From: Candidatus Saccharimonadota bacterium | Lineage (GTDB): Bacteria > Patescibacteriota > Saccharimonadia > Saccharimonadales > Saccharimonadaceae | Length of the DNA: 37,424 nt | NCBI GenBank assembly: GCA_017510075.1 | Contig: JAFWNY010000025.1 | Location: 1-37,424, forward strand | Reading direction: 5' to 3' | Shown here: positions 1 to 37,424 of the stretch, one piece after another | Numbering within the stretch: the stretch's first letter is position 1 | Layout of the letters: every line of letters starts with the position of its first letter | The notes under the pieces: generated by a model | The model's input: only the letters and a program-made list of their open reading frames with translations | Told to the model about the DNA's origin: nothing | Database searches by the model: none | Made by a program: the position numbers and the translations under genes

Positions 1-296
1 ATATATTACCTTTAAAAACAATAAAAAATCAGATAAAGAAAAAATGACCGGAATTTGCGGTCGGTACAAGAACCTTAGGCTAGTCCGGTTATGGTGATAT
101 TCTTATTATAGCTTATTTCTTTCAAAAAAGCAAGACTTTTTTGAAATACTTTTCCACTTCGGTTTTAGTAAGCGGATTTTAATAGAAAACGGAATAAAAG
201 AAATAGGTTGGTTTAAAAATTCAAGATTCCGATTTTGAATTGGAATCTAAGTCCCATGCTTGCATTATTCAAAATTATTTGCTAGAATAACAAAAT
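1..296. other. AT-rich intergenic stretch with one small hairpin
   Basis: No open frame with coding character is seen here. GACCG (46-50) and CGGTC (58-62) form a 5-bp hairpin with a 7-nt loop, followed by a GC-richer stretch to about 100. This could be the end of a structured transcript from outside the window, but I cannot assign it to a known RNA. From about 100 to 250 the sequence is AT-rich without visible signals; the promoter at 260-288 belongs to the small ORF that follows. Confidence 0.4.
260..288 (+). promoter_or_regulatory. Promoter of the 28-residue ORF
   Basis: TTGCAT (260-265), a 17-nt spacer and TAGAAT (283-288) preceded by TGC give a -35 plus extended -10 promoter. The ATG follows 8 nt after the -10, so the mRNA would start at or within about 2 nt of the start codon. 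Confidence 0.5.
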
Positions 297-383
297 ATGC
301 GTATCAAACGTTCAAAAAATTCGGTCAAACACAAAAACATACAAATTCCACCAGCCGAATGGCAAAAGTTTATCGAGATCTAG
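297..383 (+). CDS. Small hypothetical basic protein (28 aa)
   Basis: A 28-codon ORF from ATG 297 to TAG 383, too short for normal gene callers. Its N-terminal half is rich in Lys and Arg (MRIKRSKNSVKHKN) and its C-terminus is more hydrophobic (WQKFIEI). I recognise no family. The case for it being real is the well-spaced promoter directly upstream: a 17-nt spacer and an extended -10 lying 8 nt before the ATG, the same leaderless arrangement used by established genes in this window. There is no Shine-Dalgarno sequence. It ends 6 nt before the stop of the convergent DsbA-like gene. It could instead be chance. Confidence 0.4.
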   Translation: MRIKRSKNSVKHKNIQIPPAEWQKFIEI

Positions 384-389
384 GCTTAA

Positions 390-1154
390 TTAATCTGCGG
401 TAGCAGTTTTAGCTTCTACGATTTCGAGCAATAACTTCACAAAATCATCCCCACCTCTTGCTGAATCCCAAGTGATTTCTTTTCCATCCACCGTCACACT
501 ACCAGCCTCACTCCAGTCGATCCACTGACCATCCACATAGAAAGCCGGCGTAGCCTGTATGTCTATTCTTTTCCCTATCCCCATATCAAAACCAATCTTT
601 TTCGACACTTCATCACTTGCAATGTCCTCGTTGAATTTTTCCATATCACCTTCGCCATCAGTCACTTCATCAAAATACTTATTAAACAGCGCTGTTCGTT
701 CTGACCCCGTCGCATATTCCCATTCCGCCTGCTCAGAAAAAAGCTTATCAGCATATTCTTTCCAGTATCCCTGCAATCCCGCAGCCTCCGCCGCCGAAGC
801 CGCCGCTGTACCATTCTGATGATATGACAACAAGTAACTTCTATACACTATCGCCAAATCCCCACCTGACTGCTCAATCGCCTTATTCACTTTCGGATTA
901 ATTGACGCGCACCCAGGACACTGATAATCTGCATACTCAAAAATCAATACCGGCGCCTTCGGATCACCTTTTACGTGATCACCAATATTACCATTATCTT
1001 TACTCGCCTCAATCACCGAATAAAAATCATAATCGTTAAAATTTGTTGCATTATTATTGCCATCGATAATTGCAAAAGTCGCCACTCCGAGCAGCGCCAC
1101 CACCGTCACTATTACAATTACACCAATAGCAGAAAAACCTCTCATCTTTTTCAT
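390..1154 (-). CDS. Membrane-anchored DsbA-family thiol-disulfide oxidoreductase
   Basis: Likely forms or isomerises disulfides in exported proteins on the outer face of the membrane. The 254-residue product starts with a short basic stretch and one hydrophobic segment (about residues 7-30), a signal anchor. A thioredoxin-like DsbA domain follows, with the active-site CPGC at residues 79-82 in the context YADYQCPGC and the cis-proline loop QATPAFYVDG near 200-209. This matches Gram-positive and actinobacterial anchored DsbA proteins in length and order. The start is supported by AGGAG 6 nt upstream of the ATG. It is divergent from the CBS gene and shares a palindromic promoter with it. The large Cys-containing secreted protein at 7182-10505 is a plausible client, though this is inference. 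Confidence 0.9.
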   Translation of the reverse strand: MKKMRGFSAIGVIVIVTVVALLGVATFAIIDGNNNATNFNDYDFYSVIEASKDNGNIGDHVKGDPKAPVLIFEYADYQCPGCASINPKVNKAIEQSGGDLAIVYRSYLLSYHQNGTAAASAAEAAGLQGYWKEYADKLFSEQAEWEYATGSERTALFNKYFDEVTDGEGDMEKFNEDIASDEVSKKIGFDMGIGKRIDIQATPAFYVDGQWIDWSEAGSVTVDGKEITWDSARGGDDFVKLLLEIVEAKTATAD

Positions 1155-1168
1155 AAAACTCCTTTAGT

Positions 1169-1186
1169 GATATAATATATTATATC
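1169..1186. promoter_or_regulatory. Bidirectional palindromic -10 region
   Basis: GATATAATATATTATATC is a perfect 18-bp palindrome holding TATAAT on the plus strand (1171-1176) and on the minus strand (1184-1179). On the plus strand it is an extended -10 (TGATATAAT) 10 nt before the CBS gene ATG. On the minus strand it lies 24 nt before the DsbA-like ATG and leaves room for an AGGAG ribosome site. The two genes are thus probably transcribed from overlapping -10 elements. Confidence 0.6.
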
Positions 1187-1762
1187 ATGTTCAACAAATT
1201 AATGCACAAAATCATCAAATGGCTCGATCCCAAGCTCGACAAATACCGCACCAAGAAAGCACCCGTTAAAGCTCCGCCCTACACTCCGCGCACCTTAGAA
1301 GAATTCATCGGCGTACTCCAACGCACCCCGCGCAGTATCTTGAACGACCAAGACCGCGCCCGCATCGCCGCCATCATGAGCTTCGAAGACCGTCGCGTCG
1401 CCGACCTCATGTCACCGCAATCCGACATGATTTTTGTCAAAAACACCGAAGTCCTCGGCCCCCTCACTCTCGACAAGCTCTACAAATCCGGCTTCACCCA
1501 CTTCCCTGTCGTCGACAGCAAAGGCAAAACTCTCGGCATCATCCATACCGAGGCCCTCAATGCTCTCGAAATCAAAAAAACCGACCGTGCCAGCAAATAC
1601 CTCGACCCCGCCGTCTATTATCTCCGCGCCGCCGATTCCCTCCGCACCGCCATCGAGGAAATCGAACGTACCGGCAGCAATTTCTTCCTCGTCCAAGACG
1701 CCAGCGACCACACCATCGGCTGTTTCACTATCAAATCCCTCCTAGACTATCTATTAAATTAG
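1187..1762 (+). CDS. CBS-pair domain protein, CorC/HlyC-like
   Basis: A 191-residue soluble protein with two CBS motifs in the C-terminal two thirds: about residues 70-128 (DRRVADLMSPQSDMIFVKNT, then the FPVVD...LGIIHTEAL pattern) and about 135-190 (SLRTAIEEIERTGSNFFLV...GCFTIKSLLDYLL). The first motif resembles the CBS pair of CorC/HlyC and CNNM-type transport proteins. The membrane DUF21 domain and the C-terminal CorC_HlyC domain are both missing, so this is a stand-alone adenosyl-ligand sensor module. The N-terminal 60 residues are basic and helical-looking. There is no ribosome site, and the -10 is 10 nt upstream. The partner that it regulates is not visible. Confidence 0.75.
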   Translation: MFNKLMHKIIKWLDPKLDKYRTKKAPVKAPPYTPRTLEEFIGVLQRTPRSILNDQDRARIAAIMSFEDRRVADLMSPQSDMIFVKNTEVLGPLTLDKLYKSGFTHFPVVDSKGKTLGIIHTEALNALEIKKTDRASKYLDPAVYYLRAADSLRTAIEEIERTGSNFFLVQDASDHTIGCFTIKSLLDYLLN

Positions 1763-1763
1763 T

Positions 1764-1771
1764 GATATAAT
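1764..1771 (+). promoter_or_regulatory. aspS extended -10 (leaderless)
   Basis: TGATATAAT (TATAAT at 1766-1771) ends 7 nt before the aspS ATG at 1779, with no room for a Shine-Dalgarno site. It sits right after the CBS gene stop codon. Confidence 0.55.
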
Positions 1772-1778
1772 TACAGAT

Positions 1779-3578
1779 ATGAGAACTCTAGCGAACAACT
1801 TACACAATTTCTTGAAAAAACAAGTAACCGTCGAAGGTTGGGTCAATTCGCGTCGCGATCATGGTGGCCTTATCTTTATTGACCTCCGTGACCATACCGG
1901 CATCATTCAACTCGTCATCACTCCAGAAACCAGCGAAGCCTTCAAATTAGCCGAGTCCATTCGCGACGAATACGTACTAAAAGCTACCGGCAAAATCCGC
2001 GAGCGTGCCCCCGAGCTAGTCAATCCCAACATCGCCACCGGCACCATTGAATTAGTCGTAGAAGACCTCATTTTGCTTAACAAATCCGAGCCTCTACCTG
2101 TCAATACCCACGACGACGGCTCCGAATCATCCGAAGAGCTTCGCCTCAAATACCGCTATCTTGATCTCCGTCGCCCCAGTATGCAAAAAATCCTCAAGCG
2201 TCGCTCAGAATTCTATCGTTTTATTCGTAATTACATGTACGATCACGATTTTACTGAAGTCACCACTCCGATTCTCGCCAACTCCAGCCCCGAAGGCGCC
2301 CGCGACTTTCTAGTACCATCCCGCCTTCATCCTGGTAAGTTTTATGCTCTCCCACAAGCCCCTCAACAATTCAAACAGCTTCTCATGGTGGGTGGCGTCA
2401 ACAAATATTTCCAAATCGCCCCATGTTTTCGCGACGAAGACCCCCGCGCCGATCGCCTCTACGGCGACTTCTACCAACTAGACTTTGAGATGTCCTTTAT
2501 TGAAGATGGCGAGATTGTCCGCCAAGAAATCCAGCCCCTATACGAGCAGCTCGCTACAGATTTTGCTGGCAAAAAGCTCGTCTGCCGCTCCACCACCGCC
2601 AAAAAATACGTCCCCAAAGGAGATACAGTGCCACGCATCCCATTCACCGTATCCATGGAGACCTACGGCGTCGACAAGCCAGATCTCCGCTACGACATGG
2701 AACTTATCGAACTTACCGACGTCTTCAAGAAGACCGATTTCAAAGTTTTCAAAGCCCCTTGTATCAAAGCCCTCTGCGTCAAAGGTGGCGCCAAGTTAAC
2801 TCGTCGCGAGATTGACGTTTTCACCGACAAAGCCAAGAAACTCGGCGCCGGCGGTCTTGCCTATATATTATATAGTGAAGGTGAAGCAAAATCCCCCATT
2901 CTCAAGTTCATGTCCGACGCCGAAGTCAAAAAAGTTCAAGAGCTCACCGGAGCCAAAGATGGCGACGCCGTATTCTTCGGCGCCGACGAGCGAGACAAAG
3001 TCAACAAAGTTCTCGGTCAACTCCGCATCGCCTTTGCAGATCATTTCAAGCTCAAAGACCCCAGCGAAGTTGCCCTATCCTGGATCGTCGATTTCCCATT
3101 TTACGAATGGGACGACAAAACAAACAAGCTCGATTTCGGCCACAACCCCTTCAGTATGCCAAAGGGCGGTCTAAAAGCCCTAGAAGATGCCAAGACCGAC
3201 GCCGACAAGCTTGCCATCGTCGCCGACCAATACGACATGGTCATGAACGGCTACGAAGTCGCCTCTGGTGCCGTCCGTAATTATAACCCCGAAATCATGT
3301 ACAAAGTCTTTAATATCCTCGGCTATAACAACGAATATGTCGAAGCTCGTTTCGGCGGCATGCTCTCTGCCTTCAAATATGGCGCACCACCACATGCTGG
3401 CGCCGCTCCGGGTCTCGACCGCATTTTCATGGTGCTAGAAGACACCGACAACATCCGCGACATCGTCGCCTTCCCCAAAAACGGCTCCGGCATTGACCTC
3501 ATGATGAATTCACCATCCGAAGTCGATCCTATACAGCTAGAAGAGTCCCATCTCGCCATCATCCCCGAAGACGATTAG
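1779..3578 (+). CDS. aspS: Aspartate--tRNA ligase, bacterial type, probably non-discriminating
   Basis: Charges tRNA-Asp, and perhaps tRNA-Asn, with aspartate in the cytoplasm. The 599 residues show the full bacterial order: N-terminal OB fold (VEGWVNSRRDHGGLIFIDLRD), class II motif 2 (FRDEDPRADR at about 217-226), the bacteria-specific GAD insertion (about 285-420) and motif 3 (GLDRIFMVL near 545). Length is close to the E. coli enzyme. His28 in RRDHGG sits where discriminating enzymes such as E. coli's carry Leu. In Pseudomonas this His marks AspRS that also misacylates tRNA-Asn, which then needs GatCAB. The start fits the N-terminal MRTL context and the -10 seven nt upstream. It has its own promoter rather than being in an operon. 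Confidence 0.96.
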   Translation: MRTLANNLHNFLKKQVTVEGWVNSRRDHGGLIFIDLRDHTGIIQLVITPETSEAFKLAESIRDEYVLKATGKIRERAPELVNPNIATGTIELVVEDLILLNKSEPLPVNTHDDGSESSEELRLKYRYLDLRRPSMQKILKRRSEFYRFIRNYMYDHDFTEVTTPILANSSPEGARDFLVPSRLHPGKFYALPQAPQQFKQLLMVGGVNKYFQIAPCFRDEDPRADRLYGDFYQLDFEMSFIEDGEIVRQEIQPLYEQLATDFAGKKLVCRSTTAKKYVPKGDTVPRIPFTVSMETYGVDKPDLRYDMELIELTDVFKKTDFKVFKAPCIKALCVKGGAKLTRREIDVFTDKAKKLGAGGLAYILYSEGEAKSPILKFMSDAEVKKVQELTGAKDGDAVFFGADERDKVNKVLGQLRIAFADHFKLKDPSEVALSWIVDFPFYEWDDKTNKLDFGHNPFSMPKGGLKALEDAKTDADKLAIVADQYDMVMNGYEVASGAVRNYNPEIMYKVFNILGYNNEYVEARFGGMLSAFKYGAPPHAGAAPGLDRIFMVLEDTDNIRDIVAFPKNGSGIDLMMNSPSEVDPIQLEESHLAIIPEDD

Positions 3579-3623
3579 TCCCACGCTATAACATTACCAT
3601 TTTACTTTTATCTTGTCAAGGTG

Positions 3624-3629
3624 TATAAT
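3624..3629 (+). promoter_or_regulatory. -10 of the MMPL operon
   Basis: TATAAT preceded by GTG, 28 nt upstream of the MMPL ATG; no convincing -35 at 17 nt (TTGTCA at 3613-3618 is too close). Confidence 0.4.
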
Positions 3630-3657
3630 ACATACAATAAACATTGGCAAGTAATTC

Positions 3658-5736
3658 ATGAGTAAGTTCATCGTCAAACATCACAAATTCATTTTAATTC
3701 TAGCAATTATTTTGATTATCCCGGCCCTGATCGGCATGTTAAGTACACGCGTCAATTATGACATGTTGACTTACCTCCCAGACAGCATGGAGACAGTCCA
3801 AGGCCAAAATGAGCTCATCGAGAGCTTCGGCAAAGGAGGTTTCTCCATGATTATTACCGAAGGGCTCACCGATCAAGAAGAATCCGCTCTCGAATCCTCC
3901 CTCCGAGATGTCGATCACGTCAGTACAGTTCTCGGACTGGGCGCGTTAAATAAAGCCAATCTTCCCACCGAACTATTACCCGACACACTGTACGACACGT
4001 TCAAACACGACGACGAATCTCTCATTGCAGTATTTTTTGACACATCCACTTCTGCTGATGAGACGCTCGACGCCGTTGGTGAAATCCGCCAGGTTCTCAA
4101 TGGCCGCGCCTACGTATCTGGCATGTCGGCTTTTGCCGCCGACCTCCGCAATCTCGCCGAAGAGCAAGAAATCATCTACGTCATCATCGCAGTAGTTCTT
4201 GCTCTTATCATTATGCTTGTTTTTCTTGATAACTGGCTTGCTCCTTTTCTTTTCCTCGCCAGTATTGGCATCATGATTCTTATTAATCTAGGTACCAATT
4301 TTGTTTTTGGTGAAATATCCTATATCACCAAAGCCCTCTCTGCCATTCTTCAACTCGCCGTCACTATGGATTACTCCATTTTCCTCTGGCATTCATACCG
4401 TGAACGTCTCTCCATTTCCCATGATCCATCTAAATCAATGGAGCAAGCCATCAAAGACACTTTAAGTTCTGTAATCGGCAGTTCCGCCACTACCATTGCC
4501 GGCTTTCTCGCTCTCTGTTTTATGACTTTCGCTCTCGGTCTCGATCTTGGCCTCGTCATGGCTAAAGGCGTCTTGCTCGGGGTCATCGGTTCCATCACCA
4601 TCCTCCCTGCCTTCATTCTCGCCTGTCACAAATTCATCACCAAGCTCGACCATCGCGCACTCATGCCGAGTTTCCACAAAATTAGCGATGCAATCGTCAA
4701 ATTCTTCCCCGCCCTCCTCATCATCTTCGTCGCCATCATCCCCCCAGCCTTCATCGGTTATCAAAAAACCAACGAGAACGTCTACTACGAAATCAGCCAA
4801 AGCCTCCCAGACGACATGGAGTTTGCCATCGGCGGTCGCAAATTACGCGAAGATTTCGGCCTTGCCAACGTTCACATGATTCTTAGTGACTCCAGCCTCC
4901 CGGCCGCCGACATTCGTGCCATGACAAACGCACTTCAAAACGTCTCTGGCGTCAAATCCGTTCTTAATCTTGAGAGCCTCACACCAAACGACACACCTCT
5001 CGAAATCCTCCCTGAGTCCCTCACCAGCAACCTCAAAAACGACAAATGGGAACTTACCCTCATCATTTCCGAATACAAAACCGCCTCCGATGAAATAGCC
5101 ATCCAAATCGACGAAATCAACCAAATCATCAAATCATACGACTCCACTTCTCTACTAGTCGGAGAATCCTCCTCTACTCAAGATATGATTAATCTCACAG
5201 CCGTAGATTTTCAGATCGTCAATTCTATCTCTATCGTTGCCATCTTCATCATTATTGCCATAGTTACTAGCAGCTTCTCACTACCTTTTATTCTCATAGC
5301 CGTCATTGAATCAGCCATCTTCATTAATCTCGGCCTACCATATTTCACTGGTGACCAACTTTCATTTATTACGCCAATCTGCATCAGCACCATCCAGCTC
5401 GGGGCAACTGTCGACTACGCCATCCTCCTCACTACACGTTACAAACGCGAGCGTCTCTCGGGCAAAGACAAAAAAACTTCGGCCACCATCGCCATCCGCA
5501 CCTCCGCCCCCTCTATCATTGTTTCAGGCCTCGGCCTCTTTGTCGCAACTTTTGGCGTCGCCATCTTCTCTACCATTGATATGATAAGCTCAATGTGCAT
5601 GCTTATGGCTCGCGGCGCCATCATTAGTATGCTTGCCGTCATTTTTGCCCTGCCATCGCTTCTCATCTTCGCCGATCCTCTCATTATTCGCACCACTAAA
5701 AATATGAAAAAACTCACCAAGAAAGGAACCAAATGA
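3658..5736 (+). CDS. MMPL/RND-family membrane transporter
   Basis: A 692-residue polytopic protein of the MMPL branch of the RND superfamily, expected to export lipids or other hydrophobic compounds using the proton gradient. It is an internal duplication. Each half has one leading membrane segment, an extracellular domain and a bundle of helices. The diagnostic motif occurs in both halves: MDYSIFLWHSYRER near residue 237 and VDYAILLTTRYKRER near 585. It ends with a basic tail (MKKLTKKGTK). Its stop overlaps the next gene's start by 4 nt (ATGA), so the two are translationally coupled. In Gram-positive bacteria MMPL proteins also pair with Gly/Leu/Ser-repeat YhgE-like proteins. Substrate unknown. 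Confidence 0.88.
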   Translation: MSKFIVKHHKFILILAIILIIPALIGMLSTRVNYDMLTYLPDSMETVQGQNELIESFGKGGFSMIITEGLTDQEESALESSLRDVDHVSTVLGLGALNKANLPTELLPDTLYDTFKHDDESLIAVFFDTSTSADETLDAVGEIRQVLNGRAYVSGMSAFAADLRNLAEEQEIIYVIIAVVLALIIMLVFLDNWLAPFLFLASIGIMILINLGTNFVFGEISYITKALSAILQLAVTMDYSIFLWHSYRERLSISHDPSKSMEQAIKDTLSSVIGSSATTIAGFLALCFMTFALGLDLGLVMAKGVLLGVIGSITILPAFILACHKFITKLDHRALMPSFHKISDAIVKFFPALLIIFVAIIPPAFIGYQKTNENVYYEISQSLPDDMEFAIGGRKLREDFGLANVHMILSDSSLPAADIRAMTNALQNVSGVKSVLNLESLTPNDTPLEILPESLTSNLKNDKWELTLIISEYKTASDEIAIQIDEINQIIKSYDSTSLLVGESSSTQDMINLTAVDFQIVNSISIVAIFIIIAIVTSSFSLPFILIAVIESAIFINLGLPYFTGDQLSFITPICISTIQLGATVDYAILLTTRYKRERLSGKDKKTSATIAIRTSAPSIIVSGLGLFVATFGVAIFSTIDMISSMCMLMARGAIISMLAVIFALPSLLIFADPLIIRTTKNMKKLTKKGTK

Positions 5737-7181
5737 AAAAATCAATTATCTATTCATCCATTGCAAGCTTTTTAATTCTTATTAGTAGCTTGATCTTCGT
5801 AGCAAATCACGAGACCAATGCTACTAATACCGATTATTCCAACAATCTCCTAGCCGTCACCGATTCATCACCGGCCATTTCTGCCAATAATCTCTTGTCT
5901 CAAGATGAAGCCATTTATCTCATTACCGACACCACTGGCGATGTTAATAAATCCTTTATTGGCAGCACCATAAATACCAGCACCGAGCCATTCCCTCTCA
6001 CCCTTAATATTAGCTACACTCTAGATGGGGCCCCAATCTCAGCCACCGACATCATCGGCAAATCTGGCCATGTCGAGATCACTTATGATTTCACCTCCAC
6101 CAAGTATTACCAATCCAAGCAAATCCCATTCCTTACCGTCACCGGCATTACTATTAATAGTACCAATTTCAACAATCTCTCTATTGACAATGGCAAAATT
6201 ATCTCCGCAGGCGACACCGCTACCATCATCGGTTATACCTTCCCAGGCCTCTCCTATGATTTAGGTACCGATTTAGCCCCAAGCAGCTTTACCATCTCAG
6301 CCGACACTACCAATTTCGCACTAGATACCTCCTATTCGCTTGCCGCCAATAGTATCATCGCCGATCTAGACACCACTCGGCTCAACTCCATTGACAGTAT
6401 TATTAATTCTATCAATGATCTCTCCGCAGGTCTTAGCCAAATCATCGCCGGCTCGTCAGAACTAAATAACGGCATGAATTCCCTCCTCTCAGGCATCAAT
6501 ACGCTACAATCAGGCGCCGCCGAATTAAATACCGGCGCCGCCACTCTTGCCGCCGGCGCTACCGAGCTCTCAACTGGCCTCAGTACGCTATCAAGCAGCA
6601 GCTCAGAATTAAATACTGGCGCCCTAGCAATTTTCAATGGTTTAATTGATAATGTTAATTCTACTATCAACGCAAATCAAACATTACTTTATTTGATCGA
6701 TACCTACAGCATCCCATTCCCACTAACCACAGACAACTACGACGAATCTCTAGCCGCGCTCATCGCCATTACACAATCCGAAGATCTCCAATCAGCCAAA
6801 GACTCCCTTACTAACTACAATACATTCTACGCCGGCCTTACTCAATACACTACCGGTATAGATACCGCCGCTACTGCCTCCACCAAGCTAGCAGCAGGTG
6901 CAAACTCTCTTGCCGCCGGCACTACCGAGCTCAAAACCGGCATCGACCAGCTCCAAGCCGGCGCCTCAGAGCTCTCCAATGGCTCCGCAGCATTACATAG
7001 CGGCCTACTCACCTTCAAGACACAAGGCATCGATCGACTAGTCAATTTTGCTAATAATGACCTTGATAGTTTCGTTCGCAACATCCGCAGCACCGTCCTT
7101 GCCGCCAAGAGTTACCACTCCTACAACAACCCCTCTGCCACCTCTGTCAAATTCATCTTCAAAACCCCCAGCGTCAAGTAA
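5733..7181 (+). CDS. YhgE/Pip-like exported repeat protein, partner of the MMPL transporter
   Basis: 482 residues. An N-terminal hydrophobic segment (about residues 5-25) anchors or exports it. A beta-rich region follows (to about 210). Two blocks of short repeats of the type SSELNNGMNSLLSGINTLQ and GATELSTGLSTL come next, at about 235-300 and 385-430. These x-x-L-x-x-G repeats are typical of the YhgE/Pip phage-infection-protein family and of EsaA-like periplasmic coiled coils. The C-terminal multi-pass region of full YhgE/Pip proteins is missing, and the MMPL partner upstream may supply the membrane part. It starts inside the MMPL stop codon (ATGA overlap). Its stop abuts, with no spacer, the stop of the convergent surface-protein gene. 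Confidence 0.65.
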   Translation: MKKSIIYSSIASFLILISSLIFVANHETNATNTDYSNNLLAVTDSSPAISANNLLSQDEAIYLITDTTGDVNKSFIGSTINTSTEPFPLTLNISYTLDGAPISATDIIGKSGHVEITYDFTSTKYYQSKQIPFLTVTGITINSTNFNNLSIDNGKIISAGDTATIIGYTFPGLSYDLGTDLAPSSFTISADTTNFALDTSYSLAANSIIADLDTTRLNSIDSIINSINDLSAGLSQIIAGSSELNNGMNSLLSGINTLQSGAAELNTGAATLAAGATELSTGLSTLSSSSSELNTGALAIFNGLIDNVNSTINANQTLLYLIDTYSIPFPLTTDNYDESLAALIAITQSEDLQSAKDSLTNYNTFYAGLTQYTTGIDTAATASTKLAAGANSLAAGTTELKTGIDQLQAGASELSNGSAALHSGLLTFKTQGIDRLVNFANNDLDSFVRNIRSTVLAAKSYHSYNNPSATSVKFIFKTPSVK

Positions 7182-10100
7182 CTAATACCTCGGAGCTAGT
7201 TCAGTCTGATAGGTTATATCCAACTTGCCAGACGCACTTGCATCCGCTCTCGGTGCGCCCCAAAGATACAGCGACGTATCATAATCAATGATCTCCGCCG
7301 GCACCACCGAGTATATGCCAGGTCCAGCTCCAAAGGTACGATTCGGCAACATTTTGTCAGTAATCACCGTACCAAATATTTTCAATCTGTTCGAATTATT
7401 AGCGCTATTATAGTTACCGTCAGGAGTAGGACAAGTATCCACAGAATCCTTAGCGATTAATACAGCATCAATATGAGTAACATTACAAGCTATTTTTATG
7501 TTCTCGGCATAAATAATCACTTTAGGAATCTCAACAACATTCTGATACCCTTCACTGGGAGATTCGTATTTAATATCCCCATTAATAGTAAAGTCTCCTT
7601 CACTTATGTATACTTCTGTTGATGATCTTGAAACCGTAATGTTACCAATTGCACTAACATTATTATACAAATTATAATTATTTGATTCTCCTGTAAATCG
7701 TGATATCAGCGCAGATTTATCGCTCGGAATAACCTTGTCACTCGTTGACCCACTCAAACTATCATGTCCACATGTAAAAGCCGATCCGTCATAATTAGAT
7801 ATCGTTAAAGGTGTACGAAGACACTCGTCTTCACCACTTCCTTCCCAACTACCACCCAACCCATTCTTCGAGCGACCGCCAAAAAGTTCCGCATTCGAAG
7901 TATAATCGCCCATTGCGGCACCGGAGGCCATTCCATTCACATAGCCAAGATGTACAATAGACTGCTCCACCCAAGACCCAAAGACTGTTCTATTACTATA
8001 ATTCCTAGAATCACCATAACCATAACCATAACCATACACTCCTGCCACAATATTCTTACCCGCCGTAGATGTCTCGACATTCCCAGAAGTATACATACTA
8101 TTTCCCCAAACCTGCATGCTTGGCTTCTTCGCGATTTGTACACAATCCGGAACAGAAAAACGCCAACTATCGCTGCCAGCATTGCCATCGGCCGCATCCA
8201 CCCTCGTAAATGAACCACTATTCGCCGGGTACACAGCCGCAGCGACACAATACCACTTGCCAGCAGAATTATCAAACACATTATACCCTTCCGCAATACT
8301 AACCGTGTCCACCGATCCTCCAAGATCCTCTGAGGGGTTAAATGTCTCATGATAATCATCTAATTCCTTACACTCTTCTTTACTATTTACAGCATCGCAC
8401 AACTTAGTATCATTTCCTTTCACTATCTCACTTATAGAAGAGCTGTTCCCCGACTGATCACTGTTGGCTACATAAGCAATTATCTTCAATTCACCACCAT
8501 CGACCTTAGTCGAATAGTCACCCTCAGTAATTTCATTATATCTCGGATATACATAAACAGTAGGATCCAATAAGTCAATAATCTCACCCGCACTCGCAAC
8601 ACCATTATTTTTGCTACGGTCAATGCTGATAGTAACCTGATTCTCATAATTGTATGGTACTTTCACCATAGCGGCATCCATGTAATCTTCTTTTGTACTT
8701 GAATAGCTATATGTATAATAGGGCTCCGAACCATGACTTGCCGAACAAGTACTACAACTTTCATTTCCCTCATCATCGGTAGTACAATTACACTCCCAAG
8801 ACCATGAATAGTAAGCTCCTTCGCTCATCGAAACAGACACACGAGTAGGTCCCCCAGACGTAATTGTCTCCTTCAATGATTTACCGGCTCTACTTTTTTC
8901 ACCAGAAGGTACATTATATGATTCTACTTCAGGCGATATCTTCCAAGATTCAATATCGCTATCACCGGGATCAAATCTCTTCGTAATCCCATGCCCGTTA
9001 CTAGGCACAATATTTTCACTATTGACGGTAAATGTATTTTGCCAATTGCTGCCCAATTCGCTAGCAAAACTCTGGTTCTTGTTATCATACACTGCTCCAT
9101 CGCTGTGACTATGGCTATGATGGCCCCCAATTTTTTTCGTGACATCAGTATTAGCAGCTTTTTGCACGCCAGGATAATAACAGTGTATCCAATCTATTGT
9201 ATCTCCTGGTTTAGCATAAACTTCATTGCCGGTCTGATAAAAGGAAGTATCCCCATTTTTTGCATTGCTAAGCACCCACTCCGAATACTTAGGCAAGCTT
9301 GTTCTTACTGCCGAAATAACCGAAGTTTGACCAGATCTCTCATTAGAGTTCGCATACGACAATGGTTCCCATTTCTTACACACTGACTGCGGGTCATCGT
9401 CAGGATTATCAGGATCATCGGGGTTATCAGGATTAGTCGGATCATTATCTACATTTATTTCAACACAAACATGAGTATACTGAACGTTTTTAATATACAA
9501 ATCCTCACAGAATTGATACCTCCCAGCTTTATTGAATGTTACAGAAGGATATTCATCCCTAGTCAAATATCCACTTTTAACGGCCACATATTTATCGCCA
9601 TCCATGTTCGTGACATTAGCCCAGCCTTTATATTCTCCGGTAGTTTCATCCTTTATCGTATAATAATTGCCATTGCCAATATACGCTCCCAAACTGGATA
9701 TCGTGGTCTCTCCACTCTCTATCATCGTCGTTCTCTTTATCTGCCACTCAACATTCTGAGTACTTTGAGAAGCATATACATTATGACTAAAAGCAAACCT
9801 CACAGTTTCTCCGGCCTTTATTGACACCGACAAATCATCAATACCATGCGGTGCACCATCCTCTGTTACAACATTAGTCGAGTCCCAATCACTCCCAAGG
9901 GATGCATTTGAAGTGCCATACAGTACAAGCGCGGGGTCATCGGCGCAAAACCATGCCAATGTACTATATTCGTTCCATCCTCTCAGGAAAATATTTGGAT
10001 AGGTCTTCCGAGCGGCCTCATAATGCCCCTTAACTTCATCCCAAGAAGCCCATGTATCTATATATCTCATTCCACCGCCAGGAAATTTTTCAGACCTCAA

Positions 10101-10505
10101 AGATAACGAATTGGTGTTGCCTATAGAAGTTGTTCCCACTTGATCGCCCTTCAAAACTGCCTGCCCACTAGTATTAACCGCCCCAGGCACAGTTCGCTCC
10201 GCCACCATTGCATAGCGCCAATAACCCCCTCCATTTGTTTTACAATTATATATATGAGTATCTGCAGCATAAGCTGGACTTCGAGTTCCAACACCATTTA
10301 CCGTACCCGGAATAAAAACATCATCCGAATCTGCCTTATAGTATCTCCAAGCTGCGCCATAAGTACTACACAAATTATACCCACACTTTATTGCATCATC
10401 CCCTTCCGTACCGCCCTCACTGCCATCAGCAAACACCCTCATCATCAACAAGCCAACATTCAGAATCATACACATCATTGCTGCAATTATTATTTTCTTT
10501 CTCAT
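7182..10505 (-). CDS. Large secreted cysteine-containing surface protein
   Basis: 1107 residues. A clear signal peptide (MRKK plus a hydrophobic stretch, cleavage probable after VFA near 26) sends it out of the cell. An acidic Pro/Asn/Asp linker near residues 358-376 separates an N-terminal domain from a long Cys-, Ser-, Tyr- and Gly-rich middle. The last 200 residues look like a beta-solenoid domain with repeated short hydrophobic strands (VVEIPKVIIYAENIKIAC). They resemble C-terminal domains of other large CPR cell-surface or pilus-associated proteins, but I cannot name a family. No LPXTG or terminal membrane anchor is present. AGGA lies about 9 nt before the ATG. It follows the TPR gene by a single base, so the two form one operon. 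A role in attachment to host cells is inference. Confidence 0.75.
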   Translation of the reverse strand: MRKKIIIAAMMCMILNVGLLMMRVFADGSEGGTEGDDAIKCGYNLCSTYGAAWRYYKADSDDVFIPGTVNGVGTRSPAYAADTHIYNCKTNGGGYWRYAMVAERTVPGAVNTSGQAVLKGDQVGTTSIGNTNSLSLRSEKFPGGGMRYIDTWASWDEVKGHYEAARKTYPNIFLRGWNEYSTLAWFCADDPALVLYGTSNASLGSDWDSTNVVTEDGAPHGIDDLSVSIKAGETVRFAFSHNVYASQSTQNVEWQIKRTTMIESGETTISSLGAYIGNGNYYTIKDETTGEYKGWANVTNMDGDKYVAVKSGYLTRDEYPSVTFNKAGRYQFCEDLYIKNVQYTHVCVEINVDNDPTNPDNPDDPDNPDDDPQSVCKKWEPLSYANSNERSGQTSVISAVRTSLPKYSEWVLSNAKNGDTSFYQTGNEVYAKPGDTIDWIHCYYPGVQKAANTDVTKKIGGHHSHSHSDGAVYDNKNQSFASELGSNWQNTFTVNSENIVPSNGHGITKRFDPGDSDIESWKISPEVESYNVPSGEKSRAGKSLKETITSGGPTRVSVSMSEGAYYSWSWECNCTTDDEGNESCSTCSASHGSEPYYTYSYSSTKEDYMDAAMVKVPYNYENQVTISIDRSKNNGVASAGEIIDLLDPTVYVYPRYNEITEGDYSTKVDGGELKIIAYVANSDQSGNSSSISEIVKGNDTKLCDAVNSKEECKELDDYHETFNPSEDLGGSVDTVSIAEGYNVFDNSAGKWYCVAAAVYPANSGSFTRVDAADGNAGSDSWRFSVPDCVQIAKKPSMQVWGNSMYTSGNVETSTAGKNIVAGVYGYGYGYGDSRNYSNRTVFGSWVEQSIVHLGYVNGMASGAAMGDYTSNAELFGGRSKNGLGGSWEGSGEDECLRTPLTISNYDGSAFTCGHDSLSGSTSDKVIPSDKSALISRFTGESNNYNLYNNVSAIGNITVSRSSTEVYISEGDFTINGDIKYESPSEGYQNVVEIPKVIIYAENIKIACNVTHIDAVLIAKDSVDTCPTPDGNYNSANNSNRLKIFGTVITDKMLPNRTFGAGPGIYSVVPAEIIDYDTSLYLWGAPRADASASGKLDITYQTELAPRY

Positions 10506-10506
10506 T

Positions 10507-11037
10507 TTACCAATCCTCTTGTGTTTTATCTATTAATTCTTGAGCCTTCAAACTGTATTCATCACTCTTTTTAATATCTCCCAAATTACTGTATACAATA
10601 CTATAATAAGAATACATCGTAATTTTTTGATCATCAGTCAACGAATCGCGATAAGATTCATCAAGCACAGCTAGCGCATCATTATATCTATCGTATTCTA
10701 TCAAAACGCCAACAAAAACAGATATAACTCCAAAAGCTTTCTCAAAATCATCAATATCTGCCAATAAGCTATCAAAATACACCTTCAATTTATCCAAAGA
10801 ATCTTCGTCGCCAGAATTCATTATCGAGACAGCCTTTTCATATATCTCTTCCCCAAAATCAAGGGTGCCACCAGATTCATCCATACTGACCTCTTCCTCG
10901 CCTCTATTGCCATGTTCTAGCCGCACAGCCACAACCCCCACTACCAGTCCAACAATCGCTACAACAAGTATACACAACACTACAAACAATCCCCGATCAG
11001 AATTTCTCCGTTTTTTATGGCTATTTGACTCTTCCAT
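10507..11037 (-). CDS. Membrane-anchored TPR-like protein
   Basis: 176 residues: a short charged cytoplasmic N-terminus (EESNSHKKRRNSDRG), one transmembrane helix at about 17-40 (rich in Val, Gly, Leu and Ala), an acidic linker, and a helical region (about 60-170). The last part (YSYYSIVYSNLGDIKKSDEY) has the spacing of a TPR hairpin. Such proteins usually act as adaptors. It is the first gene of a two-gene operon with the 1107-residue secreted protein, which starts one base after its stop, so a role in exporting or displaying that protein is likely but inferred. Start chosen at the only ATG preceding the TM segment, with AGG upstream. Confidence 0.65.
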   Translation of the reverse strand: MEESNSHKKRRNSDRGLFVVLCILVVAIVGLVVGVVAVRLEHGNRGEEEVSMDESGGTLDFGEEIYEKAVSIMNSGDEDSLDKLKVYFDSLLADIDDFEKAFGVISVFVGVLIEYDRYNDALAVLDESYRDSLTDDQKITMYSYYSIVYSNLGDIKKSDEYSLKAQELIDKTQEDW

Positions 11038-11148
11038 TTACCTAATTTTACCACAAGCGTCATAGAAAAAGCAAGTTTTTTTATCCTAGGAGTATTGATG
11101 CATAATTATCCCAAAATGAGCCCACATTTATTCACAGAAATATAACTC

Positions 11149-11177
11149 TTGCCATTTTCAAAAAAATGAGTTATAAT
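11149..11177 (+). promoter_or_regulatory. tRNA-Asp promoter
   Basis: TTGCCA (11149-11154), a 17-nt spacer and TATAAT (11172-11177). The predicted start lies a few nt before the tRNA 5' end at 11187. The rest of the 149-nt gap before the tRNA is AT-rich without other signals. Confidence 0.75.
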
Positions 11178-11186
11178 AGAAACATT

Positions 11187-11263
11187 GGAATCGTAGCTCA
11201 GTTGGTTAGAGCGCTGCCCTGTCACGGCAGAGGTCGCGAGTTCGAGTCTCGTCGGTTCCGCCA
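11187..11263 (+). tRNA. tRNA-Asp (anticodon GTC)
   Basis: Full cloverleaf: acceptor GGAATCG pairs with CGGTTCC, anticodon loop CTGTCAC (anticodon at 11221-11223), T-loop TTCGAGT and encoded CCA at 11261-11263. 77 nt. Confidence 0.97.
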
Positions 11264-11280
11264 TTAGTACGGTTTTTTAG

Positions 11281-11304
11281 AATGCCCTTATAGGAGCATT
11301 TTTT
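11281..11304 (+). terminator. Terminator after tRNA-Asp
   Basis: AATGC-CC and GG-A-GCATT form a stem around TTATA followed by a run of six T. Confidence 0.6.
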
Positions 11305-11395
11305 GTTATGCAGTAATTAAAAATCGAGAAAAATTTCAAGGCCCCATATCTGAATTAAAAATCAGTTCCTTAAAACCAAAAATTTTACTATATAT

Positions 11396-13456
11396 CTACA
11401 TCCCAGGTATACGAAAGGCCGCCGGGTCTTGAGGAGCATCCACAGGCGTAACAGCATCAGAATTTACAATAGGAGCAGCATCAACAGCCGGTGCTGTACT
11501 ATCAACAACGGGAGCTACAGTATCAACAACCGGTGCTACATCGCCGACAACAGGCGCCGCAACGTCAGTAGCCGGCATCGTAGGCTCCATAGGAATATCC
11601 GCACTAATCGGCGGCGTTGGCGGCGGAGGCAAAACCTCTTCACCGGGCATCGGCATATAATTGATCGATGGCACACCATTTATTTCAGGATTCTCCGGCA
11701 CAGCCGGCGCACTCATAGCCGCAGGATTGCTCACAATGGGCGCGGATGGCGCAATATCCGATTGACCAGCCCCATTTCCATTCGTACCGGCCAATGCATC
11801 CTCTAGCATTTTACTATATTTATCAGTCCCTTCATCCGTAAAATCACTACTAAAGTCACCTGACGGTGCAATCACCTTCTCTGGCTTATCACTGCTCATT
11901 CCTCCCCCCACTTCAGGCAAAACCGCATCGCTATCCATCGTATTCATATTAGCCAAACCAGACTCTCCGCTCGCATCAAACTGAGCCCCACCAGCAGCAG
12001 CCACGGGCGCCTCATTCATCGTAAGTATATCCCCATTTGCAGGCGCTTCACCTGCTGCAGGCTCCATACTGCCTCCCGTAGGCTCAACATTATCTACTGC
12101 AGGCTCCACACTATCCCCCATAGACCCAACATCACCCCCCACAGACTCAGTACTATCCCCCACGGGCTCAGCATTATTCTCCACAGGTCCAATACCATCC
12201 CCTACAGATTCAACACCATTTCCCACGGGCCCAGCACTTGCTATTGGCTCATCCCTCAGCTCGTCCAACTTCACCGGTCGGTTACTGATATCTGGCGTGG
12301 TCTCCGCCCCAGCATTCGCCAAACTCGCCTCCGCCGCCTTCAAATCATCAAGCAATGTCGATTCCTTCTCGGTAATAGTATCACTCACCTCTTTGCTTTC
12401 ATCTACGCTTTCTTCATTACCATGTTCAATATCCAACTTCGTCGGATCACCATCCCGCTTCTCCGCCCCAAGTTCATCCGCCAAAGACGAACCCAACATA
12501 AACATCTCATTATCCATATCTGGCGTGATATTTTTCGAGATCAATTGCTGATTCGCGCCGGATTCCATCAGCCTCGACGCCATTTTCATCGTTTCAGGCG
12601 TGGTACCCGCATTCGAAAACCGATTCGTCGCCGCCACAATACCAGTAAGAAAAGCCGTAGCCTCCTCTTTCTCGATCTTGGCCTTACTATTTAAGCTATA
12701 CAGAAGCCCAGCAATCATCTCCGAAACCGAACTAGCCGTCTTGTCACTCCACTCAATTTCGCCAAACTTCCCAGGGTTACCCGTAGTGATATTAATGATC
12801 GCCGCATCATGCATAATCCGCCCATGCTCCCTGAGCGCCGAGTCCAAATCTATCCCATTCGCCACATCCAGCGCCAACACCAAATCCACATTATAATCGC
12901 CATACGAAAATTCCAAATCCTCCTCCGAAAGACGGTGACGATAAGGTGTAATGTAAATCTTCACATAATCACCATCTAACTTGTAGCGCAAATGATCAGC
13001 CTTATCTTTGTTCAAAGCAATCACAAAATCCTGCAAAGTATCTGCCGTCGCCTCAAAAGTCTCCTCTGGATTCAAAAATTCCAAAGCATTAGGCGTCGCC
13101 CCAGAATAAATCGCTGTCGCCCTCTTGCCTAGTCTATCCAAATAGATCGACAGGCCAATCGCTGCAGCCAGCTCATCTACCGAAGGGTCACTCGAAAGAG
13201 CAATCAACACATTATGCGACTCGCCAATTTTTCGCGCTACCTCAGCTGGAGTCTCGGTGTCCACTGTCGGCTGAACAACTGCATCCGGCTGCGCAGACGC
13301 CGACACCGGCGCCACTACTACAGGGCTTACGGTTGGCTGGCTATCAACTACTGGCGCCCCAGCACCAGCAGCTCCCCCCATCGGCGCACCCAAATCTGGC
13401 GCATCAACAACACCCCCTACCGGTGGCATCACTGGAGTGCTAGATTCATCAGGCAT
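11396..13456 (-). CDS. DHH-superfamily-like protein with degenerate active site and long repeat tail
   Basis: 686 residues in three parts. The N-terminal 70 are Pro/Val/Ala-rich. Residues about 72-325 resemble a DHH-type (NrnA/RecJ-like) phosphoesterase fold: HNVLIALSSDPSVDELAAAIG stands in motif I position, DLVLALDVANG near 191-201 in motif II, and AAIINITTGNPGKFGEIEW near 218-236 where active enzymes read I-D-H-H. The metal-binding DHH residues are replaced by N-I-T and the motif I His is absent, so hydrolysis is unlikely; nucleotide binding or scaffolding would fit better. The C-terminal 350 residues are low-complexity, Pro/Val/Glu/Ala-rich, with 7-residue tandem repeats. No signal peptide or membrane segment is seen. 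Start: ATG with AAAGG upstream. The true function is unknown. Confidence 0.6.
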   Translation of the reverse strand: MPDESSTPVMPPVGGVVDAPDLGAPMGGAAGAGAPVVDSQPTVSPVVVAPVSASAQPDAVVQPTVDTETPAEVARKIGESHNVLIALSSDPSVDELAAAIGLSIYLDRLGKRATAIYSGATPNALEFLNPEETFEATADTLQDFVIALNKDKADHLRYKLDGDYVKIYITPYRHRLSEEDLEFSYGDYNVDLVLALDVANGIDLDSALREHGRIMHDAAIINITTGNPGKFGEIEWSDKTASSVSEMIAGLLYSLNSKAKIEKEEATAFLTGIVAATNRFSNAGTTPETMKMASRLMESGANQQLISKNITPDMDNEMFMLGSSLADELGAEKRDGDPTKLDIEHGNEESVDESKEVSDTITEKESTLLDDLKAAEASLANAGAETTPDISNRPVKLDELRDEPIASAGPVGNGVESVGDGIGPVENNAEPVGDSTESVGGDVGSMGDSVEPAVDNVEPTGGSMEPAAGEAPANGDILTMNEAPVAAAGGAQFDASGESGLANMNTMDSDAVLPEVGGGMSSDKPEKVIAPSGDFSSDFTDEGTDKYSKMLEDALAGTNGNGAGQSDIAPSAPIVSNPAAMSAPAVPENPEINGVPSINYMPMPGEEVLPPPPTPPISADIPMEPTMPATDVAAPVVGDVAPVVDTVAPVVDSTAPAVDAAPIVNSDAVTPVDAPQDPAAFRIPGM
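11475..11560 (-). repeat. Degenerate 21-bp coding repeats (APVVD units)
   Basis: Near the C-terminus of the DHH-like protein about four 7-residue units of type VAPVVDT / STAPAVD are encoded by 21-bp imperfect repeats. Confidence 0.6.
12060..12227 (-). repeat. Eight 21-bp tandem coding repeats
   Basis: Eight consecutive 21-bp units encode 7-residue repeats such as SVEPAVD, NVEPTGG, SMEPAAG, NAEPVGD and STESVGG in the tail of the DHH-like protein. Because the period is a multiple of three, copy number can change without frameshift. Confidence 0.75.
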
Positions 13457-13597
13457 ACTTCAACCTTTCCATATTCCTATATTAACATAAGCTTCACAAT
13501 TTAGCAACCATCCAATTCGCAAAACTCCCCGCAATTCTTCACTACCAGTAAACAAAAGTTTTCCACAAGATTTTCCATATTTAGCGCAATAAATCAC

Positions 13598-13626
13598 TTG
13601 ACACCACTATATATAGCGTCTATAAT
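13598..13626 (+). promoter_or_regulatory. Perfect consensus promoter and structured leader of the 145-aa gene
   Basis: TTGACA (13598-13603), exactly 17 nt, then TATAAT (13621-13626): a full sigma-70 consensus. A leader of about 47 nt follows. It contains GCCC-CGGT-GGGC, a small hairpin, then GAAAGGA as the ribosome site just before ATG 13681. The rest of the 224-nt gap (13457-13597) carries the upstream region of the divergent DHH-like gene and no ORF. Confidence 0.8.
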
Positions 13627-13680
13627 GAATATCAGGTAATGCTTATAAACATATAAAGCCCCGGTGGGCGAAAGGAAACC

Positions 13681-14118
13681 ATGAAGAAAATAATCTACAA
13701 AAACCCTAATGACACAGCTAATTTCGACATTAAGCGCTTCGTCAAGTCAATCAATCGATACGCTAAAATTTCCGAGAAAGAAGCAAACGAAGCCCTTAAA
13801 GATTTTGATCAATATGAGACACTGCACGTTTCTTGCCTAGTCGAGGCAGGAATGAAACTCATCGCCGCAAAAACAGACGAGCAGACCGCCAGAGAATATT
13901 TCGACGCCCATGCCGAATATTTTGACGAAGGCAAATTCGAGCGTCTCCGCCGCATCACTGGCTATCTTGTTGGCACACTAGACCGTTGGAACGACGCCAA
14001 AAAGGCAGAAGAATCCGCCCGCGTCAAGCATTGCGTCAATTCCGCCATTGATGACGCCGAGCGCCTTGCTGCACTCGAGACTCAAGCCATGGCGCAAAAT
14101 ATCGCCTACGCCCAATAA
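13681..14118 (+). CDS. Small protein resembling the C-terminal glycyl-radical region of anaerobic NrdD
   Basis: 145 residues. The stretch RLRRITGYLVGTLDRWNDAKKAE (start residue 88; Gly94-Tyr95, Trp103-Asn104) resembles the C-terminus of class III ribonucleotide reductase NrdD, where R-x-T-G-Y carries the radical glycine and W-N-x-G/A-K follows. NrdD's zinc-binding CxxC pairs and its entire 600-residue catalytic barrel are absent; only Cys52 and Cys118 occur. It could be a free glycyl-radical module like GrcA, a regulatory NrdD relative, or a protein of other function sharing the motif. No activase gene lies nearby. It has the strongest promoter in the window and a good ribosome site, so high expression is expected. 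Family assignment rests on this motif alone. Confidence 0.5.
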   Translation: MKKIIYKNPNDTANFDIKRFVKSINRYAKISEKEANEALKDFDQYETLHVSCLVEAGMKLIAAKTDEQTAREYFDAHAEYFDEGKFERLRRITGYLVGTLDRWNDAKKAEESARVKHCVNSAIDDAERLAALETQAMAQNIAYAQ

Positions 14119-14155
14119 ATACCCGATAAATAAATTTGTCGCCATCCACCAGATA

Positions 14156-14164
14156 TGGTATAAT
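14156..14164 (+). promoter_or_regulatory. Extended -10 of the PLC-like/mutM/holA operon
   Basis: TGGTATAAT, ending 9 nt before ATG 14174; leaderless arrangement, no Shine-Dalgarno. Confidence 0.55.
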
Positions 14165-14173
14165 TATAAAGAT

Positions 14174-14812
14174 ATGCCAAGCTGGAACATCCACCTAGAG
14201 GCTGGCAACCGCCTAGCCGACAAAATAAAACTAAAAGGCAAACCCCGCAAAGCTTTTTTGCTGGGTTGCCTGCTCCCCGATATCAACAACGGCTACATCA
14301 ATAAGGTCAAAGTCAAAAAACAGCACGAAGAGACCCACTACGCCTTCGACGACAAATCATCCCTAAATTTCTATAAAGAGAACAAATCCCAGATCACCGC
14401 CCGAGACCCAATTTTTCTCGGCTATCTTTTTCATCTTTATACAGATGGTTTTTTTAACTACGATTTTTATCGCACCATCAAACACCATCCTCTAGGCGAT
14501 GGACTCACCCACCCAGAAAAACGCGAGATCAAGCATCATGATTTCTGGATTTATGACACCAATTTCCAGCACCACCTCAAAATCAACCATCAAGAAGCCC
14601 TAGAGCTAGCCAAACTAGCCAACCAAATCCCCGCCACCGACATCACCGCCGAAGACATCGAGGATGTCGAGCGGATTCTTAAGGATACCGACATCAACAG
14701 CGCCATCCGCGGCCAAAAATATCTTTTCTACACCAAACCTCGCCTCGACCATCTTCTCGACAATATGATCAATAGTTTCGTCAATGATTATTTGGAGAAC
14801 AGTAATGCCTGA
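14174..14812 (+). CDS. Zinc-dependent phospholipase C-like family protein
   Basis: 212 residues. The start MPSWNIHLEAGNRLADKI, then FLLGCLLPDINNG and FLGYLFHLYTDGFFN, follows the pattern of the bacterial zinc-dependent phospholipase C / S1-P1 nuclease-like helical family (M-P-x-W-x-x-H ... G-x-x-x-P-D ... H-L-x-x-D). His and Asp residues at His7, Asp in LPDI and His-x-x-x-Asp are metal-ligand candidates. There is no signal peptide, so it acts inside the cell, unlike secreted PLC toxins. Substrate unknown. The start is set by the leaderless promoter and the typical N-terminus; an in-frame extension upstream overlaps the previous gene and lacks coding character. Its stop overlaps the mutM start by 8 nt. 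Confidence 0.65.
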   Translation: MPSWNIHLEAGNRLADKIKLKGKPRKAFLLGCLLPDINNGYINKVKVKKQHEETHYAFDDKSSLNFYKENKSQITARDPIFLGYLFHLYTDGFFNYDFYRTIKHHPLGDGLTHPEKREIKHHDFWIYDTNFQHHLKINHQEALELAKLANQIPATDITAEDIEDVERILKDTDINSAIRGQKYLFYTKPRLDHLLDNMINSFVNDYLENSNA

Positions 14813-15725
14813 GTTACCCGAAGTCGAGACAATCCGCCGTGGCCTCAATAAATTCATCCTCAAACGCAAAATCACCAAAGTCGACATCTTCTGCGACAAA
14901 TCATTCATCGGCGACACCAAAATCATCCAAGGCCACACTATCACCAGCATCCAACGCTACGGCAAAGCCTTAGTCCTCAATCTGGATAACGGCATTTCTA
15001 TCATGATTCATCTTCGCATGACTGGTCAACTCATTTACGACCCCAGCACAAAGACAAATTCCTCCACCCGGTTCGCCGCTGGCCACCCCAGCGACAATTT
15101 CACCGACCACCTCCCCAATAAACAGACTCGCATCATCCTACACCTCACTACCGGCACACTCTATTTTAATGACCAGCGCAAATTCGGCTTCTTCAAAGTC
15201 CTCCCCACTAACGAGATCTTCAAAGACCCCTTCATTCAAAAGCTCGCCAAAGAGCCCTGGGCAATGACACCAAAAGAGCTGCATCTCAAGTTCCAGCGCC
15301 ACAAGAATTCCCTAGTCAAAGCCGCGCTCCTAGATCAGACTATCATCTGTGGCCTAGGCAATATCTACGCTGACGAAGCCCTTTTCGCCGCTCAAATCCA
15401 CCCAGAACGCCGCGCAGGCACCCTCAGTCTTACAGAGGTCACCAAACTCCTCGAATCCGCCTGCAACGTCATGGATAAGTCAATCGCTTCCGGCGGCTCC
15501 ACCATGAGCACCTACGTCAAAGCCGACGGCAGCAAAGGCGACTATCTCGAACTTTTTGCACAAGTTTTCCACAAGGAAAATCAACCCTGCCCCCGCTGCA
15601 ACACCAAGATCATCAAACTAAAAATCGCCGGCCGAGGCACCCACATATGCCCTCATTGCCAAAGGCTCTCCCCCGATATAAGCGCCTGTCAAAACTCCGC
15701 ATTTACAGAGGTAGCCCATGATTAG
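14805..15725 (+). CDS. mutM: Formamidopyrimidine-DNA glycosylase (MutM/Fpg)
   Basis: Bifunctional base-excision repair enzyme removing 8-oxoguanine and nicking the abasic site. 306 residues. It begins MPELPEVETIRRGL, in which Pro2 is the Schiff-base nucleophile and Glu3 the acid. IHLRMTGQL and NDQRKFG are typical core motifs. The C-terminal zinc finger is complete: Cys262, Cys265, Cys282, Cys285, with Arg277 in GRGTH in the loop that contacts DNA. About 25 extra residues lie between GQLIYDP and the DQRKFG strand compared with E. coli. The start is fixed by the universal N-terminus. It overlaps the previous gene by 8 nt and holA by 8 nt. Confidence 0.95.
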   Translation: MPELPEVETIRRGLNKFILKRKITKVDIFCDKSFIGDTKIIQGHTITSIQRYGKALVLNLDNGISIMIHLRMTGQLIYDPSTKTNSSTRFAAGHPSDNFTDHLPNKQTRIILHLTTGTLYFNDQRKFGFFKVLPTNEIFKDPFIQKLAKEPWAMTPKELHLKFQRHKNSLVKAALLDQTIICGLGNIYADEALFAAQIHPERRAGTLSLTEVTKLLESACNVMDKSIASGGSTMSTYVKADGSKGDYLELFAQVFHKENQPCPRCNTKIIKLKIAGRGTHICPHCQRLSPDISACQNSAFTEVAHD

Positions 15726-16320
15726 CATCTTCTCCGGCGAAGACCGCATTCGTGCCAACCAAGAAATCAAAAAACGCCTAGGCGCCGACTACGAAATAAT
15801 CGAAGGTGCCGAGCTTACCCCAGCAGACTTACCCAGTATTTTCTTCGGCAATTCCCTCTTTACGCACCACCGCCGTATCCTCATTCGCGACCTCTCAGCC
15901 AACAAAAACGTCTTCGACAAACTCCCCGACTACCTCAGCACCCCTCATCAAATCATCATTTTCGAGCTCAAACTCGACAAACGCTCCACCACTTACAAAA
16001 CCCTCAAAGACAAAGTCGAGTTCGTCGACTTTAAACCTCCAAAAGACCCCAATTTCGGCCTCGTTTTCGACATCTACAAAACCGCCAAATCAAACGGACC
16101 AAAAGCCATCAACCTCCTCGCACGCATTAAGTTCACCCAAGATCCAATGATGTTTTTTGGTTTGCTCGTCTCTCAGGCTATCAAAGATTTCAATCAAAGA
16201 CAAGGAATCAAAGAAAAACAAGCCCTCAAAGAGCTTGCCGTTCTCGATCTTCAACTCAAGTCAACTTCCACCGACCCCTGGTTATTGATCGAAAGTTTTT
16301 TACTTAGAATTCAGACTTAA
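15718..16320 (+). CDS. holA: DNA polymerase III delta subunit (clamp loader), short form
   Basis: The delta subunit opens the beta clamp within the clamp-loader complex. MISIFSGEDRIRANQEI and LFTHHRRILIRDL match the N-terminal domain pattern of HolA, and the C-terminal KSTSTDPWLLIESFLLRI fits the collar helix. At 200 residues it is much shorter than the usual 330-340; the middle AAA+ lid part is reduced. It starts 8 nt inside mutM (ATGATTAG) and is convergent with rpsT, and holA next to rpsT is a very common bacterial arrangement, which supports the assignment. Confidence 0.8.
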   Translation: MISIFSGEDRIRANQEIKKRLGADYEIIEGAELTPADLPSIFFGNSLFTHHRRILIRDLSANKNVFDKLPDYLSTPHQIIIFELKLDKRSTTYKTLKDKVEFVDFKPPKDPNFGLVFDIYKTAKSNGPKAINLLARIKFTQDPMMFFGLLVSQAIKDFNQRQGIKEKQALKELAVLDLQLKSTSTDPWLLIESFLLRIQT

Positions 16321-16357
16321 CCTCTTAAAAACATCCAAGGCGAAGTCTAGATTCTAA

Positions 16358-16612
16358 TTAAGCCAACTTCACCCCAGCAGCCTTGGCCATCGCATGGAGT
16401 TTAGCCTTGCGCCGCGAAGCGGTATTTTTCTTCAACAAATCCTTCTTCGCAGCCTTGTCATATTCCGACTGTGCTTTCGCCAAAGTTTCCTTCGACGGAT
16501 TCGCTTTAAAAGCCTTCAACGCGGCCTTGATGTCTTTCTTAATTGATACATTATGCTCAGTGCGCTTTTCCGCTTGACGAGCAGCCTTCTTGGCAGATTT
16601 AATAATCGGCAT
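16358..16612 (-). CDS. rpsT: 30S ribosomal protein bS20
   Basis: 84 residues, Lys/Ala-rich and helical: MPIIKSAKKAARQAEKR, then NTASRRKAKLHAMAKA. It binds 16S rRNA in the small subunit. Length and sequence match the family. Ribosome site AGGA lies 6 nt before the ATG; its own promoter lies upstream. Located convergent to holA. Confidence 0.96.
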   Translation of the reverse strand: MPIIKSAKKAARQAEKRTEHNVSIKKDIKAALKAFKANPSKETLAKAQSEYDKAAKKDLLKKNTASRRKAKLHAMAKAAGVKLA

Positions 16613-16650
16613 TTTGTTCCTATATAGATTAAAATTAATTACTTTACACT

Positions 16651-16679
16651 ATTATACCTCATCTCTACCAAAAAGTAAA
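16651..16679 (-). promoter_or_regulatory. rpsT promoter
   Basis: On the minus strand TTTACT (16679-16674), a 17-nt spacer and TATAAT (16656-16651), followed by a leader of about 32 nt with an AGGA ribosome site. Confidence 0.65.
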
Positions 16680-16686
16680 GGGGTGA

Positions 16687-16752
16687 CCGCCAATAATCCA
16701 CCAATAATCTGTCAATGATCCACCAATAACCCGCCAACAGTCCGCCGCAGCC
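16687..16752. repeat. Six imperfect 11-bp tandem repeats after polA
   Basis: Units CCGCCAATAAT, CCACCAATAAT, CTGTCAATGAT, CCACCAATAAC, CCGCCAACAGT and CCGCCGCAGCC lie head to tail between the polA stop (16755) and the rpsT promoter. The period of 11 bp is about one helical turn. Confidence 0.7.
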
Positions 16753-16754
16753 CC

Positions 16755-19085
16755 CTACAACTCCCCCCAGTTACTCCCCATAGTCACTTCCACCACCAAC
16801 TTCACCGCAAGCTCTGGCGCCACTTTTTCCATCTCGCATTTCAATACTCCTGCCACCGTATCAGCTATACCGGCATCACATTCTACAATCAATGAATCAT
16901 GCACCTGCATCACCATCTCTGCCCCCTCTGGCAACGCCGCATCTACCGCAATCATCGCCCGCTTCATAAGATCCGCCTCTGTACCCTGAATTGGCATATT
17001 TTGAGCCGCCCGCTCTGCCGCCTGTCGTATCACAAAATTCGACGATTTCACATCTGGCGTCGGGCGTCTTCGCCCATAGAAAGTCTCCACATACCCCATG
17101 TCCCTCGCCTGTCGCAAAATCTCCGCAAGCTTCCGCTTAATCGGCGCCCTCAGCTCAAAATAATTATCAATAAACTTCTTTGCCTCTGGCACCGACATGC
17201 CCGCCGCCTCTGCCAACCCCTTCACACTCATTCCATATAGCACACCAAAATTAATCACTTTCGCCGCTCTTCGTTGCGCCTTCGTCACCTGACCAATCGG
17301 CACGCCAAACGCCTCAGAAGCTGTCTTAGTATGAATATCTACGTCGTTATTGAAATCCTCAATCAAAGCCTCGTCGCCCGACAACACCGCCGCCAACCTC
17401 AATTCAAACTGCGAATAATCCGCGCTCACTAACATCTTCCCCTCAGGTGCCACGTATCCAGTCCTTATCCGCTTCCCCTCTTCCGTCCGCACCGGAATAT
17501 TTTGCAAATTCGGATCCTTTGACGACAGCCTCCCTGTCGCAGTTACATTTTGCGTAAAAGTCGTATGAACACGCCCATCCTGGCCCACCAAATCCGGCAT
17601 CGGCGCTATATACGTAGACAATAACTTCGCCGCCTCACGATATTCCATAATCTTCGGTATCACTGGATGCAAATCCTTCAACTTCAAAAGTTCCTTCGCT
17701 CCCGTCGAATAACCTCTTGTCGTTTTCTTAATCCCTTTCACTGGCAGCCCCAGCACTCCAAAAAGCACTTCCGACAGCTGCACCGGTGAATTCACGTTAA
17801 ACTCCTGCCCCGCCAACTCGTACACCTCCCCCTCCAATCTCGCAACTTCCTTCCGATATTCCGCCTCCAACTTTTTAAAATATTCCAAATCAACCAGCAT
17901 GCCCTTCTTTTCCATCTTATACAAAATCGGAATCAACGGCAAATCCAGTTCCGTGTAAACTTTATAAAGTTTTGGCAATTTCTCAAATTCCGCCCTTTGC
18001 CTCTGGTATTCTTCCTCTGGTACCACCAATCTCGGTTCTTCCCTAGCCAACGGATTAAGCAAAAACCCCGCCTGAGACAAATCCCAAAACGGCTCCCCTC
18101 CCCCAATTATCGCCTCTGCAATTTTCTCATCTCGATGCATTAATGCCTTGACATCCCAATCAATAATCAAGTCTTTATCAACCTTAATCTCACTCTTTAT
18201 CCTCACTTCTTCTTTCTTGTTTTCATTCAAATTAAACCTCCTAATCAGAGAGTTAAACTGCAGCTTCTTCAGCCCCCCGACAATCCTTTCCGCATCATAC
18301 GTAAAATCCGGCAACTCATTAAGCACCACCGGTGCATCAAACATGATTCGTGCCAGATCTCGCGACATATACGCCGATTCCTTCCCCGCTTCCAACTTCG
18401 TCTTCAATGACCCCTTAATCTCATCAATATGCGCATATACCCCATCAAGATCACCGTATTCATTAAGCAATTTCGCCGCCGTCTTCTCTCCCACCCCCGG
18501 CACCCCCGGAATATTATCCGATGCATCACCTTTCAGTGCCTTCAAGTCCAAGAATTGCGACTTGTGAATTCCATATTTCTCCTCTACCTCCGCAATGTCT
18601 ATCTGCTCAATGTCCGAAAATCCTTTCAATATCCGCCACATATGCGTATTTTCGTCCACAATCTGCAACATATCAAGATCCGACGATATAATAAAAGTTT
18701 CCCAATCGCCCGCCTCATCCGCCTGCCGACTCAGCGTTCCGATAATATCATCCGCCTCAAATTCATCAATCTCCACAAAACACCACCCAAGATCCCCCAC
18801 CAGCTCCTCGAGCAATGGTATTTGCGTATAAAAATCCTCCCCCGGCTTCACCCGCCCAGCCTTATACTCAGGATAAATCGCCCTCCGCTTCGCCGTCGAA
18901 CTTCGTGAATCCCATGCCACCACCACTTTCGTCGGCGAAAGCTTTCGCACTATTTCCATCGCAATCGCCGCAAACCCATACACCCCGCCCGTCGGAGTGC
19001 CATCAGCTAAGGATAATGCCCCCATCGCATAATACCCCCGATAAAACACCGATTTCCCATCAATTAGAACCAATCGCTTCATCAA
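16755..19085 (-). CDS. polA: DNA polymerase I with degenerate proofreading domain
   Basis: Fills gaps and removes RNA primers. 776 residues against 928 in E. coli. The N-terminal 290 residues are a complete 5'-3' exonuclease (LIDGKSVFYRGYYAM, EADDIIGTL, SSDLDMLQ, GDASDNIPGVPGVGEKTA). The middle (about 300-390) keeps only a remnant of the 3'-5' exonuclease fold and lacks its DEDD metal ligands. The polymerase domain is intact: motif A DYSQFELR near 556, motif B RRAAKVINFGVLYG near 605 with the Phe expected for a DNA-type enzyme, motif C VHDSL near 728. It begins ATGATG, overlapping the upstream kinase stop by 4 nt, so the two are coupled. Confidence 0.95.
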   Translation of the reverse strand: MMKRLVLIDGKSVFYRGYYAMGALSLADGTPTGGVYGFAAIAMEIVRKLSPTKVVVAWDSRSSTAKRRAIYPEYKAGRVKPGEDFYTQIPLLEELVGDLGWCFVEIDEFEADDIIGTLSRQADEAGDWETFIISSDLDMLQIVDENTHMWRILKGFSDIEQIDIAEVEEKYGIHKSQFLDLKALKGDASDNIPGVPGVGEKTAAKLLNEYGDLDGVYAHIDEIKGSLKTKLEAGKESAYMSRDLARIMFDAPVVLNELPDFTYDAERIVGGLKKLQFNSLIRRFNLNENKKEEVRIKSEIKVDKDLIIDWDVKALMHRDEKIAEAIIGGGEPFWDLSQAGFLLNPLAREEPRLVVPEEEYQRQRAEFEKLPKLYKVYTELDLPLIPILYKMEKKGMLVDLEYFKKLEAEYRKEVARLEGEVYELAGQEFNVNSPVQLSEVLFGVLGLPVKGIKKTTRGYSTGAKELLKLKDLHPVIPKIMEYREAAKLLSTYIAPMPDLVGQDGRVHTTFTQNVTATGRLSSKDPNLQNIPVRTEEGKRIRTGYVAPEGKMLVSADYSQFELRLAAVLSGDEALIEDFNNDVDIHTKTASEAFGVPIGQVTKAQRRAAKVINFGVLYGMSVKGLAEAAGMSVPEAKKFIDNYFELRAPIKRKLAEILRQARDMGYVETFYGRRRPTPDVKSSNFVIRQAAERAAQNMPIQGTEADLMKRAMIAVDAALPEGAEMVMQVHDSLIVECDAGIADTVAGVLKCEMEKVAPELAVKLVVEVTMGSNWGEL

Positions 19086-19648
19086 AACTGAATCTCCTTC
19101 AAAATCTTGTCCACGTCACGTTCTACATCCTCAATTGTGCCATTATTCAAAATGTAATAATCCGCCGCCACTATCGGCCCACCCTTCTCCAAATTCTCAA
19201 TTTCCGACCGATCCCGTTCCCGTATCGCCTTGCCGTCAAACGCCCTCCCCGGACGCTTCGCCACTCTATCATACCGCACTTTTTTATCCACCACAATCGC
19301 AATAAAAGTCATGTTTTTCGGAAACTCATGCTTCAAAGCCTTATACTCTGTCCACGAATATACCCCATCCAACACAATCCTCCGTTGCCCCGCTGCAATC
19401 AAATCCTTCGTCTCCGCAATCACTTGACGCACCACCCAATCACTCCCTTCCTCACGCCGAATCATTTCTCGAAATTCCTTTTCGCTCTCTCCATCCTCCG
19501 TCCGCTCTATTCCCCGTTTCTCCATCTCTTTATATATCATCCCACCAAAATACACTTTCGGATATCCCTTTCCCGTCAAGTAATCCACCACCACTGATTT
19601 ACCGCTCCCACTCATCCCCACTATAGCTAATATCTTTACATTTTCCAT
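19082..19648 (-). CDS. P-loop kinase of the UPF0200 / dephospho-CoA kinase-like type
   Basis: 188 residues. Walker A is GMSGSGKS (residues 11-18). The further pattern FGGMIYKEMEKRGIERTEDGESEKEFR, VLDGVYSWTEYKAL, RERDRSEIENL and ADYYILNNGT follows the UPF0200 family best known from archaea, a relative of dephospho-CoA and nucleoside monophosphate kinases. Whether it phosphorylates dephospho-CoA or another small molecule cannot be told. The -10 (TATACT) ends 6 nt before the ATG, so the mRNA is probably leaderless. It is coupled to polA by ATGA. Confidence 0.7.
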   Translation of the reverse strand: MENVKILAIVGMSGSGKSVVVDYLTGKGYPKVYFGGMIYKEMEKRGIERTEDGESEKEFREMIRREEGSDWVVRQVIAETKDLIAAGQRRIVLDGVYSWTEYKALKHEFPKNMTFIAIVVDKKVRYDRVAKRPGRAFDGKAIRERDRSEIENLEKGGPIVAADYYILNNGTIEDVERDVDKILKEIQF

Positions 19649-19654
19649 ATCTCT

Positions 19655-19663
19655 AGTATACCA
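19655..19663 (-). promoter_or_regulatory. Extended -10 of the kinase-polA operon (leaderless)
   Basis: TGGTATACT on the minus strand, ending exactly 6 nt before ATG 19648. Confidence 0.6.
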
Positions 19664-19718
19664 TGATATAGTGCAGATACGGCAAATTTATCACCAATAG
19701 CCCCCACTTCTCCAAAAG

Positions 19719-21404
19719 TCAATCCAAACCAACATTAATTTTTTTACGCATTATCACCATCAACACTACTGGCATCAAATAAATCTGCAAAGCATTCGGC
19801 AATCCCGAGAAAAACAGCAAAGTCACCCCATACGCCACCAGTAAAGCCAGCAACGCCCCGCTCGCCGAGCTCCGAATCATCACCTTTATTACCAATACTA
19901 ACGTCAATATTAACAAAACTATACCCACTATCCCAGTCTCGAGCAGCAGTGAAGCGTATTCATTTTGCACAATTTCCTTCGGCGCCGGTGACAATCCCTC
20001 TGCGTACAGCGCCCACCCTGCACCACCTAACCCTACCCCGAATATCGCTGTCTTGAAATCTCGCTTCCACACCGCCACTGCCGCCCCAGTCAGCCTCAAC
20101 CTCGTATCTGTAGATTCCGCCACATACCCATCAAACACCGCCTCCTCCCTAGCGTCACTCTCCTCTAAAGCCCCAATTTCCTCCGGCTCCCCCGTTCCAT
20201 TTTCATCCGTGCCCCCACCTCTGTTATCCTCAGAGTTTTCCACAGGTTTTTCTACAACCTCATCACCTCTTATATCAATCACTCCTAGCGATAACTGGTT
20301 CACCACCTTCGCCACTCCGTCCGTATAAGTATCGTTGGTCGGCGACACCTGCGCCATCACCCCCTGCAAGTTCAGTGCACACACAAATGCACAGATGATG
20401 ATTAGCCACACCGTACCAAGAGCCCGAAAACGCTTAACTCGGGACCATAAGCTTGGGCGAACACCCTCGAGCGTGTCCCGAGTTAAGCGTTTCGGGCGAC
20501 AAATCACACTCATAAACACCATCGCCACGATAAATGCATAAATCGCTCCTCGCGAAAACGTCAAGAACAGCGTCATTGAGATAATAAAGAAGCATAATAG
20601 TAACAATTTGGAACCTAAAAAACGCGAGCCGGTTGTGGTTTTGACAACAGGTACGGACGAGGAGCCCGAACTGCAATTTGGGGCCGAGTCCGCCTGCCCT
20701 GTTGTCAAAACTACTCCGCGCGAGCGTTCAAGTTTCAAATTTTTACTATTATGCTTCTTTAAGTATATCCACGCCGCTATTATCGCCGGCGCGAGGAGCA
20801 AATTTCCCATGAACTGCGGCTCAATGGCAAATCCGTTCGGGTGAGGGAACCCAAACATATGATACGTACACCCAGGGCAAAGCAACGTACACTCTCTCGG
20901 CACTCCCGCTACATCTAGCATACACTGCACCACGCACCACGCACACACAAGAAAAGTAGCCCCAAAGAACCACTTCCACCACCTCCGCCGAAACTCCACA
21001 TCAAGCAGCCTCTTTAACTGCCACATCCCATACCCCGCGATATATATCAGCCACAATATCCCCACCGTCAACAGCCCTCTCACGAAATTTAACGACCACA
21101 GCACCGACACAGAAAGCCACACAGGGAACAACACCCACAACCACCATTTCCCTTTCAACCCCTTCCATAGAATCCGTCGTTTTATCATCAGCACCACCGC
21201 CACTGTGTCAAACACCACCAACCATATCAGCGGCAGAGAAAGCTCAAAATTCATCGCCTCCCCCCTCCCCAGTGTTATCACCGGATGATATGAGAAAAAC
21301 AGACACAGAGGCAGAATGTTTAAAAGGTTTCTAAATAAAAAATCAAAACCTAAAAAGCGCGAGCGTTCAAGTTTTGATTTTTTATTTAGAAACCTTTTTA
21401 ACAT
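19719..21404 (-). CDS. O-antigen ligase/polymerase-like (Wzy/WaaL) membrane protein with in-frame palindromes
   Basis: 561 residues with about 10-12 hydrophobic helices. The FGFPHPNGFAIEPQFMGN and TFSRGAIYAF stretches and the large loop (about 345-430) before NEYASLLLETGIVG match the O-antigen ligase/polymerase superfamily, which joins lipid-linked glycan chains. It follows a phosphoglycosyl transferase and a GT4 enzyme in one operon, fitting surface polysaccharide assembly. Three long inverted repeats lie inside the frame: at the start codon, between helices near residues 218-275, and near 303-328. They code for charged or low-complexity inserts (e.g. KLERSRFLG; RPKRLTRD...SRVKRFRALG) in predicted loops. 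The start ATG is the outer base of the first palindrome, 23 nt inside the upstream gene, with AAGGG before it; the real start may be further in. Confidence 0.75.
   Translation of the reverse strand: MLKRFLNKKSKLERSRFLGFDFLFRNLLNILPLCLFFSYHPVITLGRGEAMNFELSLPLIWLVVFDTVAVVLMIKRRILWKGLKGKWWLWVLFPVWLSVSVLWSLNFVRGLLTVGILWLIYIAGYGMWQLKRLLDVEFRRRWWKWFFGATFLVCAWCVVQCMLDVAGVPRECTLLCPGCTYHMFGFPHPNGFAIEPQFMGNLLLAPAIIAAWIYLKKHNSKNLKLERSRGVVLTTGQADSAPNCSSGSSSVPVVKTTTGSRFLGSKLLLLCFFIISMTLFLTFSRGAIYAFIVAMVFMSVICRPKRLTRDTLEGVRPSLWSRVKRFRALGTVWLIIICAFVCALNLQGVMAQVSPTNDTYTDGVAKVVNQLSLGVIDIRGDEVVEKPVENSEDNRGGGTDENGTGEPEEIGALEESDAREEAVFDGYVAESTDTRLRLTGAAVAVWKRDFKTAIFGVGLGGAGWALYAEGLSPAPKEIVQNEYASLLLETGIVGIVLLILTLVLVIKVMIRSSASGALLALLVAYGVTLLFFSGLPNALQIYLMPVVLMVIMRKKINVGLD
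20422..20497. repeat. In-frame palindrome IR2 in the Wzy/WaaL-like gene
   Basis: Left arm 20422-20444 and right arm 20476-20497 are inverted copies of 22 bp (left has one extra A), e.g. CGCTTAACTCGGGA against TCCCGAGTTAAGCG, with a 31-nt loop. It codes for a basic loop between two membrane helices. The frame stays open across it. Confidence 0.9.
20586..20760. repeat. In-frame nested palindrome IR3 in the Wzy/WaaL-like gene
   Basis: Outer arms 20586-20614 and 20732-20760 pair at 27 of 29 positions. Between them lie the two halves of the same 21-nt core found in IR1 (CTAAAAAACGCGAG at the left; CGCGAGCGTTCAA at the right), split by an insert. The insert itself holds inverted 14-mers GTTTTGACAACAGG (20638-20651) and its complement (20698-20711). 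CGCGAG is present on both sides (20623-20628, 20719-20724). From the first base of the left copy to the base before the right copy is 96 bp, or 32 codons. Confidence 0.9.
21316..21404. repeat. Palindrome IR1 spanning the Wzy/WaaL-like start and GT4 stop
   Basis: Arms 21316-21349 and 21371-21404 pair at 33 of 34 positions around a 21-nt core beginning CTAAAAAGCGCGAG. The right arm contains the end of the upstream GT4 gene (codons for YVKKVSK and stop) and the start codon of the next gene. The left arm is its inverted copy and now codes for FDFLFRNLLNI. Confidence 0.95.
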
Positions 21405-22509
21405 AATCCCTTATCTCTTTATCAAACCTTTCCGCACTAAACTTCTCCGCACTCTTCGCCACCTTCTCTCGATTAAATTTAAGTTTCTCAAATTCCAAAA
21501 TCCCCTCCGCCAACGCCGTCGCCGTCTGCGGCTTAAAGAGTAACCCATTTTTCCCATCCACCACATAATCGAGCGCCCCACCTGCGCCTAGGGCAACCAC
21601 TGGGCACCCAGCAGCCAAAGCCTCCACCGGCGCTATCCCAAACGGCTCCAGACTAGGGAAGAGGTATCCCTTCGCCCCCGCCAGATACTCCGCTAGTTCC
21701 CTTTTCTTCATCAGTGGCAAAAACTCCACCAGCTTAGTTCCCTGCGCTATTTTCACCAATTTCTTATGCTCCGGCCCCTCCCCTATCACGAGTAATTTCC
21801 TCTGCGCCATCAAGCACGCCTGCACCGCTATATCAATCCGCTTCCAATTCACCTGCCGACTGGCCGTAATATAATATTCTTTCTTTTTTGCTTTTACTTT
21901 AAAATCATCTATTTCTACTGGTGGTGCAATCACCACAGCATCTCTCTTGTAATACTTTTCAATCAAGCCTTTCGCATATTCACTGATTGTCACAAAATAA
22001 TCCGGCCCCTGTGCCGCTTTTTTATCTGCTCTGCGTAAAGGCCTCACCATAATCCGAAACGCAAATCTCACTAAAGGATTCAGCACCCCAAACCCCGGAT
22101 TCCGCAAGTAATCCTTGTACATCTGCCAATAATACTGCGTCGGCACATGACAATAACAGATGTGTAACCCCTCAGGATTCTTCGACGGCAACCCATGCGC
22201 GTGAAGCCACTTTCCCGACTTCACGGCCTTTGCCTCCGCTCCCGTCACCGAAATAATCAAATCGTATTCAGATAAATCCAGCCCTTCAAACCACTTCTGC
22301 CGCTTCGGCCCCAGTAGCCGCCTCAATTTCGCCGGATATTTCTGCAGCGACCCCGTCCTTACATCTGCATCACGAAACCAATCAATTCCCTTCGGGTCAT
22401 ACTGCGACGTATAAATCGGCGCCTCCGGATACATCTTATGTAGCTCCAGCAGCACCTTCTCCGCTCCCCCCACATTCGTCAACCAATCACATACCAGCGC
22501 TACTTTCAT
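21382..22509 (-). CDS. Family 4 glycosyltransferase
   Basis: 375 residues, GT-B fold retaining glycosyltransferase. N-terminal CDWLTNVGGAEKVLLELH is the acceptor-domain loop typical of mannosyltransferase-like GT4 enzymes. The C-terminal donor half has SRQVNWKRIDIAVQAC, GEGPEHKKL and the nucleotide-sugar motif FPSLEPFGIAPVEALAAGCPVVALGAGG (E-x7-E type) at about 285-312. It probably adds a sugar to the lipid-linked precursor made by the upstream phosphoglycosyl transferase, at the inner face of the membrane. Start overlaps that gene by 4 nt (ATGA). Its last codons lie within palindrome IR1. Confidence 0.9.
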   Translation of the reverse strand: MKVALVCDWLTNVGGAEKVLLELHKMYPEAPIYTSQYDPKGIDWFRDADVRTGSLQKYPAKLRRLLGPKRQKWFEGLDLSEYDLIISVTGAEAKAVKSGKWLHAHGLPSKNPEGLHICYCHVPTQYYWQMYKDYLRNPGFGVLNPLVRFAFRIMVRPLRRADKKAAQGPDYFVTISEYAKGLIEKYYKRDAVVIAPPVEIDDFKVKAKKKEYYITASRQVNWKRIDIAVQACLMAQRKLLVIGEGPEHKKLVKIAQGTKLVEFLPLMKKRELAEYLAGAKGYLFPSLEPFGIAPVEALAAGCPVVALGAGGALDYVVDGKNGLLFKPQTATALAEGILEFEKLKFNREKVAKSAEKFSAERFDKEIRDYVKKVSK

Positions 22510-23930
22510 TTTGCGCCTTCACCCCTTAGTACTACCGCGATCGTCTTAAGAAAAATCGACGCATCTAGCGAAAGCGACCAATTCCGCACATAATAAATAT
22601 CAAGCGCCCGCCTTTCCTCAAACGAAATATCCCGCCTCCCCGACACCTGCGCAAATCCGGTAAGCCCCGACTTCACCATTAATATCAACGACCTGTCCCC
22701 ATAATCGCGTAACTCCCCAGGCAGCAGCGCCCGCGGCCCAATCAGCGAAATGTCCCCTTTCAGTATATTAAACAGCTGCGGCAGCTCATCGATCGACGTC
22801 CTCCGAAGAAACCGCCCAATCCGCGTAATCCTTGGGTCATCCTTCATATAATCCCCGTTTTTCCGATACTTTTTGATCAGCTCCGGCTTCCCCATCTTGA
22901 TAAATGCTTCCTCCGCTGTCATCCCCGAATACTCCGGCTTCATCGTCCGAAACTTATAGCACCGAAATCTCCGGTTGTACTGCGTCAACCGCTCATCCGC
23001 ATAAATCGCTGCGTGCCGAAAATCCGCACACTTCAACACTAGCCACGTCAACAACATCGGTATCGCCGTCACAATTATCGCGATCAGTGCAAACACAATA
23101 TCAAACCCTCTCTTAAATGCCGCCGCCCCACCCGAAAGCGGCGTCGCCATTACCATCACCGCTGGCGTATTCCCCACAAGCTCCAGTTCCCCAAAATGCG
23201 ACGACAGCGCCGTCTCACTCGGTACAAAATAATACTCCAAATGCCTCTGCACCGTCTGCTTATACACATATTCCGTCGATTTCTCATCCGTCTGAAAAAT
23301 CACATCCGCCCGAGCTTTGCGTAAAGCGTCCTTTAGCGACGAGTACTGATGTGTCTTCAAATCTTTCGGAATAAACCGCCGCCCCGCCACAATCCCCGCC
23401 AACCTATACCCGCACTCTGGCGTCGCCGCAATATAATCCGCCAAATACTCCGTGTTTTTCGAATTCCCAATAATCACCACTCGCTTCGCCCCGTAATCAC
23501 TCTTAAAAATCTGCCGCATCAAGAACCGCACCCCCATCCGTTCCACCAGCAAAAACACAAAACAAAACGCCACCGCCGTCACCGCCATCACCCGCACCGG
23601 GAACAAATTCTCCCCTGTAAAGAAATCGTACACGATCAGCGCCGCCACCGCCAGCACCGCCGCCAGCACCAACCTCCCCCGCTCCGGCAGTCGCGCCCGC
23701 CCCAAGAATATAGACTTTTTATAAAGCCCCAGCGCCGCATTTATCACCAGCATCGCCGGCACCACCCACAGCACCGTCATCGTGAAATCAAAGAGTTGCG
23801 ACTCAAACATATACGGCCGCGGGTCTACGTGTACCCGCACAAAATAAGCAAACGCAAACGACAGCACCAACGCCACCGCGTCCCCGACAATCAAACATAA
23901 TCTCAATATAAAATCGGACTTTTTCCGCAT
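22506..23930 (-). CDS. Polyprenyl-phosphate phosphoglycosyl transferase (WbaP/EpsE type)
   Basis: Starts surface glycan synthesis by moving a sugar-phosphate from a nucleotide sugar to undecaprenyl phosphate. 474 residues: four or five N-terminal membrane helices (to about 140), a CoA-binding-like soluble domain (about 145-240, VVIIGNSKNTEYLADYI), another helix near 270-300, and the catalytic bacterial sugar transferase domain (KFRTMKP, DDPRITRIGRFLRRTSIDEL, LPQLFNILKGDISLIGPRA, SGLTGFAQVSGR, DIYYVRNWS). The Asp-Glu of SIDELPQ is the catalytic dyad region. First gene of the polysaccharide operon; TATAAT ends 6 nt before the ATG, so the transcript is probably leaderless. Confidence 0.92.
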   Translation of the reverse strand: MRKKSDFILRLCLIVGDAVALVLSFAFAYFVRVHVDPRPYMFESQLFDFTMTVLWVVPAMLVINAALGLYKKSIFLGRARLPERGRLVLAAVLAVAALIVYDFFTGENLFPVRVMAVTAVAFCFVFLLVERMGVRFLMRQIFKSDYGAKRVVIIGNSKNTEYLADYIAATPECGYRLAGIVAGRRFIPKDLKTHQYSSLKDALRKARADVIFQTDEKSTEYVYKQTVQRHLEYYFVPSETALSSHFGELELVGNTPAVMVMATPLSGGAAAFKRGFDIVFALIAIIVTAIPMLLTWLVLKCADFRHAAIYADERLTQYNRRFRCYKFRTMKPEYSGMTAEEAFIKMGKPELIKKYRKNGDYMKDDPRITRIGRFLRRTSIDELPQLFNILKGDISLIGPRALLPGELRDYGDRSLILMVKSGLTGFAQVSGRRDISFEERRALDIYYVRNWSLSLDASIFLKTIAVVLRGEGAK

Positions 23931-23936
23931 ACTCTT

Positions 23937-23942
23937 ATTATA
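23937..23942 (-). promoter_or_regulatory. -10 of the polysaccharide operon (leaderless)
   Basis: TATAAT on the minus strand, ending 6 nt before ATG 23930; no ribosome site. Confidence 0.55.
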
Positions 23943-23957
23943 TAATATTATCCAATA

Positions 23958-25784
23958 TTACTCAACAGTAACGGATTTTGCCAAATTCCTCGGCTGATCC
24001 ACATTCAGCCCTTTGGCCACCGTCACATAATATGCCAAGAGCTGCATCACCAAATTCATCAAAATCGGCGCAAAAATTGTCAATTCACTCTTAATCTTCA
24101 CCACGTGCTCCACCGGCAAATCAAAATCACGAGCATTCGTCACCACTATCATATGTCCACCCCTTGCTAGCACTTCCTGGACGTTCGACACCGCTTTATC
24201 ATACAAAACCCCCATAGGTAGCAGCGCCACTTCAAAAAACCTATCATCCACCAGCGCCAACGGCCCATGTTTCAGTTCGCCAAACGCATAGGCATTTGCA
24301 TCCACATACGAAATCTCCTTCAGTTTCAACGCTCCTTCCATTGCTGTCGGATAAGCCGTATCCCGGCCAAGGTAAATCGCATGTTCATAACTTGCATATT
24401 TCTTGGCAATTTTCTCCATCGGCTTCTTCACCTCCTCCAACACCTTGCCAATTTCTTCTGGCAATTTTGCAATTTCCTTCACATACGGTTGCAAAATTGT
24501 ATTTTTCACCCCCTTCGCCTGCGCGATCGTCAACCCAAACATCACCATCGCAATCACCTGCGACGTAAATGCTTTCGTCGATGCCACCGAAATCTCCGGC
24601 CCCACATGCACATAAGTACCCCCATCCACCTCACGCGCAATCGTCGATCCAATCGCATTCACAATTCCAATCGTCTTCACACCCTGCTTCTTAATCTCGC
24701 GAAGGCACGCCAAAGTATCCGCCGTCTCCCCCGATTGCGACACAATCAGTGCCACCGAATTTTCCGGAATATAAGCTTGCCGATATCTATACTCTGAAGC
24801 AATCACCGTCTCCACCGTAATCTCCGGCGTAAATTGCTCAATGTAATAACTCGCCAGCATCCCTGCATGATACGCCGTCCCACATCCCACAATTATCAAA
24901 TGCCGAATCTTCCTCAGTTCCGCCTCCTTAAGTCCTGGCCCACCTAGTCGCACAGTCCCATCCACAGCATCCACTCGCCCCCTTAGAGTCTCCGCTAGCG
25001 ATTCCGGCTGTTCCATTATCTCCTTCAGCAAAAAATGCTCATACCCACCCTTCTGAATCGCCGATAAATTAGTCTCGATCTCTTCCACCTTTGCCGACAC
25101 CGGCTCTGCATCCAGCGTCCGAATCTCAATACTATTCTTTTTTACCTTCGCCACTTCCCCATCATTCAAATAAATCGCTCTCTTCGTATGCCCCACCAGC
25201 GCCGACGCATCCGACGCAATCAAAGTCTCATCATTTCCCACCCCTATCACTAACGGCGACCCGCTCCGCGCCACCACAAGTTCCTCCGGATTCTTCCGCG
25301 ACACCACCGCAATTCCATACGTCCCTTTTACCAACTTCAACGCCTGCACCACCGCATCCGCCAAATCATACTTCCCACCACCATAAAACGAATCAATCAA
25401 CGCCGCCAACACCTCCGAATCCGTCTCCGACTTAAATTCATGTCCGCCCAGCTCCTTCTTTAATTCTTTATAATTCTCAATTATCCCATTATGCACCACA
25501 TAAATATCCCCCGCCTGATGCGGATGCGCATTTACCTCCGAAGGCTCCCCATGCGTCGCCCATCTTGTATGCCCAATCCCCACATGATCATCACGCTTGG
25601 CCTTAGCCAGCTTCTTCTCTAGCTCCGCAATCTTCCCCTTCGCCCGAATCAAAGTCGGCTCACCGTCCTCCGACACGGTCGCAATCCCCGCCGAATCATA
25701 CCCTCGATATTCCAATCGCTTCAATCCCGACACCAAAAAATCTTGCGCTTTTTTATCCCCCACATATCCCACAATTCCACACAT
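23958..25784 (-). CDS. glmS: Glutamine--fructose-6-phosphate aminotransferase (isomerizing)
   Basis: First committed step of UDP-GlcNAc synthesis: fructose-6-phosphate plus glutamine to glucosamine-6-phosphate. 608 residues, normal length. The N-terminal MCGIVGYVG has the Ntn nucleophile Cys2; GHTRWATHG and NGIIENY belong to the glutaminase half. Two SIS sugar-isomerase domains follow (GCGTAYHAG...SQSGETADT near 300-350; GRDTAYPTAMEGALKLKEISY near 470-490), ending in the conserved PRNLAKSVTVE. GGAG lies 9 nt upstream and an extended -10 about 30 nt upstream. No glmS ribozyme is visible; the leader is only about 20 nt. It feeds the neighbouring glycan operon and the cell wall. Confidence 0.97.
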   Translation of the reverse strand: MCGIVGYVGDKKAQDFLVSGLKRLEYRGYDSAGIATVSEDGEPTLIRAKGKIAELEKKLAKAKRDDHVGIGHTRWATHGEPSEVNAHPHQAGDIYVVHNGIIENYKELKKELGGHEFKSETDSEVLAALIDSFYGGGKYDLADAVVQALKLVKGTYGIAVVSRKNPEELVVARSGSPLVIGVGNDETLIASDASALVGHTKRAIYLNDGEVAKVKKNSIEIRTLDAEPVSAKVEEIETNLSAIQKGGYEHFLLKEIMEQPESLAETLRGRVDAVDGTVRLGGPGLKEAELRKIRHLIIVGCGTAYHAGMLASYYIEQFTPEITVETVIASEYRYRQAYIPENSVALIVSQSGETADTLACLREIKKQGVKTIGIVNAIGSTIAREVDGGTYVHVGPEISVASTKAFTSQVIAMVMFGLTIAQAKGVKNTILQPYVKEIAKLPEEIGKVLEEVKKPMEKIAKKYASYEHAIYLGRDTAYPTAMEGALKLKEISYVDANAYAFGELKHGPLALVDDRFFEVALLPMGVLYDKAVSNVQEVLARGGHMIVVTNARDFDLPVEHVVKIKSELTIFAPILMNLVMQLLAYYVTVAKGLNVDQPRNLAKSVTVE

Positions 25785-25812
25785 AATTTATTTCTCCACT
25801 TAATTTAACCCC

Positions 25813-25821
25813 ATTATATCA
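25813..25821 (-). promoter_or_regulatory. glmS extended -10
   Basis: TGATATAAT on the minus strand, 28 nt before the ATG, with a normal GGAG ribosome site between. Confidence 0.55.
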
Positions 25822-25822
25822 C

Positions 25823-25848
25823 AAAAAAAGACCCTACTGATCTTTTTT
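25823..25848 (-). terminator. Probable terminator of tRNA-Arg(TCT)
   Basis: AAAAAAGA and TCTTTTTT pair around a 9-nt loop with T-run behind; weak A/T stem directly after the tRNA CCA. Confidence 0.4.
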
Positions 25849-25922
25849 GGCGAGACCGGCTGGAATCGAACCAGCATTGTATCCTTAGAGGGGATATGTC
25901 CTATCCGTTGAACGACGGTCCC
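25848..25922 (-). tRNA. tRNA-Arg (anticodon TCT) with C33
   Basis: 75 nt with encoded CCA. Acceptor GGGACCG pairs with CGGTCTC, D-stem GTTC/GGAC, anticodon stem TATCC/GGATA, T-stem GCTGG/CCAGC, T-loop TTCGATT. The anticodon loop reads CCTCTAA, giving TCT (AGA codon) but with C instead of the near-universal U at position 33. A -10 (TATAAT on the minus strand) lies at 25951-25946. Confidence 0.93.
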
Positions 25923-25953
25923 AAACGAAAAACGGGCCAATACCAATTATACC

Positions 25954-26703
25954 CTATTCTTCAGGTTTTCGCAACTTATAGTAGATCGACGGCGCAAACC
26001 TCACCGGCGCCAGCACCGATTGCGCTTTATTTTCCATCTTCACTAAATTCTTCGTGCCAAACAATTTCTTCAGCTTCCCGCTACGGAAATTCGACACCGA
26101 CAGCACCTTCTCTCGCTTAAATCCCGCCTTTTCAAAAATCTCCTCCACATACTTCGGATGGTAATTATAAAACCCGTCCGCCGATATCTCCTTATAATTT
26201 GCCACCTTTTTATCAAACGGATTCACCTTACTCCGCCGCGTCACAAACCGCACCATCTTCGGCAAAGTCCGTTTATTCGCCACTTCTATCACAGCCACTC
26301 CACCCGGCTTCAATACCCGATAAAGTTCCGAGATAGCCTTGTCCATATCCTTTAAATGATGCGTCACTCGCACCATCATCAACCCGTCTAATTCCTCATC
26401 TTTAAATGGTAGCTTATAGATGTCCCCCGCCTTCGTCTCAATCTTATCACCATAAATCTCTTTCGCTTGTTCGAGCTCCGTCTTCGAATAATCAAACAAA
26501 TACACCTTCCTCGCCCGCTTCAAATACTCATTCGCCAGCCGTCCATATCCCCCGCCAATATCTGCAAATTTCTCCATCCGCTTCGGCAACAACTTCCGTA
26601 TCGCCATCCGATCCGCCTGATCTTCATATTCTCGATCCGCATCTTCCCAGAAGATCTTTTTATAGTCATATCCATTATAATCAGAAATCACTTTATCACT
26701 CAT
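25954..26703 (-). CDS. Class I SAM-dependent methyltransferase
   Basis: 249 residues. Motif I FADIGGGYGRLANEYLKR (about 47-63) binds SAM. VYLFDYSKTELEQAKEIYG is motif II, AGDIYKLPFKDEELDGLMMVRVTHHL motifs III/IV, and YRVLKPGGVAVIEV motif V, as in the Methyltransf_11 type. The C-terminal part is basic. Substrate unknown; small molecules, lipids or quinones are typical for this subgroup. The 20-nt gap after the pilus ATPase gene holds an extended -10 ending 6 nt before the ATG, so it has its own leaderless transcript. Confidence 0.85.
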   Translation of the reverse strand: MSDKVISDYNGYDYKKIFWEDADREYEDQADRMAIRKLLPKRMEKFADIGGGYGRLANEYLKRARKVYLFDYSKTELEQAKEIYGDKIETKAGDIYKLPFKDEELDGLMMVRVTHHLKDMDKAISELYRVLKPGGVAVIEVANKRTLPKMVRFVTRRSKVNPFDKKVANYKEISADGFYNYHPKYVEEIFEKAGFKREKVLSVSNFRSGKLKKLFGTKNLVKMENKAQSVLAPVRFAPSIYYKLRKPEE

Positions 26704-26709
26704 ATCACC

Positions 26710-26718
26710 ATTATACCA
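26710..26718 (-). promoter_or_regulatory. Extended -10 of the methyltransferase gene (leaderless)
   Basis: TGGTATAAT on the minus strand, ending 6 nt before ATG 26703. Confidence 0.65.
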
Positions 26719-26723
26719 TCTTT

Positions 26724-28346
26724 TTATATTACACGCGAAATTTCCTCAAGCGTAGTTTCACCCCTGAGCACCGCCAACACTCCCTTCTGTTCCAAAGTCA
26801 GCATACCATTTTTACGCGCCGTCTTCTCAATCGCATCAGTATTCACATCCGCCACATCCCCCCGGATAAACGCCTGAATATCATCCGACACCACGAGCTG
26901 CTCCATTATCACCGTCCGCCCAGTATACCCAAACGGTTCCGCCTCAGTCGTCACCGGATCATAAAGTGTGATATTTTCCAAATCCACCCCTGTCAAACTA
27001 TCCTGTGAAGCGTCTTTTAAGACTTCACGGATATATTTTATCTCGGCTTCCGTCGCCGCCCTTGGCTTCTTAGAATCCGATAATTTCCGCACCAACCTCT
27101 GCGCCACAATCAGCCGAATCGAACTCGAAAAAATCGGATTCACCCCTATGAGATCAACCATCCGTGAAAATGCAGCCGCTGAACTATTCGCATGAAACGA
27201 CGACAGCACCAAATGCCCCGTAATTGAAGCCTGAATCGCCGTCTTCGCCGTATCGGCATCACGAATCTCCCCCACCATCACCACATCCGGATCCAGCCTC
27301 AAAACCGACCTCAACCCCTCCGCAAACGACCCACCCATATTCGTATTGACCGGTATCTGCGAAATCCCCGTAATTCCATACTCGATCGGATCCTCCAGTG
27401 TAATGATTTTCCTGTCCGTCGTGTTCAGCGCATTTATCATCGAATACAAAGTCGTCGATTTCCCCGACCCCGTCGGCCCCACCATCAGCACCAGCCCCCT
27501 CGGATGTGAAATCACCTCATCAATCTCCGCCCGCTCAGTCTTAGACAGCCCCAAAAGATCCAAATTCAAAAGCGACTCATCAAAATTAAACAACCTCAGC
27601 ACCGCATCCTGCCCATACATCGTCGGGATCGTCTCTACGCGAATATTCAAAAGATGCGAAGTCCCGTCACGGAATACATCCTTCTGCATATGTCCTGACT
27701 GCGGCTTATTCGACGCCACCGACACATTCGCCCGCGAACTCAGCTCGCCCATAAATATCCGATACTTATCCTTATCAATATTCGCCACCGGGTGCAAAAT
27801 CCCATCCACCCGCATCCTTATCCGTATTCCATCCCGCATATTTTCAATATGAATATCGCTCGCCCCCAGCTTATCCGCCTGGTCAATCAAGAAATCAAAC
27901 ACCTTATCCGTCGATACTTGCGCCAAAGTCTGCGATACACTCGCCAAAGTCTCCGAATCCCCCTCTCCCGCTATCCTAATATCATCATAATGCACCTCCT
28001 GCGGCGGGTCATACCTCAGCATAAATACCTTATACGCCGACCCCGATATCAAGAAAAAGTCCACTCGCTCACCATCATCCGCATACTCCTGGCGCATCCT
28101 CTCAATCAACGTCCTCGGAGTCTGGCTCGTCACCATAAACTGATAATGCACCTCGCCCCCGCCCCGCTGCAGAGGTATTATATGGTCTTTATGCATCTCC
28201 GGCACACCGATCAAATCCGGCACCAACGGTATATCATTTTCAAACCCCCGTGTATCCAAATAAGGCAAATTCAAAATCCGCGCCCGCCCCGCCGTCGCCT
28301 GCTCCTCATTATCACGTCGTTTTTGCTGGATTTCATCCTCTCTCAT
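26724..28346 (-). CDS. Type IV pilus / type II secretion assembly ATPase (PilB/GspE)
   Basis: Cytoplasmic hexameric motor for pilin polymerisation. 540 residues from the chosen start. ASDIHIENMRDGIRIRMRVDG (about 162-182) is the N2 domain signature. Walker A GPTGSGKST lies at 290-298, the Asp box ITLEDPIEYG near 315-324, Walker B LDPDVVMVGEIRD near 351-363, and a His box GHLVLSSFHAN follows. The N1 domain is reduced and the usual C-terminal tetracysteine is missing. An in-frame extension to 28517 exists. ATG 28346 is preferred because an extended -10 (TGGTATAAT) ends 6 nt upstream and the extension reads as an artificial hydrophobic leader. In CPR bacteria type IV pili serve attachment, motility and DNA uptake, fitting comEC/dprA nearby. 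Confidence 0.93.
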   Translation of the reverse strand: MREDEIQQKRRDNEEQATAGRARILNLPYLDTRGFENDIPLVPDLIGVPEMHKDHIIPLQRGGGEVHYQFMVTSQTPRTLIERMRQEYADDGERVDFFLISGSAYKVFMLRYDPPQEVHYDDIRIAGEGDSETLASVSQTLAQVSTDKVFDFLIDQADKLGASDIHIENMRDGIRIRMRVDGILHPVANIDKDKYRIFMGELSSRANVSVASNKPQSGHMQKDVFRDGTSHLLNIRVETIPTMYGQDAVLRLFNFDESLLNLDLLGLSKTERAEIDEVISHPRGLVLMVGPTGSGKSTTLYSMINALNTTDRKIITLEDPIEYGITGISQIPVNTNMGGSFAEGLRSVLRLDPDVVMVGEIRDADTAKTAIQASITGHLVLSSFHANSSAAAFSRMVDLIGVNPIFSSSIRLIVAQRLVRKLSDSKKPRAATEAEIKYIREVLKDASQDSLTGVDLENITLYDPVTTEAEPFGYTGRTVIMEQLVVSDDIQAFIRGDVADVNTDAIEKTARKNGMLTLEQKGVLAVLRGETTLEEISRVI

Positions 28347-28352
28347 ACCCCC

Positions 28353-28361
28353 ATTATACCA
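28353..28361 (-). promoter_or_regulatory. Extended -10 of the pilus ATPase gene (leaderless)
   Basis: TGGTATAAT on the minus strand ending 6 nt before ATG 28346. Confidence 0.65.
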
Positions 28362-28388
28362 CAACCATTTCCATTTCTGCATCAAATA

Positions 28389-28397
28389 TGCTACAAT
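28389..28397 (+). promoter_or_regulatory. Extended -10 of the 34-residue ORF (leaderless)
   Basis: TGCTACAAT, ending 6 nt before ATG 28404: the same geometry as on the opposite strand. Confidence 0.5.
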
Positions 28398-28403
28398 ATT
28401 CCC

Positions 28404-28508
28404 ATGGCAAGAAAATTCAAAGCAAAACCAGTTGCGAAGCAAAACCGCAACAATAATCACAAGCACAGCGACAAACGCAAGCATCCCCGCCTCAAAAACG
28501 GCCGCTAA
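28404..28508 (+). CDS. Small very basic protein (34 aa)
   Basis: 34 codons, ATG 28404 to TAA 28508. About half the residues are Lys, Arg or His (MARKFKAKPVAKQNRN, then HKHSDKRKHPRLKNGR), like a small RNA-binding or ribosome-associated peptide. I recognise no family. The support is positional: an extended -10 exactly 6 nt before the ATG, the spacing used by the pilus ATPase, methyltransferase and kinase genes, and placement in the 58-bp divergent gap. It ends just before the next gene's -35. Confidence 0.5.
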   Translation: MARKFKAKPVAKQNRNNNHKHSDKRKHPRLKNGR

Positions 28509-28510
28509 TC

Positions 28511-28539
28511 TTGACAAATCATCACGCCTGTGCTATAAT
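28511..28539 (+). promoter_or_regulatory. Perfect consensus promoter and structured leader of the 154-aa gene
   Basis: TTGACA (28511-28516), 17 nt, TATAAT (28534-28539), with TGC giving an extended -10. A 70-nt leader follows with two hairpins, CAAAG...CTTTG and CCGCC...GGCGG, then AGAAGGAG as ribosome site before ATG 28616. Confidence 0.8.
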
Positions 28540-28615
28540 TACCCTACTGCCTCCCAAAGGCTGGCATCTTTGCGCCGCCACTACAGGCGGTAGTACTTTT
28601 AGAAGGAGTGAAAAC

Positions 28616-29080
28616 ATGGCAACCATACATAACTATTACGGGGAGCCCATCCAAGTAAGGCTCCTAAACGGCAAATTCGCCGACCTCCCCCCTAAGAAAT
28701 GCCCGCTCACCATCAGCGAAAAGCAACCAATGAGAAGAATCATTACCCTTCTCGACGATGACAACGAGTTAATTCTCCACGGAAGCTCCGTCTCCATCGC
28801 CGGCGACAACGGCTTCCCGCCGATTCGCCCCGACGTCTACTACATCGTGACAAAGGAGATAGTAAACGCCCTTCGCAAAATCGGGCGCGGCGCCGCAGAT
28901 CTCCTGATCCCCGTCAAGACAAAGGCGGGATACTACGAGCTGCGCTTCGCCAACATCATCACCGAGTTGAGCGAGGACGACGCCACTTTAAGGTTCGTCC
29001 GCCAGACTTTGCTCAACTCGCTGCCTCAGACCGAGGTCGTCAAATACGACAGCCTCGTCCAAGAGGTAAGTCAGCGCTAA
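28616..29080 (+). CDS. Hypothetical protein (154 aa), strongly expressed single gene
   Basis: I do not recognise it with confidence. The pattern HNYYGEPIQVRLLNGKF, then PDVYYIVTKEIVNAL, then AADLLIPVKTKAGYYELRF loosely recalls short proteins common in phages and actinobacteria (start of N-x-T-x-H type, YIVS..., RDDLLVP...). That would suggest a horizontally acquired or phage-derived gene, but this is weak. No signal peptide or membrane segment. It is a stand-alone unit: consensus promoter, structured leader, strong ribosome site (GGAG) and a strong terminator. Start chosen at ATG 28616 because of the ribosome site; the longer frame covers the leader. Confidence 0.7.
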   Translation: MATIHNYYGEPIQVRLLNGKFADLPPKKCPLTISEKQPMRRIITLLDDDNELILHGSSVSIAGDNGFPPIRPDVYYIVTKEIVNALRKIGRGAADLLIPVKTKAGYYELRFANIITELSEDDATLRFVRQTLLNSLPQTEVVKYDSLVQEVSQR

Positions 29081-29086
29081 CACTCC

Positions 29087-29119
29087 AAAAACCCTGTAGC
29101 ACCTCGCTACAGGGTTTTT
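29087..29119 (+). terminator. Strong intrinsic terminator
   Basis: AAAAACCCTGTAGC and GCTACAGGGTTTTT form a perfect stem around a 5-nt loop, followed by the T-run. Confidence 0.93.
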
Positions 29120-29131
29120 CTCATCTAACTA

Positions 29132-29155
29132 GCGTGGCGGAAGGAACAGGATTCG
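29132..29155 (-). repeat. Duplicated tRNA-Ser 3' end fragment
   Basis: 24 nt matching 29200-29223 with one mismatch, i.e. the acceptor strand, CCA and part of the T-arm of the neighbouring tRNA-Ser. The rest of a tRNA is missing. 29156-29199 between the copies has no gene; ATCG...CGAT forms a small hairpin there. Confidence 0.75.
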
Positions 29156-29202
29156 CATCGAAGATACGATATCCCCTCTTTTTGAACACACCTGTATAGG
29201 CG

Positions 29203-29288
29203 TGGCGGAAGGGACAGGATTCGAACCTGCGAGACGTTAATCTGCTGGTTTTCAAGACCAGTGCCATCAACCACTCGGCCACCCTTCC
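29203..29288 (-). tRNA. tRNA-Ser (anticodon TGA)
   Basis: 86 nt with long variable arm and encoded CCA. Acceptor begins GGAAGGG and pairs with CCCTTCC. Anticodon stem CTGGT/ACCAG with loop CTTGAAA. A -10 (TATAAT on the minus strand, 29301-29296) lies 7 nt before the 5' end. Confidence 0.96.
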
Positions 29289-29306
29289 ACCAACTATTAT
29301 ATCACA

Positions 29307-30008
29307 TTACTCTGCATTTGTATATACGTTCGTTACATCGTCCAAATCGTCCACAGCCGACAACAGCTTCTCCAGCTTCTCCGCCGCCTCGCCCTCTATT
29401 GGTACATATGACGTCGGTACATATTGTATTTCCGCAGAATTAACCGTCAACCCACCATCAACCAACGCGCTCCGCACTTTCATCAAATCCGACGCATCTG
29501 TATATATAATGGTCGCATCATCCTCATCAGACACATCCTCTGCCCCCGCCTCGAGCGCCGCCATCATCGCCTCATCACCTCTTTCCGCCACTTCGATCAC
29601 ACCTTTTCTCGCAAACTGAAACATCACACTCCCAGGGTCCGCCATTCGTCCGCCATTCTTATCCAGCGTATGCCGCACCTCTGGCATCGTCCGATTCTTG
29701 TTATCCGTTGCTACCTCTATCACAATTCCCACTCCGCCAGGGCCATACGCCTCGTATACCTCCTCAATCAATGCCGCCGCCGATTTATCCGCTGCCCGCG
29801 CAATCGCCCGCTCAATATTTGCCTTCGGCATATTCGCGTGTCTAGCCTTCTCAAGCACCATTGCGAGCGACGGATTCATCGCCGGATTCGTCCCCGCTCG
29901 CGCCGCTATCGCAATCTGATTCCCAATTTTTGTAAACAAAGCTCCCCTTTTGGCGTCCACCACGGCCTTCTGCCGCTTCGTCGTCGCCCATTTACTATGT
30001 CCTGACAT
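29307..30008 (-). CDS. yebC: YebC/PmpR-family regulatory protein
   Basis: 233 residues, complete. It opens MSGHSKWATTKRQKAVVDAKRG, the family hallmark, and contains ARAGTNPAMNPSLAMVLEKAR, MPKANIERAIARA, YEAYGPGGVGIVIEV and TDNKNRTMPEVRHTLDKNGG. YebC proteins were described as DNA-binding regulators and more recently as translation factors for difficult peptide stretches. The C-terminus is acidic. GGAG lies about 8 nt before the ATG. It is last in the comEC-recQ-dprA gene string, although in many bacteria yebC sits beside ruvC. Confidence 0.95.
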   Translation of the reverse strand: MSGHSKWATTKRQKAVVDAKRGALFTKIGNQIAIAARAGTNPAMNPSLAMVLEKARHANMPKANIERAIARAADKSAAALIEEVYEAYGPGGVGIVIEVATDNKNRTMPEVRHTLDKNGGRMADPGSVMFQFARKGVIEVAERGDEAMMAALEAGAEDVSDEDDATIIYTDASDLMKVRSALVDGGLTVNSAEIQYVPTSYVPIEGEAAEKLEKLLSAVDDLDDVTNVYTNAE

Positions 30009-30013
30009 TTTAA

Positions 30014-30112
30014 TTACTCCAATTTATATTTATCTTCCCTTAATTTTACCACTTTCCTCCAAATTAGTCCAATCACCCCCGGCCCCACCACCGCCGCATA
30101 AATCCACCACAC
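30014..30112 (-). pseudogene. Fragment of a comEC 3' end
   Basis: Starting right after the dprA stop, 33 codons (GTG 30112 to TAA 30014) read VWWIYAAVVGPGV and then diverge, ending YKLE. This equals the last part of ComEC in the same operon. The first 43 nt (30072-30114) are identical to 33228-33270. The remainder resembles the ComEC tail only loosely. Best read as the remnant of a partial duplication; a translated short peptide is possible but unproven. Confidence 0.65.
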
Positions 30113-30114
30113 CC
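30072..30114. repeat. 43-bp direct repeat, copy A (after dprA)
   Basis: Identical over 43 bp to 33228-33270 inside comEC; ends on the dprA stop codon. Confidence 0.93.
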
Positions 30115-31094
30115 TACAACAGCATCATCTGTTTTAGCTCCACTCTTTCTCCAGCCGCCACATCATCACCAGGAATCATCCCATCATCCCCAGCCCCCAC
30201 CACCCAATTCTCATCAATCGGCCTAGCCCCCATCCTAATCAGCTCTAAATTCTCCGGATATTTTTCATTATTCCAACAGCGCACCACAGCATAGCCATTT
30301 TCCAGACACTCCACCGCCCCCGCCCAAGTTCCACCCTTCCCTTCCGACTTCACCACCACTGTTTCCTCCGATTGTGCGTAGATAAACTTATTCCTCCCCA
30401 TCGCTCCACCCACGCTAAACCCCGCGCTCGGCGCCAAATATGACAGCAAAAGCATTTTCCCGTCTTGAATCGCCCGCACTACCTGACTACTACGCATTTT
30501 CTCGAGCATCTTCCCCGGCAAAAATTCCACTACCCTGCCACCGCACTTCAGCCCTACCTCCTCCGCAATCCTATCTGCTCCCTGCGCACCTCCCGACACA
30601 ATCACATACCCCGCTTTCACCGCCCTCTCTACCAACAAACCCTCAAAATCAATGTCCTCTACCATCAAGTTCCTCGACCCCACAAATCCCACGCACCGCT
30701 CCTTTAATAATCTCAAATCTCCCGCATAAAAGAAGTACGGCGGGCAATTATCCCCCAACTTTCTCCTTAGTTGCGGAGAATACTCCTCGTCCGCTCTTGT
30801 CACCAACCGAATCCCAATCTTTTCCAGCTCCGCAATCTCAAAAAACAAACTCGCACTCCTGCCCATCAGCCTCACCATCCGCTCCGCCATCGCATCGCCA
30901 TAGCCTAGCCCAGCTTTCACCCCTTCCGCATCCAAATCCAGCAAATCCCCTGGCCTCATCCCCCTCGCTACCAAAATCTGCGCCACTCTCCGCCACTCCG
31001 CTGGTTTCAATGGTACCACGCCGCCACCAACCCCCAGCCCGCAGCACATTATCAATATCGCCTGCGCATCTTTACTCATTTTTTGCGTACTCAT
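30114..31094 (-). CDS. dprA: DNA-processing protein DprA
   Basis: Binds incoming single-stranded DNA during transformation and loads RecA. The core Rossmann (LOG-like) domain is clear: CVGFVGSRNLMVEDIDFEG, GYVIVSGGAQGADRIAEEVG, LLLSYLAPSAGFSVGGAMGRNKFIYAQSE, GGTWAGAVECLE. A helix-hairpin-helix-like N-terminus precedes it. About 326 residues. The upstream recQ-like gene ends TGA at 31099-31097. ATG 31094 lies 2 nt downstream and a TTG at 31100 would also fit the GGAGGAG ribosome site, so the exact start is open. Order comEC, recQ-PRT, dprA suggests one competence operon. Confidence 0.92.
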   Translation of the reverse strand: MSTQKMSKDAQAILIMCCGLGVGGGVVPLKPAEWRRVAQILVARGMRPGDLLDLDAEGVKAGLGYGDAMAERMVRLMGRSASLFFEIAELEKIGIRLVTRADEEYSPQLRRKLGDNCPPYFFYAGDLRLLKERCVGFVGSRNLMVEDIDFEGLLVERAVKAGYVIVSGGAQGADRIAEEVGLKCGGRVVEFLPGKMLEKMRSSQVVRAIQDGKMLLLSYLAPSAGFSVGGAMGRNKFIYAQSEETVVVKSEGKGGTWAGAVECLENGYAVVRCWNNEKYPENLELIRMGARPIDENWVVGAGDDGMIPGDDVAAGERVELKQMMLL

Positions 31095-31096
31095 AA

Positions 31097-33166
31097 TCAA
31101 TTATCTCCTCCTTCACTTTTACCATCCGCTAAGGCAAACGGGTACACCTCTTCGCATCCCGCCTCACCCAATTTAAAACCACATACAGTCATAGTCCACC
31201 CCGAATCAACAATATCATCTACCAAGATTACTTTTTCGGGCACCCGCACCCCATCTCTTACATAAAACGCCTCAAAAATATTCTTACACTGATGATAGCT
31301 ATTCTCCATCGCTTTCTGCGGCTCGGTCTCAGTTTTCGCAATCAAATCCGCGAACTCCACCCCACACCGCGCCGCCAATCTCTCCGCAAAATCCCTCACT
31401 ATCCTACTCCGAAGCGACGGCACGCACGTTATATATCGCACCCCTCTCTTCTTCACTAAAGTCTCCAGTACTCTTGCGCCTTTCTCCACCAACGCATCCC
31501 GAAATCCTTCACCCCTCGTATACTTATCCTCTTTCACCATTTCACCATAACCTGCCTCGCCATATTTACTCAAACACATCCCATACTGATTTTGATGCCC
31601 TATCCTCAAAGTTCCCGTAAATTCCTTCGTCGGCCACATCTTCCGCGGTTTTATCTCAATCAAAGCTCTCTCCACAAAATCCTTCGCCTTCTCCAAATAT
31701 TCTTCCGACACACTACTTGGCAAAATCTCCTCCCCCAAACAATTCGCACAATTATGGCAATCCGTCGCTGTCTCATCATTTAATGCAGCAACCACATATC
31801 TACTCAAACATTCATCCGTGTTCACAATATCAAACATCTGTTTCATTTCCTGCCGCCGCACGTTCGATATCGCATTGTATTTTTCCGCATCATAGTAATA
31901 CTTTTTCGGCGTCGCATAGTATCTTTTCGGACTCCGTTCCATTCTCACAAACCCGTCATTAATTAAAAAACTCAAGATCTTTTCTATTTTCTGATTTTTG
32001 TAGTTAAAATTCCCCGCCATATCTGTCGTGGTTACCCCATCACTATCCAAAATTAGCCGATACACATCCGTCGTCTCTTTCTCCGACGGAAACGCCGTGT
32101 CAATAAAATAATTAATGATTTTCTGATCTTCCTCCCCGCAGCATAAGAAAGCATACGCCCGCGGCAACTTTCGTCCCGCCCTCCCAATCTGTTGATAATA
32201 TGACACAATATTCGCCGGCATCTGATAATGAATCACAAAAGCTATATCATCCTTATCATAGCCCATGCCAAGTTTTATTGTTGCCACCAAAGCCTTCACT
32301 CGGTTGTGTTTAAACAAATACTCCGCCTCTGCACATTCCTCCTCACTTCTTCCAGCGTGATACGCTCTTACCTCCACTCCATTCTCACGCAAAAAATCCG
32401 CCAAATTATCACAATCCCTCGTCGTCATACAATAAATCAACCCCGACCCTTCGAGCTTGCTAATATTCTCCAAAATCCACGCATATCTCTCCACCCTACT
32501 CGGCAAATTCAGCACTTGCAAAGCCAGCGACTCCCGCATTAACGACCCTTTCGACAAAAACACTCCATCCCCAAATTGTCGCATCAAATCCTTTACCACT
32601 CTATCATTCGCCGTCGCCGTGGTCGCAAGCAGCGGTACATTTTCCGGCAATTGCTGAATTACATCCCGCAGATTTCCATATTCCAGTCTAAAATCATGCC
32701 CCCAATCCGAAATGCAATGCGCCTCATCCACCACAAAAAGCCCGATCCTAATGTCCTTCAGCCTATTCTGTACTTCTATACTAAACAAAGTCTCCGGCGT
32801 AATAAACACCAAATCTAGCTCGTCCCGCACCATTTTCTCCACAATTTCCGCCTTACGGTCCTTTACGCGGCTGTTCAGCACCTCACACTTTAGCCCCAAC
32901 TTATCCGCCGCCTCCATTTGATTCTGCATCAACACCAAAAGTGGGCTCACCACCACAGTTACCCCTTGCCCCCTTTCCCTTAGCAACTTCGTCGCAATAA
33001 AATATACTAAGCTTTTTCCCCATCCAGTTCGCTGTACTACCAAGGTCCGCCGATTCATCATCGTCGCCTCTATCGCCTCATATTGTCCTTCACGGAACTC
33101 CGCCCCTCGCCCGTAAAGTTCCGCCAGCATCTTCGAAGCCTCATCGTAAATCTCTTTATTTTTCAT
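31097..33166 (-). CDS. RecQ-family helicase fused to a ComFC-like phosphoribosyltransferase
   Basis: 689 residues. N-terminal superfamily 2 helicase of RecQ type: Walker A TGWGKS (about 47-52), DEAH (147-150) followed by CISDWGHDFR, TTATAND, and motif VI YYQQIGRAGR. The RecQ zinc region TDECLSRY...TDCHNCANCLG follows near 455-480. The last 150 residues are a phosphoribosyltransferase-fold domain with the PRPP loop VILVDDIVDSGWT at 646-658, as in ComFC. Helicase plus PRTase recalls ComFA/ComFC of natural competence, and the gene lies between comEC and dprA. The start at ATG 33166 is set by AAAGGAG 6 nt upstream; ATG 33172 would touch that site. Whether the helicase acts in uptake or in repair is inference. 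Confidence 0.9.
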   Translation of the reverse strand: MKNKEIYDEASKMLAELYGRGAEFREGQYEAIEATMMNRRTLVVQRTGWGKSLVYFIATKLLRERGQGVTVVVSPLLVLMQNQMEAADKLGLKCEVLNSRVKDRKAEIVEKMVRDELDLVFITPETLFSIEVQNRLKDIRIGLFVVDEAHCISDWGHDFRLEYGNLRDVIQQLPENVPLLATTATANDRVVKDLMRQFGDGVFLSKGSLMRESLALQVLNLPSRVERYAWILENISKLEGSGLIYCMTTRDCDNLADFLRENGVEVRAYHAGRSEEECAEAEYLFKHNRVKALVATIKLGMGYDKDDIAFVIHYQMPANIVSYYQQIGRAGRKLPRAYAFLCCGEEDQKIINYFIDTAFPSEKETTDVYRLILDSDGVTTTDMAGNFNYKNQKIEKILSFLINDGFVRMERSPKRYYATPKKYYYDAEKYNAISNVRRQEMKQMFDIVNTDECLSRYVVAALNDETATDCHNCANCLGEEILPSSVSEEYLEKAKDFVERALIEIKPRKMWPTKEFTGTLRIGHQNQYGMCLSKYGEAGYGEMVKEDKYTRGEGFRDALVEKGARVLETLVKKRGVRYITCVPSLRSRIVRDFAERLAARCGVEFADLIAKTETEPQKAMENSYHQCKNIFEAFYVRDGVRVPEKVILVDDIVDSGWTMTVCGFKLGEAGCEEVYPFALADGKSEGGDN

Positions 33167-33178
33167 TGTCATCTCCTT

Positions 33179-34390
33179 TCATTTTAACATATTTTTCTTC
33201 ACTTTATACTTTCCCCACAAAACCCTCATCACCCCCGGCCCCACCACCGCCGCATAAATCCACCACACCCACCCCTGATACGGAGTAATCTCCACCAAAA
33301 ACTGCCGCATCCCGCCAAACCACTCCACCACCGCAATATGGAAATCCAGCACCATCTTCGCGCACCACGCCACCACCTCCCCCATCAAAGGCACCCCCGC
33401 AAGCACCCCTGTCATAAACGTGAGCCCCATCGCCACCGACAAAGTCGGCAAAATCAGCAAATTCGCCACCACCGATATCAAAGACACCGCCCCGAAATAA
33501 TACAATATAATTGGCAATGTCATCAAAGTCGCCGCCACCGTCGTCAGGACCGTCGCGCCCACAAACCCCGGCTTCCGCTCCCCGTAAAAGAACCGAGTCA
33601 GCCCCGGCCCCAGCATCATAATCCCCGTAAACGACGCGAACGACAGCAGCCACCCCAGTTCCGTCACAAACATCGGGTTTAGCATCAGCGTCAACGCTGC
33701 CACCATCAATATCAGCCGCCACGCCGCAATTTTTCGCCCCACATACCAAGAAGCCAGCGTCAAAATCGCCATCACCCCCGCCCGCATAATCGACGGCGTC
33801 CACCCCACCATGCCCATAAAGAACACCACAAACACCATCGAACAAATCAGCCCAAACGTCCGCGACAGCCTTCCAAAAATCTTCCGCGCCACCTCCACTA
33901 GTATCGCGAGATGCGCCCCGCTCGCCACCACGATATGCGTCAGCCCCACCGCCCGCAAATTTTCCTTCAAATCCTTTGGCAGCCCCGATTTCATACCCAA
34001 CAGGTACGACAACCCTAGCCGCACCTCCGGCTCTGGTATCGCCCCCTCAATTCTCTCCGCAAACCAATCCCGCGTACTAATTACCCAGCCCTCCGTCTCT
34101 ATCCCCGTCGTCACGCTATACGATTCCCCCATCATATCCTGTTTTTCCAGCTCCGCCGTCACCCTCACAAACGCCAGCACCATTCCCATTAGCCCTGCTA
34201 TCACCACAAACGCCACCCTCGGCTTCAAATACGCCACCACAAGCAAGCTCACCGCCAGCATTACCCACCACCCCGACGCAAAATAATTCACCCTCAAAAC
34301 CAGCCCCAGTATCACCCCCGCGATAATCCCTATACACAACCCCACCACCAACCACGACTGGTGTATCGTTCTAAACAAAAGATTTTGCAT
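33179..34390 (-). CDS. comEC: ComEC/Rec2-family DNA uptake channel, minimal form
   Basis: Forms the inner-membrane channel for single-stranded DNA in transformation. About 403 residues: N-terminal helices, a short extracellular region (about 75-125), then the Competence domain with GLTHIVVASGAHLAILV near 150-166, GWTPSIMRAGVMAIL, ELGWLLSFASFTGIM and PIILYYFGAVSLISVVANLLILP. The C-terminal metallo-beta-lactamase nuclease domain of full-length ComEC is absent, as in other short forms. ATG 34390 is preferred because AGGGGGG precedes it; ATG 34408 lies inside the probable -10. The stop is 12 nt before the recQ-like start. Confidence 0.92.
   Translation of the reverse strand: MQNLLFRTIHQSWLVVGLCIGIIAGVILGLVLRVNYFASGWWVMLAVSLLVVAYLKPRVAFVVIAGLMGMVLAFVRVTAELEKQDMMGESYSVTTGIETEGWVISTRDWFAERIEGAIPEPEVRLGLSYLLGMKSGLPKDLKENLRAVGLTHIVVASGAHLAILVEVARKIFGRLSRTFGLICSMVFVVFFMGMVGWTPSIMRAGVMAILTLASWYVGRKIAAWRLILMVAALTLMLNPMFVTELGWLLSFASFTGIMMLGPGLTRFFYGERKPGFVGATVLTTVAATLMTLPIILYYFGAVSLISVVANLLILPTLSVAMGLTFMTGVLAGVPLMGEVVAWCAKMVLDFHIAVVEWFGGMRQFLVEITPYQGWVWWIYAAVVGPGVMRVLWGKYKVKKNMLK
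33228..33270. repeat. 43-bp direct repeat, copy B (inside comEC)
   Basis: Same 43 bp as 30072-30114, here coding for WWIYAAVVGPGV near the ComEC C-terminus. Confidence 0.93.
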
Positions 34391-34479
34391 ACCCCCCCTA
34401 TCTAGCATACCCCATCAAATATTTCAACCCCCCACGACGCTCACACATCACACTATTGCTTTATTATCCCCCCAAAATA

Positions 34480-34488
34480 TGCTATAAT
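34480..34488 (+). promoter_or_regulatory. Extended -10 of tRNA-Arg(TCG)
   Basis: TGCTATAAT; the transcript would start near 34495 and carry about 50 nt of leader before the tRNA. The 155-bp gap from comEC to the tRNA holds no gene. Confidence 0.6.
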
Positions 34489-34545
34489 TGCACTACGCAC
34501 CAGTAAAGCCACTGTCGCTTCCGCCGTGCGCGCACAATTTTTCAC

Positions 34546-34622
34546 GCACCGGTAGCTCAGTGGATTAGAGCACTTGTCTTCGGAACAAGGGGTCGTAGGT
34601 TCGAATCCTATCCGGTGTACCA
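34546..34622 (+). tRNA. tRNA-Arg (anticodon TCG), overlapping the reverse transcriptase end
   Basis: 77 nt with encoded CCA (34620-34622). Acceptor GCACCGG pairs with CCGGTGT, anticodon stem CTTGT/ACAAG, loop CTTCGGA, T-loop TTCGAAT. The last 15 nt are also the end of the reverse transcriptase gene on the other strand. Confidence 0.96.
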
Positions 34623-34970
34623 TCTGAACTCCCCCACCACCCCATCCATTTCCAACCTCGGCCATGCATTCATAAAATACCCCTTGTATGACTCATACGA
34701 GAGGGCATATTTTTTTGGATTATGCATTTTCAGCGTCTTCAACCTCCGCCGTATTCTCCGCACCGTGCCCGACAATGGCACCACCCTCAATCCACCCTTC
34801 CTATCTATATAATATCTATATCCTAAAAAAGCAAACCCCGCCTCCGTGCAGCAATTATATATCGCCGATTTTGGATTCACCTTCAATTTCAGCCTCTTGA
34901 GTTCCTTCTCAATTTCCACCCGCACTCGCATTAGTTCGGCCTTATCATACCCCAGTATCAAAAAAATCAT
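34608..34970 (-). pseudogene. DGR reverse transcriptase, C-terminal part after the frameshift
   Basis: Continues the reverse transcriptase in a different frame. After YMDDF, removing one T from the T7 tract would give LILGYDKAELMRVRVEIEK, then LKLKVNPKSAIYN and FAFLGYRYYIDRKGG. This is the normal RT order of motif 6/7 and the thumb region. The basic tail RRIRRRLKTL is typical of DGR enzymes. It ends at TAG 34610-34608, inside the opposite-strand tRNA-Arg. As written it has only an internal ATG inside the MDD codons and no good ribosome site, so it is likely not made separately unless by slippage or +1 frameshifting. It could also be a homopolymer error in the assembly. Confidence 0.85.
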
Positions 34971-35712
34971 CCATATACCTAATAAACCACCTACACCCCA
35001 GCACCTCTTTGATATAATGGTCTAAATCATTCAAATAATATATCGCCAAAAACTGCGATGTCATTGCTCCAATAGACAGCCCCTTCCCCTGTTCGTAATG
35101 AGGAATATCCGTATGATAATACGCGTTAAAACCATCAATCACCCTGTTTATATAAGGTTTATTCGTTTCACCCACAATTCGTCGTAATATCTCCAGTACA
35201 TCCCCGTCCTTTATCCTCCGCTCTAGCTTCTCAAACAATATCTCATGGTCTATCGTATAAAAATACTTGGACACATCTACTTTCATTGCATAGATTTTCG
35301 CCCCTGGACGCTTTGCCATCATCTGCGACAAATACCGTCGAAGCATCTTCGTAGCGTAAGACGACCCCATCCCAGTCCTTGTCGCTACATTGGTATCAAT
35401 CAAGGTCCGCTCTAGTAGTGGCAGCAAGTACTCTCTCGCCACGAAATGATTCACCACCTTATCTCTAATGGATTGGCTCATCACCAGCCTCGGCTTCGGT
35501 TCAAAAATCATAAAGCAACGATACTTATGCGGATAATACTTCCGCTGTTTTAGCTCCTCTAATATCTTATCCACCCTCACATGAGCAAACAGCATAAACT
35601 CAAACAACCCCTGCTTATTCTTGCAGGTATGCGACACCGTATTCCATGCCGAATACACTTTTTCGTATGTCAAAGCCTTGTCATAAATCCGCCTAGTCTT
35701 ACGATGTCCCAC
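34945..35712 (-). CDS. DGR reverse transcriptase, N-terminal and catalytic part
   Basis: Error-prone reverse transcriptase that copies the template RNA with changes at adenines. 255 residues as written: fingers and palm with DVSKYFYTIDHEILF (Asp146, first catalytic Asp), the DGR-specific IGAMTSQ at 214-220 (other group II-like RTs have QGxxxSP), and RYMDDF (246-250, the catalytic Asp pair). The frame stops five codons later (FDTGV, stop) because of a T7 tract; the rest of the enzyme is in another frame. It starts with GTG overlapping the last base of the Avd stop (TAGTG), so translation is coupled. Together with Avd, TR and VR this defines a DGR. Confidence 0.93.
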   Translation of the reverse strand: MGHRKTRRIYDKALTYEKVYSAWNTVSHTCKNKQGLFEFMLFAHVRVDKILEELKQRKYYPHKYRCFMIFEPKPRLVMSQSIRDKVVNHFVAREYLLPLLERTLIDTNVATRTGMGSSYATKMLRRYLSQMMAKRPGAKIYAMKVDVSKYFYTIDHEILFEKLERRIKDGDVLEILRRIVGETNKPYINRVIDGFNAYYHTDIPHYEQGKGLSIGAMTSQFLAIYYLNDLDHYIKEVLGCRWFIRYMDDFFDTGV

Positions 35713-36173
35713 TAGATTAATTCTTTCTCAACCAACCCTGCCGTTTTCTGTGACCCTGCCACAGGCATCTTTTTATCTTCATTTTTCACCCAAGCCCACA
35801 CGTAGCTCATCACAGCTTTTTGCTTTTCAGCACATATCTCAAATCTTCTCGCTGATGTCGCATCCAACTTTCTCTTTTCTTTACCACGATAGCATACGTC
35901 ACGAATTTCCTTCAAATACGTTTCCACCATCGCTAGTTCTATCTTCAAATCCATCAAATGGTGCTGCCTCTCCCTCCGCACCGTCATTGCCGCATGATAC
36001 ATTGCGCGCCACGCTCTGCCCATTGTCGTCCGCATCACCTCTCTATAATCACTAAACCCCGCTGGTATCTGTGGAATAATAAAAATTCTCAAATATTCAT
36101 CAAGATCCAACATCAACGACCTCATCTTAAAAGGTTCGTGGTCAGGCTTCTTATCATCACGTTTCTGAATCAC
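35712..36173 (-). CDS. avd: DGR accessory variability determinant (Avd-like)
   Basis: 153 residues, basic and mostly helical, with four predicted helices (about 15-35, 42-65, 68-97 and 100-130: MGRAWRAMYHAAMTVRRE, LMDLKIELAMVETYLKEI, SARRFEICAEKQKAVMSYVW). This fits the Avd / 23S rRNA intervening-sequence-protein fold, which forms a pentameric barrel, binds the DGR RNA and the reverse transcriptase, and is needed for template-primed cDNA synthesis. Position directly before the RT and after the TR agrees. GTG start with GGAAAGGGAAGAA upstream; the stop overlaps the RT start by one base. Confidence 0.8.
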   Translation of the reverse strand: MIQKRDDKKPDHEPFKMRSLMLDLDEYLRIFIIPQIPAGFSDYREVMRTTMGRAWRAMYHAAMTVRRERQHHLMDLKIELAMVETYLKEIRDVCYRGKEKRKLDATSARRFEICAEKQKAVMSYVWAWVKNEDKKMPVAGSQKTAGLVEKELI

Positions 36174-36505
36174 TTCTTCCCTTTCCTTAATGAGTTTCGG
36201 CAGAGTCTACGCTTCATCGTGGTCAAAAACCACACTACTTGTCGGCTCTGTCTACCTCTCATTTTTTGTTTAAGCTACAGGCAAGTAGCCCATCGCTAAA
36301 GTAGCTCACCTATTTCACTTATCTTCGGTTGCCATCAGCGCTTATTCCTCAGAATAAGATACTGGCATTCCTCTGCCCACGCGATTATGCGCAGGCGTTT
36401 AAGCAAACGGGCCTCCACTTCAGACAATGTAAATACGCTAAATACCTACTACAACCGAAGCATCAACCCCTTTGCGAAGAACTATCTCCAAAATTTTGTG
36501 AAAGT
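36174..36505 (-). ncRNA. Structured DGR RNA segment between TR and avd
   Basis: 332 nt without a convincing gene. On the transcribed strand it can form CTTATTC/GAATAAG with a 4-nt loop (36341-36358), GCTAC/GTAGC (36274-36289), and GTGGT...ACCAC inside a longer CAGAG/CTCTG pairing near 36205-36255. In known DGRs the RNA just downstream of the TR primes cDNA synthesis with Avd and RT, so this is the expected place. A 30-codon frame (36262 to 36170) ends across the avd GTG but has no known features. Confidence 0.55.
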
Positions 36506-36643
36506 GCGGGACGCACTCCGTTCGTGTTGTTCACGTTGTTGTTGTTGAGGTTGCCGTTCGAGTTCAAGTTGAAGCCGTTCACATTACCGTTCGAGTTGCG
36601 GTTGTTCGGGGAGAGCAACCAAAAGTTCGACCCAGAGCGCAAA
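36506..36643 (-). repeat. DGR template repeat (TR)
   Basis: 138 bp. Non-coding copy that is transcribed and reverse transcribed. Aligned without gaps to the VR: all 26 differences fall on adenines of the minus strand (38 in total); the other 100 bases are identical. In the VR reading frame most diversified codons are AAC, the usual DGR choice, since changes at the two adenines reach many residues but no stop codon. Confidence 0.97.
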
Positions 36644-36913
36644 GACTAACACGTCCAAACCAACGACCCAAATCCGCCACAACAAGGGTGATCTCGTTTT
36701 TACGGCGAGGTACTTTCGAGGCTAACAGCCTCGCCTCCACGGAGGTATCACTCCGCAGAGGCGAAACTGCTAGTCACCCTCCCCATCCCTTGCGCAGGGT
36801 TCGCTTCGCGAACTCTGGCACCTTCGTTCGGGTGAACCCTCACTCAGGAACGGGATGGGATTTGTGTTTGCCTTCGGCAAGGTATCTGGAACTTAAGGTA
36901 CAATCGTTCTATC
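36644..36913 (-). ncRNA. Highly structured region between target gene and TR
   Basis: 270 nt without a gene but with dense hairpins. (a) 36733-36744 with 36751-36762: 12 pairs in which the minus-strand RNA has two G.U pairs where the plus strand would have A.C mismatches. (b) CGAGGC/GCCTCG at 36717-36733. (c) 36782-36789 with 36852-36859 (CCCATCCC/GGGATGGG) enclosing 36796-36802 with 36834-36840 and 36799-36813. (d) TTGCC/GGCAA at 36868-36880. It may act as the 5' part of the DGR RNA or as terminator/processing region behind the target gene. Confidence 0.6.
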
Positions 36914-37424
36914 TTACTGCACTACCCACGGGTCGGTCGCGGTACCACTACCACTGGCTGGAGTAGTTCCAGAGGTGAGGGAAATGGCGGGACGCACCCC
37001 GCACGCGCTGCCCACGCCGTAGTCGTCGAGGTCGCCGCCCGAGTACAAGATGAAGCCGTACACATGACCGCTCGAGCCGCGGTAGACCGGGGAGAGCAAC
37101 CAAAAGTACGACCCAGAGCGCAAATAACTGTTGGAATTGTAGCCAGAACCTTGTGTAGCCGTAGAACGACCAGAACCTGCGAATTGCATTTCATCTGCGG
37201 TAAGGAGGGCTACAGGTTTACTAAGTTGCTTGTTGCCGTTTGATGCACTAGAAGTTGTATAAAGATCTACGGTACCACGTGGACAAGTAAGGGTAGGCGT
37301 ATCTGAAGCGGTTACATTTCTAACGTAGGGACCGAAATAGTACTCAGTCATACTACTAGTACCATATGGCACTATAGTAGTAGAATCAGCTATCAAGCTA
37401 GTTGAAGATGAGCTGGTACGGATA
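36914..37424 (-). CDS. DGR target protein, variable C-terminus (5' end outside the window)
   Basis: At least 170 residues; the frame is open to the window edge, so the N-terminus is missing. The C-terminal part (MTEYYFGPYVRNVTA...LTADEMQFAGSG, SGSYFWLLSPVYRGSSG, HVYGFILYSGG, ACGVRPAISLTSG) has the layout of the C-type lectin / formylglycine-enzyme-like fold used by DGR targets. The VR covers residues ending in GVRPA. Ligand-exposed positions vary while WLLSP and GVRP scaffold residues are unchanged. It is expected to be a cell-surface or secreted binding protein, perhaps for host or phage contact; the missing start would show a signal peptide or anchor. Confidence 0.88.
   Translation of the reverse strand, partial: IRTSSSSTSLIADSTTIVPYGTSSMTEYYFGPYVRNVTASDTPTLTCPRGTVDLYTTSSASNGNKQLSKPVALLTADEMQFAGSGRSTATQGSGYNSNSYLRSGSYFWLLSPVYRGSSGHVYGFILYSGGDLDDYGVGSACGVRPAISLTSGTTPASGSGTATDPWVVQ
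36958..36972 (-). promoter_or_regulatory. Hairpin downstream of the VR
   Basis: CTGGA and TCCAG pair around a 5-nt loop, 14 nt beyond the GC-rich 3' end of the VR (IMH side). In the Bordetella phage DGR a similar hairpin next to the IMH is needed for efficient homing; same role here is inferred. Confidence 0.5.
36987..37124 (-). repeat. DGR variable repeat (VR)
   Basis: 138 bp inside the target gene, same length as the TR. The invariant 11 bases GCGGGACGCAC at its 3' end (coding sense) are GC-rich like an initiation-of-mutagenic-homology segment. 26 of 38 template adenines are changed. Confidence 0.97.

Follow-up and report, generated by a model that had tools for sequence, protein, structure and literature searches.

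Three in-frame palindromic segments of a Saccharibacteria Wzy/WaaL-like gene resemble the palindromic elements of Rickettsia

The closest described counterparts of the elements treated here are the Rickettsia palindromic elements (RPE; Ogata et al. 2000, 2002). RPE are 105-146 bp long, fall into about ten families and lie in frame in many genes, with activity shown for one product (PMC2229807, PMC10969869). RPE-like coding palindromes have also been reported from Wolbachia and Methanocaldococcus (references in PMC2229807). RPE are reported to lose the identity of their repeats or arms with time (PMC6649704). Until now, in-frame selfish palindromes were a curiosity known from Rickettsia and a handful of other organisms. 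The mitochondria of Nematomorpha carry long, near-perfect palindromes with identical arms in coding genes, for which template switching has been proposed (PMC6649704). Bacterial MITEs and REP/RAYT are small dispersed palindromes without genes of their own. Template switching between inverted repeats homogenises arms, makes multi-base compensatory changes and inverts spacers (PMC8604942, PMC8794818).

We analysed a stretch of 37,424 nucleotides from a Saccharibacteria genome (the window), in which a Wzy/WaaL-like gene holds three long palindromes. Judged from sequence comparison, these are quite probably copies of small mobile RPE-like elements whose in-frame insertion gives the protein extra translated loops. 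The likeness is one of organisation and behaviour: like RPE, the Saccharibacteria elements are short palindromic repeats of several families with many copies per genome, they lie between genes and in frame within unrelated, often essential genes, and they have no known transposase. Translation of the extra peptide is described for RPE and suggested here by open frames. Unlike RPE, whose arms reportedly lose their identity (PMC6649704), the Saccharibacteria elements have nearly perfect, locus-specific stems around a conserved core; they also differ in their CPR host phylum, in core inversion and in hotspots common to several families. What is new with respect to RPE is the CPR host and the concerted, locus-specific stems. 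The impression in an earlier note that no such elements had been described for CPR bacteria agrees with the open-access literature, which is only part of the whole, and where we found no report from Saccharibacteria or Patescibacteria.

The other systems are less close. The Nematomorpha palindromes, unlike the Saccharibacteria elements, lack both a shared core and dispersed copies, and both their arms encode conserved native protein (PMC6649704). Small size, dispersal and lack of own genes are shared with MITEs and REP/RAYT. Unlike MITEs, the elements have no fixed terminal repeats, their terminal arms differing at every locus; unlike REP/RAYT, they live in a source genome that lacks the Y1 transposase and in a genus with almost none; and unlike both, they are found in coding sequence. 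Arm identity, compensatory changes in blocks and inversion of the spacer are what template switching would lead one to expect (PMC8604942, PMC8794818), and all three are seen here, although it is a mutational process on existing repeats and does not alone explain core dispersal.

The Wzy/WaaL-like gene (Table 1) encodes a predicted multi-helix membrane protein. A scan of species-representative genomes yielded 60 homologues, all in Saccharibacteria, and nearly all of them adjoin the same glycosyltransferase gene as in the window.

Table 1. Coordinates of the host gene, its neighbour and the palindromes in the window
Feature	Position	Strand	Details
Wzy/WaaL-like O-antigen ligase/polymerase membrane protein gene, 561 aa	19719..21404	-	Pfam Wzy_C 3.5e-11
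Upstream glycosyltransferase gene	21382..22509	-	Last codons inside the N-terminal palindrome
N-terminal palindrome (IR1), shortened family-A element across gene junction	21316..21404	-	34-nt arms, 21316-21349 / 21371-21404, 33 paired; 21-nt loop
Middle palindrome (IR3), complete family-A element	20585..20761	-	30-nt arms, 20585-20614 / 20732-20761, 28 paired; 117-nt core (loop)
Second stem nested in family-A core of middle palindrome	20638..20711	-	14-nt perfect arms, 20638-20651 / 20698-20711
Downstream palindrome (IR2), R1-family element	20426..20494	-	Covariance model R1, 76.3 bits, E 3.9e-17 (window copy among the 36 sequences used to build the model); 18-nt perfect arms, 20428-20445 / 20475-20492; 29-nt loop
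Conserved 37-nt core of downstream palindrome, GGACACGCTCGAGGGTGTTCGCCCAAGCTTATGGTCC	20442..20478	-	In 50/147 genus genomes

The 561-codon frame stays open through all three palindromes, which far exceed chance: their inverted-repeat scores are 31 (N-terminal), 24 (middle) and 18 (downstream), with 14 for the nested stem, whereas 300 dinucleotide-shuffled versions of the region reached 12 at best and averaged 1.5. The three long palindromes in an open frame that the earlier note described are thus all present, with some revision of their dimensions. Its 34-bp arms with 33 pairs for IR1 stand; the arms of IR3 are now 30 nt with 28 paired, instead of 29 with 27, and those of IR2 are 18 nt when perfect, extending further only with a bulge, instead of 22. 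IR1 is at the N-terminus and in addition takes in the last codons of the upstream glycosyltransferase gene, whose stop is at 21382, so that it lies across the gene junction. The middle palindrome codes for approximately residues 215-273 of the protein, and in the AlphaFold model (mean pLDDT 75.5) its insert is a disordered stretch between two helices, with residues 223-261 at pLDDT below 50.

Alignment of homologues, the check that the earlier note had suggested, found each of the three palindromic segments absent from most of the 60 Saccharibacteria proteins, which shows all three to be insertions. Where the middle site is unfilled, the distance from one conserved anchor to the other is typically 30 residues and at most 38 in every such homologue; with family A it is 73-78 residues (the window and seven relatives), with an R1-type element 45 residues (L031 and L033, a gain of about 45 nt), and with other, unrelated inserts 55-71 residues in further relatives. 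The middle site has 76 residues with family A against 30 in the empty state, a 46-residue insertion, and 17 relatives hold some insertion of 15-48 residues here. Because several element families occupy the same loop, it is an insertion hotspot. The earlier note had also looked to distant relatives for the same residues at these places. They are shared at the same sites by some close relatives (e.g. L082 and L023); the deeper homologues lack the segments, so the shared residues come from shared insertions or from insertion hotspots and are not native protein.

The two arms at the N-terminal site lie in native positions, and a full-length family-A element lies at the same glycosyltransferase/Wzy junction in two relatives (L032 and L038). 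The former (L032 2934-3159) has a tandem duplication of the left arm together with the left half of the family-A core (MRRLSNKSKLERSRGG.. MRRLSKKLEQEPSRG), as slippage during replication might produce. Another homologue (L039) has a core-less palindrome within the Wzy/WaaL-like gene, with 21-nt arms and a 7-nt loop.

The three palindromes represent two families, since the N-terminal palindrome is a shortened relative of the middle palindrome. The core of family A measures 117 nt, of which the N-terminal palindrome retains only both outer parts, 21 nt in all (TTGAACGCTCGCGCTTTTTAG), and these core halves match the outer core of the middle palindrome exactly. Family A is present in 26 of the 147 genus genomes. 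Two copies in one genome (G012) match over about 160 nt at 96% identity, arms and core included, amid unrelated flanks, and the unit has therefore moved. The downstream palindrome belongs to R1, whose elements are about 85-90 nt overall, with conserved R1-type cores of 37-41 nt. The R1 covariance model, built from 36 copies, gave seven matches in the source genome, the last at E 0.098, and up to about 20 in one relative. When 198 genomes of the order were searched with this model, eight had matches, all within the same genus, and none was found outside it. Several palindromic families coexist in the source genome (G000), where 39 hairpin loci have the general R1-like shape, nine of them lying within an open frame of 150 codons or more. 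The search for cores and arms that the earlier note called for thus led to dispersed families in other genes and genomes of a single Saccharibacteria genus.

Dispersed copies and empty sites together show that the elements are mobile. The one clean empty site is at the start of an NrdG-like gene, where one species (L178, genome G005) has 90 nt and another (G088) has 3 nt, between flanks that are 80-84% identical. The 87-nt difference comprises the entire palindrome, both arms as well as the core, and amounts to 29 codons. No target-site duplication is visible at this site, nor does it show arms formed as an inverted duplication of flanking DNA at insertion, an origin we considered and rejected. 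At a further locus (L182) one relative (G181) shows a palindrome of similar outer arms that lacks the core, and two other relatives have arms and core. Within a single family the net insertion lengths range from about 45 to 87 nt, and those taken from distant orthologues vary too much for a native arm to be assigned.

R1 elements are found inside the genes for GatB, GyrA, PriA, class I and class II tRNA synthetases and CTP synthase (pyrG), and inside PrmC-like, NrdG-like and RecX-like genes, the last two names coming partly from reading of the sequences. Three species share the position of the element in GyrA. A homologous protein of the source genome runs in a single frame across 13 of about 39 R1-type loci, and no frame-breaking copy in a conserved gene was seen. 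The elements thus sit in frame in working genes, essential ones included, and would be read through as extra protein, which the host protein probably tolerates rather than uses. With homologues that lack the segments, and copies dispersed in other genes and genomes, the suggestion of the earlier note that these are protein-coding insertions of the RPE kind is supported.

In R1 copies the arms directly outside the conserved core differ at every locus and yet pair with each other. Across 36 copies, 89.0% of stem cells are paired (69.2 +/- 1.1 in shuffled pairings), 172 cells are changed on both sides (53 shuffled), and the covariation score is 0.530 (0.165 +/- 0.014 shuffled), a signal that is destroyed by sliding the arms one column. 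The eight inner stem positions hold 260 Watson-Crick pairs, four G-T pairs and 24 mismatches. G-T is thus not favoured over other mismatches, a result that suits a process at the DNA level better than selection on RNA pairs. A weak common arm consensus remains, with complementarity between loci of about 0.5 at the inner positions. One genome holds two copies that are set apart by a block change in each arm (TCCC versus CCAGCT). In valS, the inserts of two species (L176 and G166) have the same site and the same length, with flanks in register, and their cores are inverted with respect to each other (92% identity inverted, 32% direct). The concerted, locus-specific stems, the lack of a G-T excess and the valS inversion are all consistent with template switching of DNA from arm to arm; the inversion could instead reflect two independent insertions at a hotspot.

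We propose that the elements would spread as DNA hairpins, by means of some enzyme or a replication accident, and that frame-breaking copies would be lost. Switching of the DNA polymerase between the arms as templates would then keep the arms identical, rewrite them in blocks and flip the core, and by this process each locus would evolve its own stem. This CPR genus has reduced genomes, carries several families in essential genes and offers, over more than 100 species, orthologous sites that are filled, empty, without a core or with the core inverted. The origin, movement and arm identity of protein-coding palindromes become directly testable there by comparison, and the sites form a natural series for watching template switching make new protein segments.

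The nearest alternative limits mobility to the core, which would enter or nucleate a local hairpin, with arms built from the flanks by template switching; we regard it as possible, with the balance tilted against it. It would account for the core-less palindromes found where relatives have a filled site (L039, as well as G181 at the L182 locus, where entry of a core into a hairpin already present would fit too), for the gain of only about 45 nt by R1-type insertions at the middle Wzy site in L031 and L033, and for the native positions of both arms at the N-terminal site. It sits poorly with the L178/G088 comparison, where arms and core are missing together, with the weak consensus kept by R1 arms of different copies, and with dispersed family-A copies that are alike in arms as well as core. 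The more specific proposal that the conserved 37-41-nt core moves alone, and that template switching writes a new, perfect, locus-specific stem from local sequence, we hold to be doubtful. If it were true, the parasite would carry just the loop, and errors of host replication would build the stem, then flip and rewrite it.

Movement of whole elements followed by template switching was also weighed against three further readings. Structured RNAs or regulatory hairpins (terminators, attenuators), kept by selection for RNA pairing, would explain the strong covariation and the several intergenic copies that lie beside TATAAT-like sequences or gene ends. We consider this unlikely, as about one third of the copies are in the middle of a coding gene, copies are dispersed amid unrelated flanks, G-U pairs are no commoner than mismatches predict (4 versus 24), and there is no credible Rfam match: an E-value scan of the element region of the window gave just sub-threshold miRNA-type matches, owing to the hairpin shape, and gathering-score scans of most element loci of the source genome placed no family over any element. 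Intervening sequences cut from the mRNA or skipped by the ribosome, like mitochondrial byp elements or introns, are a slightly less probable reading again. Tolerance by essential genes and strong hairpins would suit them, whereas the in-gene copies are open, divisible by three in length and mostly in two of the possible frames, and since skipped elements would not need open frames or such lengths, these features count against it. That the genomes are metagenome-assembled leaves some room for a fold-back artefact of assembly or library, or else for ordinary loop divergence; we find this very improbable, given that separately assembled genomes from many species repeatedly show the same cores at matching sites and that the inserts have common sequence and are not mirror images of long flanks.

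Candidate sources and mobilisers were rejected in turn. Phage records and viral contigs gave no match to the elements in searches simpler than the covariance model. The Y1 transposase (PF01797) occurs in five of the 147 genus genomes and is absent from the source genome. DUF3800 was considered because hairpin RNAs of Rfam (DUF3800-XI and DUF3800-IX) flank a DUF3800 gene of the source genome (L011 5780-6601, contig C9); DUF3800 was found in 10 element-bearing genomes, with 15 expected by chance, and is thus not associated with the elements.

Other palindromes were encountered along the way. A third in-gene family, with a 121- to 125-nt loop (CTGGACCGCGGGCAGAACCGCCC...), is found at L025 2237-2407, L029 2351-2515 and L091 13564-13732; the first two copies are palindromic insertions in the glycosyltransferase gene of relatives, and the last sits in an 831-aa frame of the source genome. 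An intergenic family with a 116-nt core and locus-specific perfect arms is seen at L007 1544 and 6635, L015 15141 and L087 4998, and at L005 2721, where it has 137 nt and a different palindrome family nested inside. The source genome also has a conventional palindromic repeat family with conserved arms and a 59-61-nt loop (L003 2750, L004 1771, L011 3241, L087 12422, L090 806, L102 7505). Three R1-type cores with the same arm sequence lie in tandem beside a tRNA-like region (L172, about 1500-1720). At one intergenic spot (L170 locus; G095, G137 and G062), elements of R1 or a related type in three species have unrelated arms, which may reflect fast arm turnover or repeated insertion.

Elsewhere in the window, near the Wzy/WaaL-like gene, DprA-like and ComEC-like frames (natural competence) are recognised by translation only, at 30114-31100 and 33179-34408 on the minus strand. 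A reverse transcriptase gene (Pfam RVT_1), split over two frames, lies at 34608-35712 on the minus strand, and about 1 kb from it, at the end of the window (36914-37396, minus strand), is a frame resembling the C-terminus of a variable protein; the two probably form a diversity-generating retroelement.

Follow-up and report, generated by a model that had tools for sequence, protein, structure and literature searches.

Several families of short hairpin-forming DNA are mobile in a genus of Saccharibacteria, and their conserved cores are flanked by inverted arms that differ from site to site and that, at several sites, are of local origin. Our preferred reading, to which we give a probability of about 0.6, is that a core is captured during fold-back DNA synthesis that copies 15-35 nt of the target next to it in inverted orientation. 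Many of the copies lie in frame inside coding sequence, including essential genes. We found no described counterpart of this insertion pattern in the open-access literature, to which our search was limited.

The window analysed is a whole contig of 37,424 nt from a 667,633-bp genome (G000; G numbers denote genomes and L numbers loci) that is 83% complete, and the closest relatives of its Wzy protein are all from Saccharibacteria, mostly from ruminant gut. A sequence-only reading of the window had noted that two inverted repeats, IR1 and IR3, share a core but have unrelated arms, and had proposed insertion of the core with inverted duplication of its target, or template switching at a fold-back. 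The observation is confirmed (Table 1). The IR1 core is CTAAAAAGCGCGAGCGTTCAA. The first 15 nt of the IR3 core (CTAAAAAACGCGAGC) and its last 15 nt each match the IR1 core at 14 of 15 positions. The best hairpin score in the window was 31, whereas six shuffled windows gave best scores of 10-12 and none at 16 or above. The arms of IR1 lie on the GT4 end and Wzy start, and those of IR3 on the Wzy segment that encodes KKHNSKN and LLLLCFF.

Table 1. Elements and genes in the window.
Position	Strand	Feature	Basis
21350-21370	-	IR1 core, 21 nt (minus strand TTGAACGCTCGCGCTTTTTAG); short form of the IR3-type core without its inner hairpin	Equals the product of a deletion between the two GCTCGCG repeats of the IR3 core, apart from one base
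21316-21349	-	IR1 arm on the Wzy side (34 nt, one mismatch between arms); encodes FDFLFRNLLNI, start of the first membrane segment	Orthologues without an element go straight from the GT4 stop to the Wzy membrane segment
21371-21404	-	IR1 arm on the GT4 side; GT4 C-terminus ..YVKKVSK*, overlapping the Wzy start codon	
20615-20731	-	IR3 core, 117 nt: conserved ends plus inner hairpin (inner arms 20638-20651 / 20698-20711)	Covariance model R1, built from 12 such cores
20585-20614	-	IR3 arm 3' of the core (30 nt); native Wzy membrane-segment sequence (KLLLLCFF), judged the original	Hydrophobic coding sequence also present in orthologues without the element
20732-20761	-	IR3 arm 5' of the core; inverted copy (encodes KKHNSKNLK), judged newly made	Absent from empty orthologues
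20428-20492	-	IR2: arms 20428-20445 / 20475-20492 (18 nt, perfect), core 20446-20474 of another family	Same core type with other arms in L015, L054, L090, L092
19719-21404	-	Host gene: O-antigen ligase-like protein (Wzy_C)	Reads in frame through IR1, IR3 and IR2
21382-22509	-	Host gene: GT4 glycosyltransferase	3' end inside IR1
34608-36173	-	Broken reverse transcriptase	RVT_1 match on 34945-35712; neighbouring short frames match no Pfam family
about 20230-20250		Repeated GTTTTCCACAGG (PVEN when translated), similar to a DnaA box	Recurs in variable loops of the GT4 and Wzy genes of relatives

The sequence-only reading described the IR1 core as split in two within IR3. This can be refined, because the IR3 core is a stable unit found in many genomes. 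The 12 aligned examples (IR3 and relatives) have 117-121-nt versions, and nearly the whole length pairs. Read on the minus strand, the core carries GCTCGCG near both ends. Joining the sequence across these repeats gives TTGAACGCTCGCG-TTTTTTAGG, and IR1 reads TTGAACGCTCGCG-CTTTTTAGG. IR1 therefore looks like an internal-deletion form of the same element. The exact 14-mer CTAAAAAGCGCGAG occurs once in the G000 genome.

The elements are not confined to the window. A blind hairpin scan of the G000 genome found 53 hairpins, and several fall into families with conserved cores and different arms: A (4 copies), B (8 copies), C (5 copies), E, F, G and the IR2 type. Family A and the IR3 type are related by sequence. 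Conserved cores at the apex are 16-139 nt long. Another group, family D (L047:4668, L039:7305, L003:19108 and L004:13539), has ATGGCATCGTGAGG / ATGGCACCGCAAGG motifs reminiscent of a T-box sequence, but its arms are partly shared and it may be a different kind of element. A genome from another family of the order (G040, L158:6300-6720) has an array of about six hairpins within about 400 bp that share a loop like CTCGGGCGCGTGAG and have entirely different 20-24-nt stems. A junction motif, (G/A)(G/A)NCAT, seemed to be shared by several families, but among 61 hairpins it gave 12 hits against 7% by chance and in only 2 of 26 families, and we do not claim it as general. A blastn search of IR3 against phages and a scan of viral contigs with an IR3-core pattern gave no match.

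To test whether arms accompany the core, we built a covariance model from the IR3-type core alone, without arms. It matched 79 of 174 genomes of the genus, with up to 21 matches per genome, a lower bound because it equals the number of candidates scored. In a sample of 246 genomes of the order it matched only this genus, one of 132 genera sampled. We read 71 copies, of which 22 lie inside open frames. With ungapped scoring, 62 of the 71 have arm scores of at least 12, against 1.1% of mismatched left and right flanks. With small gaps allowed, 67 exceed the 99th percentile of mismatched flanks, and one copy (L213:3109) has no visible arms. The median arm length is about 22-23 nt, and most arms are 15-31 nt. 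Among 71 pairs of copies whose cores are at least 90% identical, the arms have a median identity of 0.60, as between unrelated cores. L204 and L205 have 99% identical cores, each with its own perfect or near-perfect 16-22-bp arms, and the pair L209/L210, also in the 98-99% range, likewise has unrelated arms. The exception is a group of three copies in genome G012 that lie in duplicated surroundings and have similar arms. Slow compensatory divergence of a shared stem cannot give this pattern. The proposal of the sequence-only reading is therefore supported, although the data do not establish that core and arm arrive in one step.

Orthologous sites occur empty and also filled with different cores. 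At the MurD/M16 peptidase junction, the two genes overlap tail to tail in eight genomes, with 40 nt between anchors, a best hairpin score of 4-7 and no long palindrome. In other genomes the site holds IR3-like cores (L184, L195, L276), A-type cores (L294, L296), B-type cores (L285, L288) or short cores (L299, L279), mostly flanked by arms that contain the MurD and M16 3' ends. L295 has a coreless palindrome with 11-bp arms. L276 keeps an older, decayed arm outside a newer inverted copy of the MurD end. In the Wzy loop, species carry IR3-type, IR2-type or F-type cores, or none. The right arm encodes the native membrane segment and the left arm is its inverted copy, which is hydrophilic because complements of Leu/Phe/Ile codons read as Lys/Asn/Gln/Ser. 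Filled sites are 134 nt longer than empty ones, which is close to core plus one arm (144), compared with 117 for the core alone and 171 for core plus two arms.

The GT4 loop and ValRS loop 1 behave likewise. The GT4 loop near residue 206 is empty in G000 and filled in L082, L084, L088, L089 and L100, and in L100 the right arm covers conserved Tyr-Tyr codons. The GT4-Wzy junction, the site of IR1, is empty in many relatives and filled in L082, L084, L091 (double) and L097. For IR1 itself it is not certain which arm is the original, because both overlap native coding sequence. Two surface loops of ValRS (L198:335-3277 and orthologues L236-L265) are insertion hotspots with many different cores in different species, all in frame. 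Loop 1 is empty in seven genomes with the short WDIAYDDIIVSTTRPE-type form. In these loops the arms mostly lie in variable sequence and do not by themselves show which flank was copied. Many intergenic copies (L184, L195, L196, L201, L215, L221) sit exactly between convergent genes with stop codons inside the arms, and might act as two-way terminators.

The position of the copied arm appears to be fixed. Where the 3' end of a gene runs at least 16 nt into an arm, that arm is 3' of the core in nine cases and 5' in one. Several of the nine cases are orthologous and few loci are independent, so this is only suggestive. The Wzy loop, L091 and L276 agree, with the copy 5' of the core and the original 3'.

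The stems of the core vary by matched changes on both sides with few intermediates. In 72 distinct cores, GT and AC mismatches are equal (30 and 31 among about 2,800 cells), and in the arms they are similar (18 and 26). An RNA under selection should favor G-U over A-C on its own strand. Selection on RNA folding is thus unlikely to keep the pairing, and maintenance at the DNA level is more likely. At orthologous F-type Wzy insertions (L085 and L088) the two arms changed in concert, which fits template switching between arms (PMC8794818, PMC8604942).

No enzyme was identified. A Y1 transposase (PF01797) was found in 8 of 170 genomes, but not in G000, G012, G018, G145 or G177, copy-rich genomes among them. 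Reverse transcriptases occur in 40 of 60 genomes of the genus, with two hits in G000, but three genomes with 5-7 copies (G018, G024, G078) have no RVT_1 match. SbcD and the SbcC Walker B domain passed the curated cut-off in none of 80 genomes of the genus, whereas 8 and 12 of 14 control genomes passed. SbcCD probably cuts hairpins and makes long palindromes unstable, and its apparent absence may explain in part why these insertions persist. In yeast, short inverted duplications, most of about 5-34 bp, arise by fold-back synthesis at microhomology next to a break, and distant fragments are also captured at breaks (PMC11724301).

We propose that IR1, IR2 and IR3 are insertions of small non-autonomous hairpin-forming families whose mobile part is the core. 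In this model, a 3' end at a break or stalled fork acquires the core, folds back on itself because the core is a hairpin, is extended by a polymerase for about two to three helical turns on its own strand, and is then joined to the other side. The product is X - R' - core - R, where R is native sequence and R' is new, and in-frame insertions into loops are tolerated. Fold-back synthesis, the one-step origin and the polarity are inferred. Species rather than strains were compared, so no insertion was caught between near-identical genomes. Coreless palindromes exist (L295; L098, 21-bp arms with a 7-nt loop), and palindrome formation and core capture could therefore be separate steps. Arms at one orthologous site diverge between species yet stay paired, so later arm homogenization certainly also acts. 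In L288 and L286 the arms do not obviously reach the conserved codons. A further possibility, slightly less likely than not, is a new mode of transposition in which hairpin cores that are different inside but have one common insertion pathway are added to target 3' ends in fixed orientation. Each insertion would build its own terminal inverted repeat by fold-back synthesis on the target strand, and the arms would be rewritten at every jump.

The strongest alternative, although unlikely, is a two-step process in which cores insert without arms, or into short quasi-palindromes such as K-rich codons followed by L/F-rich membrane codons, and template switching during replication afterwards extends and perfects the arms. 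Short quasi-palindromes exist at some empty sites (L078, L092 and L098 at the GT4-Wzy junction), the F-type arms changed in concert, and template switching is known to create and repair hairpin stems (PMC8794818, PMC8604942). However, copies with 98-99% identical cores already have 15-22-bp arms that differ by site, only 1 of 71 copies lacks visible arms, and empty MurD sites have no long palindrome.

It is less likely that the core is reverse-transcribed onto a target 3' end and that the cDNA then folds back on the target strand. The apparent fixed polarity fits an end-specific start of copying and reverse transcriptases are common in the genus, but three genomes with copies have no RVT_1 match, although past activity is not excluded. 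There is also no excess of G-U over A-C mismatches on either strand, and no Rfam family matched (only tRNAs at the gathering threshold over six sources including the window). A preference of cores for the center of long palindromes that already exist is doubtful. Coreless palindromes occur at L295 and L098, and some known insertion sequences target bacterial palindromes (PMC1525189), but only one genome has a coreless palindrome at the MurD site against eight empty ones, and most empty Wzy and GT4 sites have no long palindrome. A single structured RNA or terminator whose outer stem is kept paired by compensatory mutations is largely refuted by the unrelated arms of near-identical cores; the core covaries strongly (21 of 41 pairs with double changes) and several copies lie between convergent genes, but GT and AC mismatches are equal, different cores occur at one site, and many copies lie in frame inside coding sequence. 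Chimeric fold-backs may arise in some amplification methods, but assembly or amplification artifacts are refuted because the same sites and core families recur in many independent genomes, in frame, with base changes matched in both arms.

Known small palindromic elements carry their ends with them, whereas here the ends are made from the target, so each copy records which flank was copied. If this holds, it is a distinct way for DNA to spread and a source of in-frame protein loops in essential genes (tRNA synthetases, glycosyltransferases, the Wzy ligase). It would also be a natural setting in which to study fold-back repair in streamlined bacteria that apparently lack SbcCD. The data also warn that strong covariation in a hairpin need not mean RNA function.

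Coding palindromes in Nematomorpha mitochondria are long perfect inverted repeats inside functional genes with both arms coding, but no shared mobile core is described in the abstract of that work (PMC6649704). Quasi-palindrome and template-switch mutations make or perfect inverted repeats from local sequence (PMC8794818, PMC8604942). The Wzy and GT4 sites and the MurD junction agree with this in that one arm is an inverted copy of neighboring sequence, but such mutations bring in no foreign conserved sequence at the apex. Fold-back inverted duplications at yeast double-strand breaks (PMC11724301) are also local inverted copies next to a junction, but they are spontaneous and not associated with a conserved mobile core. 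MITEs and REPINs are short, non-autonomous and hairpin-forming, with many copies per genome. They keep terminal sequences and vary outside, whereas here the terminal arms vary, and REPINs depend on a Y1 transposase, which does not track with the copies. Rickettsia palindromic elements (RPE) are the closest in behavior, being small palindromic repeats of several families inserted in frame in many unrelated genes (PMC10969869). RPE copies of a family appear to be similar along their whole length and to keep their own palindrome, whereas here only the core is conserved and the arms are copies of the host locus.
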